Positions 1 to 64,000 of a stretch of DNA of 64,000 nt are shown here, piece by piece. The stretch covers positions 1,283,115 to 1,347,114 of the forward strand of contig NZ_CP132480.1 of the NCBI RefSeq assembly GCF_030770395.1, read 5' to 3'. The first letter of the stretch is position 1. Each line of letters begins with the position of its first letter. Source of the stretch: Telluria beijingensis. Lineage in GTDB: Bacteria; Pseudomonadota; Gammaproteobacteria; Burkholderiales; Burkholderiaceae_D. A program made the position numbers and the translations under genes. Under the pieces are notes generated by a model, which worked only from the letters and a program-made list of their open reading frames with translations, was not told where the DNA came from and did not search any database.

Positions 1-2843
<2,843 letters not shown>

Positions 2844-2960
2844 GTGCTCTCCATCCTGCGTTCCACGGGTGTGGAACGACTTTTTATGATTAATAGGTGC
2901 AACCCGTGCGCATGCGGACGCCCGTGGGTAACGGGGGTTCCGTCGTGCATACACATCCCT

Positions 2961-2990
2961 ATAAAACCATTCTGTGTTGACTAGTGTCAA
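2961..2990 (-). promoter_or_regulatory. Promoter of receptor 1 with overlapping inverted repeat
   Basis: Read on the minus strand there is TTGACA (2985-2990), an 18-bp spacer and TTTTAT (2961-2966), about 110 nt before the receptor start. The -35 box is half of a perfect inverted repeat TTGAC-TAGT-GTCAA (2977-2990), so a repressor or activator could bind on top of it. The same TTGACACT / 18 bp / TTTTAT arrangement occurs before the receptor starting at 20063. Seen in sequence; function inferred. Confidence 0.5.
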
Positions 2991-3085
2991 CGCGATGGGA
3001 GGGTGTTTTTGTGGCAAAAACAACAGTTATCAAAAAGAAATTAAATGACCTAAAAGTCAGCTGAGCATATGTACATTTGGAGTGC

Positions 3086-3150
3086 AAAAATGCATGCCAT
3101 GACATGGCATGTGCACGGTGGACGTGCATGCGCACCGGGGTGGTGCGCAT
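3086..3150 (-). terminator. Hairpins downstream of glnE, likely terminator
   Basis: This is the main content of the 347-nt gap 2844-3190 between glnE and receptor 1. In the glnE direction a 9-bp stem (3142-3150 with 3128-3136, loop of 5) is followed by a perfect 19-bp palindrome CATGCCATG-A-CATGGCATG (3093-3111) and then a short T run (complement of 3086-3090), as in a Rho-independent terminator. The T run is only five bases, so efficiency is uncertain. The rest of the gap is AT-rich and holds the receptor 1 promoter; no gene is seen in it. Confidence 0.45.
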
Positions 3151-3190
3151 GGAAATTTGAAGGGATAAAAACGGCAGGGTGAAAGGGAAA

Positions 3191-5908
3191 TCAGTCGCCG
3201 AAGCAGGCCTGCCACAGCGCCTGCACGCTGTCGGCATGCACGCCCACCAGCGCTGGCTCGACCCTGGCCTTGTCCTGGCCCTGCAGGCGCACGCCGTGCT
3301 GCAGCTTGCGCATGGCGCGGTAGGCGTCGGCGACCCGGGCCGCGAGGCCGGCGTCGATCAGGCCCAGCTCGCCGCAGCGGCGCAGCAGGGCGATGTTGCC
3401 GGCGTTCGCGGTCAGCTGCGGACAGCCGGACGCATGGCGCAATACCAGGTATTGCACGATGAACTCGATGTCGATCATGCCGCCCAGGTCGTGCTTGAGG
3501 TCGAACAGCTCGCCGCGGTTGACGTTGGCGTCGCGCATGCGCTGGCGCATGCGCACCACTTCGTCCTTCAACTGCCGTTCCTGCCCGCTGCGGTCCTTGC
3601 GCAGCACCTGCTCGCGGATGGCCTCGAAGCGCGCGCCGATGGCGGCGTCGCCGGCGCAGAACCGGGCGCGGGTGAGCGCCTGGTGTTCCCACAGCCAGGC
3701 CGCGTCGTTCTGGTAGCGCTCGAAGGCGGCGACCGACGACACCAGCATGCCGCTGGCGCCGTCCGGGCGCAGGGCGATGTCGACGTCGAACAGGATGCCG
3801 GCCGCGGTATGGGCCGTCATCCAGGTGATGAAGCGCTGGGCCAGGCGCGCATACAGGGGCGGCGCGTCCTGGTCCTCGTCGTCGTATAAAAAGATGACGT
3901 CGAGATCCGACACATAGCCCAGTTCCTTGCCGCCCAGCTTGCCGTAGGCGATGACGGCGAATGCGGGCTCTTCGCGATGGCGCCCGTTGACCGCGCGCCA
4001 GGCGTGTTTGACGACGGCGCCGACGACCATGTCGGCCAGCGCCGACAGGTGGTCGGCCAGGTGCTCGACCGACAATTCTCCGGCCAGGTCCAGGGCCAGC
4101 AGGCGGAACAGTTGCGCGTGGTGGGCTTCGCGCAGGATGTCGAGCTGGCGCTCGGTATCGCCGGCCGCTTCGCACAGGTGCTCGTCGAGGATCGCCGCCA
4201 GCTGCGCCAGGTCGCCGGCGCCGGCGTTGCGGTCATCGAGCAGTTCGTCGAGCAGGATCGGGTGCTGGGTCAGGAAGGTGGCGGCCCAGCCGCTGGCATT
4301 GATCATGCGGATCACGCGCTCGAGCGTGTGCGGGTACTCGGTCAGCAGCGACAGGTAGGCCGAGCGGCGCGCGATCGCCTCGAACAGGTCGAGCAGGCGG
4401 CCCAGGGTGGCGGCGTGGCTGCCCAGCCCCGCTTCGCGCACCACGGTGGCGACCAGGGGCAGGGCGGCGTCCACCAGCGCCATCAAGCGCTCCCGGCTGG
4501 CGTCCGGCAGGCTCGCCAGGCGCGGCCCCTGCAGGGCGGCGGCCAGGCGCGCGCCGGCGCCGCGGGCATCGTCGAAGCCGAGGGCCGCCAGGCGGCCGGT
4601 GAGCGCGTCCACATTGTCCAGTTCGTCGGCCAGCGCCGGGGCGTCCGGGTCGTCGTCCGGCTTTTCCTTGTCGGCGAAGATGGCGTCGAACTGCTGGGCC
4701 ACGTAGCTGCGCTGCTCGTCCAGCGCCACCAGCAGTGAGGCTTCGTCGTCGAAGCCCATCATGCGCGCCACCGCCAGCCGGTCGTCCTCGCCCACCGGCA
4801 GGGTGTGGGTCTGGGCGTCTTCCAGGTATTGCACGCGGTGCTCGAGATTGCGCAGGAAGGTGTAGGCCTGCAGCAGGCGCTCGACCGTCTCGTGCGGCAG
4901 CAGCTCGCGCTCGGCCAGCAGGCGCAGGGTCTGGCGGGTCGAGCGCTCGCGCAGGGCCGGGTCGCGGCCGCCGCGGATCAGCTGGAACACCTGGGCCAGG
5001 AACTCGATCTCGCGGATGCCGCCGCGGCCCAGCTTGACGTTGTGGCTGCGCTCGGGATGCAGGCGCTCCTGGCGTTTCACTTCGGCGCGGATCTGGGCGT
5101 GCATATTGCGGATCGCGTCGATCACGCCAAAGTCGAGGTAGCGCCGGAACACGAAGGGCCGCACGATGGCGTCCAGCGCCGCGATATCCTCCGGTTCGCC
5201 GGTGACGGCGCGCGCCTTGACCCAGGCATAGCGTTCCCACTCGCGGCCCTGGACGATCAGGTATTCCTCGACCATGCCCAGGCTGGCAGCAAGTGGGCCC
5301 GACTTGCCGTTGGGGCGCAGCGCCATGTCGACCCGGAACGTGAAGCCATCCTCGATCACTTCGGACAGGGCCGCGTTCAGGCGCCGTCCCAGGCGCACGA
5401 AGAACTCATGGTTCGATAGTTGCCTCTGGCCGGGGCCGGCCGCGGTCTCGCCGTCTTCCGGGTAGACGAAGATCAGGTCGATGTCCGACGACACATTGAG
5501 TTCGCCGCCGCCCTGCTTGCCCATGGCCAGCACCATCAGGTGCTGGGGGCGGCCGGATTCTTCTCCGACCGGCATGCCGTGGCTGGCGACCAGTTCGTCG
5601 GTCAGGCGGGCGACGTGGGTCTGGATCGCGAAGTCGGCGAAGGCGGTCATGGCGGTCACCACTTCGTCGAGTTCGGCCTGGCCGCCCAGGTCGCGCGCCA
5701 CGATGGTCGAGACCAGCAGGTTGCGCACGCGGCGCATGGCCCGTTCCAGCGGCAATCCATTGCCCAGTTCGCGCTCCAATAGCGCGCGGAAATCGGCGCG
5801 GTCCAGCGATAATGATGACAATTCGGCCAGCTGGGCGGCGCGTTCGGGAGCGGCATCGAGCCAGCGTTGGACGAAGCGCGAAGCGCAGGCGGGAGAAACT
5901 GGGGTCAT
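3191..5908 (-). CDS. glnE: Bifunctional glutamine synthetase adenylyltransferase/adenylyl-removing enzyme
   Basis: GlnE attaches AMP to, and removes it from, glutamine synthetase in response to PII and glutamine, setting nitrogen assimilation. The 905-aa protein has the two duplicated nucleotidyltransferase domains of the family: the N-terminal (adenylyl-removing) copy with GKQGGGELNVSSDIDLIF around residues 130-148, and the C-terminal (adenylylating) copy with GKLGGKELGYVSDLDVIF around 655-675, each with the metal-binding DxD. A helical segment between them carries the conserved GRGGIREIEF and, near the end, DLGGMIDIEF motifs. Length is slightly below the 946 aa of the E. coli protein because of a shorter N-terminus. 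It is divergent from yhdP across a 213-bp gap. No nitrogen-regulated promoter was recognised. Confidence 0.96.
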   Translation of the reverse strand: MTPVSPACASRFVQRWLDAAPERAAQLAELSSLSLDRADFRALLERELGNGLPLERAMRRVRNLLVSTIVARDLGGQAELDEVVTAMTAFADFAIQTHVARLTDELVASHGMPVGEESGRPQHLMVLAMGKQGGGELNVSSDIDLIFVYPEDGETAAGPGQRQLSNHEFFVRLGRRLNAALSEVIEDGFTFRVDMALRPNGKSGPLAASLGMVEEYLIVQGREWERYAWVKARAVTGEPEDIAALDAIVRPFVFRRYLDFGVIDAIRNMHAQIRAEVKRQERLHPERSHNVKLGRGGIREIEFLAQVFQLIRGGRDPALRERSTRQTLRLLAERELLPHETVERLLQAYTFLRNLEHRVQYLEDAQTHTLPVGEDDRLAVARMMGFDDEASLLVALDEQRSYVAQQFDAIFADKEKPDDDPDAPALADELDNVDALTGRLAALGFDDARGAGARLAAALQGPRLASLPDASRERLMALVDAALPLVATVVREAGLGSHAATLGRLLDLFEAIARRSAYLSLLTEYPHTLERVIRMINASGWAATFLTQHPILLDELLDDRNAGAGDLAQLAAILDEHLCEAAGDTERQLDILREAHHAQLFRLLALDLAGELSVEHLADHLSALADMVVGAVVKHAWRAVNGRHREEPAFAVIAYGKLGGKELGYVSDLDVIFLYDDEDQDAPPLYARLAQRFITWMTAHTAAGILFDVDIALRPDGASGMLVSSVAAFERYQNDAAWLWEHQALTRARFCAGDAAIGARFEAIREQVLRKDRSGQERQLKDEVVRMRQRMRDANVNRGELFDLKHDLGGMIDIEFIVQYLVLRHASGCPQLTANAGNIALLRRCGELGLIDAGLAARVADAYRAMRKLQHGVRLQGQDKARVEPALVGVHADSVQALWQACFGD

Positions 5909-6121
5909 CGTCGATCCTGGTGGTTGCCGGTCGGGCAGGGTGGATTTGGCAGGCCGGCTTTAAGGTCCAGCTCACCGACGATGCGGTAAAATGGCCCGCC
6001 CATCGGACGCAATACCGCTGCCTGGGTCAGCACCGATGGTAAGGTAGACGCCGCAACTGTTGCAAGCGACCTGTTTATTCAAGAGTTAACTTTACGGCGA
6101 GCCTTTGTTATTAGCACCTTG

Positions 6122-9100
6122 ATGCACAACCCGGATCCGCAGGCAGCCACTGCGGCATCGCCGCTGGCCGTGCGCTGGCGGCGGCTGCGTGCGGCCTATC
6201 GGGTCGCCAACCTGGCTTCGCACCACGTGCTGGGCTTCACCATCAAGCTCGTGCTGCTGGTGTATTTTGCGCTGGCCGTGCTGTTCCTGGTGCTGCGCTA
6301 CGCCATCCTCCCCAATATCGACGTTTACAAGGGCGACATCGAGCGCGTGGCCAGCCATGCGCTCGGCAGCCGGGTCACGATCGCGCGCCTGGCCGCTTCC
6401 TGGCACGGCATGCGCCCGGCGCTGTCGCTCAGCGAAGTGCGCCTGCACGACGCCGCGGGGCGCCAGGTGCTGGCGCTGCCGCAGGTCGACGCGACCCTCG
6501 GTTGGTGGAGCGTGGCCGCCTTCGAGCCGCGCTTCGCCACGCTCGAGATCAAGGGGCCGCAACTGGCCGTGCGGCGCGGGCTGGACGGCGTGATCGAGGT
6601 CGCCGGCATCCGGCTCGACCCGAACCAGGCCGGCGGCGGCGGCGCCGACTGGCTGCTGCGCCAGCGCGAGATCGTGATCCGCGACGGCCGGGTCGACTGG
6701 CGCGACGAGCTGCGCGGCACGCCGCCGCTGGTGCTCGAAGGCGTGACCCTGGCCCTGCTCAACCGCTGGGGCGCCCACCATTTCGCCCTGCAGGCGACGC
6801 CGCCGCGCGCCCTGGGCAGCCCGGTCGACGTGCGCGCGCAGTTCCGCCACCGCTTCGGCGAACGGCCGTCGGACGTGCTGCGCTGGAAGGGCGAGCTGTA
6901 CGCCGACCTGCGCGACGTCGACCTCGGCGCCTGGAAGCGCTTCGTCGATTATCCAATCCAGCTCGAGCGCGGGCGCGGCTCGCTGCGCGCCTGGGTCAGC
7001 TTCGACCAGGCGAGATTGGCCGGCTTCACGGCCGACCTGGCCCTGGCCGGCGTCGATGCGCGCCTGGGCAAGGACATCGCGCCGCTGCGGCTGGCGCGCG
7101 TCAGCGGCCGCCTGTCGGCGCGCGAGGAATTGCTGCCGAACGGGGCCGACGGCAAGCCGACCTTCGGCGCCCACGGCCACACGATCCGGCTCGATAACTT
7201 CGCGGTGGCGGTGCAGGGCGGCCGCGCGCTGCCGCCGGCGACGCTGGAAGAAACCTGGCGCCCGGCGAAGGATGGCCAGCCCGAGCGCGGCGCCCTGCGC
7301 GCGCGCGGGCTCGACATCGGCGCGCTGGCGGCGCTGGCCCAGTACCTGCCGATCACGCCGGTGCAGCGCCAGCTGCTGGCCGACTATGCGCCGCGCGGCA
7401 TGCTGCAGGACGTCAGCGCCGAATGGGATGGCCGCTATCCGCATGTGAGCGGCTGGCGCGTGCGCGGCGACGTGGCCGACCTGGCCCTGAACGCCGTCGC
7501 CGCGCGGCCGGCGCGCGCCGCCCAGGGCGGCATTCCGGCCTTGCCGGCGCGGCCGGGCACGCCCGGCTTCGAGCACCTGAGCGGCCATATCGATGCCAAC
7601 CAGGGCGGCGGCACGGTGGCGCTCGATTCCACCGGGCTGGCGCTGTTCATGCCGGCCTGGTTCGCCGAACCGCGCATGCCGTTCGACCAGCTGGCGCTGA
7701 AGGCCAACTGGACCTTTGAGCCGGGCAAGCAGCTGGCGGTCGAGGTCGATGAATTGAATTTCCGCCAGGGCGACTTCACGGCCGAGGTGTCGGGCCGCCA
7801 CGTGCTGCCCTTGATGCCCGGCCATGGCCCCGGCACGGCCGACTTCACGGGCGAACTCGACGGCTTCGCGATCGACCAGATCGGCCGCTTCCTGCCGCTG
7901 GCGACACCGCACAGCCTGCACGACTGGCTGGTCGGCGCCCTGCAGGGCGGGCGCTTGCAGGGCGCCAGCCTGCGCCTGCGCGGCGACCTGGCGCAGTTCC
8001 CCTTTTATGCCAATAACGCGGCCGAGCGCGCGCGCGGCGAGTTCAACGTGGCGGGGCGGCTCGAGAATGCCCGCCTGGAGTACGCCCCCGGCCACCGCCA
8101 TCCGGATGGCACGCCGATGTGGCCGCTGGCCGAGGCGATCGACGGCACGATCGAATTCGACCGCGCGCGCATGGAAATCCACGGCAAGACCCTGCGCACC
8201 CTGGGCGTGGCGCTGTCCAACGTCAAGGCGGTGATCCCGGACCTGGGCGCCCACGAGAACATGATGCTGGAGATCGACGGCCAGGGCGCCGGGCCGCTGC
8301 AGGAATTCCTGCGCTATGTGTCCGTCACGCCGGTGCTGGACTGGATCGGGCATTTTACGGAAGACACGCGCGGCAGCGGCAATGCCAAGCTTGGACTCAA
8401 GCTGCGCATGCCGCTCTCGCACTTGCACGACACCAAGGTCACGGGCAGCCTGCACCTGCAGAACAACGACGTCAGCCTGTTCCCCGAGCTGCCCACCTTG
8501 CAGGCGGCCCAGGGCCGGATCGATTTCCATGACCACGGCTTCGGCCTGGAAGGGATCAAGGCGAACTTCCTGGGCGAGCCGGTCGCGGTGGCCGGCGGTA
8601 CCCAGCGCGACGGCAGCACGCGGGTCGCTTTCGATGGCATCCTGTCGGCCGAGGGCATGCGCCGTACCGCGCCGGCGCCGGCGCTGGGACGCCTGGCCGA
8701 GCGGCTGTCGGGCAGCACCGGCTACAGCGGCACGATCGTGGTGCGCGAAGGCCGGCGTACTATTGCTGTCAGCTCCAGTTTGGCCGGGCTCGGCGTCGAA
8801 CTGCCGCACCCGCTGAACAAGGCGGCCGACGCGACCTTGCCGCTCGGCTTCGTGCTCGAAGGCGCGCCGACCATGGCCGGCCTGGGCCGCGACGAGATCC
8901 GGGTCGGCGTCGGCCCCAACCTGGCGGCGCGCTACCTGCGCGAGAAGCAGGGCAAGGGCCCGTGGCGGGTGACCCAGGGCGGCATCGGCGTCAACGTGCT
9001 GGCGCCGCTGCCCGACGAGGGCATGATGATCCACGTCGATTCGAAGGCGCTCAATATCGACCACTGGCTGGCGGCCGGACGCGCCATCGCGGGCGAGGGC

Positions 9101-10279
9101 GAAGCTACACCGGCGCCGGCATCGGCGCCGGCCGCCGCCGGCGCCGACTTCACCCAGTATGTGTTGCCGACCGTGCTGGCTGGCCGGGTCAGCGAGCTGA
9201 CGATCGGCGAGCGGCGCGTGGCCGACGTCGTGGTCGGGGCCACCCACCTGCGCAATACCTGGCAGGCCAACCTGCATTCGCGCCAGGCCAGCGGCTACCT
9301 CACCTGGGCCGAGACCCCGAGCGGCCTGGGCAAGGTCACGGCGCGCCTGGCCTCGCTGACGATTCCCGAGTCGGCCGAGGCCGAGGTCAAGGACCTGCTC
9401 GAATCGAACCGCGGCGCCACCGCCACCATCCCTTCGCTCGACATCGTGGCCGAGCAGTTCGAGCTGTTCGACAAGCGCCTCGGCCGGCTCGAACTGCGCG
9501 CCAGTAATGTGCGCGCGCTGGCGGGGCGCGAATGGCGCATCGACCGCATCGCGCTCGCCAATCCGGACGGCGAGTTGAAGGCCAACGGCCGCTGGCTGAC
9601 CAAGGATGGCAAGAGCAATACCAGCCTGAATTTCGCGCTCGACCTGATCGATGCCGGCAAGCTGCTGGACCGGGTCGGCTTCCCCGGCACCATCGGCCGC
9701 GGCAAGGGCACCCTGAGCGGTGATATCTCGTGGGCCGGCCTGCCGTATGCGATGGACATCCCGAGCCTGTCGGGCCAGATCGAGATGAATGTGGAGTCGG
9801 GCCAGTTCTTGAAGCAGGACCCGGGCGCCGCCAAGCTGCTGGGCGTGCTCAGCCTGCAAGCGCTGCCGCGCCTGCTCAAGCTGGATTTCCACGACGTGTT
9901 CTCGGAAGGCCTGGCGTTCGATGGCATCAGCGCCAACGCCATGATCGAGCGCGGGGTGCTGCGCACCGACAACCTTAAAATGCATGGGGTGGCGGCCACG
10001 GTCCTGATGGACGGCAGCGCCGACATCGCCAACGAATCGACCAATCTGCGCGTGGTGGTGATCCCCGAATTCAATCTCGGCACCGGGCCGCTGGTATATG
10101 GCCTGGCGGTCAATCCGGTGATTGGCCTGGGGGGCTTCCTGGCCCAGCTGTTCCTGCGCGCGCCGGTGATGAAGGCGCTGACCTACGAGATGCAGGTGAC
10201 GGGGCCGTGGAAGGCGCCGGTCATTACCAAGATCGACAACCCGGCCCGGCCCGCTAGCCCGCCACCGAAAAAGGACTGA
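6122..10279 (+). CDS. yhdP: YhdP family AsmA-like envelope protein
   Basis: Very long (1385 aa) inner-membrane anchored protein of the YhdP/TIGR02099 family. A basic N-terminus is followed by one transmembrane helix (about residues 38-60, FTIKLVLLVYFALAVLFLVL), and the rest is periplasmic, rich in beta structure, ending in an AsmA-like C-terminal domain. In E. coli YhdP works with TamB and YdbH in moving phospholipid from inner to outer membrane. I chose the ATG at 6122; a TTG directly before it (6119) is also in frame, and neither has a strong ribosome binding site. The stop is 1 nt before the next gene, so yhdP, the Nit amidase and probably tldD form one transcript. The yhdP-tldD neighbourhood is also found in enterobacteria, which supports the call. 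Confidence 0.92.
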   Translation: MHNPDPQAATAASPLAVRWRRLRAAYRVANLASHHVLGFTIKLVLLVYFALAVLFLVLRYAILPNIDVYKGDIERVASHALGSRVTIARLAASWHGMRPALSLSEVRLHDAAGRQVLALPQVDATLGWWSVAAFEPRFATLEIKGPQLAVRRGLDGVIEVAGIRLDPNQAGGGGADWLLRQREIVIRDGRVDWRDELRGTPPLVLEGVTLALLNRWGAHHFALQATPPRALGSPVDVRAQFRHRFGERPSDVLRWKGELYADLRDVDLGAWKRFVDYPIQLERGRGSLRAWVSFDQARLAGFTADLALAGVDARLGKDIAPLRLARVSGRLSAREELLPNGADGKPTFGAHGHTIRLDNFAVAVQGGRALPPATLEETWRPAKDGQPERGALRARGLDIGALAALAQYLPITPVQRQLLADYAPRGMLQDVSAEWDGRYPHVSGWRVRGDVADLALNAVAARPARAAQGGIPALPARPGTPGFEHLSGHIDANQGGGTVALDSTGLALFMPAWFAEPRMPFDQLALKANWTFEPGKQLAVEVDELNFRQGDFTAEVSGRHVLPLMPGHGPGTADFTGELDGFAIDQIGRFLPLATPHSLHDWLVGALQGGRLQGASLRLRGDLAQFPFYANNAAERARGEFNVAGRLENARLEYAPGHRHPDGTPMWPLAEAIDGTIEFDRARMEIHGKTLRTLGVALSNVKAVIPDLGAHENMMLEIDGQGAGPLQEFLRYVSVTPVLDWIGHFTEDTRGSGNAKLGLKLRMPLSHLHDTKVTGSLHLQNNDVSLFPELPTLQAAQGRIDFHDHGFGLEGIKANFLGEPVAVAGGTQRDGSTRVAFDGILSAEGMRRTAPAPALGRLAERLSGSTGYSGTIVVREGRRTIAVSSSLAGLGVELPHPLNKAADATLPLGFVLEGAPTMAGLGRDEIRVGVGPNLAARYLREKQGKGPWRVTQGGIGVNVLAPLPDEGMMIHVDSKALNIDHWLAAGRAIAGEGEATPAPASAPAAAGADFTQYVLPTVLAGRVSELTIGERRVADVVVGATHLRNTWQANLHSRQASGYLTWAETPSGLGKVTARLASLTIPESAEAEVKDLLESNRGATATIPSLDIVAEQFELFDKRLGRLELRASNVRALAGREWRIDRIALANPDGELKANGRWLTKDGKSNTSLNFALDLIDAGKLLDRVGFPGTIGRGKGTLSGDISWAGLPYAMDIPSLSGQIEMNVESGQFLKQDPGAAKLLGVLSLQALPRLLKLDFHDVFSEGLAFDGISANAMIERGVLRTDNLKMHGVAATVLMDGSADIANESTNLRVVVIPEFNLGTGPLVYGLAVNPVIGLGGFLAQLFLRAPVMKALTYEMQVTGPWKAPVITKIDNPARPASPPPKKD

Positions 10280-10280
10280 T

Positions 10281-11078
10281 ATGACGACCGTAGCCGCGAT
10301 CCAGATGGTGTCCACCCCGCAGGTATCCGACAACCTGGCCACCGTGCGCCGCCTGGTGGCCGAGGCCGCCGGCCGCAGCGCCACGCTGGTGGCCTTGCCG
10401 GAATACTGGCCGATCATGGGCATGAGCGATGCGGACAAGGTCGCGCACGCCGAGGCGCCGGGCAGCGGGCCGATCCAGGATTGCATGGCGCAACTGGCGC
10501 GCGAGCACGGCGTCTGGCTGGTGGGCGGCACGCTGCCGATGGTCTCGCCCGAGGCTGGCAAGGTGCTCAACACCACGCTGGTCTACGACCCGCAGGGCCA
10601 GTCGATGAGCCGCTACGACAAGATCCACCTGTTCGGCTTCAACAAGGGCGCCGAATCGTATGACGAGGCGCGCACCATCGTGCCGGGCGAGACGGTGGGC
10701 GTGTTCGACGCGCCGTTCGGCCGGGTCGGCCTGTCGGTGTGCTACGACCTGCGCTTCCCAGAGCTCTACCGTGCGATGGGTGAGTGCGTCTTGAATATCG
10801 TGCCGGCCGCCTTCACCCACACCACCGGACGCGCGCACTGGGAAGTGCTGCTGCGCGCGCGTGCGATCGAGAACCAGTGCTATGTGCTGGCCGCGGCCCA
10901 GGGTGGGCTGCATGTCAATGGCCGCCGCACCTATGGCCACAGCATGCTGGTCGACCCCTGGGGCGAAGTCAAGGCGGTGCTGCCGGAAGGCGAGGGCGTG
11001 ATCGTCGGCGAACTCGACCCGGGTTACCTGGCGGGTGTGCGCGAGAGCTTGCCGGCATTGCGTCACCGCAAGATGTAA
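10281..11078 (+). CDS. Carbon-nitrogen hydrolase, Nit-type (deaminated glutathione amidase-like)
   Basis: A 265-aa nitrilase-superfamily enzyme with the catalytic triad in place: Glu41 (LPEYWP), Lys114 (YDKIHLFG) and Cys154 ([13 protein letters not shown]). The [11 protein letters not shown] context and length fit the Nit1/Nit2 branch, whose members hydrolyse deaminated glutathione (a side product of transaminases) or omega-amides of keto acids. No signal peptide, so cytoplasmic. It starts 1 nt after yhdP and is followed by tldD after about 90 nt, so it is translated from the same operon. Exact substrate is inferred from family membership only; a general amidase role is the main alternative. 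Confidence 0.88.
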
Positions 11079-11170
11079 GCCGTGGCGGCGAGACCGGGCG
11101 CGTTCGCGTCCGGTATGAAAAAACTGGATATGGCACAATGACTTATCCCCATGAAAGACCAAACGCAACC

Positions 11171-12631
11171 ATGACTCCATTCGAACCGAATCTTTCCTCC
11201 ATCGCCGTCGCGCGCGACGTGCTGTTGACGCCTTTCGGCCTCGACGAGGGCAAGCTGCTGCGCGCGCTGGGGACGATGTTCACGCACAAGGTCGACTATG
11301 CCGACCTGTATTTCCAGTTCACCAAGAGCGAAGGCTGGAGCCTGGAAGAAGGCATCGTCAAGACCGGCAGCTTCTCGATCGACCAGGGCGTCGGCGTGCG
11401 CGCCATCTCGGGCGACAAGACGGCGTTTTCGTATTCCGACGAGATCTCGGAGCGCGCCCTGCTGGACGCCGCCAGCGCCACGCGCACCATCGCGCGCGCC
11501 GGCGCCGGCCGCATCAAGGTCGCCGGCAGCACGCTGCCGACCGGCGGCCGTTCGCTGTACCTGCCCAACGACCCGCTGGCCTCGCTCGACGCGACCGCGA
11601 AGGTGAAACTGCTCGAGCGCGTGGAAAAAATGGCGCGCGCCAAGGATCCGCGCGTGGTCCAGGTGATGGCCGGCCTGGCCGGCGAATACGATGTGGTGCT
11701 GGTGGTGCGGAGCGACGGCGTGCTGGCGGCCGACATCCGGCCGCTGGTGCGGGTGTCGGTGACCGTGATCGCCGAGCAGAACGGCCGGCGCGAAGTCGGT
11801 TCGTCCGGCGGCGGCGGGCGCTACGACTATGCTTATTTCAGCGACGAGGTGCTGGACCGCTACGCCACCGAGGCCGTGAAATCGGCCTGCGTCAACCTGG
11901 AAGCGCGGCCGGCGCCGGCTGGCCCGATGACCATCGTGCTCGGACCGGGCTGGCCCGGCGTGCTGCTGCACGAGGCGGTCGGCCATGGCCTGGAGGGCGA
12001 CTTCAACCGCAAGGGCTCGTCCTCGTATGCCGGCATGATCGGCCAGCGCGTGGCGGCCAAGGGCGTGACCGTGGTCGACGACGGCACCCTGCAAGACCGC
12101 CGAGGCTCGCTGAACATGGACGACGAGGGCAATCCAACCCAGTGCACGACCCTGATCGAGGACGGCATCCTGAAAGGCTATATCCAGGACACGATGAATG
12201 CGCGCCTGATGAAGATGCCGATCACCGGCAATGCGCGCCGCGAATCGTTCGCTCACCTGCCGATGCCGCGCATGACCAATACCTATATGCTGGGCGGCGA
12301 CAAGGACCCGCAAGAAATCCTCGCCTCGGTCAAGAACGGCCTGTACGCGGCGAACTTCGGCGGCGGCCAGGTCGATATCACCAACGGCAAGTTCGTGTTC
12401 TCGGCCAGCGAGGCCTATATGATCGAGGACGGCAAGATCACCTATCCGGTGAAGGGCGCGACCCTGATCGGCAACGGCCCGGACGTGATGAACCGCATCT
12501 CGATGATCGGCAACGACATGCGCCTGGATTCGGGCGTGGGCGTGTGCGGCAAGGAAGGGCAGAGCGTGCCGGTAGGTGTTGGCCAGCCAACCCTGCGCAT
12601 CGATGGGGTGACGGTGGGCGGTACGGCCTGA
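11171..12631 (+). CDS. tldD: Metalloprotease TldD
   Basis: TldD, catalytic zinc subunit of the TldD/TldE (PmbA) heterodimer, which trims unfolded peptides and matures microcin B17 and other modified peptides in species that make them. The 486-aa protein has the HExxxH zinc motif ([11 protein letters not shown], His267 to His272) and the conserved C-terminal GVCGKEGQ and [10 protein letters not shown](I) stretches; it is colinear with E. coli TldD. The start is placed at ATG 11171 (MTPFEPNL); an in-frame ATG at 11138 would add 11 residues, and the much longer open frame to 10784 lies inside the amidase gene and is not believed. No pmbA/tldE is in the window; the partner is usually encoded elsewhere. 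Confidence 0.95.
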
Positions 12632-12645
12632 CCGGTATCGTTTGA

Positions 12646-12730
12646 ACGCGTGGACGGCAGAGCCGTCCACCCCACGTAGGGTGGACGGGGTAATTCAGGC
12701 CAGTGGCCTGAATTACGAACGTCCACGCGT
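12646..12730. repeat. Multi-hairpin palindromic repeat between tldD and receptor 2
   Basis: An 85-nt nested structure fills the gap between two convergent genes. Outer arms ACGCGTGGAC (12646-12655) and GTCCACGCGT (12721-12730) are perfect complements. Inside are a 9-bp stem GTGGACGGC/GCCGTCCAC (12650-12658 with 12662-12670) and a 12-bp stem GTAATTCAGGCC/GGCCTGAATTAC (12690-12701 with 12705-12716, 3-nt loop). Position between convergent genes suggests a bidirectional terminator or a REP/BIME-type dispersed element; there is no T run. Copy number in the genome is not visible here. Confidence 0.6.
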
Positions 12731-12745
12731 CCAACGATCACCAGA

Positions 12746-15619
12746 TCAGAACGAATACTTCGCCCCCAGCGTAAAGTACCGCCCGATCGCCCCATAGTAA
12801 TCGAGCGGGTTGTACGACACCGCCCCATACGTCAGCGGATCGAGCGGCGCCTGCCTGTCGAACACGTTCTGGATCGAGCCATAGATTTCCCAGCGCGGCT
12901 GCGGCTTCCAGCGCAGCACCAGGTCGACCGTGGTGAACGAGGCCAGTTCGCAATCGCTTGGCGCGTCGTCACCATTGGCGAAGTGGCTGGCGCAGCCTTC
13001 GGGATCGTCCTTGAAGAAGGTGTTGTCGATCGGCCCGCGGTAGTTGACATTGGCCGACAGGCGCCAGTTGGCGCGGTCCCAGGTGGCGCGCAGGTTGACC
13101 TTGTGGTCCGGCGTGCCCATGCAGTTGCTGACGTCGCAGTTGCCGTGGGTGCCGGCGTATTCGCGCGTGGTGCCGTCCTGCTCGGTGCGCTTCCACTTGT
13201 CGAGGTAGGTGTACTTGGCGTCGAAGGTCAGCGTGCCCCAGCCGCTCGGCAGGCCGAAGCTCTGGCGCGCGTCGAGGTCGATGCCGCGCACCTCGGTCTC
13301 GGCCGAATTCACATAGCGCGCCAGCACCGCCGTGATGGCGCCCGGGTCGCCCGGGATCGCCGGGTCGGCCGTGCTCGGATCGCGCGCCACGCTGCCGGTG
13401 GCGATCGCGCTGTCGATCTGCTCCTGGTTGATCTCGTTCTTGCGCTTGATCTGCCAGAAGTCGAGCGAGAAGCTGGTGCGCGGCAGCGGGTCCCAGATCA
13501 GGCCCACGTTCCAGCTCTTCGAGCGTTCCGGGCTCAGGTCCGGGTTGGGCGAGGTGATCACCGCCACCGAGGCCGGGTTGCAGGCGCTTTCCACGCCCAG
13601 CGCGCAGCGCACCGGATCGTCGGCGTTGGCAAACGCCGCCAGCCCGCCTTCGCCGTTCTCGGCCGGGCTCGGCGCGCGGAAGCCCTTGGCCCAGGTGGCG
13701 CGCAGCGCCAGGTCGCGCCGCGGGTTCCACTTGACCCCGAACTTCGGCGTCCAGGCGTCGCCCACGTCGGTGAAGTGGTCGTAGCGCATGGCGCCGGTGA
13801 GCTCGACCCCGATCCAGACCGGGGCCAGCACCTCGCCGTACAGCGCGGTGACGTTGCGCTGGCCGTCGTAGGCCGAGTAGCCGAGGCCGATGATGTTGCC
13901 GCGTTCGGTGCCGGCGGTCGGGTCCAGCCGGGCCGACTCGTGGCGGTGCTCGAAGCCCAGCGCCACGCCCACCGCGCCGCCGGCCAGCTTGCCGATCTCG
14001 CGCGAGGCCTTGAAGTCGATCTGCGCGATCTCGGTCTCGGCATCGTTCGAGATGGTCGGCGACAGGGCGGCATACACCCCCGGCGCATTCAGGCCCGCGT
14101 TCTCGGCGATGCGCCAGTAAGTGCCGGGCGGCAGCGCGCGGTAGCCGGGATTGGCCTGGGCCGCCGCCACGTTGGCGGGCGACGGATCGAGCAGGGCGAA
14201 GGTGGCGTCGCGCTGCAGGTAGCCGCGGCGGTCGTTGTCGACCTTGCTGCGCGAATACAGCAGCGAGGTATCCCAGTCCCATGCGCCATGGGTGCCGCGC
14301 GCACCGAACAGCGCGCGCACGAAGTTCGACGCGATGTCGGATTCGCGCGGGCCGACGTCGACCGGCAGGTAGCGCAGCCGCGCCGCGCTGCCGAAATACG
14401 GGTTGTCGGGGTGTTCGGCGCCGAACTGGACGCCGGCATTGCTGACCGGGCCACCGGGGTAGCCGACGCTGCCGGCGAGCGGGTTCGGGGTGGTGCTGGA
14501 GCGCGCCAGGCTGTTGTACAGATTGAGCTCGGCATAGGCTTCGGTATTGCCCTGCAGCTTGAGCGTGCCGCGGCTGTACAGCGACAGGTTCTCGCTGTCG
14601 GGCTGGATCTGGTTGTACAGGAAGGATGCGTCGACCACGCAGCCGCCGCCCGGATCTCCCTGCGGGTGGTCGGTGAAGTTGGCGCAGGCGGCGCCGGGGA
14701 AGGTGCGCGTGAAGCCGGGCCCGGCCAGGGTGCCGCGGTTGTAGTAGTTCAGGGTGGCGGGGTCGCGCACGTTGCCGTTGATGGCATTGCCGGACTGGTT
14801 GTTGCCGGGGATGGCGCCGGTGCCGCCGAAGCCCTGCTGGGCCGAATAGCCCCACGGCCGCAGGTCGACCTTGCCGATGTAGTCGCGGTTGCCGCGGTCG
14901 CGGTACCAGATCTCTTGCGTGTGCTTGTACTCGACGTTGAACAGCACATTGTAGCGGTCGGTCTCGAGGTCGCCGAAGCCCCAGGCCACGGCCAGGTTGT
15001 GCTGCTGGCCGTCGCCCGCCTCGCCGGTGCCGATCAGCGCGCGCGCGCTGCTGCCCTGGAAGTCGCGGCGCAGGATGATGTTGACCACGCCGGCGATCGC
15101 ATCCGATCCGTAGATGGCCGAGGCGCCGTCCTTGAGGATCTCGATGCGCTCGACGGCGTCGGTCGGGATCACGTTGAGGTCGGCGAACACCTTCTGGCCA
15201 TCGTCGGCCAGGCCGTAGGGCGCCATGCGGCGGCCATTGAGCAGCACCAGGGTCGAGGCGGTGCCCAGGCCGCGCAGCGAGATGCCGGACGCGCCGGCCG
15301 CGAAGCCGCTGCCGAAGGTCATCGGCACCGAGCCCTGGTTGTCGACCGCCAGCGTCTGCAGCAGTTCGGCGACCGTGGTCTTGCCCGAGCGCTCGATGTC
15401 GTTGCGGTTGACGGTGAGCACGCTGGACGCGGTCTCGGCCTGGGCGCGGCGGATGTTCGAGCCGGTGATCTCGACCCGGGCCACGGGCGCCGGGGCGGCC
15501 TCTTGCGCCAGCGCGGGGGAGGGGATGGCCAGCAGCACGGGGCCGGCCAGCGCCAGGCCGGCCGCGCCGCCGCCGGCGAACAGGCGGCGGACGGAACGGG
15601 AAAGCAGGGTTTCAGTCAT
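12746..15619 (-). CDS. TonB-dependent outer membrane receptor
   Basis: A complete 957-aa TonB-dependent receptor. The start is the ATG at 15617-15619, preceded by a good GAAGGAG ribosome site; the open frame continues 60 codons further upstream but without such a site. A signal peptide (about 1-40, ending PALAQ) precedes VEITGSNIRR, a plug domain with LVLLNGRRMAPYG and RIEILKDGASAIYGSDAIAGV, and a 22-strand type barrel ending in a terminal Phe (GAKYSF), the usual outer-membrane assembly signal. Substrate unknown. It is convergent with tldD and divergent from the aroG attenuator; a 10-bp inverted repeat in its upstream region may be its operator. Confidence 0.95.
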   Translation of the reverse strand: MTETLLSRSVRRLFAGGGAAGLALAGPVLLAIPSPALAQEAAPAPVARVEITGSNIRRAQAETASSVLTVNRNDIERSGKTTVAELLQTLAVDNQGSVPMTFGSGFAAGASGISLRGLGTASTLVLLNGRRMAPYGLADDGQKVFADLNVIPTDAVERIEILKDGASAIYGSDAIAGVVNIILRRDFQGSSARALIGTGEAGDGQQHNLAVAWGFGDLETDRYNVLFNVEYKHTQEIWYRDRGNRDYIGKVDLRPWGYSAQQGFGGTGAIPGNNQSGNAINGNVRDPATLNYYNRGTLAGPGFTRTFPGAACANFTDHPQGDPGGGCVVDASFLYNQIQPDSENLSLYSRGTLKLQGNTEAYAELNLYNSLARSSTTPNPLAGSVGYPGGPVSNAGVQFGAEHPDNPYFGSAARLRYLPVDVGPRESDIASNFVRALFGARGTHGAWDWDTSLLYSRSKVDNDRRGYLQRDATFALLDPSPANVAAAQANPGYRALPPGTYWRIAENAGLNAPGVYAALSPTISNDAETEIAQIDFKASREIGKLAGGAVGVALGFEHRHESARLDPTAGTERGNIIGLGYSAYDGQRNVTALYGEVLAPVWIGVELTGAMRYDHFTDVGDAWTPKFGVKWNPRRDLALRATWAKGFRAPSPAENGEGGLAAFANADDPVRCALGVESACNPASVAVITSPNPDLSPERSKSWNVGLIWDPLPRTSFSLDFWQIKRKNEINQEQIDSAIATGSVARDPSTADPAIPGDPGAITAVLARYVNSAETEVRGIDLDARQSFGLPSGWGTLTFDAKYTYLDKWKRTEQDGTTREYAGTHGNCDVSNCMGTPDHKVNLRATWDRANWRLSANVNYRGPIDNTFFKDDPEGCASHFANGDDAPSDCELASFTTVDLVLRWKPQPRWEIYGSIQNVFDRQAPLDPLTYGAVSYNPLDYYGAIGRYFTLGAKYSF

Positions 15620-15671
15620 GGTAGAGACTCCTTCGATGGGATGGGTACCGCGCTCGGGATCTGAACCGACT

Positions 15672-15751
15672 GTTGCATTGACCTGCGTTGAGAAGCTGAT
15701 CCAGCGCAAAGCGCCCGTGAAGGGGATATGTAAGCGTGCGTTCAATGCAAC
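15672..15751. promoter_or_regulatory. Spaced 10-bp inverted repeat upstream of receptor 2
   Basis: GTTGCATTGA (15672-15681) and its exact complement TCAATGCAAC (15742-15751) flank about 60 nt within the 5' region of receptor 2, 53 to 132 nt before its start codon. Two arms six turns apart could be a DNA-looping operator pair or a long-range RNA stem in the receptor leader. No regulator gene is next to it. Seen directly; role inferred. Confidence 0.4.
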
Positions 15752-15792
15752 CGATTGTTGTCTGTACAAGCGGGGTTTGACGGACAAAGGAC

Positions 15793-15822
15793 TTGCCAAT
15801 CTTCATGTCTTGTTGTTATAGT
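15793..15822 (+). promoter_or_regulatory. Sigma-70 promoter of the aroG leader
   Basis: TTGCCA (15793-15798), an 18-bp spacer and TATAGT (15817-15822) form a convincing vegetative promoter. Transcription would begin near 15829, about 20 nt before the leader peptide start at 15849 and about 200 nt before the DAHP synthase gene. This spacing is what an attenuated biosynthetic gene needs. Confidence 0.65.
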
Positions 15823-15848
15823 CAATTCGACCAACACACGGACGATCC

Positions 15849-15929
15849 ATGCGCCATTTCTTCTTTACCCGCTTTTACTTTAGCCATTCCAGCCTCAGGC
15901 GGTGGAGTAGCGGCGGGTACGCGGAGTAA
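15849..15929 (+). CDS. Phe-rich leader peptide of the DAHP synthase gene
   Basis: A 26-codon frame (ATG 15849 to TAA 15929) reading MRHFFFTRFYFSHSS and then 11 further residues ending YAE. It holds five Phe codons, three of them consecutive, and a Tyr within residues 4-11 (15858-15881). It lies between a sigma-70 promoter and an intrinsic terminator, directly upstream of a first-step aromatic biosynthesis gene. This is the arrangement of classical leader peptides such as pheL. The ribosome would sense charged tRNA-Phe: stalling in the Phe run keeps the downstream gene on. The Shine-Dalgarno is weak (GGA about 6 nt upstream). Expression is not proven; the case rests on composition, placement and the matching RNA pairings. 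Confidence 0.72.
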   Translation: MRHFFFTRFYFSHSSLRRWSSGGYAE

Positions 15930-15972
15930 ACGTCCCGGCAGCAACCAGACAAACCGCCAGCGATGGCGGTTT
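15898..15972 (+). promoter_or_regulatory. Phenylalanine attenuator (antiterminator/terminator pair)
   Basis: GGCGGT (15898-15903), inside the leader-peptide frame 17 nt after the last Phe codon, is complementary to ACCGCC (15953-15958), which is the 5' arm of the terminator. If a ribosome stalls at the Phe codons the first segment is free to pair and the terminator cannot form; if the ribosome runs to the stop codon at 15927 it covers the segment and the terminator forms. A second G-rich segment GGCGG at 15912-15916 could also pair. Structure seen; mechanism by analogy with enterobacterial phe/trp/his attenuators. Confidence 0.62.
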
Positions 15973-15977
15973 TTTTA
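15951..15977 (+). terminator. Intrinsic terminator in the aroG leader
   Basis: A 9-bp stem AAACCGCCA / TGGCGGTTT (15951-15959 with 15964-15972), GCGA tetraloop, followed by an uninterrupted T run to 15976. It lies 52 nt before the DAHP synthase start, so it would end transcription ahead of the gene unless prevented. Confidence 0.85.
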
Positions 15978-16028
15978 TTTCCAGGCTCGATACCAGCCAG
16001 CACAGAACAGCAGAAAAGGGAGTCCAGC

Positions 16029-17087
16029 ATGCCCCGCACCGACGATTTACGTATCCGTGAAATGAAGGAATTGACGCCGCCCTCGCACCTGATCCGCGAG
16101 TTCCCGGTAACGCCCCAGGCCGAGCAGACGGCAAGCGGCGCGCGCATCGACCTGCACCGCATCCTGCACGGCCAGGACGACCGCCTGATGGTGGTGATCG
16201 GACCGTGCTCGATCCACGATCCGAAGGCCGCGATCGAGTACGCGCGCAGGCTGGTCAAGGAGCGCCAGCGCTTCGCCGGCGAACTCGAGATCGTGATGCG
16301 GGTGTACTTCGAGAAGCCGCGCACCACGGTCGGCTGGAAGGGCCTGATCAACGACCCGTACATGGACAACAGCTTCCGCATCAACGACGGCTTGCGCATG
16401 GCGCGCGAGCTGCTGCGCGACATCAACGAGATGGGCTTGCCGGCCGGGACCGAATTCCTCGACGTGATCAGCCCGCAGTACATCGCCGACCTGGTCAGCT
16501 GGGGCGCAATCGGCGCCCGCACCACCGAATCGCAGGTGCACCGCGAGCTGGCTTCGGGGCTGTCGTGCCCGGTCGGCTTCAAGAACGGCACCGACGGCAA
16601 TATCAAGATCGCGACCGAGGCCATCAAGGCCGCCTCGCAGCCGCACCATTTCCTGTCGGTGACCAAGGGCGGCCACTCGGCCATCGTGTCGACCTCGGGC
16701 AACGAGGATTGCCACATCATCCTGCGCGGCGGCAAGGCTCCGAACTACGATGCTGCCAGCGTCGAGGACGCCTGCAAGCAGATCGCAGCGCTGGGCCTGG
16801 CCAGCCGCCTGATGATCGACGCGTCGCACGCGAACAGTTCCAAGAAGCCGGAAAACCAGGTGCCGGTGTGCGCCGACATCGCGGCCCAGATCGCGGGCGG
16901 CGACGACCGCATCGTCGGCGTGATGATCGAGTCGCACCTGGTCGCCGGACGGCAAGACCTGGTGCCGGGCAAGGAGCTGACCTATGGCCAGTCGGTGACC
17001 GATGGCTGCATCGACTGGGACACCAGCGTCGGGGTACTGGAAGGCCTGGCGGCCGCGGTGCGTCAGCGCCGCCTGCGCCAGGAATAA
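16029..17087 (+). CDS. aroG: 3-deoxy-7-phosphoheptulonate (DAHP) synthase, class I
   Basis: Catalyses the first step of the shikimate pathway, joining phosphoenolpyruvate and erythrose 4-phosphate. The 352-aa protein is a full-length AroFGH-type enzyme. The four metal ligands of E. coli AroG (Cys61, His268, Glu302, Asp326) appear here at Cys60 (GPCSIHD), His267 (DASHANSSKK), Glu301 (MIESHL) and Asp325 (VTDGC), a constant offset of one. Start ATG 16029 has an AAGGGAG site; an upstream in-frame ATG at 15963 falls inside the terminator hairpin and is rejected. The Phe-rich leader ahead of it suggests the phenylalanine-controlled isozyme, hence the symbol; the isozyme assignment is inference, the enzyme class is not in doubt. 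Confidence 0.95.
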   Translation: MPRTDDLRIREMKELTPPSHLIREFPVTPQAEQTASGARIDLHRILHGQDDRLMVVIGPCSIHDPKAAIEYARRLVKERQRFAGELEIVMRVYFEKPRTTVGWKGLINDPYMDNSFRINDGLRMARELLRDINEMGLPAGTEFLDVISPQYIADLVSWGAIGARTTESQVHRELASGLSCPVGFKNGTDGNIKIATEAIKAASQPHHFLSVTKGGHSAIVSTSGNEDCHIILRGGKAPNYDAASVEDACKQIAALGLASRLMIDASHANSSKKPENQVPVCADIAAQIAGGDDRIVGVMIESHLVAGRQDLVPGKELTYGQSVTDGCIDWDTSVGVLEGLAAAVRQRRLRQE

Positions 17088-17103
17088 TCGAGAGCGGAAA
17101 ATG

Positions 17104-17133
17104 AAGAAGGGCGCACCGCGGTGCGCCCTTCTT
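17104..17133. terminator. Bidirectional terminator between aroG and receptor 3
   Basis: A perfect 30-nt palindrome (15 nt per arm, AAGAAGGGCGCACCG and its complement) in the 63-nt gap between convergent aroG and receptor 3. A-rich start and T-rich end on each strand fit an intrinsic terminator working both ways, although the T runs are short. Confidence 0.75.
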
Positions 17134-17150
17134 GTTTCAACCGATGACGA

Positions 17151-20063
<2,913 letters not shown>

Positions 20064-20162
20064 AATCAGTCTTCCCCGTAAGACCTGGCGGCGGGTCGCG
20101 CGGCCAGTAATGTCAGCGAATCGCCACGCGAAATAAGCGTGGCATGTTTTTACTACTTGGCA

Positions 20163-20192
20163 ATAAAAACATTGACGTATAGACAGTGTCAA
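20163..20192 (-). promoter_or_regulatory. Promoter of receptor 3
   Basis: On the minus strand TTGACA (20187-20192), 18-bp spacer, TTTTAT (20163-20168), about 100 nt before the receptor start. Imperfect dyad TTGAC(N9)GTCAA (20172-20192 region) overlaps the -35 box. Layout and the octamer TTGACACT are shared with receptor 1. Confidence 0.5.
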
Positions 20193-20595
20193 TCTGTAAT
20201 GTATGCACGGGATAAAAATACAACTAACTGATAACTCGTCTTTACAACTTGTAATTTTGATGCTAGTCACACAAAAGTCACAAAACTCGAAACGTGGAAT
20301 AAGATATGAAAAATAGTGTTTGGGCGGGTAATTAGTTCGATCAAACTTTATTTTTGCGAAATAAAATTGCGTAGCATGCCGTATGTATATCTCCAGGCTA
20401 GAGCAAGGTTCTCATACGAGTTCGTGATAGTTGCGTCATTACCTGGTAATAACCTCACACTATCGGAGCATAAGATTGCGCGTCTGTCGGCGCGTGGGGA
20501 TATGCGCTATCGTGTCGGTTCTTGCCGCCTTGAATGTCTCCTGGCGGCATCGGTGGAGTCGGTCCGTTCGTCCAATCCGCAAATTCGGGAGTGCG
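20193..20595. other. Intergenic region between receptor 3 and the ABC importer
   Basis: The gap between the divergent genes is 532 nt, clearly more AT-rich than its surroundings. Besides the receptor promoter it holds a 7-bp inverted repeat TTTATTT-TTGCG-AAATAAA (20347-20365) and a perfect 13-bp palindrome ATTACC-T-GGTAAT (20438-20450), about 145 nt before the first permease gene, either of which could be an operator. No reliable plus-strand promoter and no convincing gene were found. Confidence 0.4.
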
Positions 20596-21534
20596 ATGTT
20601 TGCTTATGTCTTGCGCCGGCTGTGGCAGATGCTGCCAACGATGGCCGGCGTGGTGCTGCTGGTGTTCTTCTTGTTCAACTGGGTCGGTGGCGATCCCGCC
20701 TATCTATTGGCCGGCAAGATGGCCGATGCGAACGCGATCGAGAACATCCGGCGCCAGCTCGGCACCGACCAGCCATATACCGTGCAGCTCTGGATCTTCG
20801 TCAAGCAGATCCTGACCTTCGACTTCGGCAATGCCTGGAGCACGGGCGAACCGGTGTCGCACATCATCGCCAGCCGGCTGGGGCCGTCGCTCACGGTGCT
20901 GGTCCCGCTGACCATCCTGGAAACCGGCTTCGGCATCGCGCTGGCGCTGGCGATCGCCTTCGTGCGCGGCTCGCTGACCGACCGCATGGTGATGGTGGCG
21001 TGCACGGTCGGGATGTCGATCTCGATCCTGGTCTACATCATCGTGTTCCAGTATGTGTTCGCCTACCAGTGGGGCCTGTTCCCGGTCCAGGGCTGGGGCA
21101 ATAGCCTGGGCGAGAACCTGCTCACCTATGCGCTGCTGCCGATCGTCATCGGCCTGGCGGTCTCGATCGCGCCGACCCTGCGCCTGTACCGCAGCTTCGT
21201 GCTCGACGAAGTGGGGCAGGACTATGTGCGCACCGCGCGCGCCAAGGGCCTGAAGGAGGGGCGCATCGTCTGGGTCCACGTGCTGCGCAATGCCGCGATT
21301 CCGATCATCACCCACGTGATGGCCAGCCTGCCGGCGCTCTTGATCGGCGCCTTCCTGCTCGAGCGCTTCTTCGGCATTCCCGGCATCGGCCGCGAAGTGA
21401 TCCTGGCCGTCGAGCGCAGCGATTTCCCGGTGATCAAGGCGATCACGGTCTACGTGGCCGCGGCGACCATGGTGTTCAACCTGCTGGCCGACCTGCTGTA
21501 CCAGGCAGTCGACCCGCGCGTGCAGCTCAGGTAA
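20596..21534 (+). CDS. Peptide-type ABC transporter permease, first subunit (DppB/YejB-like)
   Basis: A 312-aa inner-membrane permease of the oligopeptide/dipeptide/nickel importer class. It has an N-terminal helix (AYVLRRL then MAGVVLLVFFLFNW), a periplasmic segment, and five further helices; the cytoplasmic EAA loop DYVRTARAKGL...HVLRNA contacts the ATPase. Start ATG 20596 has GGGAG five bases upstream; a longer open frame reaching 20431 lacks such a site. First gene of a tight three-gene run (gaps of 4 nt and -4 nt). Family members import peptides, microcin C or related compounds; no binding protein gene is present here, so the substrate is open. Confidence 0.9.
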   Translation: MFAYVLRRLWQMLPTMAGVVLLVFFLFNWVGGDPAYLLAGKMADANAIENIRRQLGTDQPYTVQLWIFVKQILTFDFGNAWSTGEPVSHIIASRLGPSLTVLVPLTILETGFGIALALAIAFVRGSLTDRMVMVACTVGMSISILVYIIVFQYVFAYQWGLFPVQGWGNSLGENLLTYALLPIVIGLAVSIAPTLRLYRSFVLDEVGQDYVRTARAKGLKEGRIVWVHVLRNAAIPIITHVMASLPALLIGAFLLERFFGIPGIGREVILAVERSDFPVIKAITVYVAAATMVFNLLADLLYQAVDPRVQLR

Positions 21535-21538
21535 GCCC

Positions 21539-22561
21539 ATGACGACGACCCTGCACATGCATTTTCCCGGCCTGTGGACGCTGGCCTGGCGCCGCCTGCG
21601 GGCCGACCGCGTCGCGATGGCGGCGCTGGCCGTGGTCGGCGCCTTCCTGCTGCTGGTGCTGCTCTCCGCCACCGGGCTGGTGGCGGGCGACTGGGAAGAC
21701 GAAGTCGCGGTCAATTACGCGCCGCCGACCTTTGTCGGCGCCGACGCCACGGCGCGCGCATTGGCCCAGGCCCAGTTGCCGCGCGTCGTGGCGTCGGCGC
21801 CGAACGACTTCGATCCGCTGGCGGCCGAACTGCTCGAGTTGAAGGCGCAGGTGGCGCAGTCGCATCCGCCCGTCGACAAGCGCATGACGTTACCGTTCGG
21901 CGCCGACAAGTGGGGCCACGACATCGTCAAGAAGACGATCAAGGGTGGCGAGACCTCGATCGTGGTGGGCCTGGCGGCGGCCCTGGTGGCGGTTGCGCTG
22001 GGCACGCTGTTCGGGGCCGTGTCGGGCTTCTACGGCGGCTGGGTCGACGACCTGTTCAACTGGTTCTACAGCATCTTCACGGCGATTCCCTCGATCCTGA
22101 TGATCCTGACCGTCGCCGCCGTGCTGCAGCAGAAAGGCGTGGCCACCATCGTGCTGATCCTGGGCCTGACCGGCTGGACCGGACCCTACCGCCTGATGCG
22201 CGCCGAGTACATCAAGCATGGCGCGCGCGAATACGTGATGGCGGCCGATGCGATCGGCGCGTCCAGTTGGTCGCGCATGTTCGGCCACATCCTGCCGAAT
22301 GTCTCGCACGTGGCGCTGGTGCAGATGTCGATCCTGGTGGTCGGCTTCATCAAGGCCGAGGTGATCCTCTCCTTCCTGGGCTTCGGCGTGCCGGTCGGCA
22401 CCGTCTCGTGGGGCAGCATGCTGAACGAGGCGCAGAATGAACTTATCCTTGGCAAATGGTGGCAGCTGGCGGCCGCGGCCAGCGCGATGGCGCTGCTGGT
22501 GACCAGTTTCTCGCTGTTCGCCGACGCCTTGCGTGATGCATTGGATCCAAAGATTAAATGA
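21539..22561 (+). CDS. Peptide-type ABC transporter permease, second subunit (DppC/YejE-like)
   Basis: A 340-aa partner permease. The first helix (about residues 26-48) is followed by an unusually large periplasmic insert (about 49-130, containing LPFGADKWGHDIVKK) before the remaining helices, a feature of the YejE/OppC type. EAA loop EYVMAADAIGASSWSRMFGHILPN near 230-250. It begins 4 nt after the first permease and its stop overlaps the ATPase start (ATGA), pointing to translational coupling and one membrane complex. Confidence 0.9.
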   Translation: MTTTLHMHFPGLWTLAWRRLRADRVAMAALAVVGAFLLLVLLSATGLVAGDWEDEVAVNYAPPTFVGADATARALAQAQLPRVVASAPNDFDPLAAELLELKAQVAQSHPPVDKRMTLPFGADKWGHDIVKKTIKGGETSIVVGLAAALVAVALGTLFGAVSGFYGGWVDDLFNWFYSIFTAIPSILMILTVAAVLQQKGVATIVLILGLTGWTGPYRLMRAEYIKHGAREYVMAADAIGASSWSRMFGHILPNVSHVALVQMSILVVGFIKAEVILSFLGFGVPVGTVSWGSMLNEAQNELILGKWWQLAAAASAMALLVTSFSLFADALRDALDPKIK

Positions 22562-24264
22562 AACCCACCATGACCCAGGACCTGGAGCCATTGCTGCGGG
22601 TACGCGACCTGCGCATCGCCTTTCGCACCGACAAGAAGAACACGGTCGAGGCCTTGAGGGGCATCTCGTTCGACGTGCCGGACAACAGCACGGTGGCGCT
22701 GGTGGGCGAATCGGGCAGCGGCAAGTCGGTCAGCTCGCTGGCCGTGATGGGCCTGCTGCCCCCGGAGACGACGGTCGTGCATCCCGGCGCCAGCATCCGC
22801 TTCGCCGGCCGCGAACTGCTCGGCCTGCCGCTGCGCGAGCGGCGCGCGCTGTGCGGCAAGGACATCGCGATGATATTCCAGGAACCGATGTCTTCGCTCA
22901 ACCCCGTGTTCACGGTCGGCTACCAGATCGGCGAAGTCCTGCGCCTGCACATGGGCATGGACCGGCGCGCGGCGCGGGCGCGCACCCTGGAATTACTGGA
23001 AGAGGTCGGCATTCCCGATCCGGCGCGCAAGATCGACGCCTATCCGAGCCAGATGTCGGGTGGCCAGCAGCAGCGGGTGATGATTGCGATGGCGATCGCC
23101 TGCGAACCGCGGCTCCTGATCGCCGACGAGCCGACCACGGCGCTGGACGTGACGATCCAGAAGCAGATCATGGAACTGATCGCGCGCCTGCAGCGCGCGC
23201 GCCGCATGGCGGTGCTGTTCATCACCCACGACCTCGGCCTGGTGGGCGAGATCGCCGACCGCGTGATCGTGATGCGCCATGGCGAGGTGAGGGAGGAGGG
23301 CGAGGCCGCCCAGGTCTTCGGCGCGCCGTCCGATGCCTACACCCGGGCACTGCTGCACTGCCGGCCTTCGCTCGACGCGCGTCCGCTGCGCCTGCCGGTG
23401 ATCGACGACTACCTGGGCGGGCGCGTTGCGCCGGGCCAGGCCCTGGCGCAGCGCGTGCGCGGCACGGCGCCCGGCGACGAACCGGTGCTGGTCGTCAAGA
23501 ACCTGGCCAAGAGCTTCTGGCTGCGCGAAGGCCTGTTCGGCAAGCGCGAGTTCAAGGCGGTCAGGGACGTCTCGTTCACCCTCGGCCGCGGCAAGACCCT
23601 GGGCGTGGTGGGCGAGTCGGGGTCGGGCAAGACCACGGTCGGCCTGACCCTGCTGCGCCTGCACCGCGCGACCGGCGGCTCGGCGCTGTTCGAGGGGCGC
23701 GACCTGCTGGCCATGGCGGACCGGGACTACCAGGCGTATAAACGCCGGATCCAGATCATCTTCCAGAATCCGTATGCCTCGCTCAATCCGCGCTTCACGG
23801 TCGGCCAGATCCTGCAGGAGCCGATGCGCATCCACGGGATCGGCGCGGGCGAGATGGCGCGCAGCGCGCTGGCGCGCCAGTTGCTGGGCAGGGTGGGGCT
23901 GCCGGACGCCGCCTATGGCCGCTATCCGCACGAATTCTCGGGCGGCCAGCGCCAGCGCATCGCGATCGCGCGCTGCCTCACGATGAAACCCGAGATCCTG
24001 GTGTGCGACGAATCGGTGTCGGCGCTCGACGTCTCGGTGCAGGCCCAGGTGCTGAACCTGCTGCAAGACCTGCAGGACGAGTTCGGCATGAGCTATATCT
24101 TCATCTCGCACGACCTGTCGGTGGTGAAGTACATCTCGGACCAGGTGATGGTGATGCACCAGGGGAGCGTGGTGGAAATGGCCGATTCCGACGATCTGTA
24201 CGAAAATCCGCAGCATCCGTACACGCAGTCCTTATTGAAAGCCATTCCGCGTGGTGTATTGTAA
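22558..24264 (+). CDS. ABC transporter ATP-binding protein with two fused ATPase domains (YejF-like)
   Basis: A 568-aa protein holding both ATPase halves of a peptide-type importer in one chain, as in YejF or GsiA. Domain 1 has Walker A GESGSGKS (about residues 50-57), signature SGGQQQR and Walker B LLIADEPTTALD; domain 2 has GESGSGKTT (about 357), SGGQRQR and ILVCDESVSALD. Short oligopeptide-transporter C-terminal motifs (HPYTQSLLKAIP) end the second half. Start overlaps the preceding stop by 4 nt. The Walker B Glu is present in both copies, so both sites look active. Powers the two permeases upstream. Confidence 0.93.
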   Translation: MKPTMTQDLEPLLRVRDLRIAFRTDKKNTVEALRGISFDVPDNSTVALVGESGSGKSVSSLAVMGLLPPETTVVHPGASIRFAGRELLGLPLRERRALCGKDIAMIFQEPMSSLNPVFTVGYQIGEVLRLHMGMDRRAARARTLELLEEVGIPDPARKIDAYPSQMSGGQQQRVMIAMAIACEPRLLIADEPTTALDVTIQKQIMELIARLQRARRMAVLFITHDLGLVGEIADRVIVMRHGEVREEGEAAQVFGAPSDAYTRALLHCRPSLDARPLRLPVIDDYLGGRVAPGQALAQRVRGTAPGDEPVLVVKNLAKSFWLREGLFGKREFKAVRDVSFTLGRGKTLGVVGESGSGKTTVGLTLLRLHRATGGSALFEGRDLLAMADRDYQAYKRRIQIIFQNPYASLNPRFTVGQILQEPMRIHGIGAGEMARSALARQLLGRVGLPDAAYGRYPHEFSGGQRQRIAIARCLTMKPEILVCDESVSALDVSVQAQVLNLLQDLQDEFGMSYIFISHDLSVVKYISDQVMVMHQGSVVEMADSDDLYENPQHPYTQSLLKAIPRGVL

Positions 24265-24355
24265 AAAGGCGGCTTCCGGCGCCACCGTTGCGCTTATGCC
24301 AAAGGTAATAGAAGGTGTGTCGGTGCCGGTTTCACAATTGCGCTAATATACAAAA

Positions 24356-25300
24356 ATGCCCCAGCTTGCCGAACTCATCCAAGTCTATGGCGTGCTGATC
24401 GTGTTCGGCATCGTACTCGTCGAACAGTTCGGCCTGCCCATTCCCGCCTACCCGATCCTGATCGTGGCAGGCGCGCTATCGGTCACGGCCGACGTCAGCT
24501 GGCACCTGGTCTGGATGGCGGCCATCGTGGCGTGCCTGATCTGCGACGCCTTCTGGTTCCGCGCCGGCCGCTTCTACGGCAAGCGCATCCTGCGGCTGCT
24601 GTGCAAGATTTCCCTGTCTCCCGATTCCTGCGTCAACCAGACCGAAGACCGCTTCCGCAAGTTCGGCGTCAAGTCGCTGCTGGTGTCCAAGTTCGTCCCC
24701 GGTTTCAATACCATCGCCGCGCCGCTGTCGGGGGCAATGGGCGTCAACGCCCGGCCCTTCCTGCTGTATGCGGTCACCGGCGCGGCGCTCTGGAGCGGCA
24801 CCGGCATCCTGCTCGGCGTCATGTTCCACAACAGCGTCGACGGCGTGCTCGATACCCTGTCGACCATGGGCAGCACCGCGCTCACGATCGTGGCCGGCCT
24901 GCTGGCGCTGTTCATCGCCTTCAAGTATGCCGAGCGCCGCCGCCACCGCTCGCGCAGCGCGATCGAGCGCATCGAGATGGACGAGCTGCTGGCCCTGATC
25001 GACGCCGGCCACGATCCGGTCATCATCGATGCCCGCAGTCTCACCGCGCAGCAGATGGAAGCCCCGATTCCCGGCGCCGTGGTATTCCGCGCCTGCCAGC
25101 CCGAGCACCTGATGGCGTCGCTCGACCGCGACCGCCATATCGTCGTCTATTGCAGCTGCCCGGACGACGTCACCGCCGCCGAAGTGGCGCGCCAGTTCAT
25201 GCTCAACGGCTTCCATCGCGCCCGTCCGCTCAAGGGTGGGCTCGATGCCTGGAACGCCCAGCGCGGGGCCGATCCCGAGCTCGATCCGGCGACCTGCTGA
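24356..25300 (+). CDS. DedA-family membrane protein fused to a rhodanese domain
   Basis: A 314-aa fusion. Residues about 1-195 are a DedA/SNARE-associated membrane domain (conserved [11 protein letters not shown] near 23-33, SKFVPGFNT near 111-119, several helices), the family now linked to undecaprenyl-phosphate and phospholipid flipping. After a basic linker (ERRRHRSRS) comes a single rhodanese domain (about 208-305) with the putative persulfide Cys266 in VVYCSCPDD. The rhodanese half would be cytoplasmic. The DedA-rhodanese combination occurs in other Proteobacteria, but its purpose is not established. It starts about 90 nt after the ABC ATPase and may have its own promoter. Confidence 0.88.
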
Positions 25301-25466
25301 ACGACCCGCGCGCGCCGCTGTCAAAGTAGTTCGACTACGTCGGTCGGCTCATGCGAGGATGGTTCACATGCCGCGTGTGGCAGGTTGTGTACCTAAACTA
25401 CAGAAAACACTTGTCGCGAGGGCAAAAAATTTAGTAAGCTTGGCCGTCTCTTCTTTTCGTCGCACC

Positions 25467-26480
25467 ATGACCGCCTCCCAGTTCCTCCCATCGACCGACC
25501 GCCTGCACGCCGGCGGCGCCCGCCTGCTGGCCGATATCGGCGGCACCAATTGCCGCTTCGTGCTGGAACTGGGCCCGGACCGTCTCGAGGGCGTCGAGGT
25601 GCTGCCCTGCGCCGACTACGCCACCCTGGGCAAGGCCATGCGCGCCTACCTGGACAGCGCGGCGGTCAAGGCCATCAGCGCGGCGCCGATCCGCCATGCC
25701 GCCATCGCCATCGCCAACCCGGTGAATGGCGATTATGTGCGCATGACCAATCATCACTGGGAATTTTCCACGGAAGCGCTGCGGCAGGAATGCGGTTTCG
25801 AGATCCTGCTGGTAGTGAACGATTTCTCGGCGCTGGCCCGTTCGCTGCCGCACCTGGGCGAGCAGAAGCGCCAGGTCGGCGGCGGCGCACCGCAGCCTGA
25901 CGCGGCGCTGGGCCTGCTGGGCGCCGGCACCGGCCTCGGCGTGTCCGGCCTGGTCCCGTGCGGCAACAGCTGGACCGCGCTGCGCAGCGAGGGCGGCCAC
26001 GTCAGCTTCGCCCCCGTCAACGAGCAGGAGATCGCGATCCTGCAATACGCCTGGCGCGAATTCGAGCACGTCTCGTTCGAGCGCTTCCTGTCCGGCGCCG
26101 GCGTCGAGCTGATCTACCGCGCGCTGGCCGACCGTGCCGGCCGTCCGGACGAGCGCCTGGGCGCGGCCGAGATCTCGCGCCGCGCGCTGGCTGGCGAATG
26201 CACGCTGTGCGACGAGGTGCTGGAAGCCTTCTGCGGCATGCTCGGCACCGTGGCCGGCAACCTGGCCGTCACTCTCGGCGCCCAGGGCGGCGTGTATATC
26301 GGCGGCGGCATCGTGCCGCGCCTGGGCGAGCGCTTCGACCGTTCCTCGTTCCGCGCCCGCTTCGAGCAGAAGGGACGCTTCAGGGCCTACCTGGCCGCCG
26401 TGCCGACCTATGTGATCACCGCCGAGTACCCCGCATTCCTTGGCGTGTCGGCGATTTTGTCGGAAAAACTGTCCGCTTGA
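25467..26480 (+). CDS. glk: Glucokinase
   Basis: A 337-aa ATP-dependent glucokinase of the bacterial Glk family, which phosphorylates cytoplasmic glucose to glucose 6-phosphate. Visible: phosphate-1 motif [12 protein letters not shown] (Asp23-Asn28), [21 protein letters not shown] substrate region, [10 protein letters not shown] (phosphate-2/adenosine side), EGGHVSF with the catalytic-site His/Glu, and a C-terminal [13 protein letters not shown] motif. The start is the ATG at 25467 (MTASQFLPS), chosen because family proteins begin shortly before the DIGGTN motif; the open frame runs further upstream without support. Stands alone, with a 370-nt gap after it. Confidence 0.93.
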
Positions 26481-26851
26481 GGCAAATCGGCGGTGCATAC
26501 CGCTGTCCCCTTGTGTACAGCGGGGTTTTATCGGTTACAATGGCCGCCAGTTGCAAGAAACGACGTCGTCCGCTCGCGCGCCAGATGGTCGCACCGGGGT
26601 TCAACCCCCAGGTCGCTTCCCGTGCCGCACCCAGTAGCCTGCTTTTCAGCCAGCACTCCAGCGGTGCCCGAGTCGCGTGTTTCGCAACAAGCTACAACAG
26701 CCCCCGGTGGGTTTGACCCCCAAGTAATGTTAGTCCGGCGCAGCGAGGCCCGGGCTCCACGGTTTCCGTTTCAAGCAGTAGGGCATGCACGCCATGGCAT
26801 GCCGTACCCGGATTCCTCGAGCCGGTTTAGCACTATTGACGACATCGCACT
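26481..26851. other. Intergenic region glk-scpB, no gene recognised
   Basis: 371 nt with an open plus-strand frame (26496-26855) whose translation is Arg/Pro/Ser rich and not protein-like. A possible vegetative promoter TTGTGT (26511) / TACAAT (26536-26541, 19-bp spacer) could drive scpB. Two related pieces, GGTTCAACCCCCAGGT near 26598 and GGTTTGACCCCCAAGT near 26710, give a faint direct repeat. Nothing else supported. Confidence 0.35.
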
Positions 26852-27586
26852 ATGAATACTGACGAGGCCAAGAGAGTCCTCGAAACCGCCTTGCTGTGCG
26901 CCCGCGAGCCGCTGACGATCCACGGCATGAAGAAGCTCTTCGTCGAGGGCGACGCGGGCGGACGCGCGACCGGCGCCGGCGTGGGCGCCGACACGATCAA
27001 GATCCTGCTCGAAGAACTGCGCCAGGATTGGGATGGGCGCGGCATCGAGATCGTCAGCCTGGCATCGGGCTGGCGCTTCCAGAGCCGTCCCGAGATGAAG
27101 CCCTATCTCGACCGCCTGTCGCCCGAAAAGCCGCCCAGGTATTCACGGGCGACGCTGGAAACGCTGGCGATCATCGCCTACCGCCAGCCGGTGACGCGCG
27201 GCGACATCGAAGAGATCCGCGGCGTGGCCGTCAATTCGCAGACGGTCAAGATGCTCGAAGACCGCGGCTGGATCGACGTCGTCGGCCACCGCGAAGTGGT
27301 GGGGCGGCCGGCGCTGCTGGGCACCACCCGCCAGTTCCTGGACGACCTGGGCCTGGCGTCGCTGTCGCAGTTGCCGCCGCTGCAGCCCCTGGCCGAAGGT
27401 CCGGACAGCCGCAGCCTGGAGGCGCTCGAAGCAGCATTGAACGACAATTTTGACAGGGCGGACGCGACTGCGGCCGCCGACGATTTAGCGACTTCACCCG
27501 TTGAAGTTCCGATCCGCGACACGCTTGACGACGGGATTGCCGAGGCGGGTCAGCACAATAAAGACACACACGATGAGCCCAACTGA
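26852..27586 (+). CDS. scpB: Segregation and condensation protein B
   Basis: ScpB, one of the two accessory subunits of the SMC-ScpAB condensin-like complex that organises and segregates the chromosome. The 244-aa protein has the two winged-helix domains, with the strongly conserved [27 protein letters not shown] near residues 99-125 and LEDRGWI...GRPALLGTT after it, and an acidic, non-conserved C-terminal tail (about 180-244). Its end overlaps rluB by 14 nt, a common scpB-rluB pairing. No scpA is found upstream or elsewhere in the window, which is unusual because scpA and scpB are often adjacent. Confidence 0.93.
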
Positions 27587-29576
27587 ACAAAACGAGACCA
27601 AGCCTGTGGATGCAGGCGACACCGCCGCAGCCAAGCCGAAGCGTACGCGCAAGGCGGCTGCCAAGCCTGCCGACGCCGCACCGGTCGAAGCCGTCGCGGT
27701 CGCCGCCGAGGCGCCGGCCAAGCCGAAGCGCACCCGCAAGGCCGCCGTCGTCGCTGAAGCGCCAGTCGCCGAGGCGAGCGCTGCCGATGCCCCGGTCGCC
27801 GCTCCGGCCGTCAAGCCCCGCAAGCCGCGCGCCACCAAGGCCGCCAAGGAAGAAAGCGCAGTCGCCCCCGAGGCCGCAGCCCCTGCCGCTCCCGTCGAAT
27901 CGGTCGAGCCAGTTGCGCCGGCGCGCAAGCCGCGTGGCCCGCGCCAGATGCGCGAACAGCGCGCCGAGCGCGAAGCGCTGCAACAGGCGGCCGCGCCGGC
28001 CGCCGCCCCCGAGGCTGCCGAGCAGGGCCAGCCTGCAGGCGAAGCCCAGCCGCAAGCCGCACAGGCAGGCGAAGCAGCGCAGGAAGGCAATCGTGAACAC
28101 CGCGGCCGCGGCCAGCAGAAGCAGGGCAAGCGCGGCCAGCAAAGCGGTCGTCCAGTCCAGCAGAGCGGTCGCCCGACCCAGCAGAACGGTCGCCAGCCGC
28201 AGCAGATCGGCCGCGGCGCCAAGCCGGGCAAGGGTGGCAAGCAGCAACCGGCCGGCAACGAGGCCGACAATGTGTTCTCCTTCGTGACATCGGACGATTT
28301 CGACGCCAACGACGGCGCGCGCGGCAATGCACCAGCCAAGCAGGTGCGGCGCGACCTGACCGCCGACGACGATGCGCCGAAGCTGCACAAGGTGCTGGCC
28401 GAGGCCGGCCTGGGTTCGCGGCGCGACATGGAAGACCTGATCGTCGCTGGCCGCGTGTCGGTCAATGGCGAGCCGGCCCATATCGGCCAGCGCATCCTGC
28501 CGACCGACGCAGTCCGCATCAACGGCAAGCTGATCCAGCGCCGGGTGAGCAGCAAGCCGCCGCGCGTGCTGGTCTACCACAAGCCGGCCGGCGAGATCGT
28601 CAGCCACGACGACCCGGAAGGCCGTCCTTCGGTGTTCGACCGCCTGCCGACCATGAAGGCAGGCAAGTGGCTGGCCGTCGGCCGCCTCGACTTCAATACC
28701 GAAGGCCTGCTGCTGTTTACGACTTCGGGCGACCTCGCCAACCGGCTGATGCACCCGCGCTACAACATCGACCGCGAATACGCGGTGCGCACGCTGGGTG
28801 AGCTCGAGGAAGGCATGCGCCAGAAGCTGCTCAGTGGCGTCGAGCTCGACGACGGCAAGGCCGCGTTCTCGAAGATCCAGAACGGCGGCGGCGAGGGCAT
28901 CAACCGCTGGTACCGCGTGGTGATCGGCGAAGGCCGCAACCGCGAGGTGCGCCGCATGTTCGAGGCGGTCGGCCTGACCGTCTCGCGCCTGATCCGTACC
29001 CGGTATGGCGCCATGACCCTGCCGAGCGGTCTCAAGCGCGGTCGCTGGGAAGAATTCGAGGAAAACGATGTGCGCGCGCTGCTGACGGCGTTCGGCGTCG
29101 AGAAAAAAGGCGGCGCACCCGAGAAGCAGGGCAAGGGCGGCGCCAAGCATGGCAAGGGTCCGCGCCCGGATGGCGCGCGCGACGGCAATCGCGCCAATGC
29201 CGAGCGCAACAACGATCGCAGCGACGGCAACCGCATCGACCGTGCCGACGCCAACCGCAATGTCGACCCGTTCGGCCCGCCGGTGGCGCGTGTCGGCGCG
29301 ACGCGCAACCAGGGCATCCTGAACGGTCCGGTGCCAGGCGGTAAGCCAGCTGGCGGTCGCCAGGGCGGTTTCGGCGGCCAGGGTGGGCAGGGCGGCGGCA
29401 AGGGCCGTGGCGCGAATGCCGCTGGCGGCGGCAAGGCCGGCAGCAGCCGTCCACGCCAGCCGGATCCGCTGCAGACCACCTTCGGCTTTGCCGGTTCGGG
29501 CGGCGGCGGTCGTCGCGGCGGCCAGGGGCCGCGCGGTTCGGAGCACGGCCTGCCGCGCCGCGGTCGTCGCGGCTGA
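27573..29576 (+). CDS. rluB: 23S rRNA pseudouridine synthase (RluB/RsuA family) with long low-complexity tails
   Basis: A 667-aa member of the RsuA/RluB/RluE/RluF family, which makes pseudouridine in rRNA; RluB modifies position 2605 of 23S rRNA in E. coli (291 aa there). The core is about residues 265-510: an S4 RNA-binding domain ([21 protein letters not shown]) and the catalytic domain with Asp373 in [14 protein letters not shown]. It is wrapped by about 260 N-terminal residues rich in Ala, Lys, Pro and Gln (including [10 protein letters not shown] twice) and about 150 C-terminal residues rich in Gly, Arg and Asn. Such basic disordered tails are known in betaproteobacterial homologues and probably bind RNA. 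Start ATG 27573 overlaps scpB; the frame is open further upstream but inside scpB. Confidence 0.9.
28137..28214 (+). repeat. 21-nt in-frame tandem repeat in rluB
   Basis: Three 21-nt units plus a partial fourth encode a heptapeptide of the form QQxGRxx ([26 protein letters not shown]) in the disordered N-terminal tail. The units differ at several wobble and other positions, so the repeat is not freshly made. Expect length variation between strains. Confidence 0.75.
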
Positions 29577-29693
29577 GCCTGACCTTTGGGCGGTCTGTGC
29601 AGGCGTGCGCAGGCCGGCAAAACCGCGTAGAATCTCTCGCAGCCCATAGCAACTCGTCAACTGTTGTTTAAAGCGACATTTGTGGTATGGCGA

Positions 29694-29722
29694 TTGCGAG
29701 AGAAGTCGAAAAGCAGTATAAT
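29694..29722 (+). promoter_or_regulatory. Promoter of the rimP-nusA-infB operon
   Basis: TTGCGA (29694-29699), an ideal 17-bp spacer and a consensus TATAAT (29717-29722). It is one of the best vegetative promoters in the window, and fits the demand for NusA and IF2. Predicted start near 29729. Confidence 0.75.
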
Positions 29723-29821
29723 TTGCAGCCTAATCGAAGTCCTCCCCCAAAGTGATATCGGCGCGTTCCTGACGCGCGTAACACTGGAGGTGCTTTCATC
29801 TGGTTGGGTTGTAAGTACAAA

Positions 29822-29849
29822 AAGATGGGCAGATGCCCATTTTTTTTTT
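29822..29849 (+). terminator. Intrinsic terminator/attenuator in the rimP leader
   Basis: Stem ATGGGC / GCCCAT (29825-29830 with 29835-29840), four-base loop, then a run of nine to ten T. It is between the operon promoter and rimP, so a fraction of transcripts should stop here; because the operon encodes NusA, which acts on hairpin-dependent pausing and termination, autogenous attenuation is plausible. Confidence 0.75.
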
Positions 29850-29881
29850 GGTAAATCGTTTTAAAGCCCTGGAGAAGTGCC

Positions 29882-31932
<2,051 letters not shown>

Positions 31933-31976
31933 ACATTTCTTTATCATCTGTCGCGACACGTAGAAAAGAGGACTGA

Positions 31977-34808
31977 ATGGCGAGTAACAACGTAGCCCAA
32001 TTTGCCACCGAGCTGAAGATGCCTGCAGACCTGCTGCTGACCCAGCTGCGTTCGGCCGGCGTCGAGAAAAGCTCGACGTCAGATCCCTTGTCGAAAGATG
32101 ATAAGGACAAGCTGCTGAACCACCTGCGCCGTACCCACGGCGCCGCCGATACTGGCGAGAAAAAGAAGATCACGGTGACGCGCAAGGAAACCAGCGAGAT
32201 CAAGCAGGCCGATTCGTCGGGCAAATCGCGCACGATCCAGGTCGAAGTCCGCAAGAAGCGCACCTTCGTGCAGCGCGACGACCTGGTCACGACCAAGGCG
32301 CCCGAAGAACCGGTGATCGACGCCGCCGAACAGGCGCGCCGCGAAGAAGACGCGCGCCGCCAGGCCGAGCTGATCGCCCGTCAAGAGGCCGACCTGCGCG
32401 AAAAGCAGGAACGCCTGGCCAAGCTGGAAGCCGAAGAAAAAGCGCAAGCCGCGGCCGCTGAAGAGCAGGCCAAGCGCGAAGCCGCCGAGGCGGCCAAGCG
32501 CGACGCCGCCGAGAAAGCCGCCGTTGCCGCTGCCGCCAAGGAAGCTGCAGCAGGCAAGGAAGCCGCTGCCGGCGCCGACGAGGCCGCCAAGAAAGCGGCC
32601 GACGAGGCCAAGGCCGCCAAGGATGCCGCCGCCAAGGAAGCGGCCGAACGCGCTGCCGCCACCGAGCGCGCACGCAAGGCCGTGGCCGACGAAGTCGCGC
32701 AGATCAAGCTCATGATGAGCCAGCCGCGCCGCGTGATCAAGGCGCCGGAACCGGCGCCGAAGCCAGCCGCTCCGGCGGCTGCCGCCGGCACGCTGCACAA
32801 GCCTGCCGACAAGAAGCCGGGCGAAGTCAAGAAGGACGACGCCAAGAAGCCGGGCGACAAGAAGTCGATCAAGTCGGCCAATGTGTCGTCGACCTGGTCG
32901 GACGATAAAAAGCGTGGCGGTACCGGCCTGAAAACCCGTGGCGCCCCTGCCGGCGGCGGTGGCCGTGACGGCTGGCGCAGCGGTGGCCGTGGCGGCCGTC
33001 GCGGTCATGGCGACGATCGTGAATCGAACTTCCAGGCGCCGACCGAAGCCATCGTCAAGGACGTCCACGTTCCAGAGACCATCACGGTCGCTGAACTGGC
33101 GCACAAGATGTCGGTCAAGGCATCCGAGGTCATCAAGCAGCTGATGAAGCTGGGCCAGATGTGCACCATCAACCAGGTGCTGGACCAGGAAACCGCGATG
33201 ATCCTGGTGGAAGAGATGGGCCATAAGGCCTTCGCTGCCGCCGAGGACGATCCGGAAGCGATCCTGGCCGACCAGGGCGAGCACACCGAGTTCGAATCGA
33301 GCTCGCGCGCTCCGGTGGTCACCGTCATGGGTCACGTCGACCACGGCAAGACCTCGCTGCTGGACTACATCCGTCGCGCCAAGGTCGCATCGGGCGAAGC
33401 GGGCGGCATTACCCAGCACATCGGCGCCTACCACGTGGACACCCCGCGCGGCATGATCACCTTCCTGGATACCCCGGGCCACGAGGCGTTCACCGCGATG
33501 CGTGCCCGCGGCGCGAAAGCGACCGACATCGTCATCCTGGTGGTGGCGGCCGACGACGGCGTGATGCCGCAGACCAAAGAGGCGATCGCCCACGCGAAAG
33601 CCGCCGGCGTGCCGCTGGTCGTGGCGATCAACAAGATCGACAAGCAGGGCGCCAACCCGGATCGCGTGACCCAGGAACTGGTCGCCGAAGGCGTGGTGCC
33701 TGAAGAATACGGTGGCGATTCGCCATTCGTGCCAGTGTCGGCCAAGGTCGGCACCGGTATCGACGATCTGCTGGAGCAGGTGCTGCTGCAGGCCGAAGTG
33801 CTGGAACTGAAGGCGCCGACCGAATCGCTGGCCCGTGGCCTGGTGGTCGAAGCCCGCCTCGACAAGGGCCGCGGCCCGGTCGCGACGATCCTGGTGCAGT
33901 CGGGTACCCTGAAGCGCGGCGACGTCGTGCTGGCGGGTTCCTCGTTCGGCCGCGTCCGCGCCATGCTGGACGAGAACGGCAAGACGATCGCTTCGGCCGG
34001 TCCGTCGATCCCGGTCGAGATCCAGGGCCTGACCGAAGTGCCGAGCGCCGGCGAAGAAGTCATGGTCATGGCCGACGAGCGCAAGGCGCGTGAAATTGCC
34101 CTGTTCCGTCAAGGCAAGTTCCGTGACGTGAAGCTGGCCAAGCAGCAAGCCGCGAAGCTGGAAAACATGTTCGAGCAGATGGCCGAGGGCGAGGTGAAGA
34201 ACCTGCCGCTGATCGTCAAGACCGACGTGCAGGGTTCGCAGGAAGCGCTGGTCGGTTCGCTGCAGAAGCTGTCGACCTCGGAAGTGCGGGTGCAGGTCGT
34301 CCACGCGGCGGTCGGCGGCATCACCGAGTCGGACGTCAACCTGGCGACCGCCTCGAAGGCTGTCATCATCGGCTTCAACGCCCGTGCGGATGCCCAGGCG
34401 CGCAAGCTGGCCGAAGCGAACGGCGTCGACATCCGTTACTACAGCATCATTTACGATGCGATCGACGAGATCAAGACCGCACTGTCGGGCATGCTGGCGC
34501 CGGAGAAGCGCGAGACCATCACCGGCCAGGTCGAGATTCGCCAGGTCATCCTGGTCTCGAAGGTCGGCGCGATCGCGGGCTGCCTGGTCACCGATGGCGT
34601 GGTCAAGCGTACCTCCTCGGTCCGCCTGCTGCGCAACAACATCGTGGTCTGGACCGGCGAGATCGATTCGCTCAAGCGCTTCAAGGACGACGCGAAGGAA
34701 GTGCGCGCCGGTCTCGAGTGCGGCCTGTCGCTGAAGGGCATGAACGAAATCCAGGTCGGCGACGTCCTGGAGGTGTTCGAAGTCACCGAAGTGGCGCGTA
34801 CGCTGTAA
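31977..34808 (+). CDS. infB: Translation initiation factor IF-2
   Basis: IF2 GTPase that brings fMet-tRNA to the 30S subunit and joins subunits. The 943-aa protein begins with the IF2 N-terminal domain ([24 protein letters not shown] pattern), then a long Ala/Lys/Glu-rich charged region (about 110-330) and a Gly/Arg patch, a second IF2_N motif ([26 protein letters not shown], about 363-390), and the G domain with GHVDHGKT (Gly452-Thr459), DTPGHEAF and NKIDK. C-terminal domains bind fMet-tRNA. Start ATG 31977 has GAGG upstream. Only one start is apparent; shorter isoforms as in E. coli cannot be judged. Confidence 0.97.
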
Positions 34809-34921
34809 GCCACGCCGTTGGCGTACCATGGGGGCCAGGACGCTTCGCGGCAATGCCGCGGAGGGCCTGGCCCTTGTTTTTAGCTGTCGGCGATCACGCG
34901 TATCGGCCCGCAGTCCAAGCA

Positions 34922-35026
34922 CGTCGTTCCCGCGGAGGCGGGAACCCAAGTTTGTTCGCTTGACCGCCGCAGCAAACGAAGCCACTGAGCGAAGAAACTT
35001 GGGTCCCCGCCTTCGCGGGGACGACG
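34922..35026. repeat. REP/BIME-like inverted repeat element between infB and rbfA
   Basis: Two 32-nt arms (34922-34953 and 34995-35026) are inverted copies matching at 29 of 32 positions, enclosing 41 nt. Each arm has its own hairpin, CCCGC-GGAGG-CGGG type, followed by ACCCAAGTTT. The sequence CGTCGT(T/C)CCCGCG..GGCGGG at the outer ends is typical of dispersed REP-type elements seen in Oxalobacteraceae. It sits inside the infB-rbfA gap (254 nt) and would form strong RNA hairpins between two operon genes, possibly affecting mRNA decay or partial termination. Confidence 0.75.
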
Positions 35027-35062
35027 GAATAGAAGCTAACAAAAGAACAAGCAGCAACCATC

Positions 35063-35491
35063 ATGGCTAAACACAGCAAAAGCATTCCACAGCGCGGCCT
35101 GCGCGTGGCCGACCAGATCCAGAAGGACCTGTCGGAACTCATCGCCTTCGAACTGAAGGACCCGCGCGTCGGCATGGTCACCATCAGCGAAGTCCAGCTG
35201 ACCCCGGACTATGCCCACGCCAAGATCTACTTCACCCTGCTGAAAGACAGCGCGGAAGAAGTGCGCCAGACCCTGGAAGGCCTGTCGAAGGCCTCGGGCT
35301 ACCTGCGCAATATGCTGGGCAAGCGCCTGCACATCCATACGCTGCCGTCGCTGCACTTCGTGCACGACACCTCGACCGCGCGCGGCCTGCAGATGTCGGC
35401 CCTGATCGACCAGGCCAATGCCACCCGCGCCAAGGACGATCCCGAGTCGAATCCCGAGACGCAGGACGCCGGTCAGGCGGACAAAGAGTGA
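35063..35491 (+). CDS. rbfA: 30S ribosome-binding factor A
   Basis: RbfA is a small KH-fold protein needed for late 30S maturation and cold growth. The 142-aa protein opens with [17 protein letters not shown], has [27 protein letters not shown] and the characteristic LHFVHDTS near residue 90-98; the last 25 residues are acidic and non-conserved. Its stop overlaps the truB start by ATGA-like GTGA, so the two are coupled. Separated from infB by the REP-like element. Confidence 0.96.
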
Positions 35492-36414
35492 ACGGACGTC
35501 CCGCACGAAAGCCGCGCGACCTCGTCGACGGCGTGCTGCTGCTCGACAAGCCGGTCGGCCTGTCCTCGAACGACGCCCTGATCAAGGCGAAACGGGTGCT
35601 GAACGCGAAGAAGGCCGGCCATACCGGCACGCTGGACCCGTTCGCCACCGGCCTGCTGCCGCTGTGCTTCGGCGAAGCGACCAAGTTCTCGCAAGACCTG
35701 CTCGAAGCCGACAAGACCTACGAGGCCACGGTCCACCTGGGCATCATGACGAATACCGGCGACACCGAGGGCGAGGCGATCGAGACGCTGCCGGTGGACG
35801 TGACGCTGGAACAGATCGAGGCGGCGCTGGCGCGCTTTCGCGGTCCGATCCAGCAGGTGCCCCCGATGTATTCGGCGCTCAAGCGCGACGGCAAGGCGCT
35901 GTACGAATACGCGCGCGAAGGCATTACCCTCGAGCGCGAAGCGCGGCCGGTGACGATCCACGCGCTGTCGCTGGTCTCCTACGACGCGCCTTTTCTCAGG
36001 ATCCGCGTTACCTGCAGCAAGGGCACCTATGTGCGCGTGCTGGGCGAGGACATCGGCGCCGCCCTCGGCTGCGGCGCCCACCTGAACGCGCTGCGCCGGA
36101 TCGAAGTCGGCGCGCTGGACGTCACGGGCATGATCACGCTCGACGAATTGCTGGCCCATCCCGATCCGTTGTCGCTGCTGCGGCCGGTCGACGCGCTATT
36201 GTCGACTTTCCCGTCGATCGAGCTCACGGCCGGGTTGGCGAAGCGTTTCCTGCAAGGCCAGCGCCTGGCGCTCGGCAAGGAAGATGTCGCCATTCCCGAG
36301 CAACAGGGACGGGTGCGCATCTACCACGACGGCCGCCTGCTCGGCACCGGCCAGTTGGGCGAATATGCGATCCTGGCGCCGGAGCGCCTGATCTCGACCG
36401 CGCCATCCGCCTGA
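35488..36414 (+). CDS. truB: tRNA pseudouridine(55) synthase
   Basis: TruB makes pseudouridine 55 in the T loop of tRNA. The 308-aa protein has the catalytic Asp50 in [16 protein letters not shown], followed by TYEATVHLG and the [18 protein letters not shown] loop, and a C-terminal PUA-like domain (about 240-308). Start is GTG 35488, which overlaps the rbfA stop codon (GTGA); the next Met is far inside the domain, so the GTG is secure. Confidence 0.96.
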
Positions 36415-36510
36415 TTCCTTGCCGCGCTGCATGTCACGCGCCTGACACGGGCCGCAGCTAAGCTGCGCCTGTGACAAGCCGTTGAATTTTCGTGCTTTCT
36501 GCTCGCAAGA

Positions 36511-36540
36511 TTCGGACTGGGCGGATACGCATGCTATACT
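36511..36540 (+). promoter_or_regulatory. Promoter of typA
   Basis: TTCGGA (36511-36516), 18-bp spacer, TATACT (36535-36540) with an upstream TG at the extended -10 position (TGCTATACT). It lies 78 nt before the typA start in the 203-nt truB-typA gap and would make typA independent of the rimP operon. Confidence 0.55.
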
Positions 36541-36617
36541 AGTCGGTTTCCGAAATCGGTAGTATCGGACCCCGCAGTTCCAGTACATCCTGTACACCAC
36601 GCTACTTTCTAAAAATC

Positions 36618-38453
36618 ATGTCAAACACCAAACGCGCGATTCGTAATATCGCAATCATTGCCCACGTTGACCACGGCAAGACCACGCTCGTCGACCAGCT
36701 GCTGCGCCAGTCCGGCACCTTCCGTGAAAACCAGGCCGTGGACACCCGCGTGATGGACTCGAACGACCTCGAGAAAGAGCGTGGCATCACGATTCTGTCG
36801 AAGAACTGCGCGGTCGAGTACGAAGGCACCCACATCAATATCGTCGACACCCCGGGCCACGCCGACTTCGGCGGCGAAGTGGAACGCGTGCTGTCGATGG
36901 TCGACTCGGTGCTGCTGCTGGTCGATGCGCAGGAAGGCCCGATGCCGCAGACCCGCTTCGTGACCCGCAAGGCGCTGGCACTTGGTTTGAAACCCATCGT
37001 CGTCGTCAACAAAATTGATCGTCCGGGCGCACGCGCCGACTGGGCCATCAACCAGACCTTCGAACTGTTCGACAAGCTGGGCGCCACCGACGAGCAGCTG
37101 GACTTCCCGATCGTCTATGCCTCGGGCCTGAACGGCTATGCCGGCATGGACGAGAGCGTGCGCGGCGGCGACATGAAGCCGCTGTTCGACGCGATCCTGA
37201 AATACGTGCCGGTGCGCGACGACAATCCGGACGGTCCGCTGCAGATGCAAATCACCTCGCTGGACTACTCGTCCTACGTCGGCAAGATCGGCATCGGCCG
37301 CGTCAACCGCGGTCGCGTCAAGACCGGCCAGGACGTCGTGATCCTGAACGGCCCTGACTCGACCCCGATCAAGGGCCGCATCAACCAGGTGCTGAACTTC
37401 AAGGGCCTGGAACGCGTGCTGGTCGACGAAGCCGTCGCCGGCGACATCTGCCTGATCAACGGTATCGAAGAAATCGGCATCGGTTCGACCGTGTGCGCCG
37501 CCGACACCCCGGAAGCGCTGCCGATGCTGACCGTCGACGAGCCGACCCTGACCATGAACTTCATGGTCAACAACTCGCCGCTGGCCGGCCGCGAAGGCAA
37601 GTTCGTCACCAGCCGCCAGCTGCGCGAGCGTCTCGAGCGCGAACTGAAGGCCAACGTGGCCCTGCGCGTTGCGCCGACCGACGACGACACCACCTTCGAA
37701 GTGTCGGGCCGCGGCGAGCTGCACCTGACCATCCTGCTGGAAAACATGCGTCGCGAAGGCTTCGAGCTGGCCGTGTCGCGTCCACGCGTGGTGTACAAGA
37801 TGGTCGACGGCGTGCGCCAGGAGCCGTACGAAAACCTGACCGTCGACGTCGAGGAAGCCAACCAGGGCGGCGTGATGGAAGAACTGGGCCGCCGCCGTGG
37901 CGACCTGCAGAACATGGAATCCGACGGTAAAGGTCGCGTTCGCCTGGAATACCTGATCCCGGCCCGTGGCCTGATCGGCTTCCAGGGCGAATTCATGACC
38001 CTGACCCGCGGCACCGGCCTGATGAGCCACGTGTTCCACGAATACGCAGCGGTCGACAACAGCAAGGGCGACCTGGCTGGCCGCCGCAACGGCGTGCTGA
38101 TCTCGCAGGACGACGGCGCCGCCGTGGCCTACGCGATCTGGAAACTGCAGGACCGCGGCCGCATGTTCGTCGAGCACAACACCCCGGTGTACGAAGGCAT
38201 GATCATCGGCATCCACTCGCGCGACAACGATCTGGTCGTCAACCCGATCAAGGGCAAGCAGCTGACCAACGTGCGTTCGTCGGGCACCGACGAAGCGGTG
38301 CGCCTGGTGCCGCCGATCCAGATGTCGCTCGAATACGCCGTCGAGTTCATCGAGGACGACGAACTGGTCGAGATCACCCCGAAATCGATCCGCCTGCGCA
38401 AGCGTTTCCTGAAAGAGCACGAGCGCAAGAAGGCCAGCCGCGAAGGCGCGTAA
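36618..38453 (+). CDS. typA: Ribosome-associated GTPase TypA/BipA
   Basis: TypA/BipA is a translational GTPase related to EF-G and LepA that aids 50S assembly and adaptation to cold and stress. The 611-aa protein has G1 HVDHGKTTL (about 16-24), switch [27 protein letters not shown], and the C-terminal TypA-specific domain. Length matches E. coli (607 aa). A strong intrinsic terminator follows at 38490-38520, closing the housekeeping block. Confidence 0.97.
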
Positions 38454-38489
38454 TACTGGTTTGACAGGGCAGATGCACTGTCCCTGATA

Positions 38490-38520
38490 AAAAGCCCGGT
38501 GATTTCACCGGGCTTTTTTT
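38490..38520 (+). terminator. Intrinsic terminator of typA
   Basis: Stem AAAGCCCGGTGA / TCACCGGGCTTT (38491-38502 with 38505-38516) followed by T residues and AT-rich DNA, 37 nt after the typA stop. Canonical. Confidence 0.9.
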
Positions 38521-38782
38521 ATTTGCGCGAATAAATGAATGCGATCGATGGGGTAAAACGCATTTGTGATACATCCTTTTGAAACTCTCTAAAAATATCC
38601 ACGATGTGACTGCGCCCTTATTGCATATTGCAATCTTGAGATAATGTGTGAGTATTCAAATGATTAATTAATGGAGCCTTGCAGCAATATGTGGACATCA
38701 TTAAAATGCAAATACATATTGTCTAAATCTAATTAATCATTACCATGAAGATCAGTGTCGATACCGTCATTGTGGCCAGCCG
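38521..38782. other. AT-rich intergenic region before the OmpA-domain operon
   Basis: With the terminator this gap is 329 nt; its last 260 nt are strikingly AT-rich compared with the surrounding DNA. It contains a perfect palindrome TTGCA-TAT-TGCAA (38621-38633), a -10-like GATAAT (38640-38645) at workable distance from TTATTG, and several ATTAAT tracts. No gene seen. Likely the regulatory region of the three-gene operon that follows. Confidence 0.4.
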
Positions 38783-40513
38783 ATGAAAATGAAGACGCTG
38801 CAACACATTGTCGTCGCCGCCGTGGCCCTGTCCGCCACGGGTTGCGCCACCGTCCCGGGCCACCAGGGGGGCTTTCAGGGCGCCATCAACGACACATTCA
38901 ACAATCCCGATCCCTGTTCCAATAATGCGCGCAATGCCGGCGTGCTGATCGGCGGTATCGCCGGTACTTTCCTGGGCGCCAAGGTCGGCGACAAGGACAA
39001 GGGCGCGATGCTGGCCGGCGCTTTATTGGGCGGCACGATCGGTGGCCTGATCGGGGCCGATATCGATGACCGCCGCTGCGCAATGGCCAAGGTCGCGCAA
39101 GAATATCAATTGCAAATGCAATTCGCGGCCATCAAGAACGATGGCGCCGTGATCTCCGACGGCGAATTGCAGCGCGCCCGTAATGCGGGTGATATCAAGA
39201 AGAATTCCATCGGGAATATCGTGTCGCTGCAAGACCAGGCGGGCAATGGTGGTCATTTCCAGAGCAATTCGGCGGTCCTGACCGAACGCGCCGAGCGGTA
39301 TTTCTCGGCCATCGCCGACATCTATAACCTGAACAAGGCGGCCGAGGCCGCTGCTACCCCGGCCGACCGGGAACGCCTGCGCCAGGCCGGCCTCAAGCGA
39401 AAACTGCTGCTGGTGGGCCATACCGACGATACCGGCTCGTCGGCGCTGAACGCCACCCTGTCCGAGCAGCGCGCCCGCGCGGTCGCCGAATACCTGGAAC
39501 GGCGCGGCATTCCTCGCGACCAGATGTATTACCAGGGGGCTGGCGAAGTCTATCCGGTGGCGGACAACCGCGCCGAGAGCGGCCGCCTGCGGAACCGGCG
39601 GGTCGAGATCGTCGAGCTGGCCGATCAGGCCAGCATGGGCAAATATCTCGAGGCGCGTCGTCCGAACTACCAGTTCTATCGCACCGTACCGGCCGCGGCG
39701 CCCGCGGCCGCGCTGGCGCAAGGCCCGGCGCAAGGGTCGGCAGGGTCGGCAGGCCCGGCAAAACAGGCCGCCGCGCGCGCGCCGAAGCGTGCACAGGTAG
39801 CGAAAGCGACACCGCCCGCAAAGCCCGCTGCCGAACGTGCCGTGGCTGCCGCGCGCACGCCCGCCAAGGACGCAGCGCGCACGGTCCCGCGTGCCACGGC
39901 GCCGGCGCCGAAGGTCACCGGAGCGGCGCTCGACTTCGGCGGTGTTCCGCTGACGCAGCAAGTGTCCGCTGCACCCGCCGGCCTGGGCAAGCTGGAGCGT
40001 GAGCGCCCACTCTTCTCGCTCATCAGCAGCGCCTATGCCGACGACGACATGGCGGTACTGTCCGACTGCTCGCAAGACCGCCCGCGCAGCGCCGGCGGCG
40101 TCAAGGCGCTCAAGGATGGCAGCACCTACCGGGTCAACGAACATGTGCCGGGACTGTACGGCAAGACCTGGACCGAGCGTGTCAACGGCCACCAGATCGT
40201 GATCAACAAGGTCGCCGTGCTGGCCAGTGAAGCGACCCTGACCCAGGTGCCCGAGTTCAAGGTGTACGCCAACTACGATCCCGGCAAGAACCGCAACCCG
40301 GCCCCGAACGTCTCGCTGCGTCCCGCGGTGAACACCTACCTGGGCGAAACAGGCATCCTGTACCGCATCTTCGCCGAAGGCGCGGGCGGCATGCAGTGCG
40401 TGGACATCGTGTACAGCCGCGGCGGCAGCCGCTCCGCGACCGGTGGCAATATCGTCTACGCGCGCAACAGCCAGCTGTTCGTTTCACCGTTCAAACCCGT
40501 CATTGCCAACTGA
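38783..40513 (+). CDS. Glycine-zipper and OmpA-domain lipoprotein, unknown system
   Basis: A 576-aa probable lipoprotein: signal peptide with Cys21 (ALSATGC, a slightly atypical lipobox). Residues about 51-95 form a glycine-zipper membrane segment (IGGIAGTFLGAKVG, LLGGTIGGLIGAD) as in the YmgG/Rcp family. Residues about 155-280 are an OmpA-type peptidoglycan-binding domain with GHTDDTGSS and LSEQRARAVAEYL (Asp215 and Arg230/232 could hold diaminopimelate) and NRRVEI. A disordered Ala/Pro/Lys stretch (about 305-400) leads to a 165-residue C-terminal domain I do not recognise. So it likely ties the outer membrane or periplasm to peptidoglycan. First gene of a three-gene operon; the next starts 8 nt after it. 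Confidence 0.8.
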   Translation: MKMKTLQHIVVAAVALSATGCATVPGHQGGFQGAINDTFNNPDPCSNNARNAGVLIGGIAGTFLGAKVGDKDKGAMLAGALLGGTIGGLIGADIDDRRCAMAKVAQEYQLQMQFAAIKNDGAVISDGELQRARNAGDIKKNSIGNIVSLQDQAGNGGHFQSNSAVLTERAERYFSAIADIYNLNKAAEAAATPADRERLRQAGLKRKLLLVGHTDDTGSSALNATLSEQRARAVAEYLERRGIPRDQMYYQGAGEVYPVADNRAESGRLRNRRVEIVELADQASMGKYLEARRPNYQFYRTVPAAAPAAALAQGPAQGSAGSAGPAKQAAARAPKRAQVAKATPPAKPAAERAVAAARTPAKDAARTVPRATAPAPKVTGAALDFGGVPLTQQVSAAPAGLGKLERERPLFSLISSAYADDDMAVLSDCSQDRPRSAGGVKALKDGSTYRVNEHVPGLYGKTWTERVNGHQIVINKVAVLASEATLTQVPEFKVYANYDPGKNRNPAPNVSLRPAVNTYLGETGILYRIFAEGAGGMQCVDIVYSRGGSRSATGGNIVYARNSQLFVSPFKPVIAN

Positions 40514-40521
40514 GACCCACG

Positions 40522-42174
40522 ATGCTATCCGAATTCCTCCGAACCTATCCCGTGCTTGTCTGGACGCTCCTGTACACGGCGGCCGCGGCCATCGTGCTGT
40601 CGCTGATGTGGGACCGCCTCAAGTGGTGGTGGCTCAATACCTGGTATGCCTTCCCGGTGATCGGCAAGCTGGCGCGCCTGTCGAAAGACCTGCACCGCTC
40701 GAACGACGGCAGCGGCTGGTTCAAGTCCGAGCGCACCCTGTGCCAGGACTACAAGGCCTTCATCCAGGTGCAGTCCGAGTACGAATTCAAGCAGCGCATC
40801 AGCTATCTGCAGAAGTCGGGCGACAACGGCCGCACAACCACGCCGATGGCGATCTGGGTGCTGATCGTGGCCTTCGTGTTCGTCGAAGCCCAGGGTTTCG
40901 GCTACGTCCTGGCCGGCTTCACCATTCCTGGCGCCAGCGAGACCACGCAGCAGTATGCATCGCTCGCGATCGCCTTCCTGATTTCGGCCGTGTGCGTGTT
41001 CGCGACCCACTTCGCGGGCCATGAGCTGTACCGCTCCCTGAAGATCCGGCGTGCGCGCCGCGACTACATCGACGGCGGGCAGAAGCATGAACTGCACTCG
41101 CGTTCGATGCCCCTGTCCGAGCCGCAGCACCTGGACGACGACAAGCCCGAATACACCCAGGTCTGCAACCGGGTCGGCACCAATATGAGCTTCGTCGTGA
41201 GCTGGGTGACGCTGGGCTTCGTGATTGCGATCGCCATCGGCGCGACCTTTGTGCGGATCCAGAGCGCGAACAAGCTGATGGACGAATCGGTGCGCATGCA
41301 GAAAAGCGAACTGATCGAGCAACGCAGCGGCGGCGGCGGTGGCGGCCTGGACCTGTCCCAGCCGACCCTGATTCCCGAGGCCGACGTGCAGTCCGACCTG
41401 GCGGCCGACGGCCAGGCGGTGGACGAGGCGGCGCAGTACGACCGCCGCGGCTACTGGGTCACCTTCATGATCCTGGCGGTCCTGTTCGTCTGCCTGCAGG
41501 CGCTGAGCGTGCTGTTCGGCTATCGCTGGGGCTTTGCTGGCAAGAATGGCCATGACGCTTTCAAGTCGCTAGGCAAAGGCAAGTTTCACACCTACGGCGA
41601 TGTGCGCGCCGCGACCCAGAAATTCATCGACAAGGCCCAGAGCCAGCTCGAGAACCTCCAGCAGCGCATGACCCAGCGCCACGCCGAAGGCGGCACCGGG
41701 GTCGCCATCCATCCGACCAAGCGCTTCCTCGACTTCCTGGATGAAGCCGACCGCCAGGAAGCCGAATACCGCGCCCGCAAGCGCAAGGAAATGCTCGAGG
41801 AAGAAGAGCGCGCCAGCGCCGATGCAGCGCGCGCGGAACTCGCGCGCCAGGCCAGGGAAGCCGCTGCCCAACGGACCGCGCCGGTCCAGCCGGTCCAGCC
41901 GGTCCAGCCGGTGCAACCGACCCTGCCGGTCGAGCCACGCCAGGCGGTAGCGCCGGCCGCGGCCGAACACCCCTTGCAAGTGCGCAAGGCCGAGGTCGAG
42001 GCGGCGATTCGCGAGCTCGACCGCCTGACGGACGATGCCGAACAGCGCGGTTCCTACCTGGAATCGCTGTCGGTCGAGGTGTACGATGAGGTCAAGCTCG
42101 CGCTCAAGGAGCGCAAGGAAGCGCAGCAGGCGGCCAGGAAGCAGCGCCTGTCCGAGATCGAGGACCTGCGATGA
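40522..42174 (+). CDS. Five-helix membrane protein with coiled-coil tail, unknown function
   Basis: A 550-aa inner-membrane protein that I cannot assign to a family. Predicted helices at about 8-30, 108-133, 144-165, 222-245 and 310-334. Between helices 4 and 5 is a Gly-rich loop (SGGGGGG, about 269-275). After helix 5 comes a long, presumably cytoplasmic tail: a charged coiled coil (about 360-450, with ARKRKEMLEEEERA), a PVQ repeat, and a second helical segment to the end. Start ATG 40522 is 8 nt after the OmpA-domain gene; the frame stays open upstream inside that gene. Its stop overlaps the next start by 4 nt (ATGA), so the two products are probably made in fixed ratio. Confidence 0.78.
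   Translation: MLSEFLRTYPVLVWTLLYTAAAAIVLSLMWDRLKWWWLNTWYAFPVIGKLARLSKDLHRSNDGSGWFKSERTLCQDYKAFIQVQSEYEFKQRISYLQKSGDNGRTTTPMAIWVLIVAFVFVEAQGFGYVLAGFTIPGASETTQQYASLAIAFLISAVCVFATHFAGHELYRSLKIRRARRDYIDGGQKHELHSRSMPLSEPQHLDDDKPEYTQVCNRVGTNMSFVVSWVTLGFVIAIAIGATFVRIQSANKLMDESVRMQKSELIEQRSGGGGGGLDLSQPTLIPEADVQSDLAADGQAVDEAAQYDRRGYWVTFMILAVLFVCLQALSVLFGYRWGFAGKNGHDAFKSLGKGKFHTYGDVRAATQKFIDKAQSQLENLQQRMTQRHAEGGTGVAIHPTKRFLDFLDEADRQEAEYRARKRKEMLEEEERASADAARAELARQAREAAAQRTAPVQPVQPVQPVQPTLPVEPRQAVAPAAAEHPLQVRKAEVEAAIRELDRLTDDAEQRGSYLESLSVEVYDEVKLALKERKEAQQAARKQRLSEIEDLR
41881..41916 (+). repeat. 9-nt tandem repeat coding for PVQ
   Basis: Four 9-nt units CCGGTCCAG (the last one CCGGTGCAA) encode (Pro-Val-Gln)4 in the tail of the unknown membrane protein. 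Three identical units suggest slippage-prone, strain-variable length. Confidence 0.8.
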
Positions 42175-43013
42175 TCCGGCTTGCCGTCTTGCTGGCCCTG
42201 GCCGCCGCCGCGCCGGGCATCGCCGCCGCCCAGGACGCGGTCCCGAGCTGCTACCATGCCAAGCTCGGGGTCGAGGCGCCGGCGCCCGCCACCGAGCTGT
42301 TCGTGCTGGTCGACCAGACGACGCTGTTCGATCCGATCCTCCAGCAGCAGGTCGCGAATGGCGTGCGTCCGTTCATGGCGCCCGACAACGCGTTCTCGGT
42401 GACCACCTTCTCGGCCTACTCGCAGGGGCGTTACGCCCACGTCGTGACCAGCGGGACCATCGAGGGCCTGATCGCTCCGGCGCTGCGCGACGATATTTCC
42501 AAGCCCGTGCTGAACAAGTTCGATGCCTGCACCAAGCGCCAGCCCCACCAGGCGATGCAGGCCGTCGGCAATGCCTTGCGCGGCGCGTTCGGCGGCGCCA
42601 GTCCCGACCTGGCACGTTCCGACGTGCTGGCATCGTTCAAGTCGATCGCGACCCGGGTCAAGAATTCGACGGCGCGGCGCAAGGTAGTGCTGATTGCCTC
42701 GGACATGCTGGAGAACTCCTCGGTCACGGCCTTCTATGGCAACAAGGGCAACTCGGTGCGCCAGGTGGATCCCGCCAGGGAACTCAAGATCGTTGTCGAC
42801 AACGCCCTGCTCGCCGATTTCGGCGGCGCCGAGATCTATGTCATTGGCGCCGGCCTGCTCGGCGGCGACGCGGCCAGGAGCAATTCCTACCGCGATCCCA
42901 AGACCATGCGCGCCCTGGCCGGGTTCTGGAACGGGTATTTCGCGCAGTCGAACGGGCAGGTGATCGAGATCGGCCAGCCGGCGCTTCTCAATCCGGTCCA
43001 GGCGCGGCGCTGA
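42171..43013 (+). CDS. Secreted protein with von Willebrand A-like features, unknown function
   Basis: A 280-aa protein with a clear signal peptide (about 1-20, ALAAAAPGIAAAQ). The mature part looks like a von Willebrand A / Rossmann-type fold: strand ELFVLVDQTTLFD near residue 43-55, helix, central strand VVLIASDMLENSS near 170-182, and KIVVDN...AEIYVIGAGLL near 205-228. The first motif has DQT where a true MIDAS has DxSxS, so metal binding is doubtful. Two Cys (about residues 27 and 122) could form a disulfide. Overlaps the membrane protein by 4 nt, hence part of the same complex or pathway. Similar folds appear in periplasmic assembly factors; no specific role is assigned. Confidence 0.72.
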   Translation: MIRLAVLLALAAAAPGIAAAQDAVPSCYHAKLGVEAPAPATELFVLVDQTTLFDPILQQQVANGVRPFMAPDNAFSVTTFSAYSQGRYAHVVTSGTIEGLIAPALRDDISKPVLNKFDACTKRQPHQAMQAVGNALRGAFGGASPDLARSDVLASFKSIATRVKNSTARRKVVLIASDMLENSSVTAFYGNKGNSVRQVDPARELKIVVDNALLADFGGAEIYVIGAGLLGGDAARSNSYRDPKTMRALAGFWNGYFAQSNGQVIEIGQPALLNPVQARR

Positions 43014-43024
43014 GCGGGCCGGCG

Positions 43025-43056
43025 GGCAGCGATGTCCGCCGCGCCGTTGCGCTGCC
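43025..43056. terminator. Possible hairpin between convergent operons
   Basis: In the 54-nt gap between the secreted protein gene and fliD there is a GGCAGCG / CGCTGCC stem (43025-43031 with 43050-43056) in GC-rich DNA. No T run, so it is only a weak candidate for ending transcription from either side. Confidence 0.3.
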
Positions 43057-43067
43057 GGCGGTCCACT

Positions 43068-44396
43068 TCAGGCCATGTAATCGAACAACGACATCGGCCG
43101 GCCGAGCCCGCCGCCGAACAGTAGCCCGCCGCCAGTACCCGCCATCTGGTATTGCTGGGCCATGAGCGCGGCCTGGCGGCTCACGGTATCGATCACCTTG
43201 TCGCGTTGGTCGAGCATCCGGTCGCGCTCGCGCAGCACGCTGGCCGCTTCGACGCCCAGGGTGCCGGTGCTGCCGATCTGTTTGTCGACCTGGGCCACCA
43301 GGCGCTCGGCCAGGCCGCCCTTGTCGCTGAACACCTTGTTGGCGCGCGCCGGGTCGGCGGCGATCGAGGCCTTGAGCTTGTCCTCGTCCAGCACCAGCGC
43401 GCCATCCTTCTGCGTGATGCCGAAGCCGGCCAGGTCGCGCAGGGCGCTGCTGTTGACGATGCCGTTGATCTGGGACTTCATGCGCAGCAGGGTGGTGTCG
43501 GAGCGGCTGTCGCCCGATTCCAGCTTGCCCAGCTGCGTGTTCAGCTCATTGAAGGCCTTGACGAAATCCTTCACGTTGCTGGCGATCGCGGCAGGATCGC
43601 TGCGCACCTCGACCTCGCTCTTGCCGGTTTCCTTCAGGGTCAGGGTGAGGCCGGGGATGGCGTCGGTCAGCGCGTTGGTGGCGGACGTGACGCTCTTGCC
43701 GTCGACCACCACGCGCGCGTCCTGGGCCGCGGCAACCTCCTGCATGCCGCCTTCCTTGCCCGGCTGGTAGCCGAACATGCCGGCCAGCACCTGGTCGCCG
43801 GCGACGCTGATCTTCATGCCGTTGGCGGCGCCGGTCTCGCCCTCCAGGCTCAGCGCGTAGCCGTCGCCCTGCTTGGTGACTTCGGCGTCCAGTCCCGCTT
43901 CGCGCATGGCCTTGGCGATGCCTTCCAGGCTGTTGTCGCCCGGATCGAGGCGCACGGTGGTTTTTTTCGCATTGGCCCCGGAGCCGGTTTCGACCGTGAT
44001 GGTGCTGGCGCCGCCGGAGCCCAGCGCCGCATCCTTGTCGGCCACCGGCCGGGTCTGCAACTTCTGGCCCTGGGCCAGTTGCTGGACGTCGACGCTGAAT
44101 TTGCCGGGCGTGGCCGAGGACGCGCTCAGCTTGGCCGTCAGCGCGCTGCCGCTGGCGCTCGCCAGCATGTCGAGCTTGCCGCCGGTGAGGCCGGCCGCGA
44201 CCGAGCGAAAACCATCCAGCGCCAACGCCATCTTGCCGATGCTCGACAGGCGCGCATCGTCGCGCTTGACCTGGGCGTCGATGACTTTCAGGCCCGGGTT
44301 CTGGGCCAGCAGCGACTGCGTCAGGTTGGTGCGGATGTCGCCGTATTGCCTGGCGGCGGGCTGGGACGCCAGTCCGGTGGTGTAGGTGGTCAGCAT
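43068..44396 (-). CDS. fliD: Flagellar filament cap protein FliD, second copy
   Basis: A 442-aa FliD (HAP2), the cap at the filament tip under which flagellin folds. Conserved N-terminal part (GLASQPAARQYGDIRTNLTQSLL, coiled helices), central hook-IN-like domain, and FliD_C with ARVVVDGKSVTSATNALTDAIPGLTLTLK and a helical end. It is the last gene of the flgB-L run, unlike the other fliD at 61539-62930, from which it differs widely. A 136-nt gap with a perfect palindrome separates it from the upstream gene, so it may have its own promoter. It could cap a different filament or replace the other cap; which one is used is unknown. Confidence 0.85.
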   Translation of the reverse strand: MLTTYTTGLASQPAARQYGDIRTNLTQSLLAQNPGLKVIDAQVKRDDARLSSIGKMALALDGFRSVAAGLTGGKLDMLASASGSALTAKLSASSATPGKFSVDVQQLAQGQKLQTRPVADKDAALGSGGASTITVETGSGANAKKTTVRLDPGDNSLEGIAKAMREAGLDAEVTKQGDGYALSLEGETGAANGMKISVAGDQVLAGMFGYQPGKEGGMQEVAAAQDARVVVDGKSVTSATNALTDAIPGLTLTLKETGKSEVEVRSDPAAIASNVKDFVKAFNELNTQLGKLESGDSRSDTTLLRMKSQINGIVNSSALRDLAGFGITQKDGALVLDEDKLKASIAADPARANKVFSDKGGLAERLVAQVDKQIGSTGTLGVEAASVLRERDRMLDQRDKVIDTVSRQAALMAQQYQMAGTGGGLLFGGGLGRPMSLFDYMA

Positions 44397-44426
44397 GGTG
44401 TCGATCGTCCTGGTTGGGATTGCCGG

Positions 44427-44441
44427 GCAACCAATGGTTGC
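44427..44441. promoter_or_regulatory. Palindrome in the fliD (second copy) leader
   Basis: GCAACCA-A-TGGTTGC, a perfect 15-bp dyad, starts 30 nt before the fliD start codon. It could be a protein-binding site or a translation-affecting hairpin. A nearby minus-strand TGCGATAA (44452-44459) resembles the sigma-28 -10 box but lacks a -35 partner. Confidence 0.3.
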
Positions 44442-44532
44442 TACCCTTGCTTTATCGCATGAAATGCCGGTAATGAACAGTCATCGATTGTATCGGTGGC
44501 CGACCCGGTCAAGTCCCGGCCAACTGCCCCGG

Positions 44533-45579
44533 TCAGCGCAGGCCCAGCAGGGCATGCACCCGTTCGCGGCTGACCCCGACCAGTGCCGACGTGATGGCCA
44601 TCAGCGACTCGTAGTCGTGGCCGGCGGCCGTCGCCGTGAAGTCGCTGGCGATCATCGCCAGTTCGGCGCTCGGGATTGCCGGCTGGGTGTTGCGCGCCAT
44701 GGCGGCGCTCAGGGCCAGCGAGGCCGCATCCTGGGAGCGGCGCACGCGCGCCAGCGCCTGCACCACTTCGCGCAAGCCCTGGCGCAGGGCGTCCGGGTTG
44801 CCCAGTTCCCAGTTCTTGGGGGCCAGGGATGGCGGCAGGGCGCTGGTGTCGACCCGTCCGCGGCCGGTCACGGCGATCGCATCCTTGACCTGGCCGAAGG
44901 TCGATTCGCGGGTGGTGAACACCAGTTCGCGGTCCTGGTCCAGGCCGGCGCGCACCTTGACCGGGGCCAGGGTGCGGTCCAGGCGCTGGGCGATTTCTTC
45001 CGGGGTCATGCCCGGTTCGATCGTGGCCGCCAGTTGCGGGCCGCCGGCGCTGCCGACCGAGAAGCCCAGGGTTTGCGTGCCGCCGGCCTTGAGCGAGGCG
45101 ATGTCCAGGCCGCCGATGCGAAAGCGCTGGCGGGCGCCCGTGGCGTCGAAATCGAGCTGGGCGTCGACGCCGTCGCCGGCCTGCTGGCGCCGGCCCTCGA
45201 GCGCCGCGGTCAGCTGGCGGATGCGCGCCTCGAGTTCGCGCGCCTGCTGGGCGCCGCGGCTGGAGAGCCGTGCGCTCAGGTCGGCCTTGAGCGATTCGAG
45301 CTGGCTGGCCACGCGGTCGAGATAATCGAGCGCCTGCTGGGCGCGCGCCACCTCGCCCTGCAGGTTCTGGTGCATGCCGATGCCGCGGCGCAGCGGACTC
45401 GAGGTCGGCGGCGGGCGCGACACGGTGCGCTGGTCGGAAAGCGCCGGCGGCACCGCGTGGGCGCGGCCGGTGGCGGACGTGCCCTGGGCGCCGGGTTTGC
45501 CGCTGACGGCGCCGCCGCCAGCGTGGGCGCCGGGGGCGCCGGCCGGTGTCGTGACCGTGGGTCTGAGCAATCCTTCCAT
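44533..45579 (-). CDS. Unknown flagellar-locus protein with coiled coil and hook-IN-like domain
   Basis: A 348-aa protein located between flgL and the second fliD; I do not recognise a named family. Residues about 1-65 are Pro/Ala/Gly-rich and probably disordered; about 70-135 form a coiled coil (LESLKADLSARLSS, ARELEARIRQLTAALEG); about 140-250 resemble the flagellin/FliD hook-IN beta domain (RIGGLDIASLKAG, PGMTPEEIAQRLDRTLAPVKVRAGLDQDRELVF style); the end (about 265-348) is helical and resembles FlgL/FlgK tails. No signal peptide, as expected for a type III export substrate. Location suggests a hook-filament junction or filament-associated component special to this system. The start ATG 45579 lies 5 nt after the flgL stop. 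Confidence 0.65.
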   Translation of the reverse strand: MEGLLRPTVTTPAGAPGAHAGGGAVSGKPGAQGTSATGRAHAVPPALSDQRTVSRPPPTSSPLRRGIGMHQNLQGEVARAQQALDYLDRVASQLESLKADLSARLSSRGAQQARELEARIRQLTAALEGRRQQAGDGVDAQLDFDATGARQRFRIGGLDIASLKAGGTQTLGFSVGSAGGPQLAATIEPGMTPEEIAQRLDRTLAPVKVRAGLDQDRELVFTTRESTFGQVKDAIAVTGRGRVDTSALPPSLAPKNWELGNPDALRQGLREVVQALARVRRSQDAASLALSAAMARNTQPAIPSAELAMIASDFTATAAGHDYESLMAITSALVGVSRERVHALLGLR

Positions 45580-45584
45580 GGCCG

Positions 45585-46493
45585 TCAGATCGCGTTGAAC
45601 AGCGACAGGCTGCCGATCTTGGCATAGGCCTTGTAGCTCGCCTGCAGGGCGGTGGAGTAACCGCTGAGTTCAGTGGCGGCGAGGCCCATGTCGAGCGCGC
45701 CGATGTCGTTGATCGCGATCTTGTTCGACAGGCTGATGTTGGTGTGGTTGTCGTCCAGGGTCTTGATGATGTTCTGGCGTCCGCCCAGGTTGGCGACCTT
45801 GCTCGAGAGCAGGGCCTGCGCATCGTCGAATCCGGCCAGGTTGGCGGTCAGCACGCCGCGCAGGACCGGATCGTTCGGCGAGGCGCCCGGTACGCTGAGG
45901 GCCTTGATGCTGGCGTCGAGCTCGTTCAGCAGTTTCTCGAGACCTTTCAGGTCCTGGTTGGCGGGCTGGGTCAGGCCGTTGCCGACCACGACGTTCTGGG
46001 AATCGGTATTGCCCATGAAGCTATAGCGCGGGACGGCGGCCATCCCATTGTCGATGATTGGCGCGGTCTTGGTGGCGGTGCCCGAGAACAGGTAGTTGCC
46101 TTCCTCATCGATGGTGTTGGCGGTGTAGAACAGGCTGTCGCGCAGCGATTCCAGCGGCACGATCATGGCTTTCAGGTCGTCCGGGGCATTGCTGCCGTCC
46201 AGGGCCCAGACCATCAGGTCGCGGCCCGACGTCATCTCGGTCACCATATTGCTCAGGTAGCCTTCGGACTTGGTCAGGCGCAGCTGCAGCGAAGCGATAT
46301 TGCTGCGGTACTGGCCGAGCGTGGTCTCCTCGCGGGCCAGGCGCGACAGGCGCACGCTGTCGACCGGGTCGTCCGAGGGCAGCAGGATGCGCTTCTGGGC
46401 ATCGATCTGGCGCATGACGTGGCTGAGCCGCTCCTGGTTGTTCTGGAGCGACTGGTTCATCGTCGACTGGAATTGGGCGGTTGCGATACGCAT
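45585..46493 (-). CDS. flgL: Flagellar hook-filament junction protein FlgL
   Basis: FlgL (HAP3) joins hook to filament. The 302-aa protein has the flagellin-like N-terminal helix (MRIATAQFQSTMNQSLQNNQ), LLPSDDPVDSVRLSRL, and the matching C-terminal helices (INDIGALDMGLAATELSGYSTALQASYKAYAKIGSLSLFNAI region). 10 nt after flgK, so the two are cotranscribed as in most flagellar systems. Confidence 0.95.
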   Translation of the reverse strand: MRIATAQFQSTMNQSLQNNQERLSHVMRQIDAQKRILLPSDDPVDSVRLSRLAREETTLGQYRSNIASLQLRLTKSEGYLSNMVTEMTSGRDLMVWALDGSNAPDDLKAMIVPLESLRDSLFYTANTIDEEGNYLFSGTATKTAPIIDNGMAAVPRYSFMGNTDSQNVVVGNGLTQPANQDLKGLEKLLNELDASIKALSVPGASPNDPVLRGVLTANLAGFDDAQALLSSKVANLGGRQNIIKTLDDNHTNISLSNKIAINDIGALDMGLAATELSGYSTALQASYKAYAKIGSLSLFNAI

Positions 46494-46503
46494 GGCGTTC
46501 TCC

Positions 46504-47877
46504 TTATTGCATCATGGCCAGGGTGGCATCGAACAGCGAGTTGGCGATCTGGATCACCTGCATGTTCGCCTGGTACATGCGCTGGAATTCCACCAGCTTG
46601 ACCGCTTCCTCGTCTTCGTTGACGCCGCTGGTCGATTGCCAGTCGTCGATCGACTGCACGCGCACGGTGTCGGCGGTCTTCAGGGAGGCCTTGTTGATCT
46701 TGCTGTCCACCGCCAGCTTGCCCAGCATCTGGGTGTCGGCGTCGCTCAGCAGCACCTTGCCGATGCCGGGCAGGGTGATCGACTCGCTCTTGAGCGCTGC
46801 CAGCTTCAGCAGGTTGCCGGTATCGCCTGGGGTGCCATTGCTCGAGAAGGCCAGGTCCTGGGCCTTGAAGCCCTCGACGGTCTTGATCATGTTGGCGCCA
46901 TTGCCGGGGGTATAGACGAACAGCGGAGTGCCATTGACTCCCGGGGCGGTGTAGCCGTCCGTCAGCTGATCATTGACCAGCCGGACGACTTCCTGCGCCA
47001 GCATGTCGACGTCCTTTTGCAGCGGCAACAGGGTATTGATCTCGAACTGGGTCAGGCCGCCCAGTTGGCCGCCCAGCTTGCTGGCGTCGAGGGTGAAGGT
47101 CGAGTTGGCGAAGGTGACCGAGAACGCCTGCGGCGAATCGGCGGTCGCGGCCGCCTTGAGGCTGCCGTGCATGCTGCCGATTACCAGCGCCTGGCCGCCC
47201 TTGAGCGAGACGTCGCGGCTGCCGTCCGGATTGTCCGAGACTTCCAGCCCCATCTTGGCGGACAGGTCATCGATGGCCTGGTCGCGCGCGTCGATCAGGC
47301 TCGAGGCCGACACGCCGCTGGCCTGGGTCTCGATGATCTTCTGGTTCAGGCGGGCGATGGTCGAGATGTCGACGTTGGCCGAGTCGACCAGGGCGCTGCG
47401 CTGCTGGCGCACCGAGGTCAGCTGCGAGTTGAAGACATTGTTCAGGCCATTGAAGCGTTCGCCCATCAGGTTGGCCGCGGTCAGCACCTGCTGGCGCAGC
47501 GGGGTCGAGCCGGGATCGCCCGCGACCGCATTGATCGCCTTGAAGAAGTCGTCGATGCCGGCCGACAGGCTGGCCGAGCTGTCGCCCATCACGCTCTCGA
47601 GCTGGGTCAGGTATTGCTGCGACTGCGAGTAGGCGCCCAGTTCCGAATTGGCGCGCCACATGGCCTGGGTCTTGTAGCTGTCCGAAAAGCGCAGCAGCGA
47701 GGTCACCTGCACGCCATTGCCGGCCGAGCGGCCGCTGGCACCCGGACCGAGCGCCATCAGGAGCGCCGACTGGCGGGTATAGCCCTTGGTCTGCAGGTTG
47801 GCGATATTGTGGCTGCTGGCCGCCAGGGCGATCTGGGCGGCGAGGGCGCCGGAGAGGGCATTGTTGATGATCGTCAT
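46504..47877 (-). CDS. flgK: Flagellar hook-associated protein FlgK
   Basis: FlgK (HAP1) sits between hook and FlgL. The 457-aa protein has the N-terminal rod/hook helix (IINNALSGALAAQIALAASSHNIAN, YTRQ) and C-terminal VNEDEEAVKLVEFQRMYQANMQVIQIANSLFDA pattern common to FlgK and hook proteins. It is shorter than the 547-aa Salmonella protein, losing part of the variable outer domain, a usual finding in lateral systems. A 70-nt gap with a GTTAACC palindrome precedes it, the longest gap in the run. Confidence 0.95.
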   Translation of the reverse strand: MTIINNALSGALAAQIALAASSHNIANLQTKGYTRQSALLMALGPGASGRSAGNGVQVTSLLRFSDSYKTQAMWRANSELGAYSQSQQYLTQLESVMGDSSASLSAGIDDFFKAINAVAGDPGSTPLRQQVLTAANLMGERFNGLNNVFNSQLTSVRQQRSALVDSANVDISTIARLNQKIIETQASGVSASSLIDARDQAIDDLSAKMGLEVSDNPDGSRDVSLKGGQALVIGSMHGSLKAAATADSPQAFSVTFANSTFTLDASKLGGQLGGLTQFEINTLLPLQKDVDMLAQEVVRLVNDQLTDGYTAPGVNGTPLFVYTPGNGANMIKTVEGFKAQDLAFSSNGTPGDTGNLLKLAALKSESITLPGIGKVLLSDADTQMLGKLAVDSKINKASLKTADTVRVQSIDDWQSTSGVNEDEEAVKLVEFQRMYQANMQVIQIANSLFDATLAMMQ

Positions 47878-47902
47878 GATGCGAATTCGTCCTCGAGACA
47901 GT

Positions 47903-47918
47903 GTTAACCTGGGTTAAC
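47903..47918. promoter_or_regulatory. Palindrome upstream of flgK
   Basis: GTTAACC-TG-GGTTAAC, a perfect 16-bp dyad in the AT-rich 70-nt flgJ-flgK gap, 26 nt before the flgK start. Because flgKL often have a late (sigma-28) promoter, a control site here is plausible, but no good -10/-35 pair was found. Confidence 0.35.
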
Positions 47919-47947
47919 CTCATAAGGCGACCGATTATTGCTGTTTA

Positions 47948-48295
47948 TTAAGTTTTTTTCTGCTGGGCGGCGGCCGCGCCCGGCACCAGCTGGCGCAGGA
48001 TGGCGTCGGCGATGCCGAAGGCGCGCTGGCCGGCCATATTCCCGGCCAGCAGGTCGTCGGCCATGTCCTGCATGTCCTGGTTGACGCGGTTGTTGAAGAC
48101 GCTGTCCTCGTCCGCCATCTCGCGGGTCGAGGCGCGCATCGTGCGCAGCATGTGGCTCACAAAAAAGCGTTCGAACTCGACCGCGGCCTCGGTGGCTTTC
48201 GCCACATAGGCCGGATCGAGCCGCTCGTCGGCGGGCGCGACCGCGGGCTCGGCCGCCGGGTTCGCGAGAGTGTGGCGCGGGTCGTCGATGCGCAT
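47948..48295 (-). CDS. flgJ: FlgJ rod-binding domain protein (no hydrolase domain)
   Basis: A 115-aa protein equal to the N-terminal rod-binding half of FlgJ: AAVEFERFFVSHMLRTMRAST and DQDMQDMADDLLAG-type helices (here NQDMQDMADDLL, FGIADAILRQL). In enterobacteria FlgJ carries a C-terminal peptidoglycan hydrolase (about 160 more residues) that is missing here; a separate glucosaminidase gene at 55056-55793 supplies it. It acts as rod scaffold/cap in the periplasm. Overlaps flgI by one base. Confidence 0.9.
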   Translation of the reverse strand: MRIDDPRHTLANPAAEPAVAPADERLDPAYVAKATEAAVEFERFFVSHMLRTMRASTREMADEDSVFNNRVNQDMQDMADDLLAGNMAGQRAFGIADAILRQLVPGAAAAQQKKT

Positions 48296-49404
48296 CAGAT
48301 CACCACCAGTTCGCCTTCGATCGCGCCGGCCTGGTCCAGGGCCTGCAGGATCGCCATGATGTCGTCGGGCGAGGCGCCCAGGCTGTTCACGGTGTCGATG
48401 ATGGTCTGCAGGCGCGCGCCCGGCGGCCAGCGGAACATCTGGCCCGAGCCCTGGTCGACCGACAGTTTCGATTCCGGTGTCACCGCGGTCTGGCCGCGCG
48501 CGAACGGGCCCGGCTGGCTGACGCGCGAGCTTTCCGAGATGATGACCTTGAGCGCGCCATGGGTCACGGCGGCCGCCTTCACGCGCAGGCCGTCGGCGAT
48601 GACGACGGTGCCGGTGCGCGAGTTGAACACCACCTTCGGCACCTCGATGCTGGCTTCCACGCTCATCGCGTTCAGGCTGGCCACGAACGCGACGCGCTCG
48701 GTCGGATTCTCGGGGGCGATGACTTCGACACTGGTGCCGTCCAGCGTGGTGGCGATCGGGCCGTAGCGCTTGTTGATCGCATTGACCACATTGGTGGCGG
48801 TCTCGAAATGCGGCTGGCGCAGGCGCAGCATCACTTGCGGGCGGGTCGCGAAATCGGTCGCGATCTCGCGCTCGATCATGGCGCCGTTCGGCACGCGGCC
48901 GGCGGTCGGGGTGTTGACGGTGACCGAGGAACCGCTGCGGCCGGTGGCGTTCAGGCCGCCGACCACCACATTGCCCTGGGCCAGGGCGTAGATCTCGTTG
49001 TCGGCCGCGCGCAGTTGCGTCAGCAGCAGGGTCCCGCCGCGCAGGCTCTTGGCGTCGCCCAGCGACGACACCGTGACGTCGATGCTCTGGCCGCGGCGGT
49101 AGCCTGGCGGGAAGGTCGCCGAGACCATGACGGCGGCCACGTTCTTGTTCTTGGCGTCCTCGCCTTCGGGCAGGCGCACGCCGAACTGCTTGAGCATATT
49201 GATGACCGACTGGCTGGCGAACTTGACCTGGGTCGAGTCGCCCGAACCGTTCAGGCCCACCACCAGGCCATAGCCGACCAGCGGGTTTTCGCGCACGCCT
49301 TCGACGCTGACCAGGTTGCGCAGGGCCTGGGCCGCCGAGGCGGGCAGGGCGGCGCCGGCCAGCAGCGCGGCGAGGAACAGGGGGGCAATGCGGCGCAGGT
49401 TCAT
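48295..49404 (-). CDS. flgI: Flagellar P-ring protein FlgI
   Basis: FlgI builds the peptidoglycan ring around the rod. 369 aa with signal peptide (about 1-24, LPASAAQ), then [27 protein letters not shown] and the family end [20 protein letters not shown]...[35 protein letters not shown] style. Seven nt after flgH. Confidence 0.96.
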
Positions 49405-49411
49405 GTCATCC

Positions 49412-50065
49412 TCAGAACGGCATCAGGGGGCTGTTGAAGAAGCGCGTCAGCCAGCCCGGCTGGTTGGCGTCGGCCAGCGCGCCGCGCGCCGAATAGGCGA
49501 TGCGGGCATTGGCCACGCGCAGCGAGGACACGCGGTTGTCGGCGTCGACGTCGGCGGCGCGCACGAAGCCCTTCAGGCGCACGAATTCCTCGCCCTGGTT
49601 CAGCATCAGGTTCTTTTCGCCGGCCACCCGCAGCAGGCCGTTGGGCAGCACTTCCTGCACGATCACGGTCAGCGAACCGGACAGGGCGTTCTGCTGGGTG
49701 CTGGTGGCGTCGCCCTGGAAATCGCGGTCGGCCGTGATGTCCACGGCCGCCTTGTCGTACACCTTGCCCAGCGCCGCCAGCGGCGAGATGCCGATCGACG
49801 ACCCCTTCGAGATGCTGGTGCCGGCGCGCTTGCTGGCCTGGGTCGTCTCCTGCAGGATCACGGTGACGGCGTCGCCCACGCGGTAGGCGCGGCTGTCCGA
49901 GGTCAGAGAGACGGTGTCGGCGGTGAACACGCCGCCCGAGACGCCGCCGCGCGCCATGCGCTGCAGCGGCATGTGGTCGTCGTCGTCGTCGCGCATGGCG
50001 ACCTGCGCCGGCGTGGCGCAGCCGGCCAGCACCACGATGCACAGGAGGGCGGCCAGGTGTTTCAT
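49412..50065 (-). CDS. flgH: Flagellar L-ring lipoprotein FlgH
   Basis: FlgH forms the outer-membrane ring. 217 aa, with a lipoprotein signal (VVLAGCATP, Cys16), [35 protein letters not shown] near 55-90 and the conserved end [31 protein letters not shown] pattern. Shares one base with flgG. Confidence 0.96.
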
Positions 50066-50850
50066 CAGCGCGCCGCCTGCGACAGGTATTGCAGCATATT
50101 GTCGGCCGCCGACAGCACCTTGGTATTCATCTCGTAGGTGCGCTGGGCCGCGATCATGTCGACCATCTCTTCGACCACCTGCACGTTCGAGCCTTCCAGC
50201 GCGCCCTGCTTCAGGGTGCCGAAGGCGGCGTCGCCCGGACGGCCCTCGTTCGGCGCGCCGCTGGCGGCGGTTTCCTGGAACAGGTTGTCGCCCAGGGCCA
50301 GGAGGCCGGTCGGGTTGATGAAGGCGGTCAGGTTGAGCTGGCCGATTTCCTGCGGCGCTGGCTGGTTGGGGAAGGTCACCGAGACCACGCCGTTCTCGCC
50401 GATGGTGATGCCGCTGGCATTCTGCGGAATCGTGATCTGCGGCACGATGGCCAGGCCCTGGGCATTGGTCAGCGTGCCGTTCGGGTCGACCTTCAGCTGG
50501 CCGGCGCGGGTGTAGGCCGGTTCGCCGGTCGGACGCAGCACCTGCAGGAAGCCGGCGCCCGAGATGGCGACGTCGAGCGGCTGGCTGGTGGTTTGCAGGT
50601 TACCGTTGGTGAAGGCCTTCTGGGTGCCGACGACGCGCACGCCGTTGCCGAGCTGGACGCCGCCGTTGACGGTGTTGTCGGCATTCTGGGCGCCCGGCTG
50701 CGAATCGACCTGGTAGAACAGGTCTTCGAACACGACGCGGTCGCGCTTGTAGCCGACGGTGTTGACGTTGGCCAGGTTGTTGGCGATGGCCTGCAGCTTG
50801 GCATCCTGTGCCTGCACGCCGGTCTTGCTGATCCACATTGCTGGATTCAT
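50065..50850 (-). CDS. flgG: Flagellar distal rod protein FlgG
   Basis: FlgG makes the distal rod. The 261-aa length is typical. N-terminal ISKTGVQAQDAKLQAIANNLANVNTVGYKRD (rod/hook signature, ANNLANVNT) and C-terminal GSNVQVVEEMVDMIAAQRTYEMNTKVLSAADNMLQYLSQ helix; middle domain with GFLQVLRPTGEPAYTRAGQLKVDPNG. Follows flgF by 30 nt. Confidence 0.96.
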   Translation of the reverse strand: MNPAMWISKTGVQAQDAKLQAIANNLANVNTVGYKRDRVVFEDLFYQVDSQPGAQNADNTVNGGVQLGNGVRVVGTQKAFTNGNLQTTSQPLDVAISGAGFLQVLRPTGEPAYTRAGQLKVDPNGTLTNAQGLAIVPQITIPQNASGITIGENGVVSVTFPNQPAPQEIGQLNLTAFINPTGLLALGDNLFQETAASGAPNEGRPGDAAFGTLKQGALEGSNVQVVEEMVDMIAAQRTYEMNTKVLSAADNMLQYLSQAAR

Positions 50851-50880
50851 GGTTGCTCCCTAATTAAATGTGCTGGCGGC

Positions 50881-51606
50881 TCAGGCGCCGATGAGGCGGT
50901 TGCCCGATTCGTTCATGCTGTCGCTGGCCTTGAACATCTTCATCTGCAGTTCGAAGCTGCGGTTCAGGCTCATCACGGCCACCATCTCTTCCACCGCCGA
51001 GACGTTGCTGCCCTCGAGGGCGCCGCCGCGCACGGTGACGTTCGGGTCCGCGGCCAGCGGTTCGCCGTCGCGCGGCACGATCAGGCCGGACTCGTTCTTG
51101 GCCAGCTGGGCGCCTTCGGCGCTGACCAGTCGCAGGCGGTCGATGATCTGGGTGATGGTGCCGCCTTCGGGCAGCACCGAGATGGTGCCGTCCTTGGCGA
51201 TGTCGACCGCGGTGTGCGGCGGCAGCACGATCGGCCCGCCTTCGCCCAGCAGCGGCCGGCCGCCCACCGTCAGCGCGCCATCGGCGTCGATGGCGATGGC
51301 GCCGGCACGGGTGTACGCTTCGCCCTCACCGAACTCGACCGCCAGGTAGCCGTTGCCGTTGACGGCCACGTCCAGCGCGCGGCCGGTGTCGCGCACCGTG
51401 CCGTTGCGGGTCGAGACGGCATCGGCCACGCCGCGCGACAGGTGCACGTCGTCGTAGCCATAGCCGGCCAGCGCCTGGGTCGATGCGAGCTCGATATTGG
51501 CGCGAAAGCCGGGCGTGTCGGCATTGGCCAGGTTGTTGGCGCGCACCTGCTGTGCGTGCAGGGTGCGCTGGGCGGCGCTGACGGCGGTGAAGATGAACTT
51601 GTCCAT
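50881..51606 (-). CDS. flgF: Flagellar proximal rod protein FlgF
   Basis: FlgF, proximal rod. 241 aa with MDKFIFTAVSAAQRTLHAQQVRANNLANADTPGFRA and C-terminal SNVSAVEEMVAVMSLNRSFELQMKMFKASDSMNES; the MDxxIF start and length distinguish it from FlgG. Between flgE and flgG as in all flg operons. Confidence 0.95.
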   Translation of the reverse strand: MDKFIFTAVSAAQRTLHAQQVRANNLANADTPGFRANIELASTQALAGYGYDDVHLSRGVADAVSTRNGTVRDTGRALDVAVNGNGYLAVEFGEGEAYTRAGAIAIDADGALTVGGRPLLGEGGPIVLPPHTAVDIAKDGTISVLPEGGTITQIIDRLRLVSAEGAQLAKNESGLIVPRDGEPLAADPNVTVRGGALEGSNVSAVEEMVAVMSLNRSFELQMKMFKASDSMNESGNRLIGA

Positions 51607-51615
51607 GGCCTGTGC

Positions 51616-52806
51616 TTACAGCGCCTGCATCAGCGACTGCATCATCTGGTTCTCGGCGGTGATCACCTTCGAGTTGGCCTGGTAGTTGCGCTGCGAGGTC
51701 ATCAGGCCGACCAGTTCCGCCGTGATGTCCACGTTCGAGCCTTCCAGCGAACCCTTGGACAGCTTGCCGGCCAGGCCGACGCCCGGCGTGGAATACAGCG
51801 GCGCGCCCGAGTTGGCGTTGGCGATCCACGAGGTGTCGCTGGTCGGGACCAGGCTGCTTTCGTCCGGGAAGGTGGCGAGCGCCACGGTGCCCACGACCTG
51901 CTGCTGTTCGTTGCTGTACTTGGCGACGATGGAACCGTCCTCGGCCATCTCGACGCCGACGAAGGTGCCCGAGGAGTAGCCGTTGGCGCGGTTGGTGTTA
52001 TTGGTCGCCGCACCGCCGAACTTGGTGGTGGTGGCGTAGTCGAAGGTGAACACGAGCGGCTCGGCGCCGGGCGCGTTGATCGTCAGCGCCGGCCCGGTCG
52101 TCCCGCCTGCCTCGATGCGGCCATTCAGGTCGAATTCCAGGTCGAAGGTGGCGGCGGCCACGGGCTCCGCGCCGTTCAGGCTGTAGCGCACCGTGACGAC
52201 ATCGTCGTCCGTCTTGAGGAAGTATTGCGACACCGTGTGCTCGGTGCCCAGCGAATCGTAGACCACCGACTGCTTGACCATGCTGTAGGTGTTGGCGTCC
52301 TCGAAGTCGAAGTCGTCGGCATCCTTGACCGGCCAGTCGTTCGACATATTGCCCGAGTAGGCGACGCGGGTGCTGGCCACGGCCGGAATCTGGCCGGTCG
52401 GGATGGAAATGTCGCCCATGGCGCCCATCACGCCATTCTCGGTCTTGCCATAGCCCTGCACGCGCTTGCCGGTGGCGTCGATCAGGAAGCCGTCGGCATT
52501 GGTGTTGAAGATGCCGACGCGCGAGTACGAGACCACGCCCTGGGCGTCGCGGCTGGTAAAGAAGCCGCGGCCGAGGATGGCGGCGTCGAGGCCGCGGCCG
52601 GTGGTCTGCAGGCTGCCGTTCTTGCCGATGTCCTGGGTCAGCGAGCCCACCTGCACGCCATTGGCCATGTCGCCCGCATAGACCGAAGCGAAGTTGGCGC
52701 GGCTGCCCTTGAAGCCATAGGTGCCGGCGTTGGCGATATTGTTCGACAGGGTGTTCAGCTGCTCGTTGATGGCCTGGATGCCCGACAGGGCGATATTGAA
52801 GCTCAT
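51616..52806 (-). CDS. flgE: Flagellar hook protein FlgE
   Basis: FlgE forms the hook, the universal joint. 396 aa: N-terminal SFNIALSGIQAINEQLNTLSNNIANAGTYGFKGSRANF, variable D2 region with the FlgE D2 domain (about 160-290), and C-terminal GSNVDITAELVGLMTSQRNYQANSKVITAENQMMQSLMQAL. Directly after flgD. An FliK for hook length is encoded at 59628-60827. Confidence 0.96.
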   Translation of the reverse strand: MSFNIALSGIQAINEQLNTLSNNIANAGTYGFKGSRANFASVYAGDMANGVQVGSLTQDIGKNGSLQTTGRGLDAAILGRGFFTSRDAQGVVSYSRVGIFNTNADGFLIDATGKRVQGYGKTENGVMGAMGDISIPTGQIPAVASTRVAYSGNMSNDWPVKDADDFDFEDANTYSMVKQSVVYDSLGTEHTVSQYFLKTDDDVVTVRYSLNGAEPVAAATFDLEFDLNGRIEAGGTTGPALTINAPGAEPLVFTFDYATTTKFGGAATNNTNRANGYSSGTFVGVEMAEDGSIVAKYSNEQQQVVGTVALATFPDESSLVPTSDTSWIANANSGAPLYSTPGVGLAGKLSKGSLEGSNVDITAELVGLMTSQRNYQANSKVITAENQMMQSLMQAL

Positions 52807-52820
52807 GGGGAATCCTTCGA

Positions 52821-53498
52821 TTAGTTGGTGAACGCCAGGTCGGCGGATTTGTCTTTGCCGTGGAAACCGGTGATCCAGCCCGGCTCGACTTCGCCGACGC
52901 CGGCCACCTGCATCAGGATGCCGCCGTTGGCGTCGAGGCGCACGCTGTTCAGGCGGCCATTGATTTCGATCGCGGGCTTGGTGCCGTCCGACGCTTCGGC
53001 GGCAATGCTGTACTTGCCGGGCGGCAGGCCGAGCTTGGCCGGGTCGATGGTGAATTCCTGGCCGCCGATGCCGTGCGGCGGCAGTTCGATCCTAGTCTGC
53101 TTGCCGGCCACGTCGGTCAGGATGACGTGGGTCAGGGGGCTGGCGCCTTCGAGCCGCACATTGCCGCTGATCGCGGTATCGCCCAGTTCGACGCGGCTGG
53201 TCTCGACCGAGACCTGGCTGCCGACCTGGCCGCCCATCGTCAGCACCTGCAGGCTCTGCAGCATGGCGGCGCTGGCGGCCGTGGTCTGGGTCATGTTTTC
53301 CAGCGCCTCGGTCTGCGACAGCTGCGACAGCTGGTTCACGAAAGTGGCCGGATCGGAGGGCGCCAGTGGATCCTGGTTGCGGATCTGCGCGACCAGCAGC
53401 TTGGTGAACATGTCCTTGTTCTCGCTCATCGGCACGCCGGGCGGACGCTCGTTGCCGTAGTTGGCGCCGAAGCCGAAGTTGGTATTGGTGGTGACCAT
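52821..53498 (-). CDS. flgD: Flagellar hook cap protein FlgD
   Basis: FlgD is the scaffold at the tip of the growing hook. 225 aa with the N-terminal MFTKLLVAQIRNQDPLAPSDPATFVNQLSQLSQTEALE signature (about 30-70) and a C-terminal Tudor/FN3-like part ending in LAFTN. Three nt after flgC. Confidence 0.96.
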   Translation of the reverse strand: MVTTNTNFGFGANYGNERPPGVPMSENKDMFTKLLVAQIRNQDPLAPSDPATFVNQLSQLSQTEALENMTQTTAASAAMLQSLQVLTMGGQVGSQVSVETSRVELGDTAISGNVRLEGASPLTHVILTDVAGKQTRIELPPHGIGGQEFTIDPAKLGLPPGKYSIAAEASDGTKPAIEINGRLNSVRLDANGGILMQVAGVGEVEPGWITGFHGKDKSADLAFTN

Positions 53499-53500
53499 GA

Positions 53501-53905
53501 TCAGCTTTCTCCCATGCGGATCAGGGACTGCTGCATCGACTTGATGCGGCCCATGACCTCGACGTTGGTTTCGAAGGCGCGCGAGGCGGCCATCATGTCG
53601 GCCATCTCGGCCACTTCATTGACGTTGGCGTAGAACACCATGCCGTCGGCGTCGGCCAGCGGATTGTCCGGCTCGTGCACGCGGCGCAGCGGTTCGCTCG
53701 ACTGCACCACGTCCAGCACGGCCACCTTGGCCACGCCTTGGCCGTCGAGCATGGCGGAAAACACGGGCTTCCTGGCGCGGTAGGCCTCGGCCTCGGTAGT
53801 GGCCACGGCATTCGCATTGGCCAGGTTGCTGGCGATCGTGTTCATGCGCACGGTCTGGGCCGCCATGGCCGAACCAGCGATGAGGGAAATGTCCTTGAAA
53901 CCCAT
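53501..53905 (-). CDS. flgC: Flagellar proximal rod protein FlgC
   Basis: FlgC, 134 aa, with GSAMAAQTVRMNTIASNLANANAVATTEAEAYRARKPVF and the C-terminal YANVNEVAEMADMMAASRAFETNVEVMGRIKSMQQSLIRMGES helix. Usual size and position after flgB (10-nt gap). Confidence 0.96.
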   Translation of the reverse strand: MGFKDISLIAGSAMAAQTVRMNTIASNLANANAVATTEAEAYRARKPVFSAMLDGQGVAKVAVLDVVQSSEPLRRVHEPDNPLADADGMVFYANVNEVAEMADMMAASRAFETNVEVMGRIKSMQQSLIRMGES

Positions 53906-53915
53906 TCAGCGCTCC

Positions 53916-54275
53916 TTATTGGCCGGTGATGGCTTTGTTCAGGCCGCGCAGCTTCATATTGATGAAGGTCAGGCTGGTCTGGAAATCGGAAGCGTTCTGA
54001 GAGAAGGCCGCCTGCTCGACGCCGATCTCGACGGTATTGCCGTCGGCGCTGGGGTGATAGGGCACGCGGAACAGCGGTCCGTCCTCGGAAAGCGTGGGGG
54101 CGCCATCCTCGGCATCCATCCGGTCCTGCAGCACGGCGGCGAAGTCGATGTCGCGCGCCGTATAGCCCGGCGTGCTTTCGTTGGCGATGTTCGCGGCCAG
54201 CACGCGGGTGCGTTCGGCGCGCAGCTGGAGCGCGTCGGCGCTGACGCCGAGTGCTTCCTTGAAATTAATCGACAT
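53916..54275 (-). CDS. flgB: Flagellar proximal rod protein FlgB
   Basis: FlgB, 119 aa, with the N-terminal SINFKEALGVSADALQLRAERTRVLAANIANESTPGYTARDIDF and a C-terminal helix ending KAITGQ. The ATG at 54273-54275 has GGAG 7 nt upstream; 30 extra codons open upstream run into the flgA region and are rejected. First gene of the flgB-L run, divergent from flgA with a 68-nt gap that must hold both promoters. Confidence 0.95.
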   Translation of the reverse strand: MSINFKEALGVSADALQLRAERTRVLAANIANESTPGYTARDIDFAAVLQDRMDAEDGAPTLSEDGPLFRVPYHPSADGNTVEIGVEQAAFSQNASDFQTSLTFINMKLRGLNKAITGQ

Positions 54276-54343
54276 GGCGATTCTCCAGTGAACTGCAGTG
54301 AGTTTGGTTAGAATGGGTCTTTCCGCCTGACCCGTATTGTCCA

Positions 54344-55051
54344 ATGATAGATTTCCGTAGGGCAACTATTAGTATTGTAACCTGTCTGTTGTGCACCACA
54401 GCGTGGTCGGCGCAAACTCTTTCCGTACAGATAGAAAACGCGGCGCGCGAGCAGCTCGAGAAGGGCGCCGATGCCCTCGGGCTGGGCGATCCGCAGTTCG
54501 ACCTGGCCGTGTCCAGCAGCCGCCCGCCGCCCGAATGCAAGGGGGAAGTCAGCATCGAAGCGGTCGACGTGCGCCAGCCGGCGCGCATGCGTTTCGTCGC
54601 GCGCTGCCCGGACGGCAAGGGCTGGCGCCACGACTTCGTGGTGCGCGCGCGCATCTCGGCGCTGGTGGCGGTGACGGCGGTCCCGGTGGCGGCCAACCGC
54701 GAACTGGTCGAGTCCGACGTCACGCTCGAGCGGCGCGACATCACCCAGGTGCGCGACCCGATCGGCATGCTGGAGGAAGCGGTCGGCCAGTCCAGCCGGC
54801 GCAGCCTGCGCGCGGGCGAAGTCCTGCGCGCCAGCCAGCTGGTGGCGCCGATCGCCGTCAAGCGCGGCGACGCCGTGGTCATGACCGCGCGCCAGGACGG
54901 CATCGAAGTCAGCATGGCAGGCGAGGCGCTCGACGCCGGCGCGCGCGGCGCCGTGGTGCGGGTCAAGAACAGCGCCAGCGGCCAGGTGGTGCGCATGCGC
55001 GTGCTGGGCGCCGGCGCCGTGCAGCCGATCGATATGCCGCTGGGCGAGTAA
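54344..55051 (+). CDS. flgA: Flagellar P-ring assembly chaperone FlgA
   Basis: FlgA is the periplasmic chaperone for FlgI. 235 aa with signal peptide (about 1-22, CTTAWSAQ), and the SAF domain (about 117-180: VPVAANRELVESDVTLERRDITQVRDP, RSLRAGEVLRASQLVAP) followed by VKRGDAVVMTARQDGIEVSMAGEALDAGARGAVVRVKN. The only plus-strand gene in the flagellar cluster. Its stop lies 4 nt from that of the convergent glucosaminidase gene. Confidence 0.94.
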   Translation: MIDFRRATISIVTCLLCTTAWSAQTLSVQIENAAREQLEKGADALGLGDPQFDLAVSSSRPPPECKGEVSIEAVDVRQPARMRFVARCPDGKGWRHDFVVRARISALVAVTAVPVAANRELVESDVTLERRDITQVRDPIGMLEEAVGQSSRRSLRAGEVLRASQLVAPIAVKRGDAVVMTARQDGIEVSMAGEALDAGARGAVVRVKNSASGQVVRMRVLGAGAVQPIDMPLGE

Positions 55052-55055
55052 GGCT

Positions 55056-55793
55056 TCATTCCCTGTTCCCCTGGAGGCCGGCCGCGATGCGCGCCAGCTT
55101 GGCCGCATAGCCCGGATCGGTCGCATAGCCGCCGCGCGCCAGTCCCTCGGCGAAAGCCCGGGCATCGCCGCCGGTGTTCAGGGCGCCGCGATAGCGCGGG
55201 TTGTCGCTCAACACGCGCGCATAGTCCTGGAATGCGCTGGCGGCGTCCGGATAGGCGCGGAAGCGTTCGCGTGTCTTGATGGCGGCGCCGTTCACGTATT
55301 CGGTGGTGGTCGATTCGCCGCTGGCGCCCTCCCAGCTGGCGCCGGCCTTGATCCCGAACAGGTTGTGGCTGCTCGCGCCTTCCGCCGTGCGCAGCGGGCG
55401 CTGGCCCCAGCCCGATTCCAGCGCGGCGTGGGCCTGCACCAGTTCAGGCGCCACGCCCAGGCGTTCGGCCGCCTGGCGCGCCCAGGGGGCGATGCTGTCC
55501 AAAAACGCCTGCTGCTCGGGCGTGCCGGCGGCCGCCGCATCGACGCCATGTTCTTCAGGGTTCATGATGAGGCCTTGCGCGCGCAGGCGCAGCATGGCGC
55601 CTTCGGCGCTCAGGCTGCTGGCCGCGCCGCCATCCGTGTCGCCATGCTGGATGTAGGCGTTCACTTCGTCTTGCAGTTCGCTGAACAGGCGGCCGAAGCT
55701 GGCGTCGCCGCCGCCCAGGGCGGCGGTCGGGCGGGTAGCAATGGTCGCCGCGGTCGCCGCCGTCGGCGCGATCGTGAAATCAGCGTGGCGCAT
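55056..55793 (-). CDS. Stand-alone FlgJ-type flagellar peptidoglycan glucosaminidase
   Basis: A 245-aa protein with a glucosaminidase domain (about 94-245) matching the C-terminal half of enterobacterial FlgJ: AHAALESGWGQRPL holds the catalytic Glu126, then SHNLFGIKAG, FRAYPDAASAFQDYARVL and GGYATDPGYAAKL. The first 90 residues are Ala/Thr-rich without a rod-binding domain or signal peptide, suggesting export through the flagellar secretion channel. It opens the cell wall for the rod. Start chosen at ATG 55793 (MRHADF); an ATG 9 nt upstream lies on top of the ribosome site. Overlaps flgN by 14 nt. Together with the short FlgJ at 47948 it forms a split FlgJ. Confidence 0.88.
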   Translation of the reverse strand: MRHADFTIAPTAATAATIATRPTAALGGGDASFGRLFSELQDEVNAYIQHGDTDGGAASSLSAEGAMLRLRAQGLIMNPEEHGVDAAAAGTPEQQAFLDSIAPWARQAAERLGVAPELVQAHAALESGWGQRPLRTAEGASSHNLFGIKAGASWEGASGESTTTEYVNGAAIKTRERFRAYPDAASAFQDYARVLSDNPRYRGALNTGGDARAFAEGLARGGYATDPGYAAKLARIAAGLQGNRE

Positions 55794-56208
55794 AGGTGCC
55801 ATCCTCGCCGTGCAACACGCGCTGCATCGTGGAATATTGGTCGGCCAGCAGCTGGCCGTTGCGGGCGGTCGCTTCCTTGCAGGCGCGCACGATGCCTTCC
55901 AGCTCGCGCCAGCCCGCCTCGAACACCACGCGCGCGGCCGGGACGAGGCTGGCCATGTACTGGTCCATCGTGGCCTGCGGGCCGAGCAGGGCGCGCACCA
56001 GTTGCAGGCGCTGCTGGCGCCGCGCTTCCATGTTTTCCAGTAGCGGCGCCAGGCCGTCGGCCAGCGCGGTCAGCTCGGCGCTGCGATGTCGCACGGCGGC
56101 CTCGAACTGCTTTTCGAGCAGGGTGTGGATGGTGGCGGCCTCGGCCAGGTCGAGGTTTACGCCCTCGAGCAGCAGGCCATTGGCCTGGGCGCGGGTCAGG
56201 GTCGCCAT
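55780..56208 (-). CDS. flgN: Flagellar export chaperone FlgN (lateral type)
   Basis: A 142-aa all-helical protein fitting FlgN, the cytoplasmic chaperone for FlgK and FlgL. Sequence is weakly conserved as usual for the family; evidence is size, helix content (LLEKQFEAAVRHRSAELTALADGLAPLLENMEARRQQRLQLV) and position directly after flgM (1-nt gap), the standard flgM-flgN pair. Confidence 0.82.
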   Translation of the reverse strand: MATLTRAQANGLLLEGVNLDLAEAATIHTLLEKQFEAAVRHRSAELTALADGLAPLLENMEARRQQRLQLVRALLGPQATMDQYMASLVPAARVVFEAGWRELEGIVRACKEATARNGQLLADQYSTMQRVLHGEDGTYAPR

Positions 56209-56209
56209 G

Positions 56210-56482
56210 CTAGCGGCCTCCGTGGAATTTCTGGATCAGGCCCGCCAGCCGGCCCGGGTCGAACGGCAGTTCGCCGCGCGCCAGCGCATCGCGCAGCTCG
56301 GCCACGCGGGCGGCGTCGAAGTCGGGCATGGCGCGCAGCGCTTCGGCCGCCGGTTTCAGGACTTCGGACTGCAAGGCGGCGTTGGGCGCCGCCGGGGCGT
56401 CGAGCTGGACCGGGGCCGGCGCGGCCTGGCCGCCGGCGCTGACGGTAGCGACGGCGCCGCTGGATGAGCCTGTGATTTTCAT
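56210..56482 (-). CDS. flgM: Anti-sigma-28 factor FlgM
   Basis: A 90-aa FlgM that holds FliA inactive until the hook is finished and FlgM is exported. MKITGSSSG start, disordered Ala/Pro-rich first half, and the sigma-binding end DAARVAELRDALARGELPFDPGRLAGLIQKF. ATG 56482 has GAGGT upstream; the longer open frame is discarded. It follows motB by 29 nt and shares a transcript with fliA. Confidence 0.9.
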   Translation of the reverse strand: MKITGSSSGAVATVSAGGQAAPAPVQLDAPAAPNAALQSEVLKPAAEALRAMPDFDAARVAELRDALARGELPFDPGRLAGLIQKFHGGR

Positions 56483-56511
56483 GCGGTTACCTCGGGATTT
56501 GGCGTGGATCG

Positions 56512-57459
56512 TCATGGCGTTTTCGGCAGTTGGCCGCGCAGTTCTTCCAGCGCGGCCGCGTCCGGCATGGTGACGGTGGCGCCGCTGCCCAGCGCCGTGC
56601 CGTTGCTGCCGGGGGCGCCGAACATGCTCGCCACCGCGCGCGACTGGGCGCTGGTCAGGATCAGGAGTTCGATGCGGCGGTTCATGCCACCCAGCGGGTC
56701 GTCCGGATGCAGCGGGCCGCGGTCGGCCATGCCCACCACCTGCAGGATGGTGGAACTTTGCATGCCGCCGGTGAGCAACTGGGCGCGCGCGGCCAGCGCG
56801 CGGTCGGTCGACAGCGCCCAGTTCGAGTAGCCGCCCTTGTCGGGGCCGGCATAGCGGCTGGAATCGGTGTGGCCGACGATCAGCATCTGGTTGCGCATCT
56901 GGGCGAACAGCGGGCCCATCTTTTGCAGCAGGCGCGCGAAGCGGCCGGTGGGCAGCGCGCTGCCGCGCATGAACATGCCCTGTTGATCGGTATCGTGCAG
57001 CATCACGCGCAAGCCATAGGGCGTGACGACGGTGGCCAGGTTGGCGGCCAGGCCGGCGTTCACCGACAGTTCGGTCAGCGCCTTCGACAGGGCGGCCAGG
57101 TCGGACGGCGTCTCGTAGGCGACCTTCGGCGCGCTCGGGCTGCCCGGATTGCTGGTGCCGGCATTGCCGGTGCGCGGCACCTCGAAGCGCTCGATCAGGC
57201 TGCCGCTCGGCTCGCTGGCGATGGCCGGCTTCTGGCCTTGTCCCTCGAGCATGCCGCTGTCGGTGGCGTCGCGCACGATCGCCTTCAGGTTCTGCTGCTC
57301 GCGCGCGGCGATCAGCCACAGCACCAGGAACAGGGCCATCAGCGCCAGGCAGAAGTCGGCGAACGCGACTTTCCAGGCGCCGCCGTGCTCGTCGTGCTGG
57401 TGCTTGCCGCCGCCGCGCTTGACGATGGTCGATTCGTGCTTGTCGTTCGGTTTCGACAC
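56512..57459 (-). CDS. motB: Flagellar stator protein MotB (LafU type)
   Basis: MotB, stator subunit anchored to peptidoglycan. 315 aa: basic start, transmembrane helix AFADFCLALMALFLVLWLIA (about 32-52) with the proton-binding Asp35, plug/linker, and an OmpA-like domain (about 165-280) with IVGHTDSSRYAG and MNRRIELLI. Asp rather than a sodium-type context suggests a proton motor. Three nt after motA. Confidence 0.94.
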   Translation of the reverse strand: MSKPNDKHESTIVKRGGGKHQHDEHGGAWKVAFADFCLALMALFLVLWLIAAREQQNLKAIVRDATDSGMLEGQGQKPAIASEPSGSLIERFEVPRTGNAGTSNPGSPSAPKVAYETPSDLAALSKALTELSVNAGLAANLATVVTPYGLRVMLHDTDQQGMFMRGSALPTGRFARLLQKMGPLFAQMRNQMLIVGHTDSSRYAGPDKGGYSNWALSTDRALAARAQLLTGGMQSSTILQVVGMADRGPLHPDDPLGGMNRRIELLILTSAQSRAVASMFGAPGSNGTALGSGATVTMPDAAALEELRGQLPKTP

Positions 57460-57462
57460 GTG

Positions 57463-58374
57463 TTACCCCGTCATGCGGTCGCTGCCGCGGCGCCGCTTGT
57501 TCTGCGATTCGTCCTCGCCGCCCATGGCGTTGATCCACTGTTCCAGTTGGGCGAAGCTGGGCTTGGTATTGAGCTGGATCAGGCGCCGCCCGGCGTCGAT
57601 CGCCAGCAGGGCCGGCTTGCCGGCCACGTGGGTGCACAGCACCACCTTCACTGTCTCCATGGTCGAGGCGTCGGAATTCACGGTCTGCTTCATCAGGTTG
57701 GCCAGCGGCTCCAGCACGCCGTAGCAGAAGAAGATGCCGATGAAGGTGCCGACCATGGCCGCGCCGACCTTCTCGGCGATCTCGCCCGAATCGGCGCCGC
57801 CCGAGACCGAGAACATGGCCATCACGATGCCCAGCACCGCGGCCAGGATGCCGAAGCCCGGCATCGCCTCGGCGATCTTCTGCAGCGATTTCGAGGGCTG
57901 GGTCAGCTCTTCGTGGATGGCTTCCAGTTCCTGCTCCAGCACGCCTTCGAGCTCATGGGCGTTGATCTTGCCCATCGCCATCAGGCGGAAATTGTCGACG
58001 ATGAAGGCCAGCAGCTTCGGTTCGTCCAGGATCAGCGGATAGCGCTGGAACAGCGGGCTTTCGGCCGGCGCCTCGACGTGGGCGTCCAGGGCCTTCAGGC
58101 CGCCGGCCGCGGTCTGCAGCAGTTCGTACATCAGGAGCAGCAGCTGGCGCTGGAATTCCGAATCGTGCTTCTTGCGCGCCGCCACTTTCTTGAGCTGGTG
58201 TCCCATCTCGGCCAGCACGTGCCGCGGATTGCCCAGCACCAGGGCGCCCAGGGCGGCGCCGCCGATGATCAGGATCTCGACCGGGTGGAAGATCGCGGAG
58301 AAGGTGCCTCCCATCATCGTGAAACCGCCGAAGACGGCGCCGAGCACGATGGCGATACCGAGTAGTTGCTGCAT
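57463..58374 (-). CDS. motA: Flagellar stator protein MotA (LafT type)
   Basis: MotA, proton channel partner of MotB. 303 aa with four helices: GIAIVLGAVFGGFTM, HPVEILIIGGAALGALVLGN, and the pair MPGFGILAAVLGIVMAMF and VGAAMVGTFIGIFFCYGVLEPLANLM; the conserved Pro in MPGFGILAAVLG is present. Cytoplasmic loop with FQRYPLILDEPKLLAFIVDNFRLM carries the charged rotor-contact region. Cotranscribed with motB; 36 nt after fliA. Confidence 0.95.
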   Translation of the reverse strand: MQQLLGIAIVLGAVFGGFTMMGGTFSAIFHPVEILIIGGAALGALVLGNPRHVLAEMGHQLKKVAARKKHDSEFQRQLLLLMYELLQTAAGGLKALDAHVEAPAESPLFQRYPLILDEPKLLAFIVDNFRLMAMGKINAHELEGVLEQELEAIHEELTQPSKSLQKIAEAMPGFGILAAVLGIVMAMFSVSGGADSGEIAEKVGAAMVGTFIGIFFCYGVLEPLANLMKQTVNSDASTMETVKVVLCTHVAGKPALLAIDAGRRLIQLNTKPSFAQLEQWINAMGGEDESQNKRRRGSDRMTG

Positions 58375-58410
58375 GACGTAGGCCTTTCTGGCTTTTCTCT
58401 GTTATTCGGT

Positions 58411-59160
58411 TCAGTCGCGCTGCAGCGCGGCCTTCATCTTGGCCAGCGCGCTCTTGTTGAGCTGGCAGACACGGGCGTCGGACAGGTCGAGCACGGCGGC
58501 GATTTCCTTGTAGCTCAATTCGAACTCGTAGATCATCTGGATCACGCGCTGCTCCTTTTCGTTGAGGCTCGACAGCACCTGTTCCAGGCTGCGCCGCACC
58601 ATGAACTGCTCTTCGGGCCCGGGGGCATGGTGGGCTTCGGCGACCGCTTCCTGCAGCATTTCATCGAAACTCAGCATTTCCTCGGCGCTGTCGTCGAGCA
58701 GATACTGTCGATACGCTTCGGCGGACAGGCCCAGCGCCTGCGCCGCTTCCTTCTCGTTCGGCTCGCGCCCCAGGCTGCGGGTCAGAGCGCGCAAGGCGTC
58801 GCGCTGGCGGTGGCTGTCCTGGCGCACGGCGCGCGGACGCCAATCCTGGCGCCGCAGCTCGTCGAGGATGGCGCCGCGCACGCGCAGCGCCGCATAGCTC
58901 GAAAAGCCGGTATCCGGCTGGCCGTAGCGGCGCAGCGCCTCCAGCAGGCCCATCAGGCCGATCTGTTCCATGTCGTCGCGCCCCAGCGCGCCCGAGACCT
59001 GGCTGCCGAGCTGGCGCGCGATGCGCTTGACCAGCGGCGCATAGGCCAGCAGGTGGCGTCCCTCTTCCTGCGCGCTCATGCCGGATGCGGCCTGCGCCTC
59101 GCCATATTCGGCATAGGCGGCGCCGGGGGCGACGTCGAGGTAGTCGGTCATATAGGCCAC
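58411..59160 (-). CDS. fliA: Flagellar sigma factor FliA (sigma-28, LafS type)
   Basis: Sigma-28 for late flagellar genes. 249 aa with region 2 (LVKRIARQLGSQVSGALGRDDMEQIGLMGLLEALRRY, YAALRVRGAILDELR) and region 4 (EKEQRVIQMIYEFELSYKEIAAVLDLSDARVCQLNKSALAKMKAAL). Start is GTG 59160 with AGGTGA close upstream; ATG 59151 three codons in is an alternative. Its inhibitor FlgM is encoded three genes downstream in the same direction. Confidence 0.94.
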   Translation of the reverse strand: MAYMTDYLDVAPGAAYAEYGEAQAASGMSAQEEGRHLLAYAPLVKRIARQLGSQVSGALGRDDMEQIGLMGLLEALRRYGQPDTGFSSYAALRVRGAILDELRRQDWRPRAVRQDSHRQRDALRALTRSLGREPNEKEAAQALGLSAEAYRQYLLDDSAEEMLSFDEMLQEAVAEAHHAPGPEEQFMVRRSLEQVLSSLNEKEQRVIQMIYEFELSYKEIAAVLDLSDARVCQLNKSALAKMKAALQRD

Positions 59161-59181
59161 GTGGTCACCTGGCGGATCGCG

Positions 59182-59631
59182 TCACTCGATGATCAGCTTG
59201 CCGACCATGACTTCGGAAAACGGCTTGATGTGGTTTTCCTTTTCATAGTTGGCGTTGAATACCTTGTTCAGCTCGGACGCGTACTGGTCCACCGTCATCG
59301 CCGAGGCCTCGGCCAGCGTGCGCGCCGACAGCGCCGACACGGCGATGCTGCGCAGCAGCGGCAGCTGTTCCTTGGCTTCCTTCTCCTCGGCCGGGGTGGT
59401 GGCCAGCACCAGGTCGACCGACAGGTAGTGCGCGGCCTGGTCGTTCGGCGCGCGGCGCAGCATGACGATCACCTTGTCCAGCGTGACGTACTTGGTCGGT
59501 TTCTTTTCCGGAGCCGGCCGGGCTTCGGCGCCGGCGGCCGGGGCCGGGCTCATGTACCACATGGCGCCGCCCGCGGCGGCGGCGGCCGCCACGGCGACAG
59601 CGGCGAAGGCGATGATCAGTTTTGCTTTCAT
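59182..59631 (-). CDS. fliL: Flagellar basal-body protein FliL (LafF type)
   Basis: FliL surrounds or supports the stator. 149 aa: one transmembrane helix (about 3-26, Ala-rich) and a periplasmic SPFH-like domain with KYVTLDKVIVMLRR and the C-terminal FNANYEKENHIKPFSEVMVGKLIIE pattern. Overlaps fliK by 4 nt. Confidence 0.93.
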   Translation of the reverse strand: MKAKLIIAFAAVAVAAAAAAGGAMWYMSPAPAAGAEARPAPEKKPTKYVTLDKVIVMLRRAPNDQAAHYLSVDLVLATTPAEEKEAKEQLPLLRSIAVSALSARTLAEASAMTVDQYASELNKVFNANYEKENHIKPFSEVMVGKLIIE

Positions 59632-60827
59632 GGTCGTTCGCGCTCATTCATCGAAAACAGGGAACCGGCGTCGCCGGCATCGTTCAGGGCCAGGCCAGGC
59701 GTGCGCTGGCGCTGCTCTTCTTGTTCCTGCTGGCGGCCGCGGCCCTGGGCATCGGCGCCGGGCTGGCCGGACGGCTGCTGGCCGGCCTGGCTGCTGGCCT
59801 GGGCGCGCGGGGTCTCGCTCACGCTCACCGCCACGTTGGCGTACTGGCGGCCGGCGAGGTCGTTGCGCAGGCTGTCGCTGACCGTGTTCAGCTGGCGCAG
59901 CACCTCGCTATTGGAGGCGGCGATATGCACTTCGAGGTTGCCGCCGCTGTGGCGCACCGAGATGTCGATCCGGCCCAGCATCGGCGGCTCGAGGCGGATC
60001 GTCGCCTGTTCTTGCCCGCGGCCGAGCTGCAGCTGGAGCCGCTCGCCGAGCGCTTCGTGCAGGGTCTGGCGCCAGGCGGCCGGCGGGCCGGCGAGGGTCA
60101 CGCTGTCGGCGCCGCGCATGGTCGCCGCCTGGCCGGTGGCGGCGGCTGCGCCGGTCGTTGGCGTCGTGGCGGTGGCCGTGGACGCGGCGTCGGCGCCATC
60201 GGCCTCGGCGGCGACGGTAACGGCTGCCGCCGGCGCGGCCGGGGTCGTGCTTGCTGCGTTTGCCGCCGGTACAGGTGCGGCCGGGGCCGGGGCCGGGGCG
60301 TTCGCCATCGCCGCGGCAAGCTCGACACGCGGCGCGGCCGGCGCGGCTGGCGTGGCGGCCGGCAGCGGCAGCGGCAGGGCAGGGACATCGGCGGCGCTGC
60401 GGGCGGCGGCCTGTAGCGGCGCGTCGACGTCGGGCGGTGCATCGGTGGCGGCTGCCTGGTCGGCGACGCCGGCCTTGGCGCCCGGCATCGCCATCATCAT
60501 GGCCGGCAGCGCGGCCGGCGCGGCCTGCGGCGTCATCGCGGCCAGCAGGGCGTCGAGCGCGGGCGCTTCGAGGGCGAGGGTATCGTCCGCCGGCTCGGCC
60601 GGGTCTTCCGGCGCGGCCGCAGGGGCCTCGCCGGTTGCCAGCGCCGGATCGACGTCGGGCAGCGCGCCATCCAGGGCGATCCAGTGCTCGAACGGCAGCG
60701 TCCCGGCGATCATGGGGGCGGGCAGGCCCGCGAGCGCGGTCGCGGGCGCCGGCTCCTGCGGCGCGCCGGCAACGGCGTTCATGGCGGCGGTCATCGTATT
60801 CATCGCGCTATTCATCGAGAAGTTCAT
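59628..60827 (-). CDS. fliK: Flagellar hook-length control protein FliK (LafE type)
   Basis: FliK measures hook length and switches export specificity. 399 aa: a long Ala/Pro-rich ruler region (about 1-250), then the conserved FliK_C domain (about 255-340) with LQLQLGRGQEQATIRLEPPMLGRIDISVRHSGGNLEVHIAASNSEVLRQLN, and a Gln-rich tail. Starts ATG 60827, overlapping the fliT stop (ATGA). Confidence 0.92.
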   Translation of the reverse strand: MNFSMNSAMNTMTAAMNAVAGAPQEPAPATALAGLPAPMIAGTLPFEHWIALDGALPDVDPALATGEAPAAAPEDPAEPADDTLALEAPALDALLAAMTPQAAPAALPAMMMAMPGAKAGVADQAAATDAPPDVDAPLQAAARSAADVPALPLPLPAATPAAPAAPRVELAAAMANAPAPAPAAPVPAANAASTTPAAPAAAVTVAAEADGADAASTATATTPTTGAAAATGQAATMRGADSVTLAGPPAAWRQTLHEALGERLQLQLGRGQEQATIRLEPPMLGRIDISVRHSGGNLEVHIAASNSEVLRQLNTVSDSLRNDLAGRQYANVAVSVSETPRAQASSQAGQQPSGQPGADAQGRGRQQEQEEQRQRTPGLALNDAGDAGSLFSMNERERP

Positions 60828-61141
60828 CGTGGCGTGCTACCTGATTCGAGTTCGCCCGCGAGGGCATAGGCCATCCAGCCTTCCTTGTTGTCGCGCATCT
60901 CGCCCAACTGCGCCTCGAGCTGGGCGGCGGCCGCGGCGGCGGCGCTGGCGGCGCCGTCGTGGGCCGCACGCAGCCTGGCGTGGGCGGCGCGTTCGCGCGC
61001 GCTCCAGGCGCCGTGCGCGGCCAGCGCCTGTAGCTGCGGCGCCAGCTCGCGCACGGCGCACTCCAGCAGTTCCCAGTCGGCGCGCGCGCCGGCATCGATC
61101 AGGCGCGCGGCCAGGCGCTCGATGGCGGCGCTCCTATCCAT
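60824..61141 (-). CDS. fliT: FliT-like flagellar chaperone (LafD position)
   Basis: A 105-aa helical protein, Ala/Arg-rich, in the slot where lateral systems encode LafD/FliT, the chaperone of the cap protein FliD. Sequence itself is too divergent for a firm call; position between fliS and fliK, 8-nt overlap with fliS and ATGA overlap with fliK support it. Start ATG 61141; the longer open frame lies in fliS. Confidence 0.68.
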   Translation of the reverse strand: MDRSAAIERLAARLIDAGARADWELLECAVRELAPQLQALAAHGAWSARERAAHARLRAAHDGAASAAAAAAAQLEAQLGEMRDNKEGWMAYALAGELESGSTPR

Positions 61142-61523
61142 TGCGTTCCTGGACGCCTTTCCAGCCCTGGCGGATGGTGGTGAGCACCTGCACCACTTCG
61201 TCGACCATGGCGGGATCGAGCTTGATGCCGGCGCCGTGCAGGCGGGTGGCGCAGAAATCGTAGATGCGCGCCAGGTTGGCCACGGTCTCGCCGCCGCTCT
61301 CGAAGTCGAGCGAGCTCGACAGGCCATTGATGATCTCGACGCATTTGTCGATGCTGGCGGCCTTGGCTTCATAGCGGCGCGCGACGATGTGGGCGCGGGC
61401 GCGCGCCAGTTCGTCGAGCAGGCCGTCGGTCAGCAGCAGCACCAGCTCGACCGGCGAGGCGCGCGAGGTCTGCGCATCCAGGTTGACGGCGTGGTAGCTG
61501 CCGTAGGCTTCCTGATAGGACAT
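61134..61523 (-). CDS. fliS: Flagellar export chaperone FliS (LafC type)
   Basis: FliS keeps flagellin unfolded for export. 129 aa with the signature YGSYHAVNLDAQTSRASPVELVLLLTDGLLDELARARA and AKAASIDKCVEIINGLSSSLDFESGGETVANLARIYDF. 15 nt after fliD. No flagellin gene is beside it. Confidence 0.95.
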   Translation of the reverse strand: MSYQEAYGSYHAVNLDAQTSRASPVELVLLLTDGLLDELARARAHIVARRYEAKAASIDKCVEIINGLSSSLDFESGGETVANLARIYDFCATRLHGAGIKLDPAMVDEVVQVLTTIRQGWKGVQERNG

Positions 61524-61538
61524 GGTGGTCTGGCTTTC

Positions 61539-62930
61539 TTAATTTTTGTCGTTGCCGAACAGGGCGTCGAACAGGGTCACGTTGTAGTTCATCATGCCTT
61601 GCATGGTCTGCAGCTCCGTGTACTGGCGCAGGTAGCGGTCGTAGGCGGCCTTGTGCTGCTGGTCGAGCGTGGCCTGGCGGTCCACCAGCCGCGATTGCAG
61701 GCTGCCGTTCTGGTCGCGGCGCTGCTTGATCTGGCCGTCGACGGTGTTGCTCCAGGATTTCAGGTATTTGTCGAGTTCGCCGGCGACGCCGGTCGGGGTG
61801 CTGGCCGAGGCCGCGCCGATCACCGCGTCCAGGCCGTTCGGGTTGCGCGCCAGCTGGGCCAGCAGGCGGTCGCTGTCCACCTCGAGCGTGCCCTTGCGGT
61901 TGGCGATGATGCCGTAGCTGGCCAGCGATTCGCCGCTGCCCGGGCGCAGCAGGGCGGTCAGGCGGTCGTTGAGCGCGCGCACGCCGCCGTCCCTGGCGAA
62001 GGCGCCGTCGTCGGCCTTGGTAGCAGGGTCGCCGCCATCGGTCAGCTTGTCGAGGACGGTCCTGAGCTTGTTGAAGGCATCCACGAAGGCCTGCACATTG
62101 GCGGTGGTGGCCTTGTCGTCCGGGCCCACGGTCAGCGTGACCGGCGCCGCGCCGCTGGCGTGCGCCTTGGTGAAGGTCATCTTGACGCCGTCGATGGCGG
62201 TGAAGGTATTGCTGGCCTGGGTGATCGCGGTGCCGCCTTCGCCGCCGACGTGGATCTCGGCGTCCGCCGCCGCGACCAGGGTGCGCAGGTTGGCGTTGCC
62301 CAGCTTGTCCGCCAGCGAATCGGCGCCGATGCTGCCCTGCAGGCCGCTGGCGTCGATGGTGATCTTCGAGGCCAGGCCGGTGTCCTTGGCGGTCAGCACC
62401 AGTTCCGAGTTGCCGTTGCCGGTATTGACCACCGAGGCCACGACCTTGCCGGCATTGCCTTCGGCGCTGTTGATGGCGGCCGCCAGCTCGCGCGGGGTCA
62501 GGTTGCGCGGGCTGGCGCCGAGGTCGACCTCGAAGCCGGGGGCGCCGCCCATATTGACGTTCAGCTTGCCGCTGACGCCGGTGGCGTTGCCGAGGCCGGC
62601 ATATGCCACCTGGCTGGCCGCGGCCAGCTGCTTGACGAAGAAGGAATAGGTGCCGGCCGCCGCGGTGGCGCTGGCGCTGGCGCTGCCCATGGCGGTGTCG
62701 CCGAAGACCGCCGACTGCGCGTACATGGTCTTGTTCAGGCCGGTGAGCGAGGCCAGGCTGGCCTGGAAGGCGGAGATCGCCGAACTCAGGTCGGACAAGC
62801 CTTTCTCGGTGGCGTTGGCGGCCGCCTTGTTGGCCGTCAGGATCTGCTGGCGCGCCAGCGTGTATTTGTCGGCCAGGTCGTTCGCGGTCAGGACCGGATC
62901 GAAGGTAGGGGCGGTGATTACAGTTGCCAT
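61539..62930 (-). CDS. fliD: Flagellar filament cap protein FliD (LafB type)
   Basis: A 463-aa FliD in the LafB position next to fliS. N-terminal helices (ANDLADKYTLARQQILTANKAAAN), middle domain with YSFFVKQLAAASQVAYAGLGNATGV, and FliD_C with NTFTAIDGVKMTFTKAHASGAAPVTLTVG and QAFVDAFNKLRTVLDKLTDGG. Start ATG 62930 has AGGAG upstream. It differs strongly from the other fliD at 43068-44396: only the general FliD pattern is shared. Confidence 0.92.
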   Translation of the reverse strand: MATVITAPTFDPVLTANDLADKYTLARQQILTANKAAANATEKGLSDLSSAISAFQASLASLTGLNKTMYAQSAVFGDTAMGSASASATAAAGTYSFFVKQLAAASQVAYAGLGNATGVSGKLNVNMGGAPGFEVDLGASPRNLTPRELAAAINSAEGNAGKVVASVVNTGNGNSELVLTAKDTGLASKITIDASGLQGSIGADSLADKLGNANLRTLVAAADAEIHVGGEGGTAITQASNTFTAIDGVKMTFTKAHASGAAPVTLTVGPDDKATTANVQAFVDAFNKLRTVLDKLTDGGDPATKADDGAFARDGGVRALNDRLTALLRPGSGESLASYGIIANRKGTLEVDSDRLLAQLARNPNGLDAVIGAASASTPTGVAGELDKYLKSWSNTVDGQIKQRRDQNGSLQSRLVDRQATLDQQHKAAYDRYLRQYTELQTMQGMMNYNVTLFDALFGNDKN

Positions 62931-62964
62931 GAATTGCTCCTTGAATGGTGTGCGTGTGCTTCGC

Positions 62965-63426
62965 TCATGCCGCGGCCGAGCCGCCCGGTTTTCCGGCCAT
63001 CCACGATTGGGTGGCGATATCGTCCTCGCGCTTTCTGGTGGCGCGTTCCTGTTCGACTGCCAGCGCATCCTGCTCGCGCACCAGCACCTTGCCCAGCAGC
63101 TCGCGCCGCACCCAGGCATCCTTCAGGCGGCCCTGGGCCACCGCCATATTCGCTTCGTGCAGCGCCAGGTCGGTGCGGTGGCTGTCGGCCAGCGCCATCA
63201 CGCCCTGCTTGTAGGCGCCGCAGTTCAGGGCCAGCGCCGGGTTCAGCGCCAGCTTGGCGCCCGAGGCTCCGCTGCCTTCGGCCAGCAACGCCAGGCGCTC
63301 GAGGTTGACCTGGTAGCGCACCCGGGTCGCTTCCTGGCTGGCCAGGTCGGCCTGCAGGCGGTCGACCTGCGTGGTGCGCAGCTGCACCAGCGTGTCCAGG
63401 CTGCGGATGGTGTTTTCACGCTTCAT
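62965..63426 (-). CDS. fliJ: Flagellar export protein FliJ
   Basis: FliJ is the coiled-coil stalk of the export ATPase. 153 aa, almost wholly helical (SLDTLVQLRTTQVDRLQADLASQEATRVRYQ; ELLGKVLVREQDALAVEQERATRKREDD). Start ATG 63426 overlaps the fliI stop by 4 nt, the standard fliI-fliJ arrangement. Sequence conservation in FliJ is low, so the call leans on context. Confidence 0.88.
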   Translation of the reverse strand: MKRENTIRSLDTLVQLRTTQVDRLQADLASQEATRVRYQVNLERLALLAEGSGASGAKLALNPALALNCGAYKQGVMALADSHRTDLALHEANMAVAQGRLKDAWVRRELLGKVLVREQDALAVEQERATRKREDDIATQSWMAGKPGGSAAA

Positions 63427-64000
63427 GCCATCATCGCCTTCAGGGCGTCGACGCAGCCATCCATCGGCGCTTCCTCGCGCGTGCCCTGGCACAGGAAGGC
63501 TTCGATCTGCGGCTGCAACTGCACCGCGCGGTCGGTCTCGGGATCGGCGCCCGGCACATACGCGCCGAGCGGGATCAAATCGCGCACGCGCGCATGGCGC
63601 GCCATCGCGGCCTTCAGCTTGCGCGCGGCCAGCGCATGTTCCTGCGGCACCACCTGGGCCATGCAGCGCGAGATCGACTGGGCGACGTCGATCGCCGGGT
63701 AGTGGCCGCGCTCGGCCAGTTCGCGGGTCAGCACGATGTGGCCGTCGAGGATCGCGCGCGCCGAGTCGACCACCGGATCCTGCTGGTCGTCGCCCTCGGC
63801 CAGCACGGTATAGATGGCGCTCATGCTGCCTTGCGGGTGCTCGCCATTGCCGGCCGATTCCACCAGCTGCGGCAGGTTCGAGAACACCGACGGCGGATAG
63901 CCGCGCGTGGCCGGCGGCTCGCCCAGCGACAGCGCCACTTCGCGCAGCGCCATCGCATAGCGGGTCAGCGAATCGCACAGCATCAGCACGTTCAGGCCGC
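63423..64000 (-). CDS. fliI: Flagellum-specific export ATPase FliI (5' part outside window)
   Basis: C-terminal 191 residues of FliI, the F1-beta-like ATPase of the flagellar type III export apparatus; the gene begins beyond the window end. Visible: Walker B region LMLCDSLTRYAMALREVALSLGEPPATRGYPPSVFSNLPQLVESAGN, then SMSAIYTVLAEGDDQQDPVVDSARAILDGHIVLTRELAERGHYPAIDV, typical of FliI/YscN. P loop not visible. Confidence 0.95.
   Translation of the reverse strand, partial: GLNVLMLCDSLTRYAMALREVALSLGEPPATRGYPPSVFSNLPQLVESAGNGEHPQGSMSAIYTVLAEGDDQQDPVVDSARAILDGHIVLTRELAERGHYPAIDVAQSISRCMAQVVPQEHALAARKLKAAMARHARVRDLIPLGAYVPGADPETDRAVQLQPQIEAFLCQGTREEAPMDGCVDALKAMMA

Follow-up and report, generated by a model that had tools for sequence, protein, structure and literature searches.

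How is the entry step of aromatic biosynthesis controlled in a bacterium that appears to have no TyrR? The question is raised here by the region upstream of aroG in a Massilia-like bacterium, whose genome is composed of one contig of 6,017,275 bases; the stretch analysed, 64,000 nucleotides in full, is called the window. In Escherichia coli, aroG is controlled by TyrR. The best match in the present genome to HTH_50, which we take to be the TyrR-type domain, has 22.1 bits, below the curated cut-off of 27, and no match lies above that cut-off. An excerpt of PMC5343134 describes TyrR as confined to the gammaproteobacteria. A sequence-only reading of the same DNA had proposed a phenylalanine attenuator in front of aroG, made of a promoter, a 26-codon leader with five Phe codons, an antiterminator pairing and a terminator, and we recovered each of these parts exactly where that reading had put it. 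The aroG 5' leader very likely is a ribosome-mediated transcription attenuator, through which low Phe, perhaps also low Tyr, very probably raises aroG expression. Its parts, together with their order, spacing, uniqueness and conservation, are read from the sequence:

15793..15822, + strand: sigma-70-like promoter, 10 of 12 consensus positions
15793-15798, + strand: -35 box TTGCCA, by direct reading
15817-15822, + strand: -10 box TATAGT with TGn in front, spacer of 18 nt to the -35 box
15840..15842, + strand: weak Shine-Dalgarno with a GGA core, read by eye and unscored
15849..15929, + strand: leader peptide ORF MRHFFFTRFYFSHSSLRRWSSGGYAE, ATG at 15849, 26 codons plus TAA (15927-15929)
15858, 15861, 15864, 15873 and 15879, + strand: five Phe codons of the leader, three of them consecutive
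15876 and 15918, + strand: two Tyr codons of the leader
15886..15894, + strand: region 1, ATTCCAGCC, 5' arm of the 1:2 hairpin (partner 15898-15908)
15898..15907, + strand: region 2, GGCGGTGGAG, within the leader ORF, core GGCGGT at 15898-15903
15951..15959, + strand: region 3, the 5' arm of the terminator, AAACCGCCA, core ACCGCC at 15953-15958
15964..15976, + strand: region 4, the 3' arm of the terminator TGGCGGTTT (15964-15972) plus the T run
16029..17087, + strand: aroG, class I DAHP synthase of the AroG (Phe-sensitive) type, 352 aa

The product of aroG matches the NCBIfam model NF006723 (AroG) with 587 bits against a cut-off of 568, and its best PDB matches are to the Phe-regulated E. coli enzyme (510 bits). 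From the promoter at 15793 to the aroG ATG at 16029 the span is 237 nt, and it has a leader architecture, with a short Phe-rich ORF and then an intrinsic terminator ahead of the structural gene. The predicted promoter is the sole promoter-like site in a scan of 15500-16200, where shuffles average 0.1. The GGA of the leader Shine-Dalgarno stands at a similar place in many relatives (judged by eye, uncounted). The 1:2 hairpin (15886-15894 with 15898-15908) folds at -8.0 kcal/mol and the terminator hairpin (15951-15972) at -13.6 kcal/mol, the latter with a T run at 15970-15976. Because the neighbouring long ORF upstream, TonB-receptor-like by eye, has the opposite orientation, the terminator sits between aroG's own promoter and aroG. 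The 1:2 hairpin, the Tyr codons and a difference in leader frame discussed below are additions to the earlier reading.

A T-rich stretch that happens to read as Phe codons, beside a fortuitous hairpin, could give the same appearance, and one result agrees with such an accident: a general terminator scan alone found 1 site where 0.7 were expected, which is no better than chance. The terminator pattern CCGCC-N(2-10)-GGCGGTTTTTT, on the other hand, has a single match in the 6,017,275-base genome, and its reversed control has none. The leader is likewise the only short ORF of the window (8-60 codons, both strands) with at least six Phe/Tyr per 12 residues, and the only one with at least five Phe per 12; by neither criterion did an ORF appear when the whole 64 kb was resampled 20 times with a first-order Markov model. 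When the local 528 nt were resampled 2000 times, leader run included, at least six Phe/Tyr appeared in 0.1% of the resamplings and at least five Phe in 0.65%. With the conservation of the leader in relatives and its frequency outside the family, both given below, coincidence is left with a probability close to negligible.

Comparison of aroG upstream regions within the Oxalobacteraceae had been suggested as a check on the attenuator, and its outcome is favourable. The gene is present in 193 of 195 family genomes. Seventy upstream regions from 30 of the 44 genera were compared, namely 30 loci among the matches listed (own aroG counted) and 40 added to widen the genera; in the remaining 14 genera the aroG match fell outside those listed, or there was none. 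A leader and a terminator precede aroG in 69 of the 70 loci and in 29 of the 30 genera; 68 terminators were found by pattern, that of L069 was placed by hand, and L037 has neither leader nor terminator. The highest Phe/Tyr count in any 12 residues of the 69 leaders is 5 in eight, 6 in 15, 7 in 24, 8 in 12 and 9 in eight of them, and 3 and 4 in one leader each. These last two, L065 and L034 respectively, have weak aromatic runs. Two main forms of leader occur in the family, ...FFTxYFYFSxSxPxAVE and ...RFYFYFYFSYSSPTAVEKR. With a loose pattern, used without a control, a promoter-like box pair was located in front of 66 of the 69 leaders. The promoter boxes also look alike among the family rows listed.

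A scan of named genomes, restricted to the nearest 80 loci and overlapping in part with the 70 family genomes, agrees with this picture. The window species adjoins Massilia (AroG is 93% identical in Massilia sp. Leaf139), and the 80 loci also cover Janthinobacterium, Duganella, Rugamonas, Pseudoduganella, Collimonas, Herbaspirillum, Herminiimonas, Noviherbaspirillum, Undibacterium, Oxalicibacterium, Caballeronia, Paraburkholderia and Burkholderia. Leaders with at least five Phe/Tyr per 12 were found in 78 of them, and 77 of these 78 also have a terminator of -8 kcal/mol or better; L224 and L239 fail for the leader and L249, by the rule used, for the terminator. L242 passes the leader threshold through what is probably a chance ORF.

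A peptide kept across 29 sampled genera might itself be a small functional protein, the terminator then merely trimming or insulating the transcript. Its length, its N-terminus and its C-terminus are all variable, however, and near its end the frame shifts in the window and in a few relatives while the letters of GGCGGT are kept. A terminator lying between the promoter and aroG, with the upstream ORF running the other way, moreover has no other obvious use. We regard a functional peptide as most improbable.

The composition of the leaders points to the aromatic codons themselves. Judged against their own dinucleotides, 59 distinct family leaders contain 20.5% Phe (12.1% expected) and 10.1% Tyr (3.3% expected), with Leu reduced to 1.9% against 13.0%, so that the run is not mere T-richness. 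TTT accounts for 236 of 321 Phe codons in the 69 leaders, some of which are near-identical, compared with 5 of 112 in five ORFs of the window whose starts are unrefined. In 56 leaders aligned on a TTTAGC anchor, Phe and Tyr positions change chiefly by TTT/TTC and TAT/TAC swaps. These swaps also bear on the idea that the switch is worked by a ligand of the leader RNA, protein or metabolite, and that the ORF is incidental. A terminator with an alternative pairing can also belong to a riboswitch or a protein-controlled attenuator, but synonymous-type variation at Phe and Tyr positions and depletion of Leu run counter to it. Rfam 15 at the gathering cut-off gave no match in the window and one tRNA only in 20 related loci, hence no riboswitch or T-box, and the alignments fold into overlapping hairpins and nothing else. 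A bound ligand is accordingly a very unlikely operator of the switch, and we return to an attenuator worked by the translating ribosome.

As for the amino acid sensed, the window leader most likely reads Phe; in many relatives Tyr probably adds to the signal, and Trp is a possibility outside the family. There, 24 of 43 leaders have Trp codons, always beside Phe or Tyr; within the family, 8 of 59 do. The Trp share is 2.8% outside (1.8% expected; no significance test) and 0.6% in the family, where 1.1% is expected; Trp sensing inside the family is thus unsupported. The Phe run on which the name phenylalanine attenuator had been based is confirmed, but the name is perhaps too narrow, since in most relatives the leader is a run of Phe and Tyr, and outside the family Trp often joins them. 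A variant of the attenuation reading, rather than its opposite, is that stalling at Tyr, or elsewhere at Trp, also opens the switch, in the way that the ilv leader reads several branched-chain amino acids. The threefold Tyr excess in the family and the Trp codons adjoining Phe or Tyr elsewhere favour this variant. The run in the window, with five Phe and one Tyr, speaks against it, as do the Trp share, under expectation in the family and only mildly over it outside, and the Phe-Tyr-Phe leader of Corynebacterium glutamicum, which an excerpt of PMC11802643 reports as responsive to Phe and not to Tyr. We consider such joint sensing possible, though less likely than not.

The alternative pairing on which attenuation would depend joins the region 2 core to the region 3 core. 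In 46 family sequences, the proportion of paired cells is 92% for the 1:2 helix, 99.6% for the 2:3 core and 100% for the terminator. Compensatory changes in the stems had also been anticipated. Since the stems scarcely vary within the family, such changes are rare there, but they do appear between families. The 1:2 helix has changes on both sides in one of its eight pairs, and the 2:3 core, being invariant, shows no covariation that could either support or refute it within the family. RNAalifold recovered the terminator as the sole structure from the whole leader alignment, and just the invariant core helix from an alignment of regions 2 and 3. An inner antiterminator, CGGT with ACCG, is paired in 75.8% of cells and has 11 both-side changes, all within one pair, against 4.7 in shuffles that ignore kinship and 7 when slid by one column.

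Across families, region 2 CTGGCGG or CCGGCGG goes with region 3 CCGCCAG or CCGCCGG, and the first position of the 2:3 extension is T-A in 18 sequences and C-G in 9. Extension pairs are formed in 82 of 120 cases against 69.8 by permutation (p 0.0003, 40 of 43 sequences usable); with one sequence per family, the same permutation gave p from 0.001 to 0.19 in 20 draws. This covariation lends the antiterminator modest support. Of the 69 family leaders, 66 carry upstream a stretch of 6 nt complementary to region 3, compared with 3.0% of shuffles. Outside the family a 5-nt complement is present in 38 of 43, yet 17% of shuffles have one as well, and a complement of 6 nt, on the other side, occurs in just 4 of 43. 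Per-sequence z scores of the extended antiterminator are weak, with a mean of -0.71 (n=63), 5 of 63 at p<=0.05 and +0.18 in the window.

The mechanism that we propose follows from these positions. Transcription would begin just past 15822, and a ribosome would translate the leader behind RNA polymerase. With ample charged tRNA-Phe, and probably tRNA-Tyr, the ribosome would pass the aromatic codons and reach the leader end, where region 2 would be covered or re-paired in the 1:2 hairpin; with region 2 unavailable, the 3:4 terminator (15951-15976) would form and transcription would end ahead of aroG. When charged tRNA-Phe is scarce, the ribosome would instead stall on the Phe/Tyr run (15858-15881) and mask region 1, leaving GGCGGT (15898-15903) to pair with ACCGCC (15953-15958) before region 4 is synthesized. 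This 2:3 antiterminator would prevent the terminator and allow aroG to be transcribed. That the ribosome stalls, that the RNA switches structure and that aroG responds to amino acid supply are predictions, as is use of the promoter.

The spacing of the leaders was compared with this scheme by placing a ribosome whose 3' edge was assumed to lie 12 nt past the first base of the A-site codon. The set comprised 109 of 112 leaders, L078, L108 and L165 having been dropped as lacking the 5-bp core. A ribosome on the aromatic codons leaves region 2 free in all 109. When the transcript extends as far as region 3, the minimum-energy fold contains the 2:3 core for one or more ribosome positions on aromatic codons in 107 of the 109 (68/69 family and 39/40 other leaders, with no shuffled control), and for all aromatic codons in 56. 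At the stop codon, the ribosome covers region 2 in 74 of 109 leaders (54/69 in the family). The window leader is not among these: its frame is one base off that of most relatives, which moves the stop downstream to 15927, 29 nt past the start of region 2, so that a stop-bound ribosome does not cover region 2 and termination there would need a re-formed 1:2 hairpin. In the full-length window RNA the terminator state (-31.3 kcal/mol) lies 2.3 kcal/mol below the forced antiterminator (-29.0), and the switch would therefore hinge on kinetics.

To look past the family, we searched 399 genomes of the order, presumably the Burkholderiales (betaproteobacteria) judging by the genome names, with a covariance model of the element. 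Matches at E 0.01 were found in 160 of the 399, a number that we do not use as a prevalence because many matches are to the terminator only; full-length matches occur in other families. All 20 chosen full-length matches outside the family lie directly 5' of an aroG homologue (64-81% identical), and these loci carry a short ORF with 5-9 Phe/Tyr per 12, for example MSAKFYFYFFGYLRPLADREGC.

A sample chosen independently of the element, with 85 regions upstream of aroG-type genes in 30 other families, was scored at a threshold of at least six Phe/Tyr per 12. Nineteen pass, all 19 with a terminator; among the controls, 6 of the 850 shuffles pass, as do 2 of the 85 reverse strands. As the sample omits five genomes already known as carriers and a few second copies, 19/85 is if anything an underestimate. 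Several regions with 4-5 Phe/Tyr and strong terminators, as in family f12, look like genuine leaders below the threshold. Carriers belong to 13 other families of the order (11 from the sample of 85, and f29 and f39 from the model matches) and include Caballeronia and Paraburkholderia; some carrier families also have members without the element. We do not extend the element to the whole order, since 66 of the 85 sampled regions are under the threshold and many families lack it by that measure, nor to the class, where none of the 25 loci scored outside the order (of 29, with approximate gene starts) passes. One locus outside the order, L265, is just under the threshold and has a terminator.

Within the genome itself, aroG is the only one of the four aromatic genes examined (aroG, a second DAHP synthase gene at 506367-507383, pheA and pheS) with a close-upstream leader: no Phe-rich leader was found within 1.5 kb 5' of the matched domain of the other three. 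A single short Phe-rich ORF does occur 1.5 kb ahead of the second DAHP synthase domain. Joining these observations, we offer the tentative and on balance rather doubtful generalization that in many betaproteobacteria without TyrR the aroG attenuator reads Phe, Tyr and often Trp charging jointly, with a codon ratio tuned by lineage. If true, it would be the aromatic counterpart of the ilv leader at the entry step of aromatic biosynthesis.

Several known systems resemble the aroG leader. Enterobacterial pheL-pheA and pheST leaders share with it a Phe-rich peptide, alternative hairpins and a terminator; they differ in the gene controlled, and the corresponding Rfam family, RF01859 (Phe_leader), was rejected as an identification, scoring 15.8 bits against a cut-off of 55 (E 4.6) with an alignment mostly on the terminator; Rfam relaxed to E 10 offered no other usable match. 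TyrR of E. coli acts on the same step, but as a DNA-binding repressor.

We found no report of a betaproteobacterial aroG leader in the open literature, supplementary lists and some key papers excepted. Attenuation has been proposed at DAHP synthase genes or aromatic operons of other proteobacteria, which concern other genes or lineages than the present one: an excerpt of PMC1173090 predicts attenuators at the Vibrio aroA-I-alpha-Y > tyrA operon (the first gene, as we read its name, encoding a Tyr-type DAHP synthase) and at the Bordetella pheA operon, and one of PMC2659441 at Shewanella aroF. The part of the tyrA-operon table of PMC1173090 that we cite has no betaproteobacterial aroG entry. In the excerpts concerned, PMC1262725 found Phe and Tyr operons of Actinobacteria to lack such an element, and PMC3766115 does not treat Phe attenuators; the words aroG and aroF are absent from the main text of PMC2965389. 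Two candidate regulatory uORFs with Phe and Tyr codons at shikimate genes are predicted in an excerpt of PMC6429828, where the five genomes covered are those of an alphaproteobacterium, a Clostridium, a Thermovirga, an Arcobacter and a gammaproteobacterial endosymbiont.

Sections of PMC8632094 predict the uORFC-13-1 motif at Acholeplasma aroF, with 24 representatives in Acholeplasma and environmental sequences; by its description there, a U run within the uORF holds one or more Phe codons, and an intrinsic terminator and a DAHP synthase gene follow, as at aroG. The same sections refer to a proposal of 1980 that E. coli aroF is subject to attenuation. They indicate that Polynucleobacter necessarius and Beta proteobacterium CB were scanned, and the supplementary uORF list of that work might hold an aroG leader. 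Phe attenuation at DAHP synthase had been put forward as a distinct control strategy. The precedents in C. glutamicum, Acholeplasma and (predicted) Vibrio take away from its distinctness, and place the aroG element in a known kind, though no earlier report of it was found in the literature covered.

The leader offers a testable answer to how TyrR-less betaproteobacteria may regulate the flow of carbon into the shikimate pathway. As an RNA element missed by the Rfam search, it lends itself to annotation in many genomes; it also marks letters to alter in strains engineered for aromatic products. It resembles the system of C. glutamicum, where, as described in excerpts of PMC4046766 and PMC3890552, the aroR leader (Phe-Tyr-Phe) precedes aroF, a DAHP synthase gene, and where, in the excerpt of PMC11802643, aroF transcription is reported to rise under Phe limitation with no response to Tyr. 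Both systems place an aromatic leader peptide ahead of a DAHP synthase gene; aroR, set beside ours by description only, differs in being actinobacterial and in having a shorter aromatic run. This likeness to the FYF leader raises the question of whether DAHP synthase attenuation has had more than one origin.

The leader of the window (15849-15929) and those of three other aroG loci (L003, L182 and L062) show a shift of reading frame just 5' of the conserved GGCGGT, the core of region 2. The shifted peptides end in the tail RRWSSGGYAE or similar in place of AVE, and their stop codon is displaced downstream. At L028 and L196 the frame is altered too, but in a different manner. At the leader end, the window and a few relatives keep the RNA letters but not the reading frame.

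The following features were located, those of the window being named or judged by eye:

10784-12631, TldD-like ORF
about 12746-15619, strand opposite to the TldD-like ORF and aroG, TonB-receptor-like ORF
17104-17133, directly 3' of the aroG stop, strong inverted repeat followed by a short tail that contains T
G000:C1:506367-507383, second DAHP synthase paralogue (L002), 50% identical to AroG

No aromatic-rich leader lies close upstream of the second DAHP synthase. The inverted repeat is likely a terminator, and aroG therefore looks monocistronic in the window; the ORF that follows has the opposite orientation.

Among 70 sampled family loci, leader and terminator are absent only from that of an Oxalobacteraceae MAG (G013; L037/L224). 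There, an ORF ending RIDGITVGGTA closely precedes aroG, which may therefore be transcribed as part of an operon. This end resembles that of the window ORF 10784-12631, which we take to be TldD/PmbA-like. In G013 and G248 (L121), a TldD-like end, named by eye, lies at most 0.35 kb upstream of aroG; in the window (10784-16029) the opposite-strand TonB-receptor-like ORF stands between them, and may have been inserted into a neighbourhood that predates it.

Outside Burkholderiales, in another order of the same class, the ORF upstream of aroG at L265 (G592) ends FYRWYYFPKPPAEEGVRAF. It falls marginally below the aromatic-leader threshold (six or more Phe/Tyr in 12 residues) and is accompanied by a terminator of -21 kcal/mol. 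This ORF is similar to the PLAEEG leaders of Burkholderiales, perhaps through transfer or convergence.
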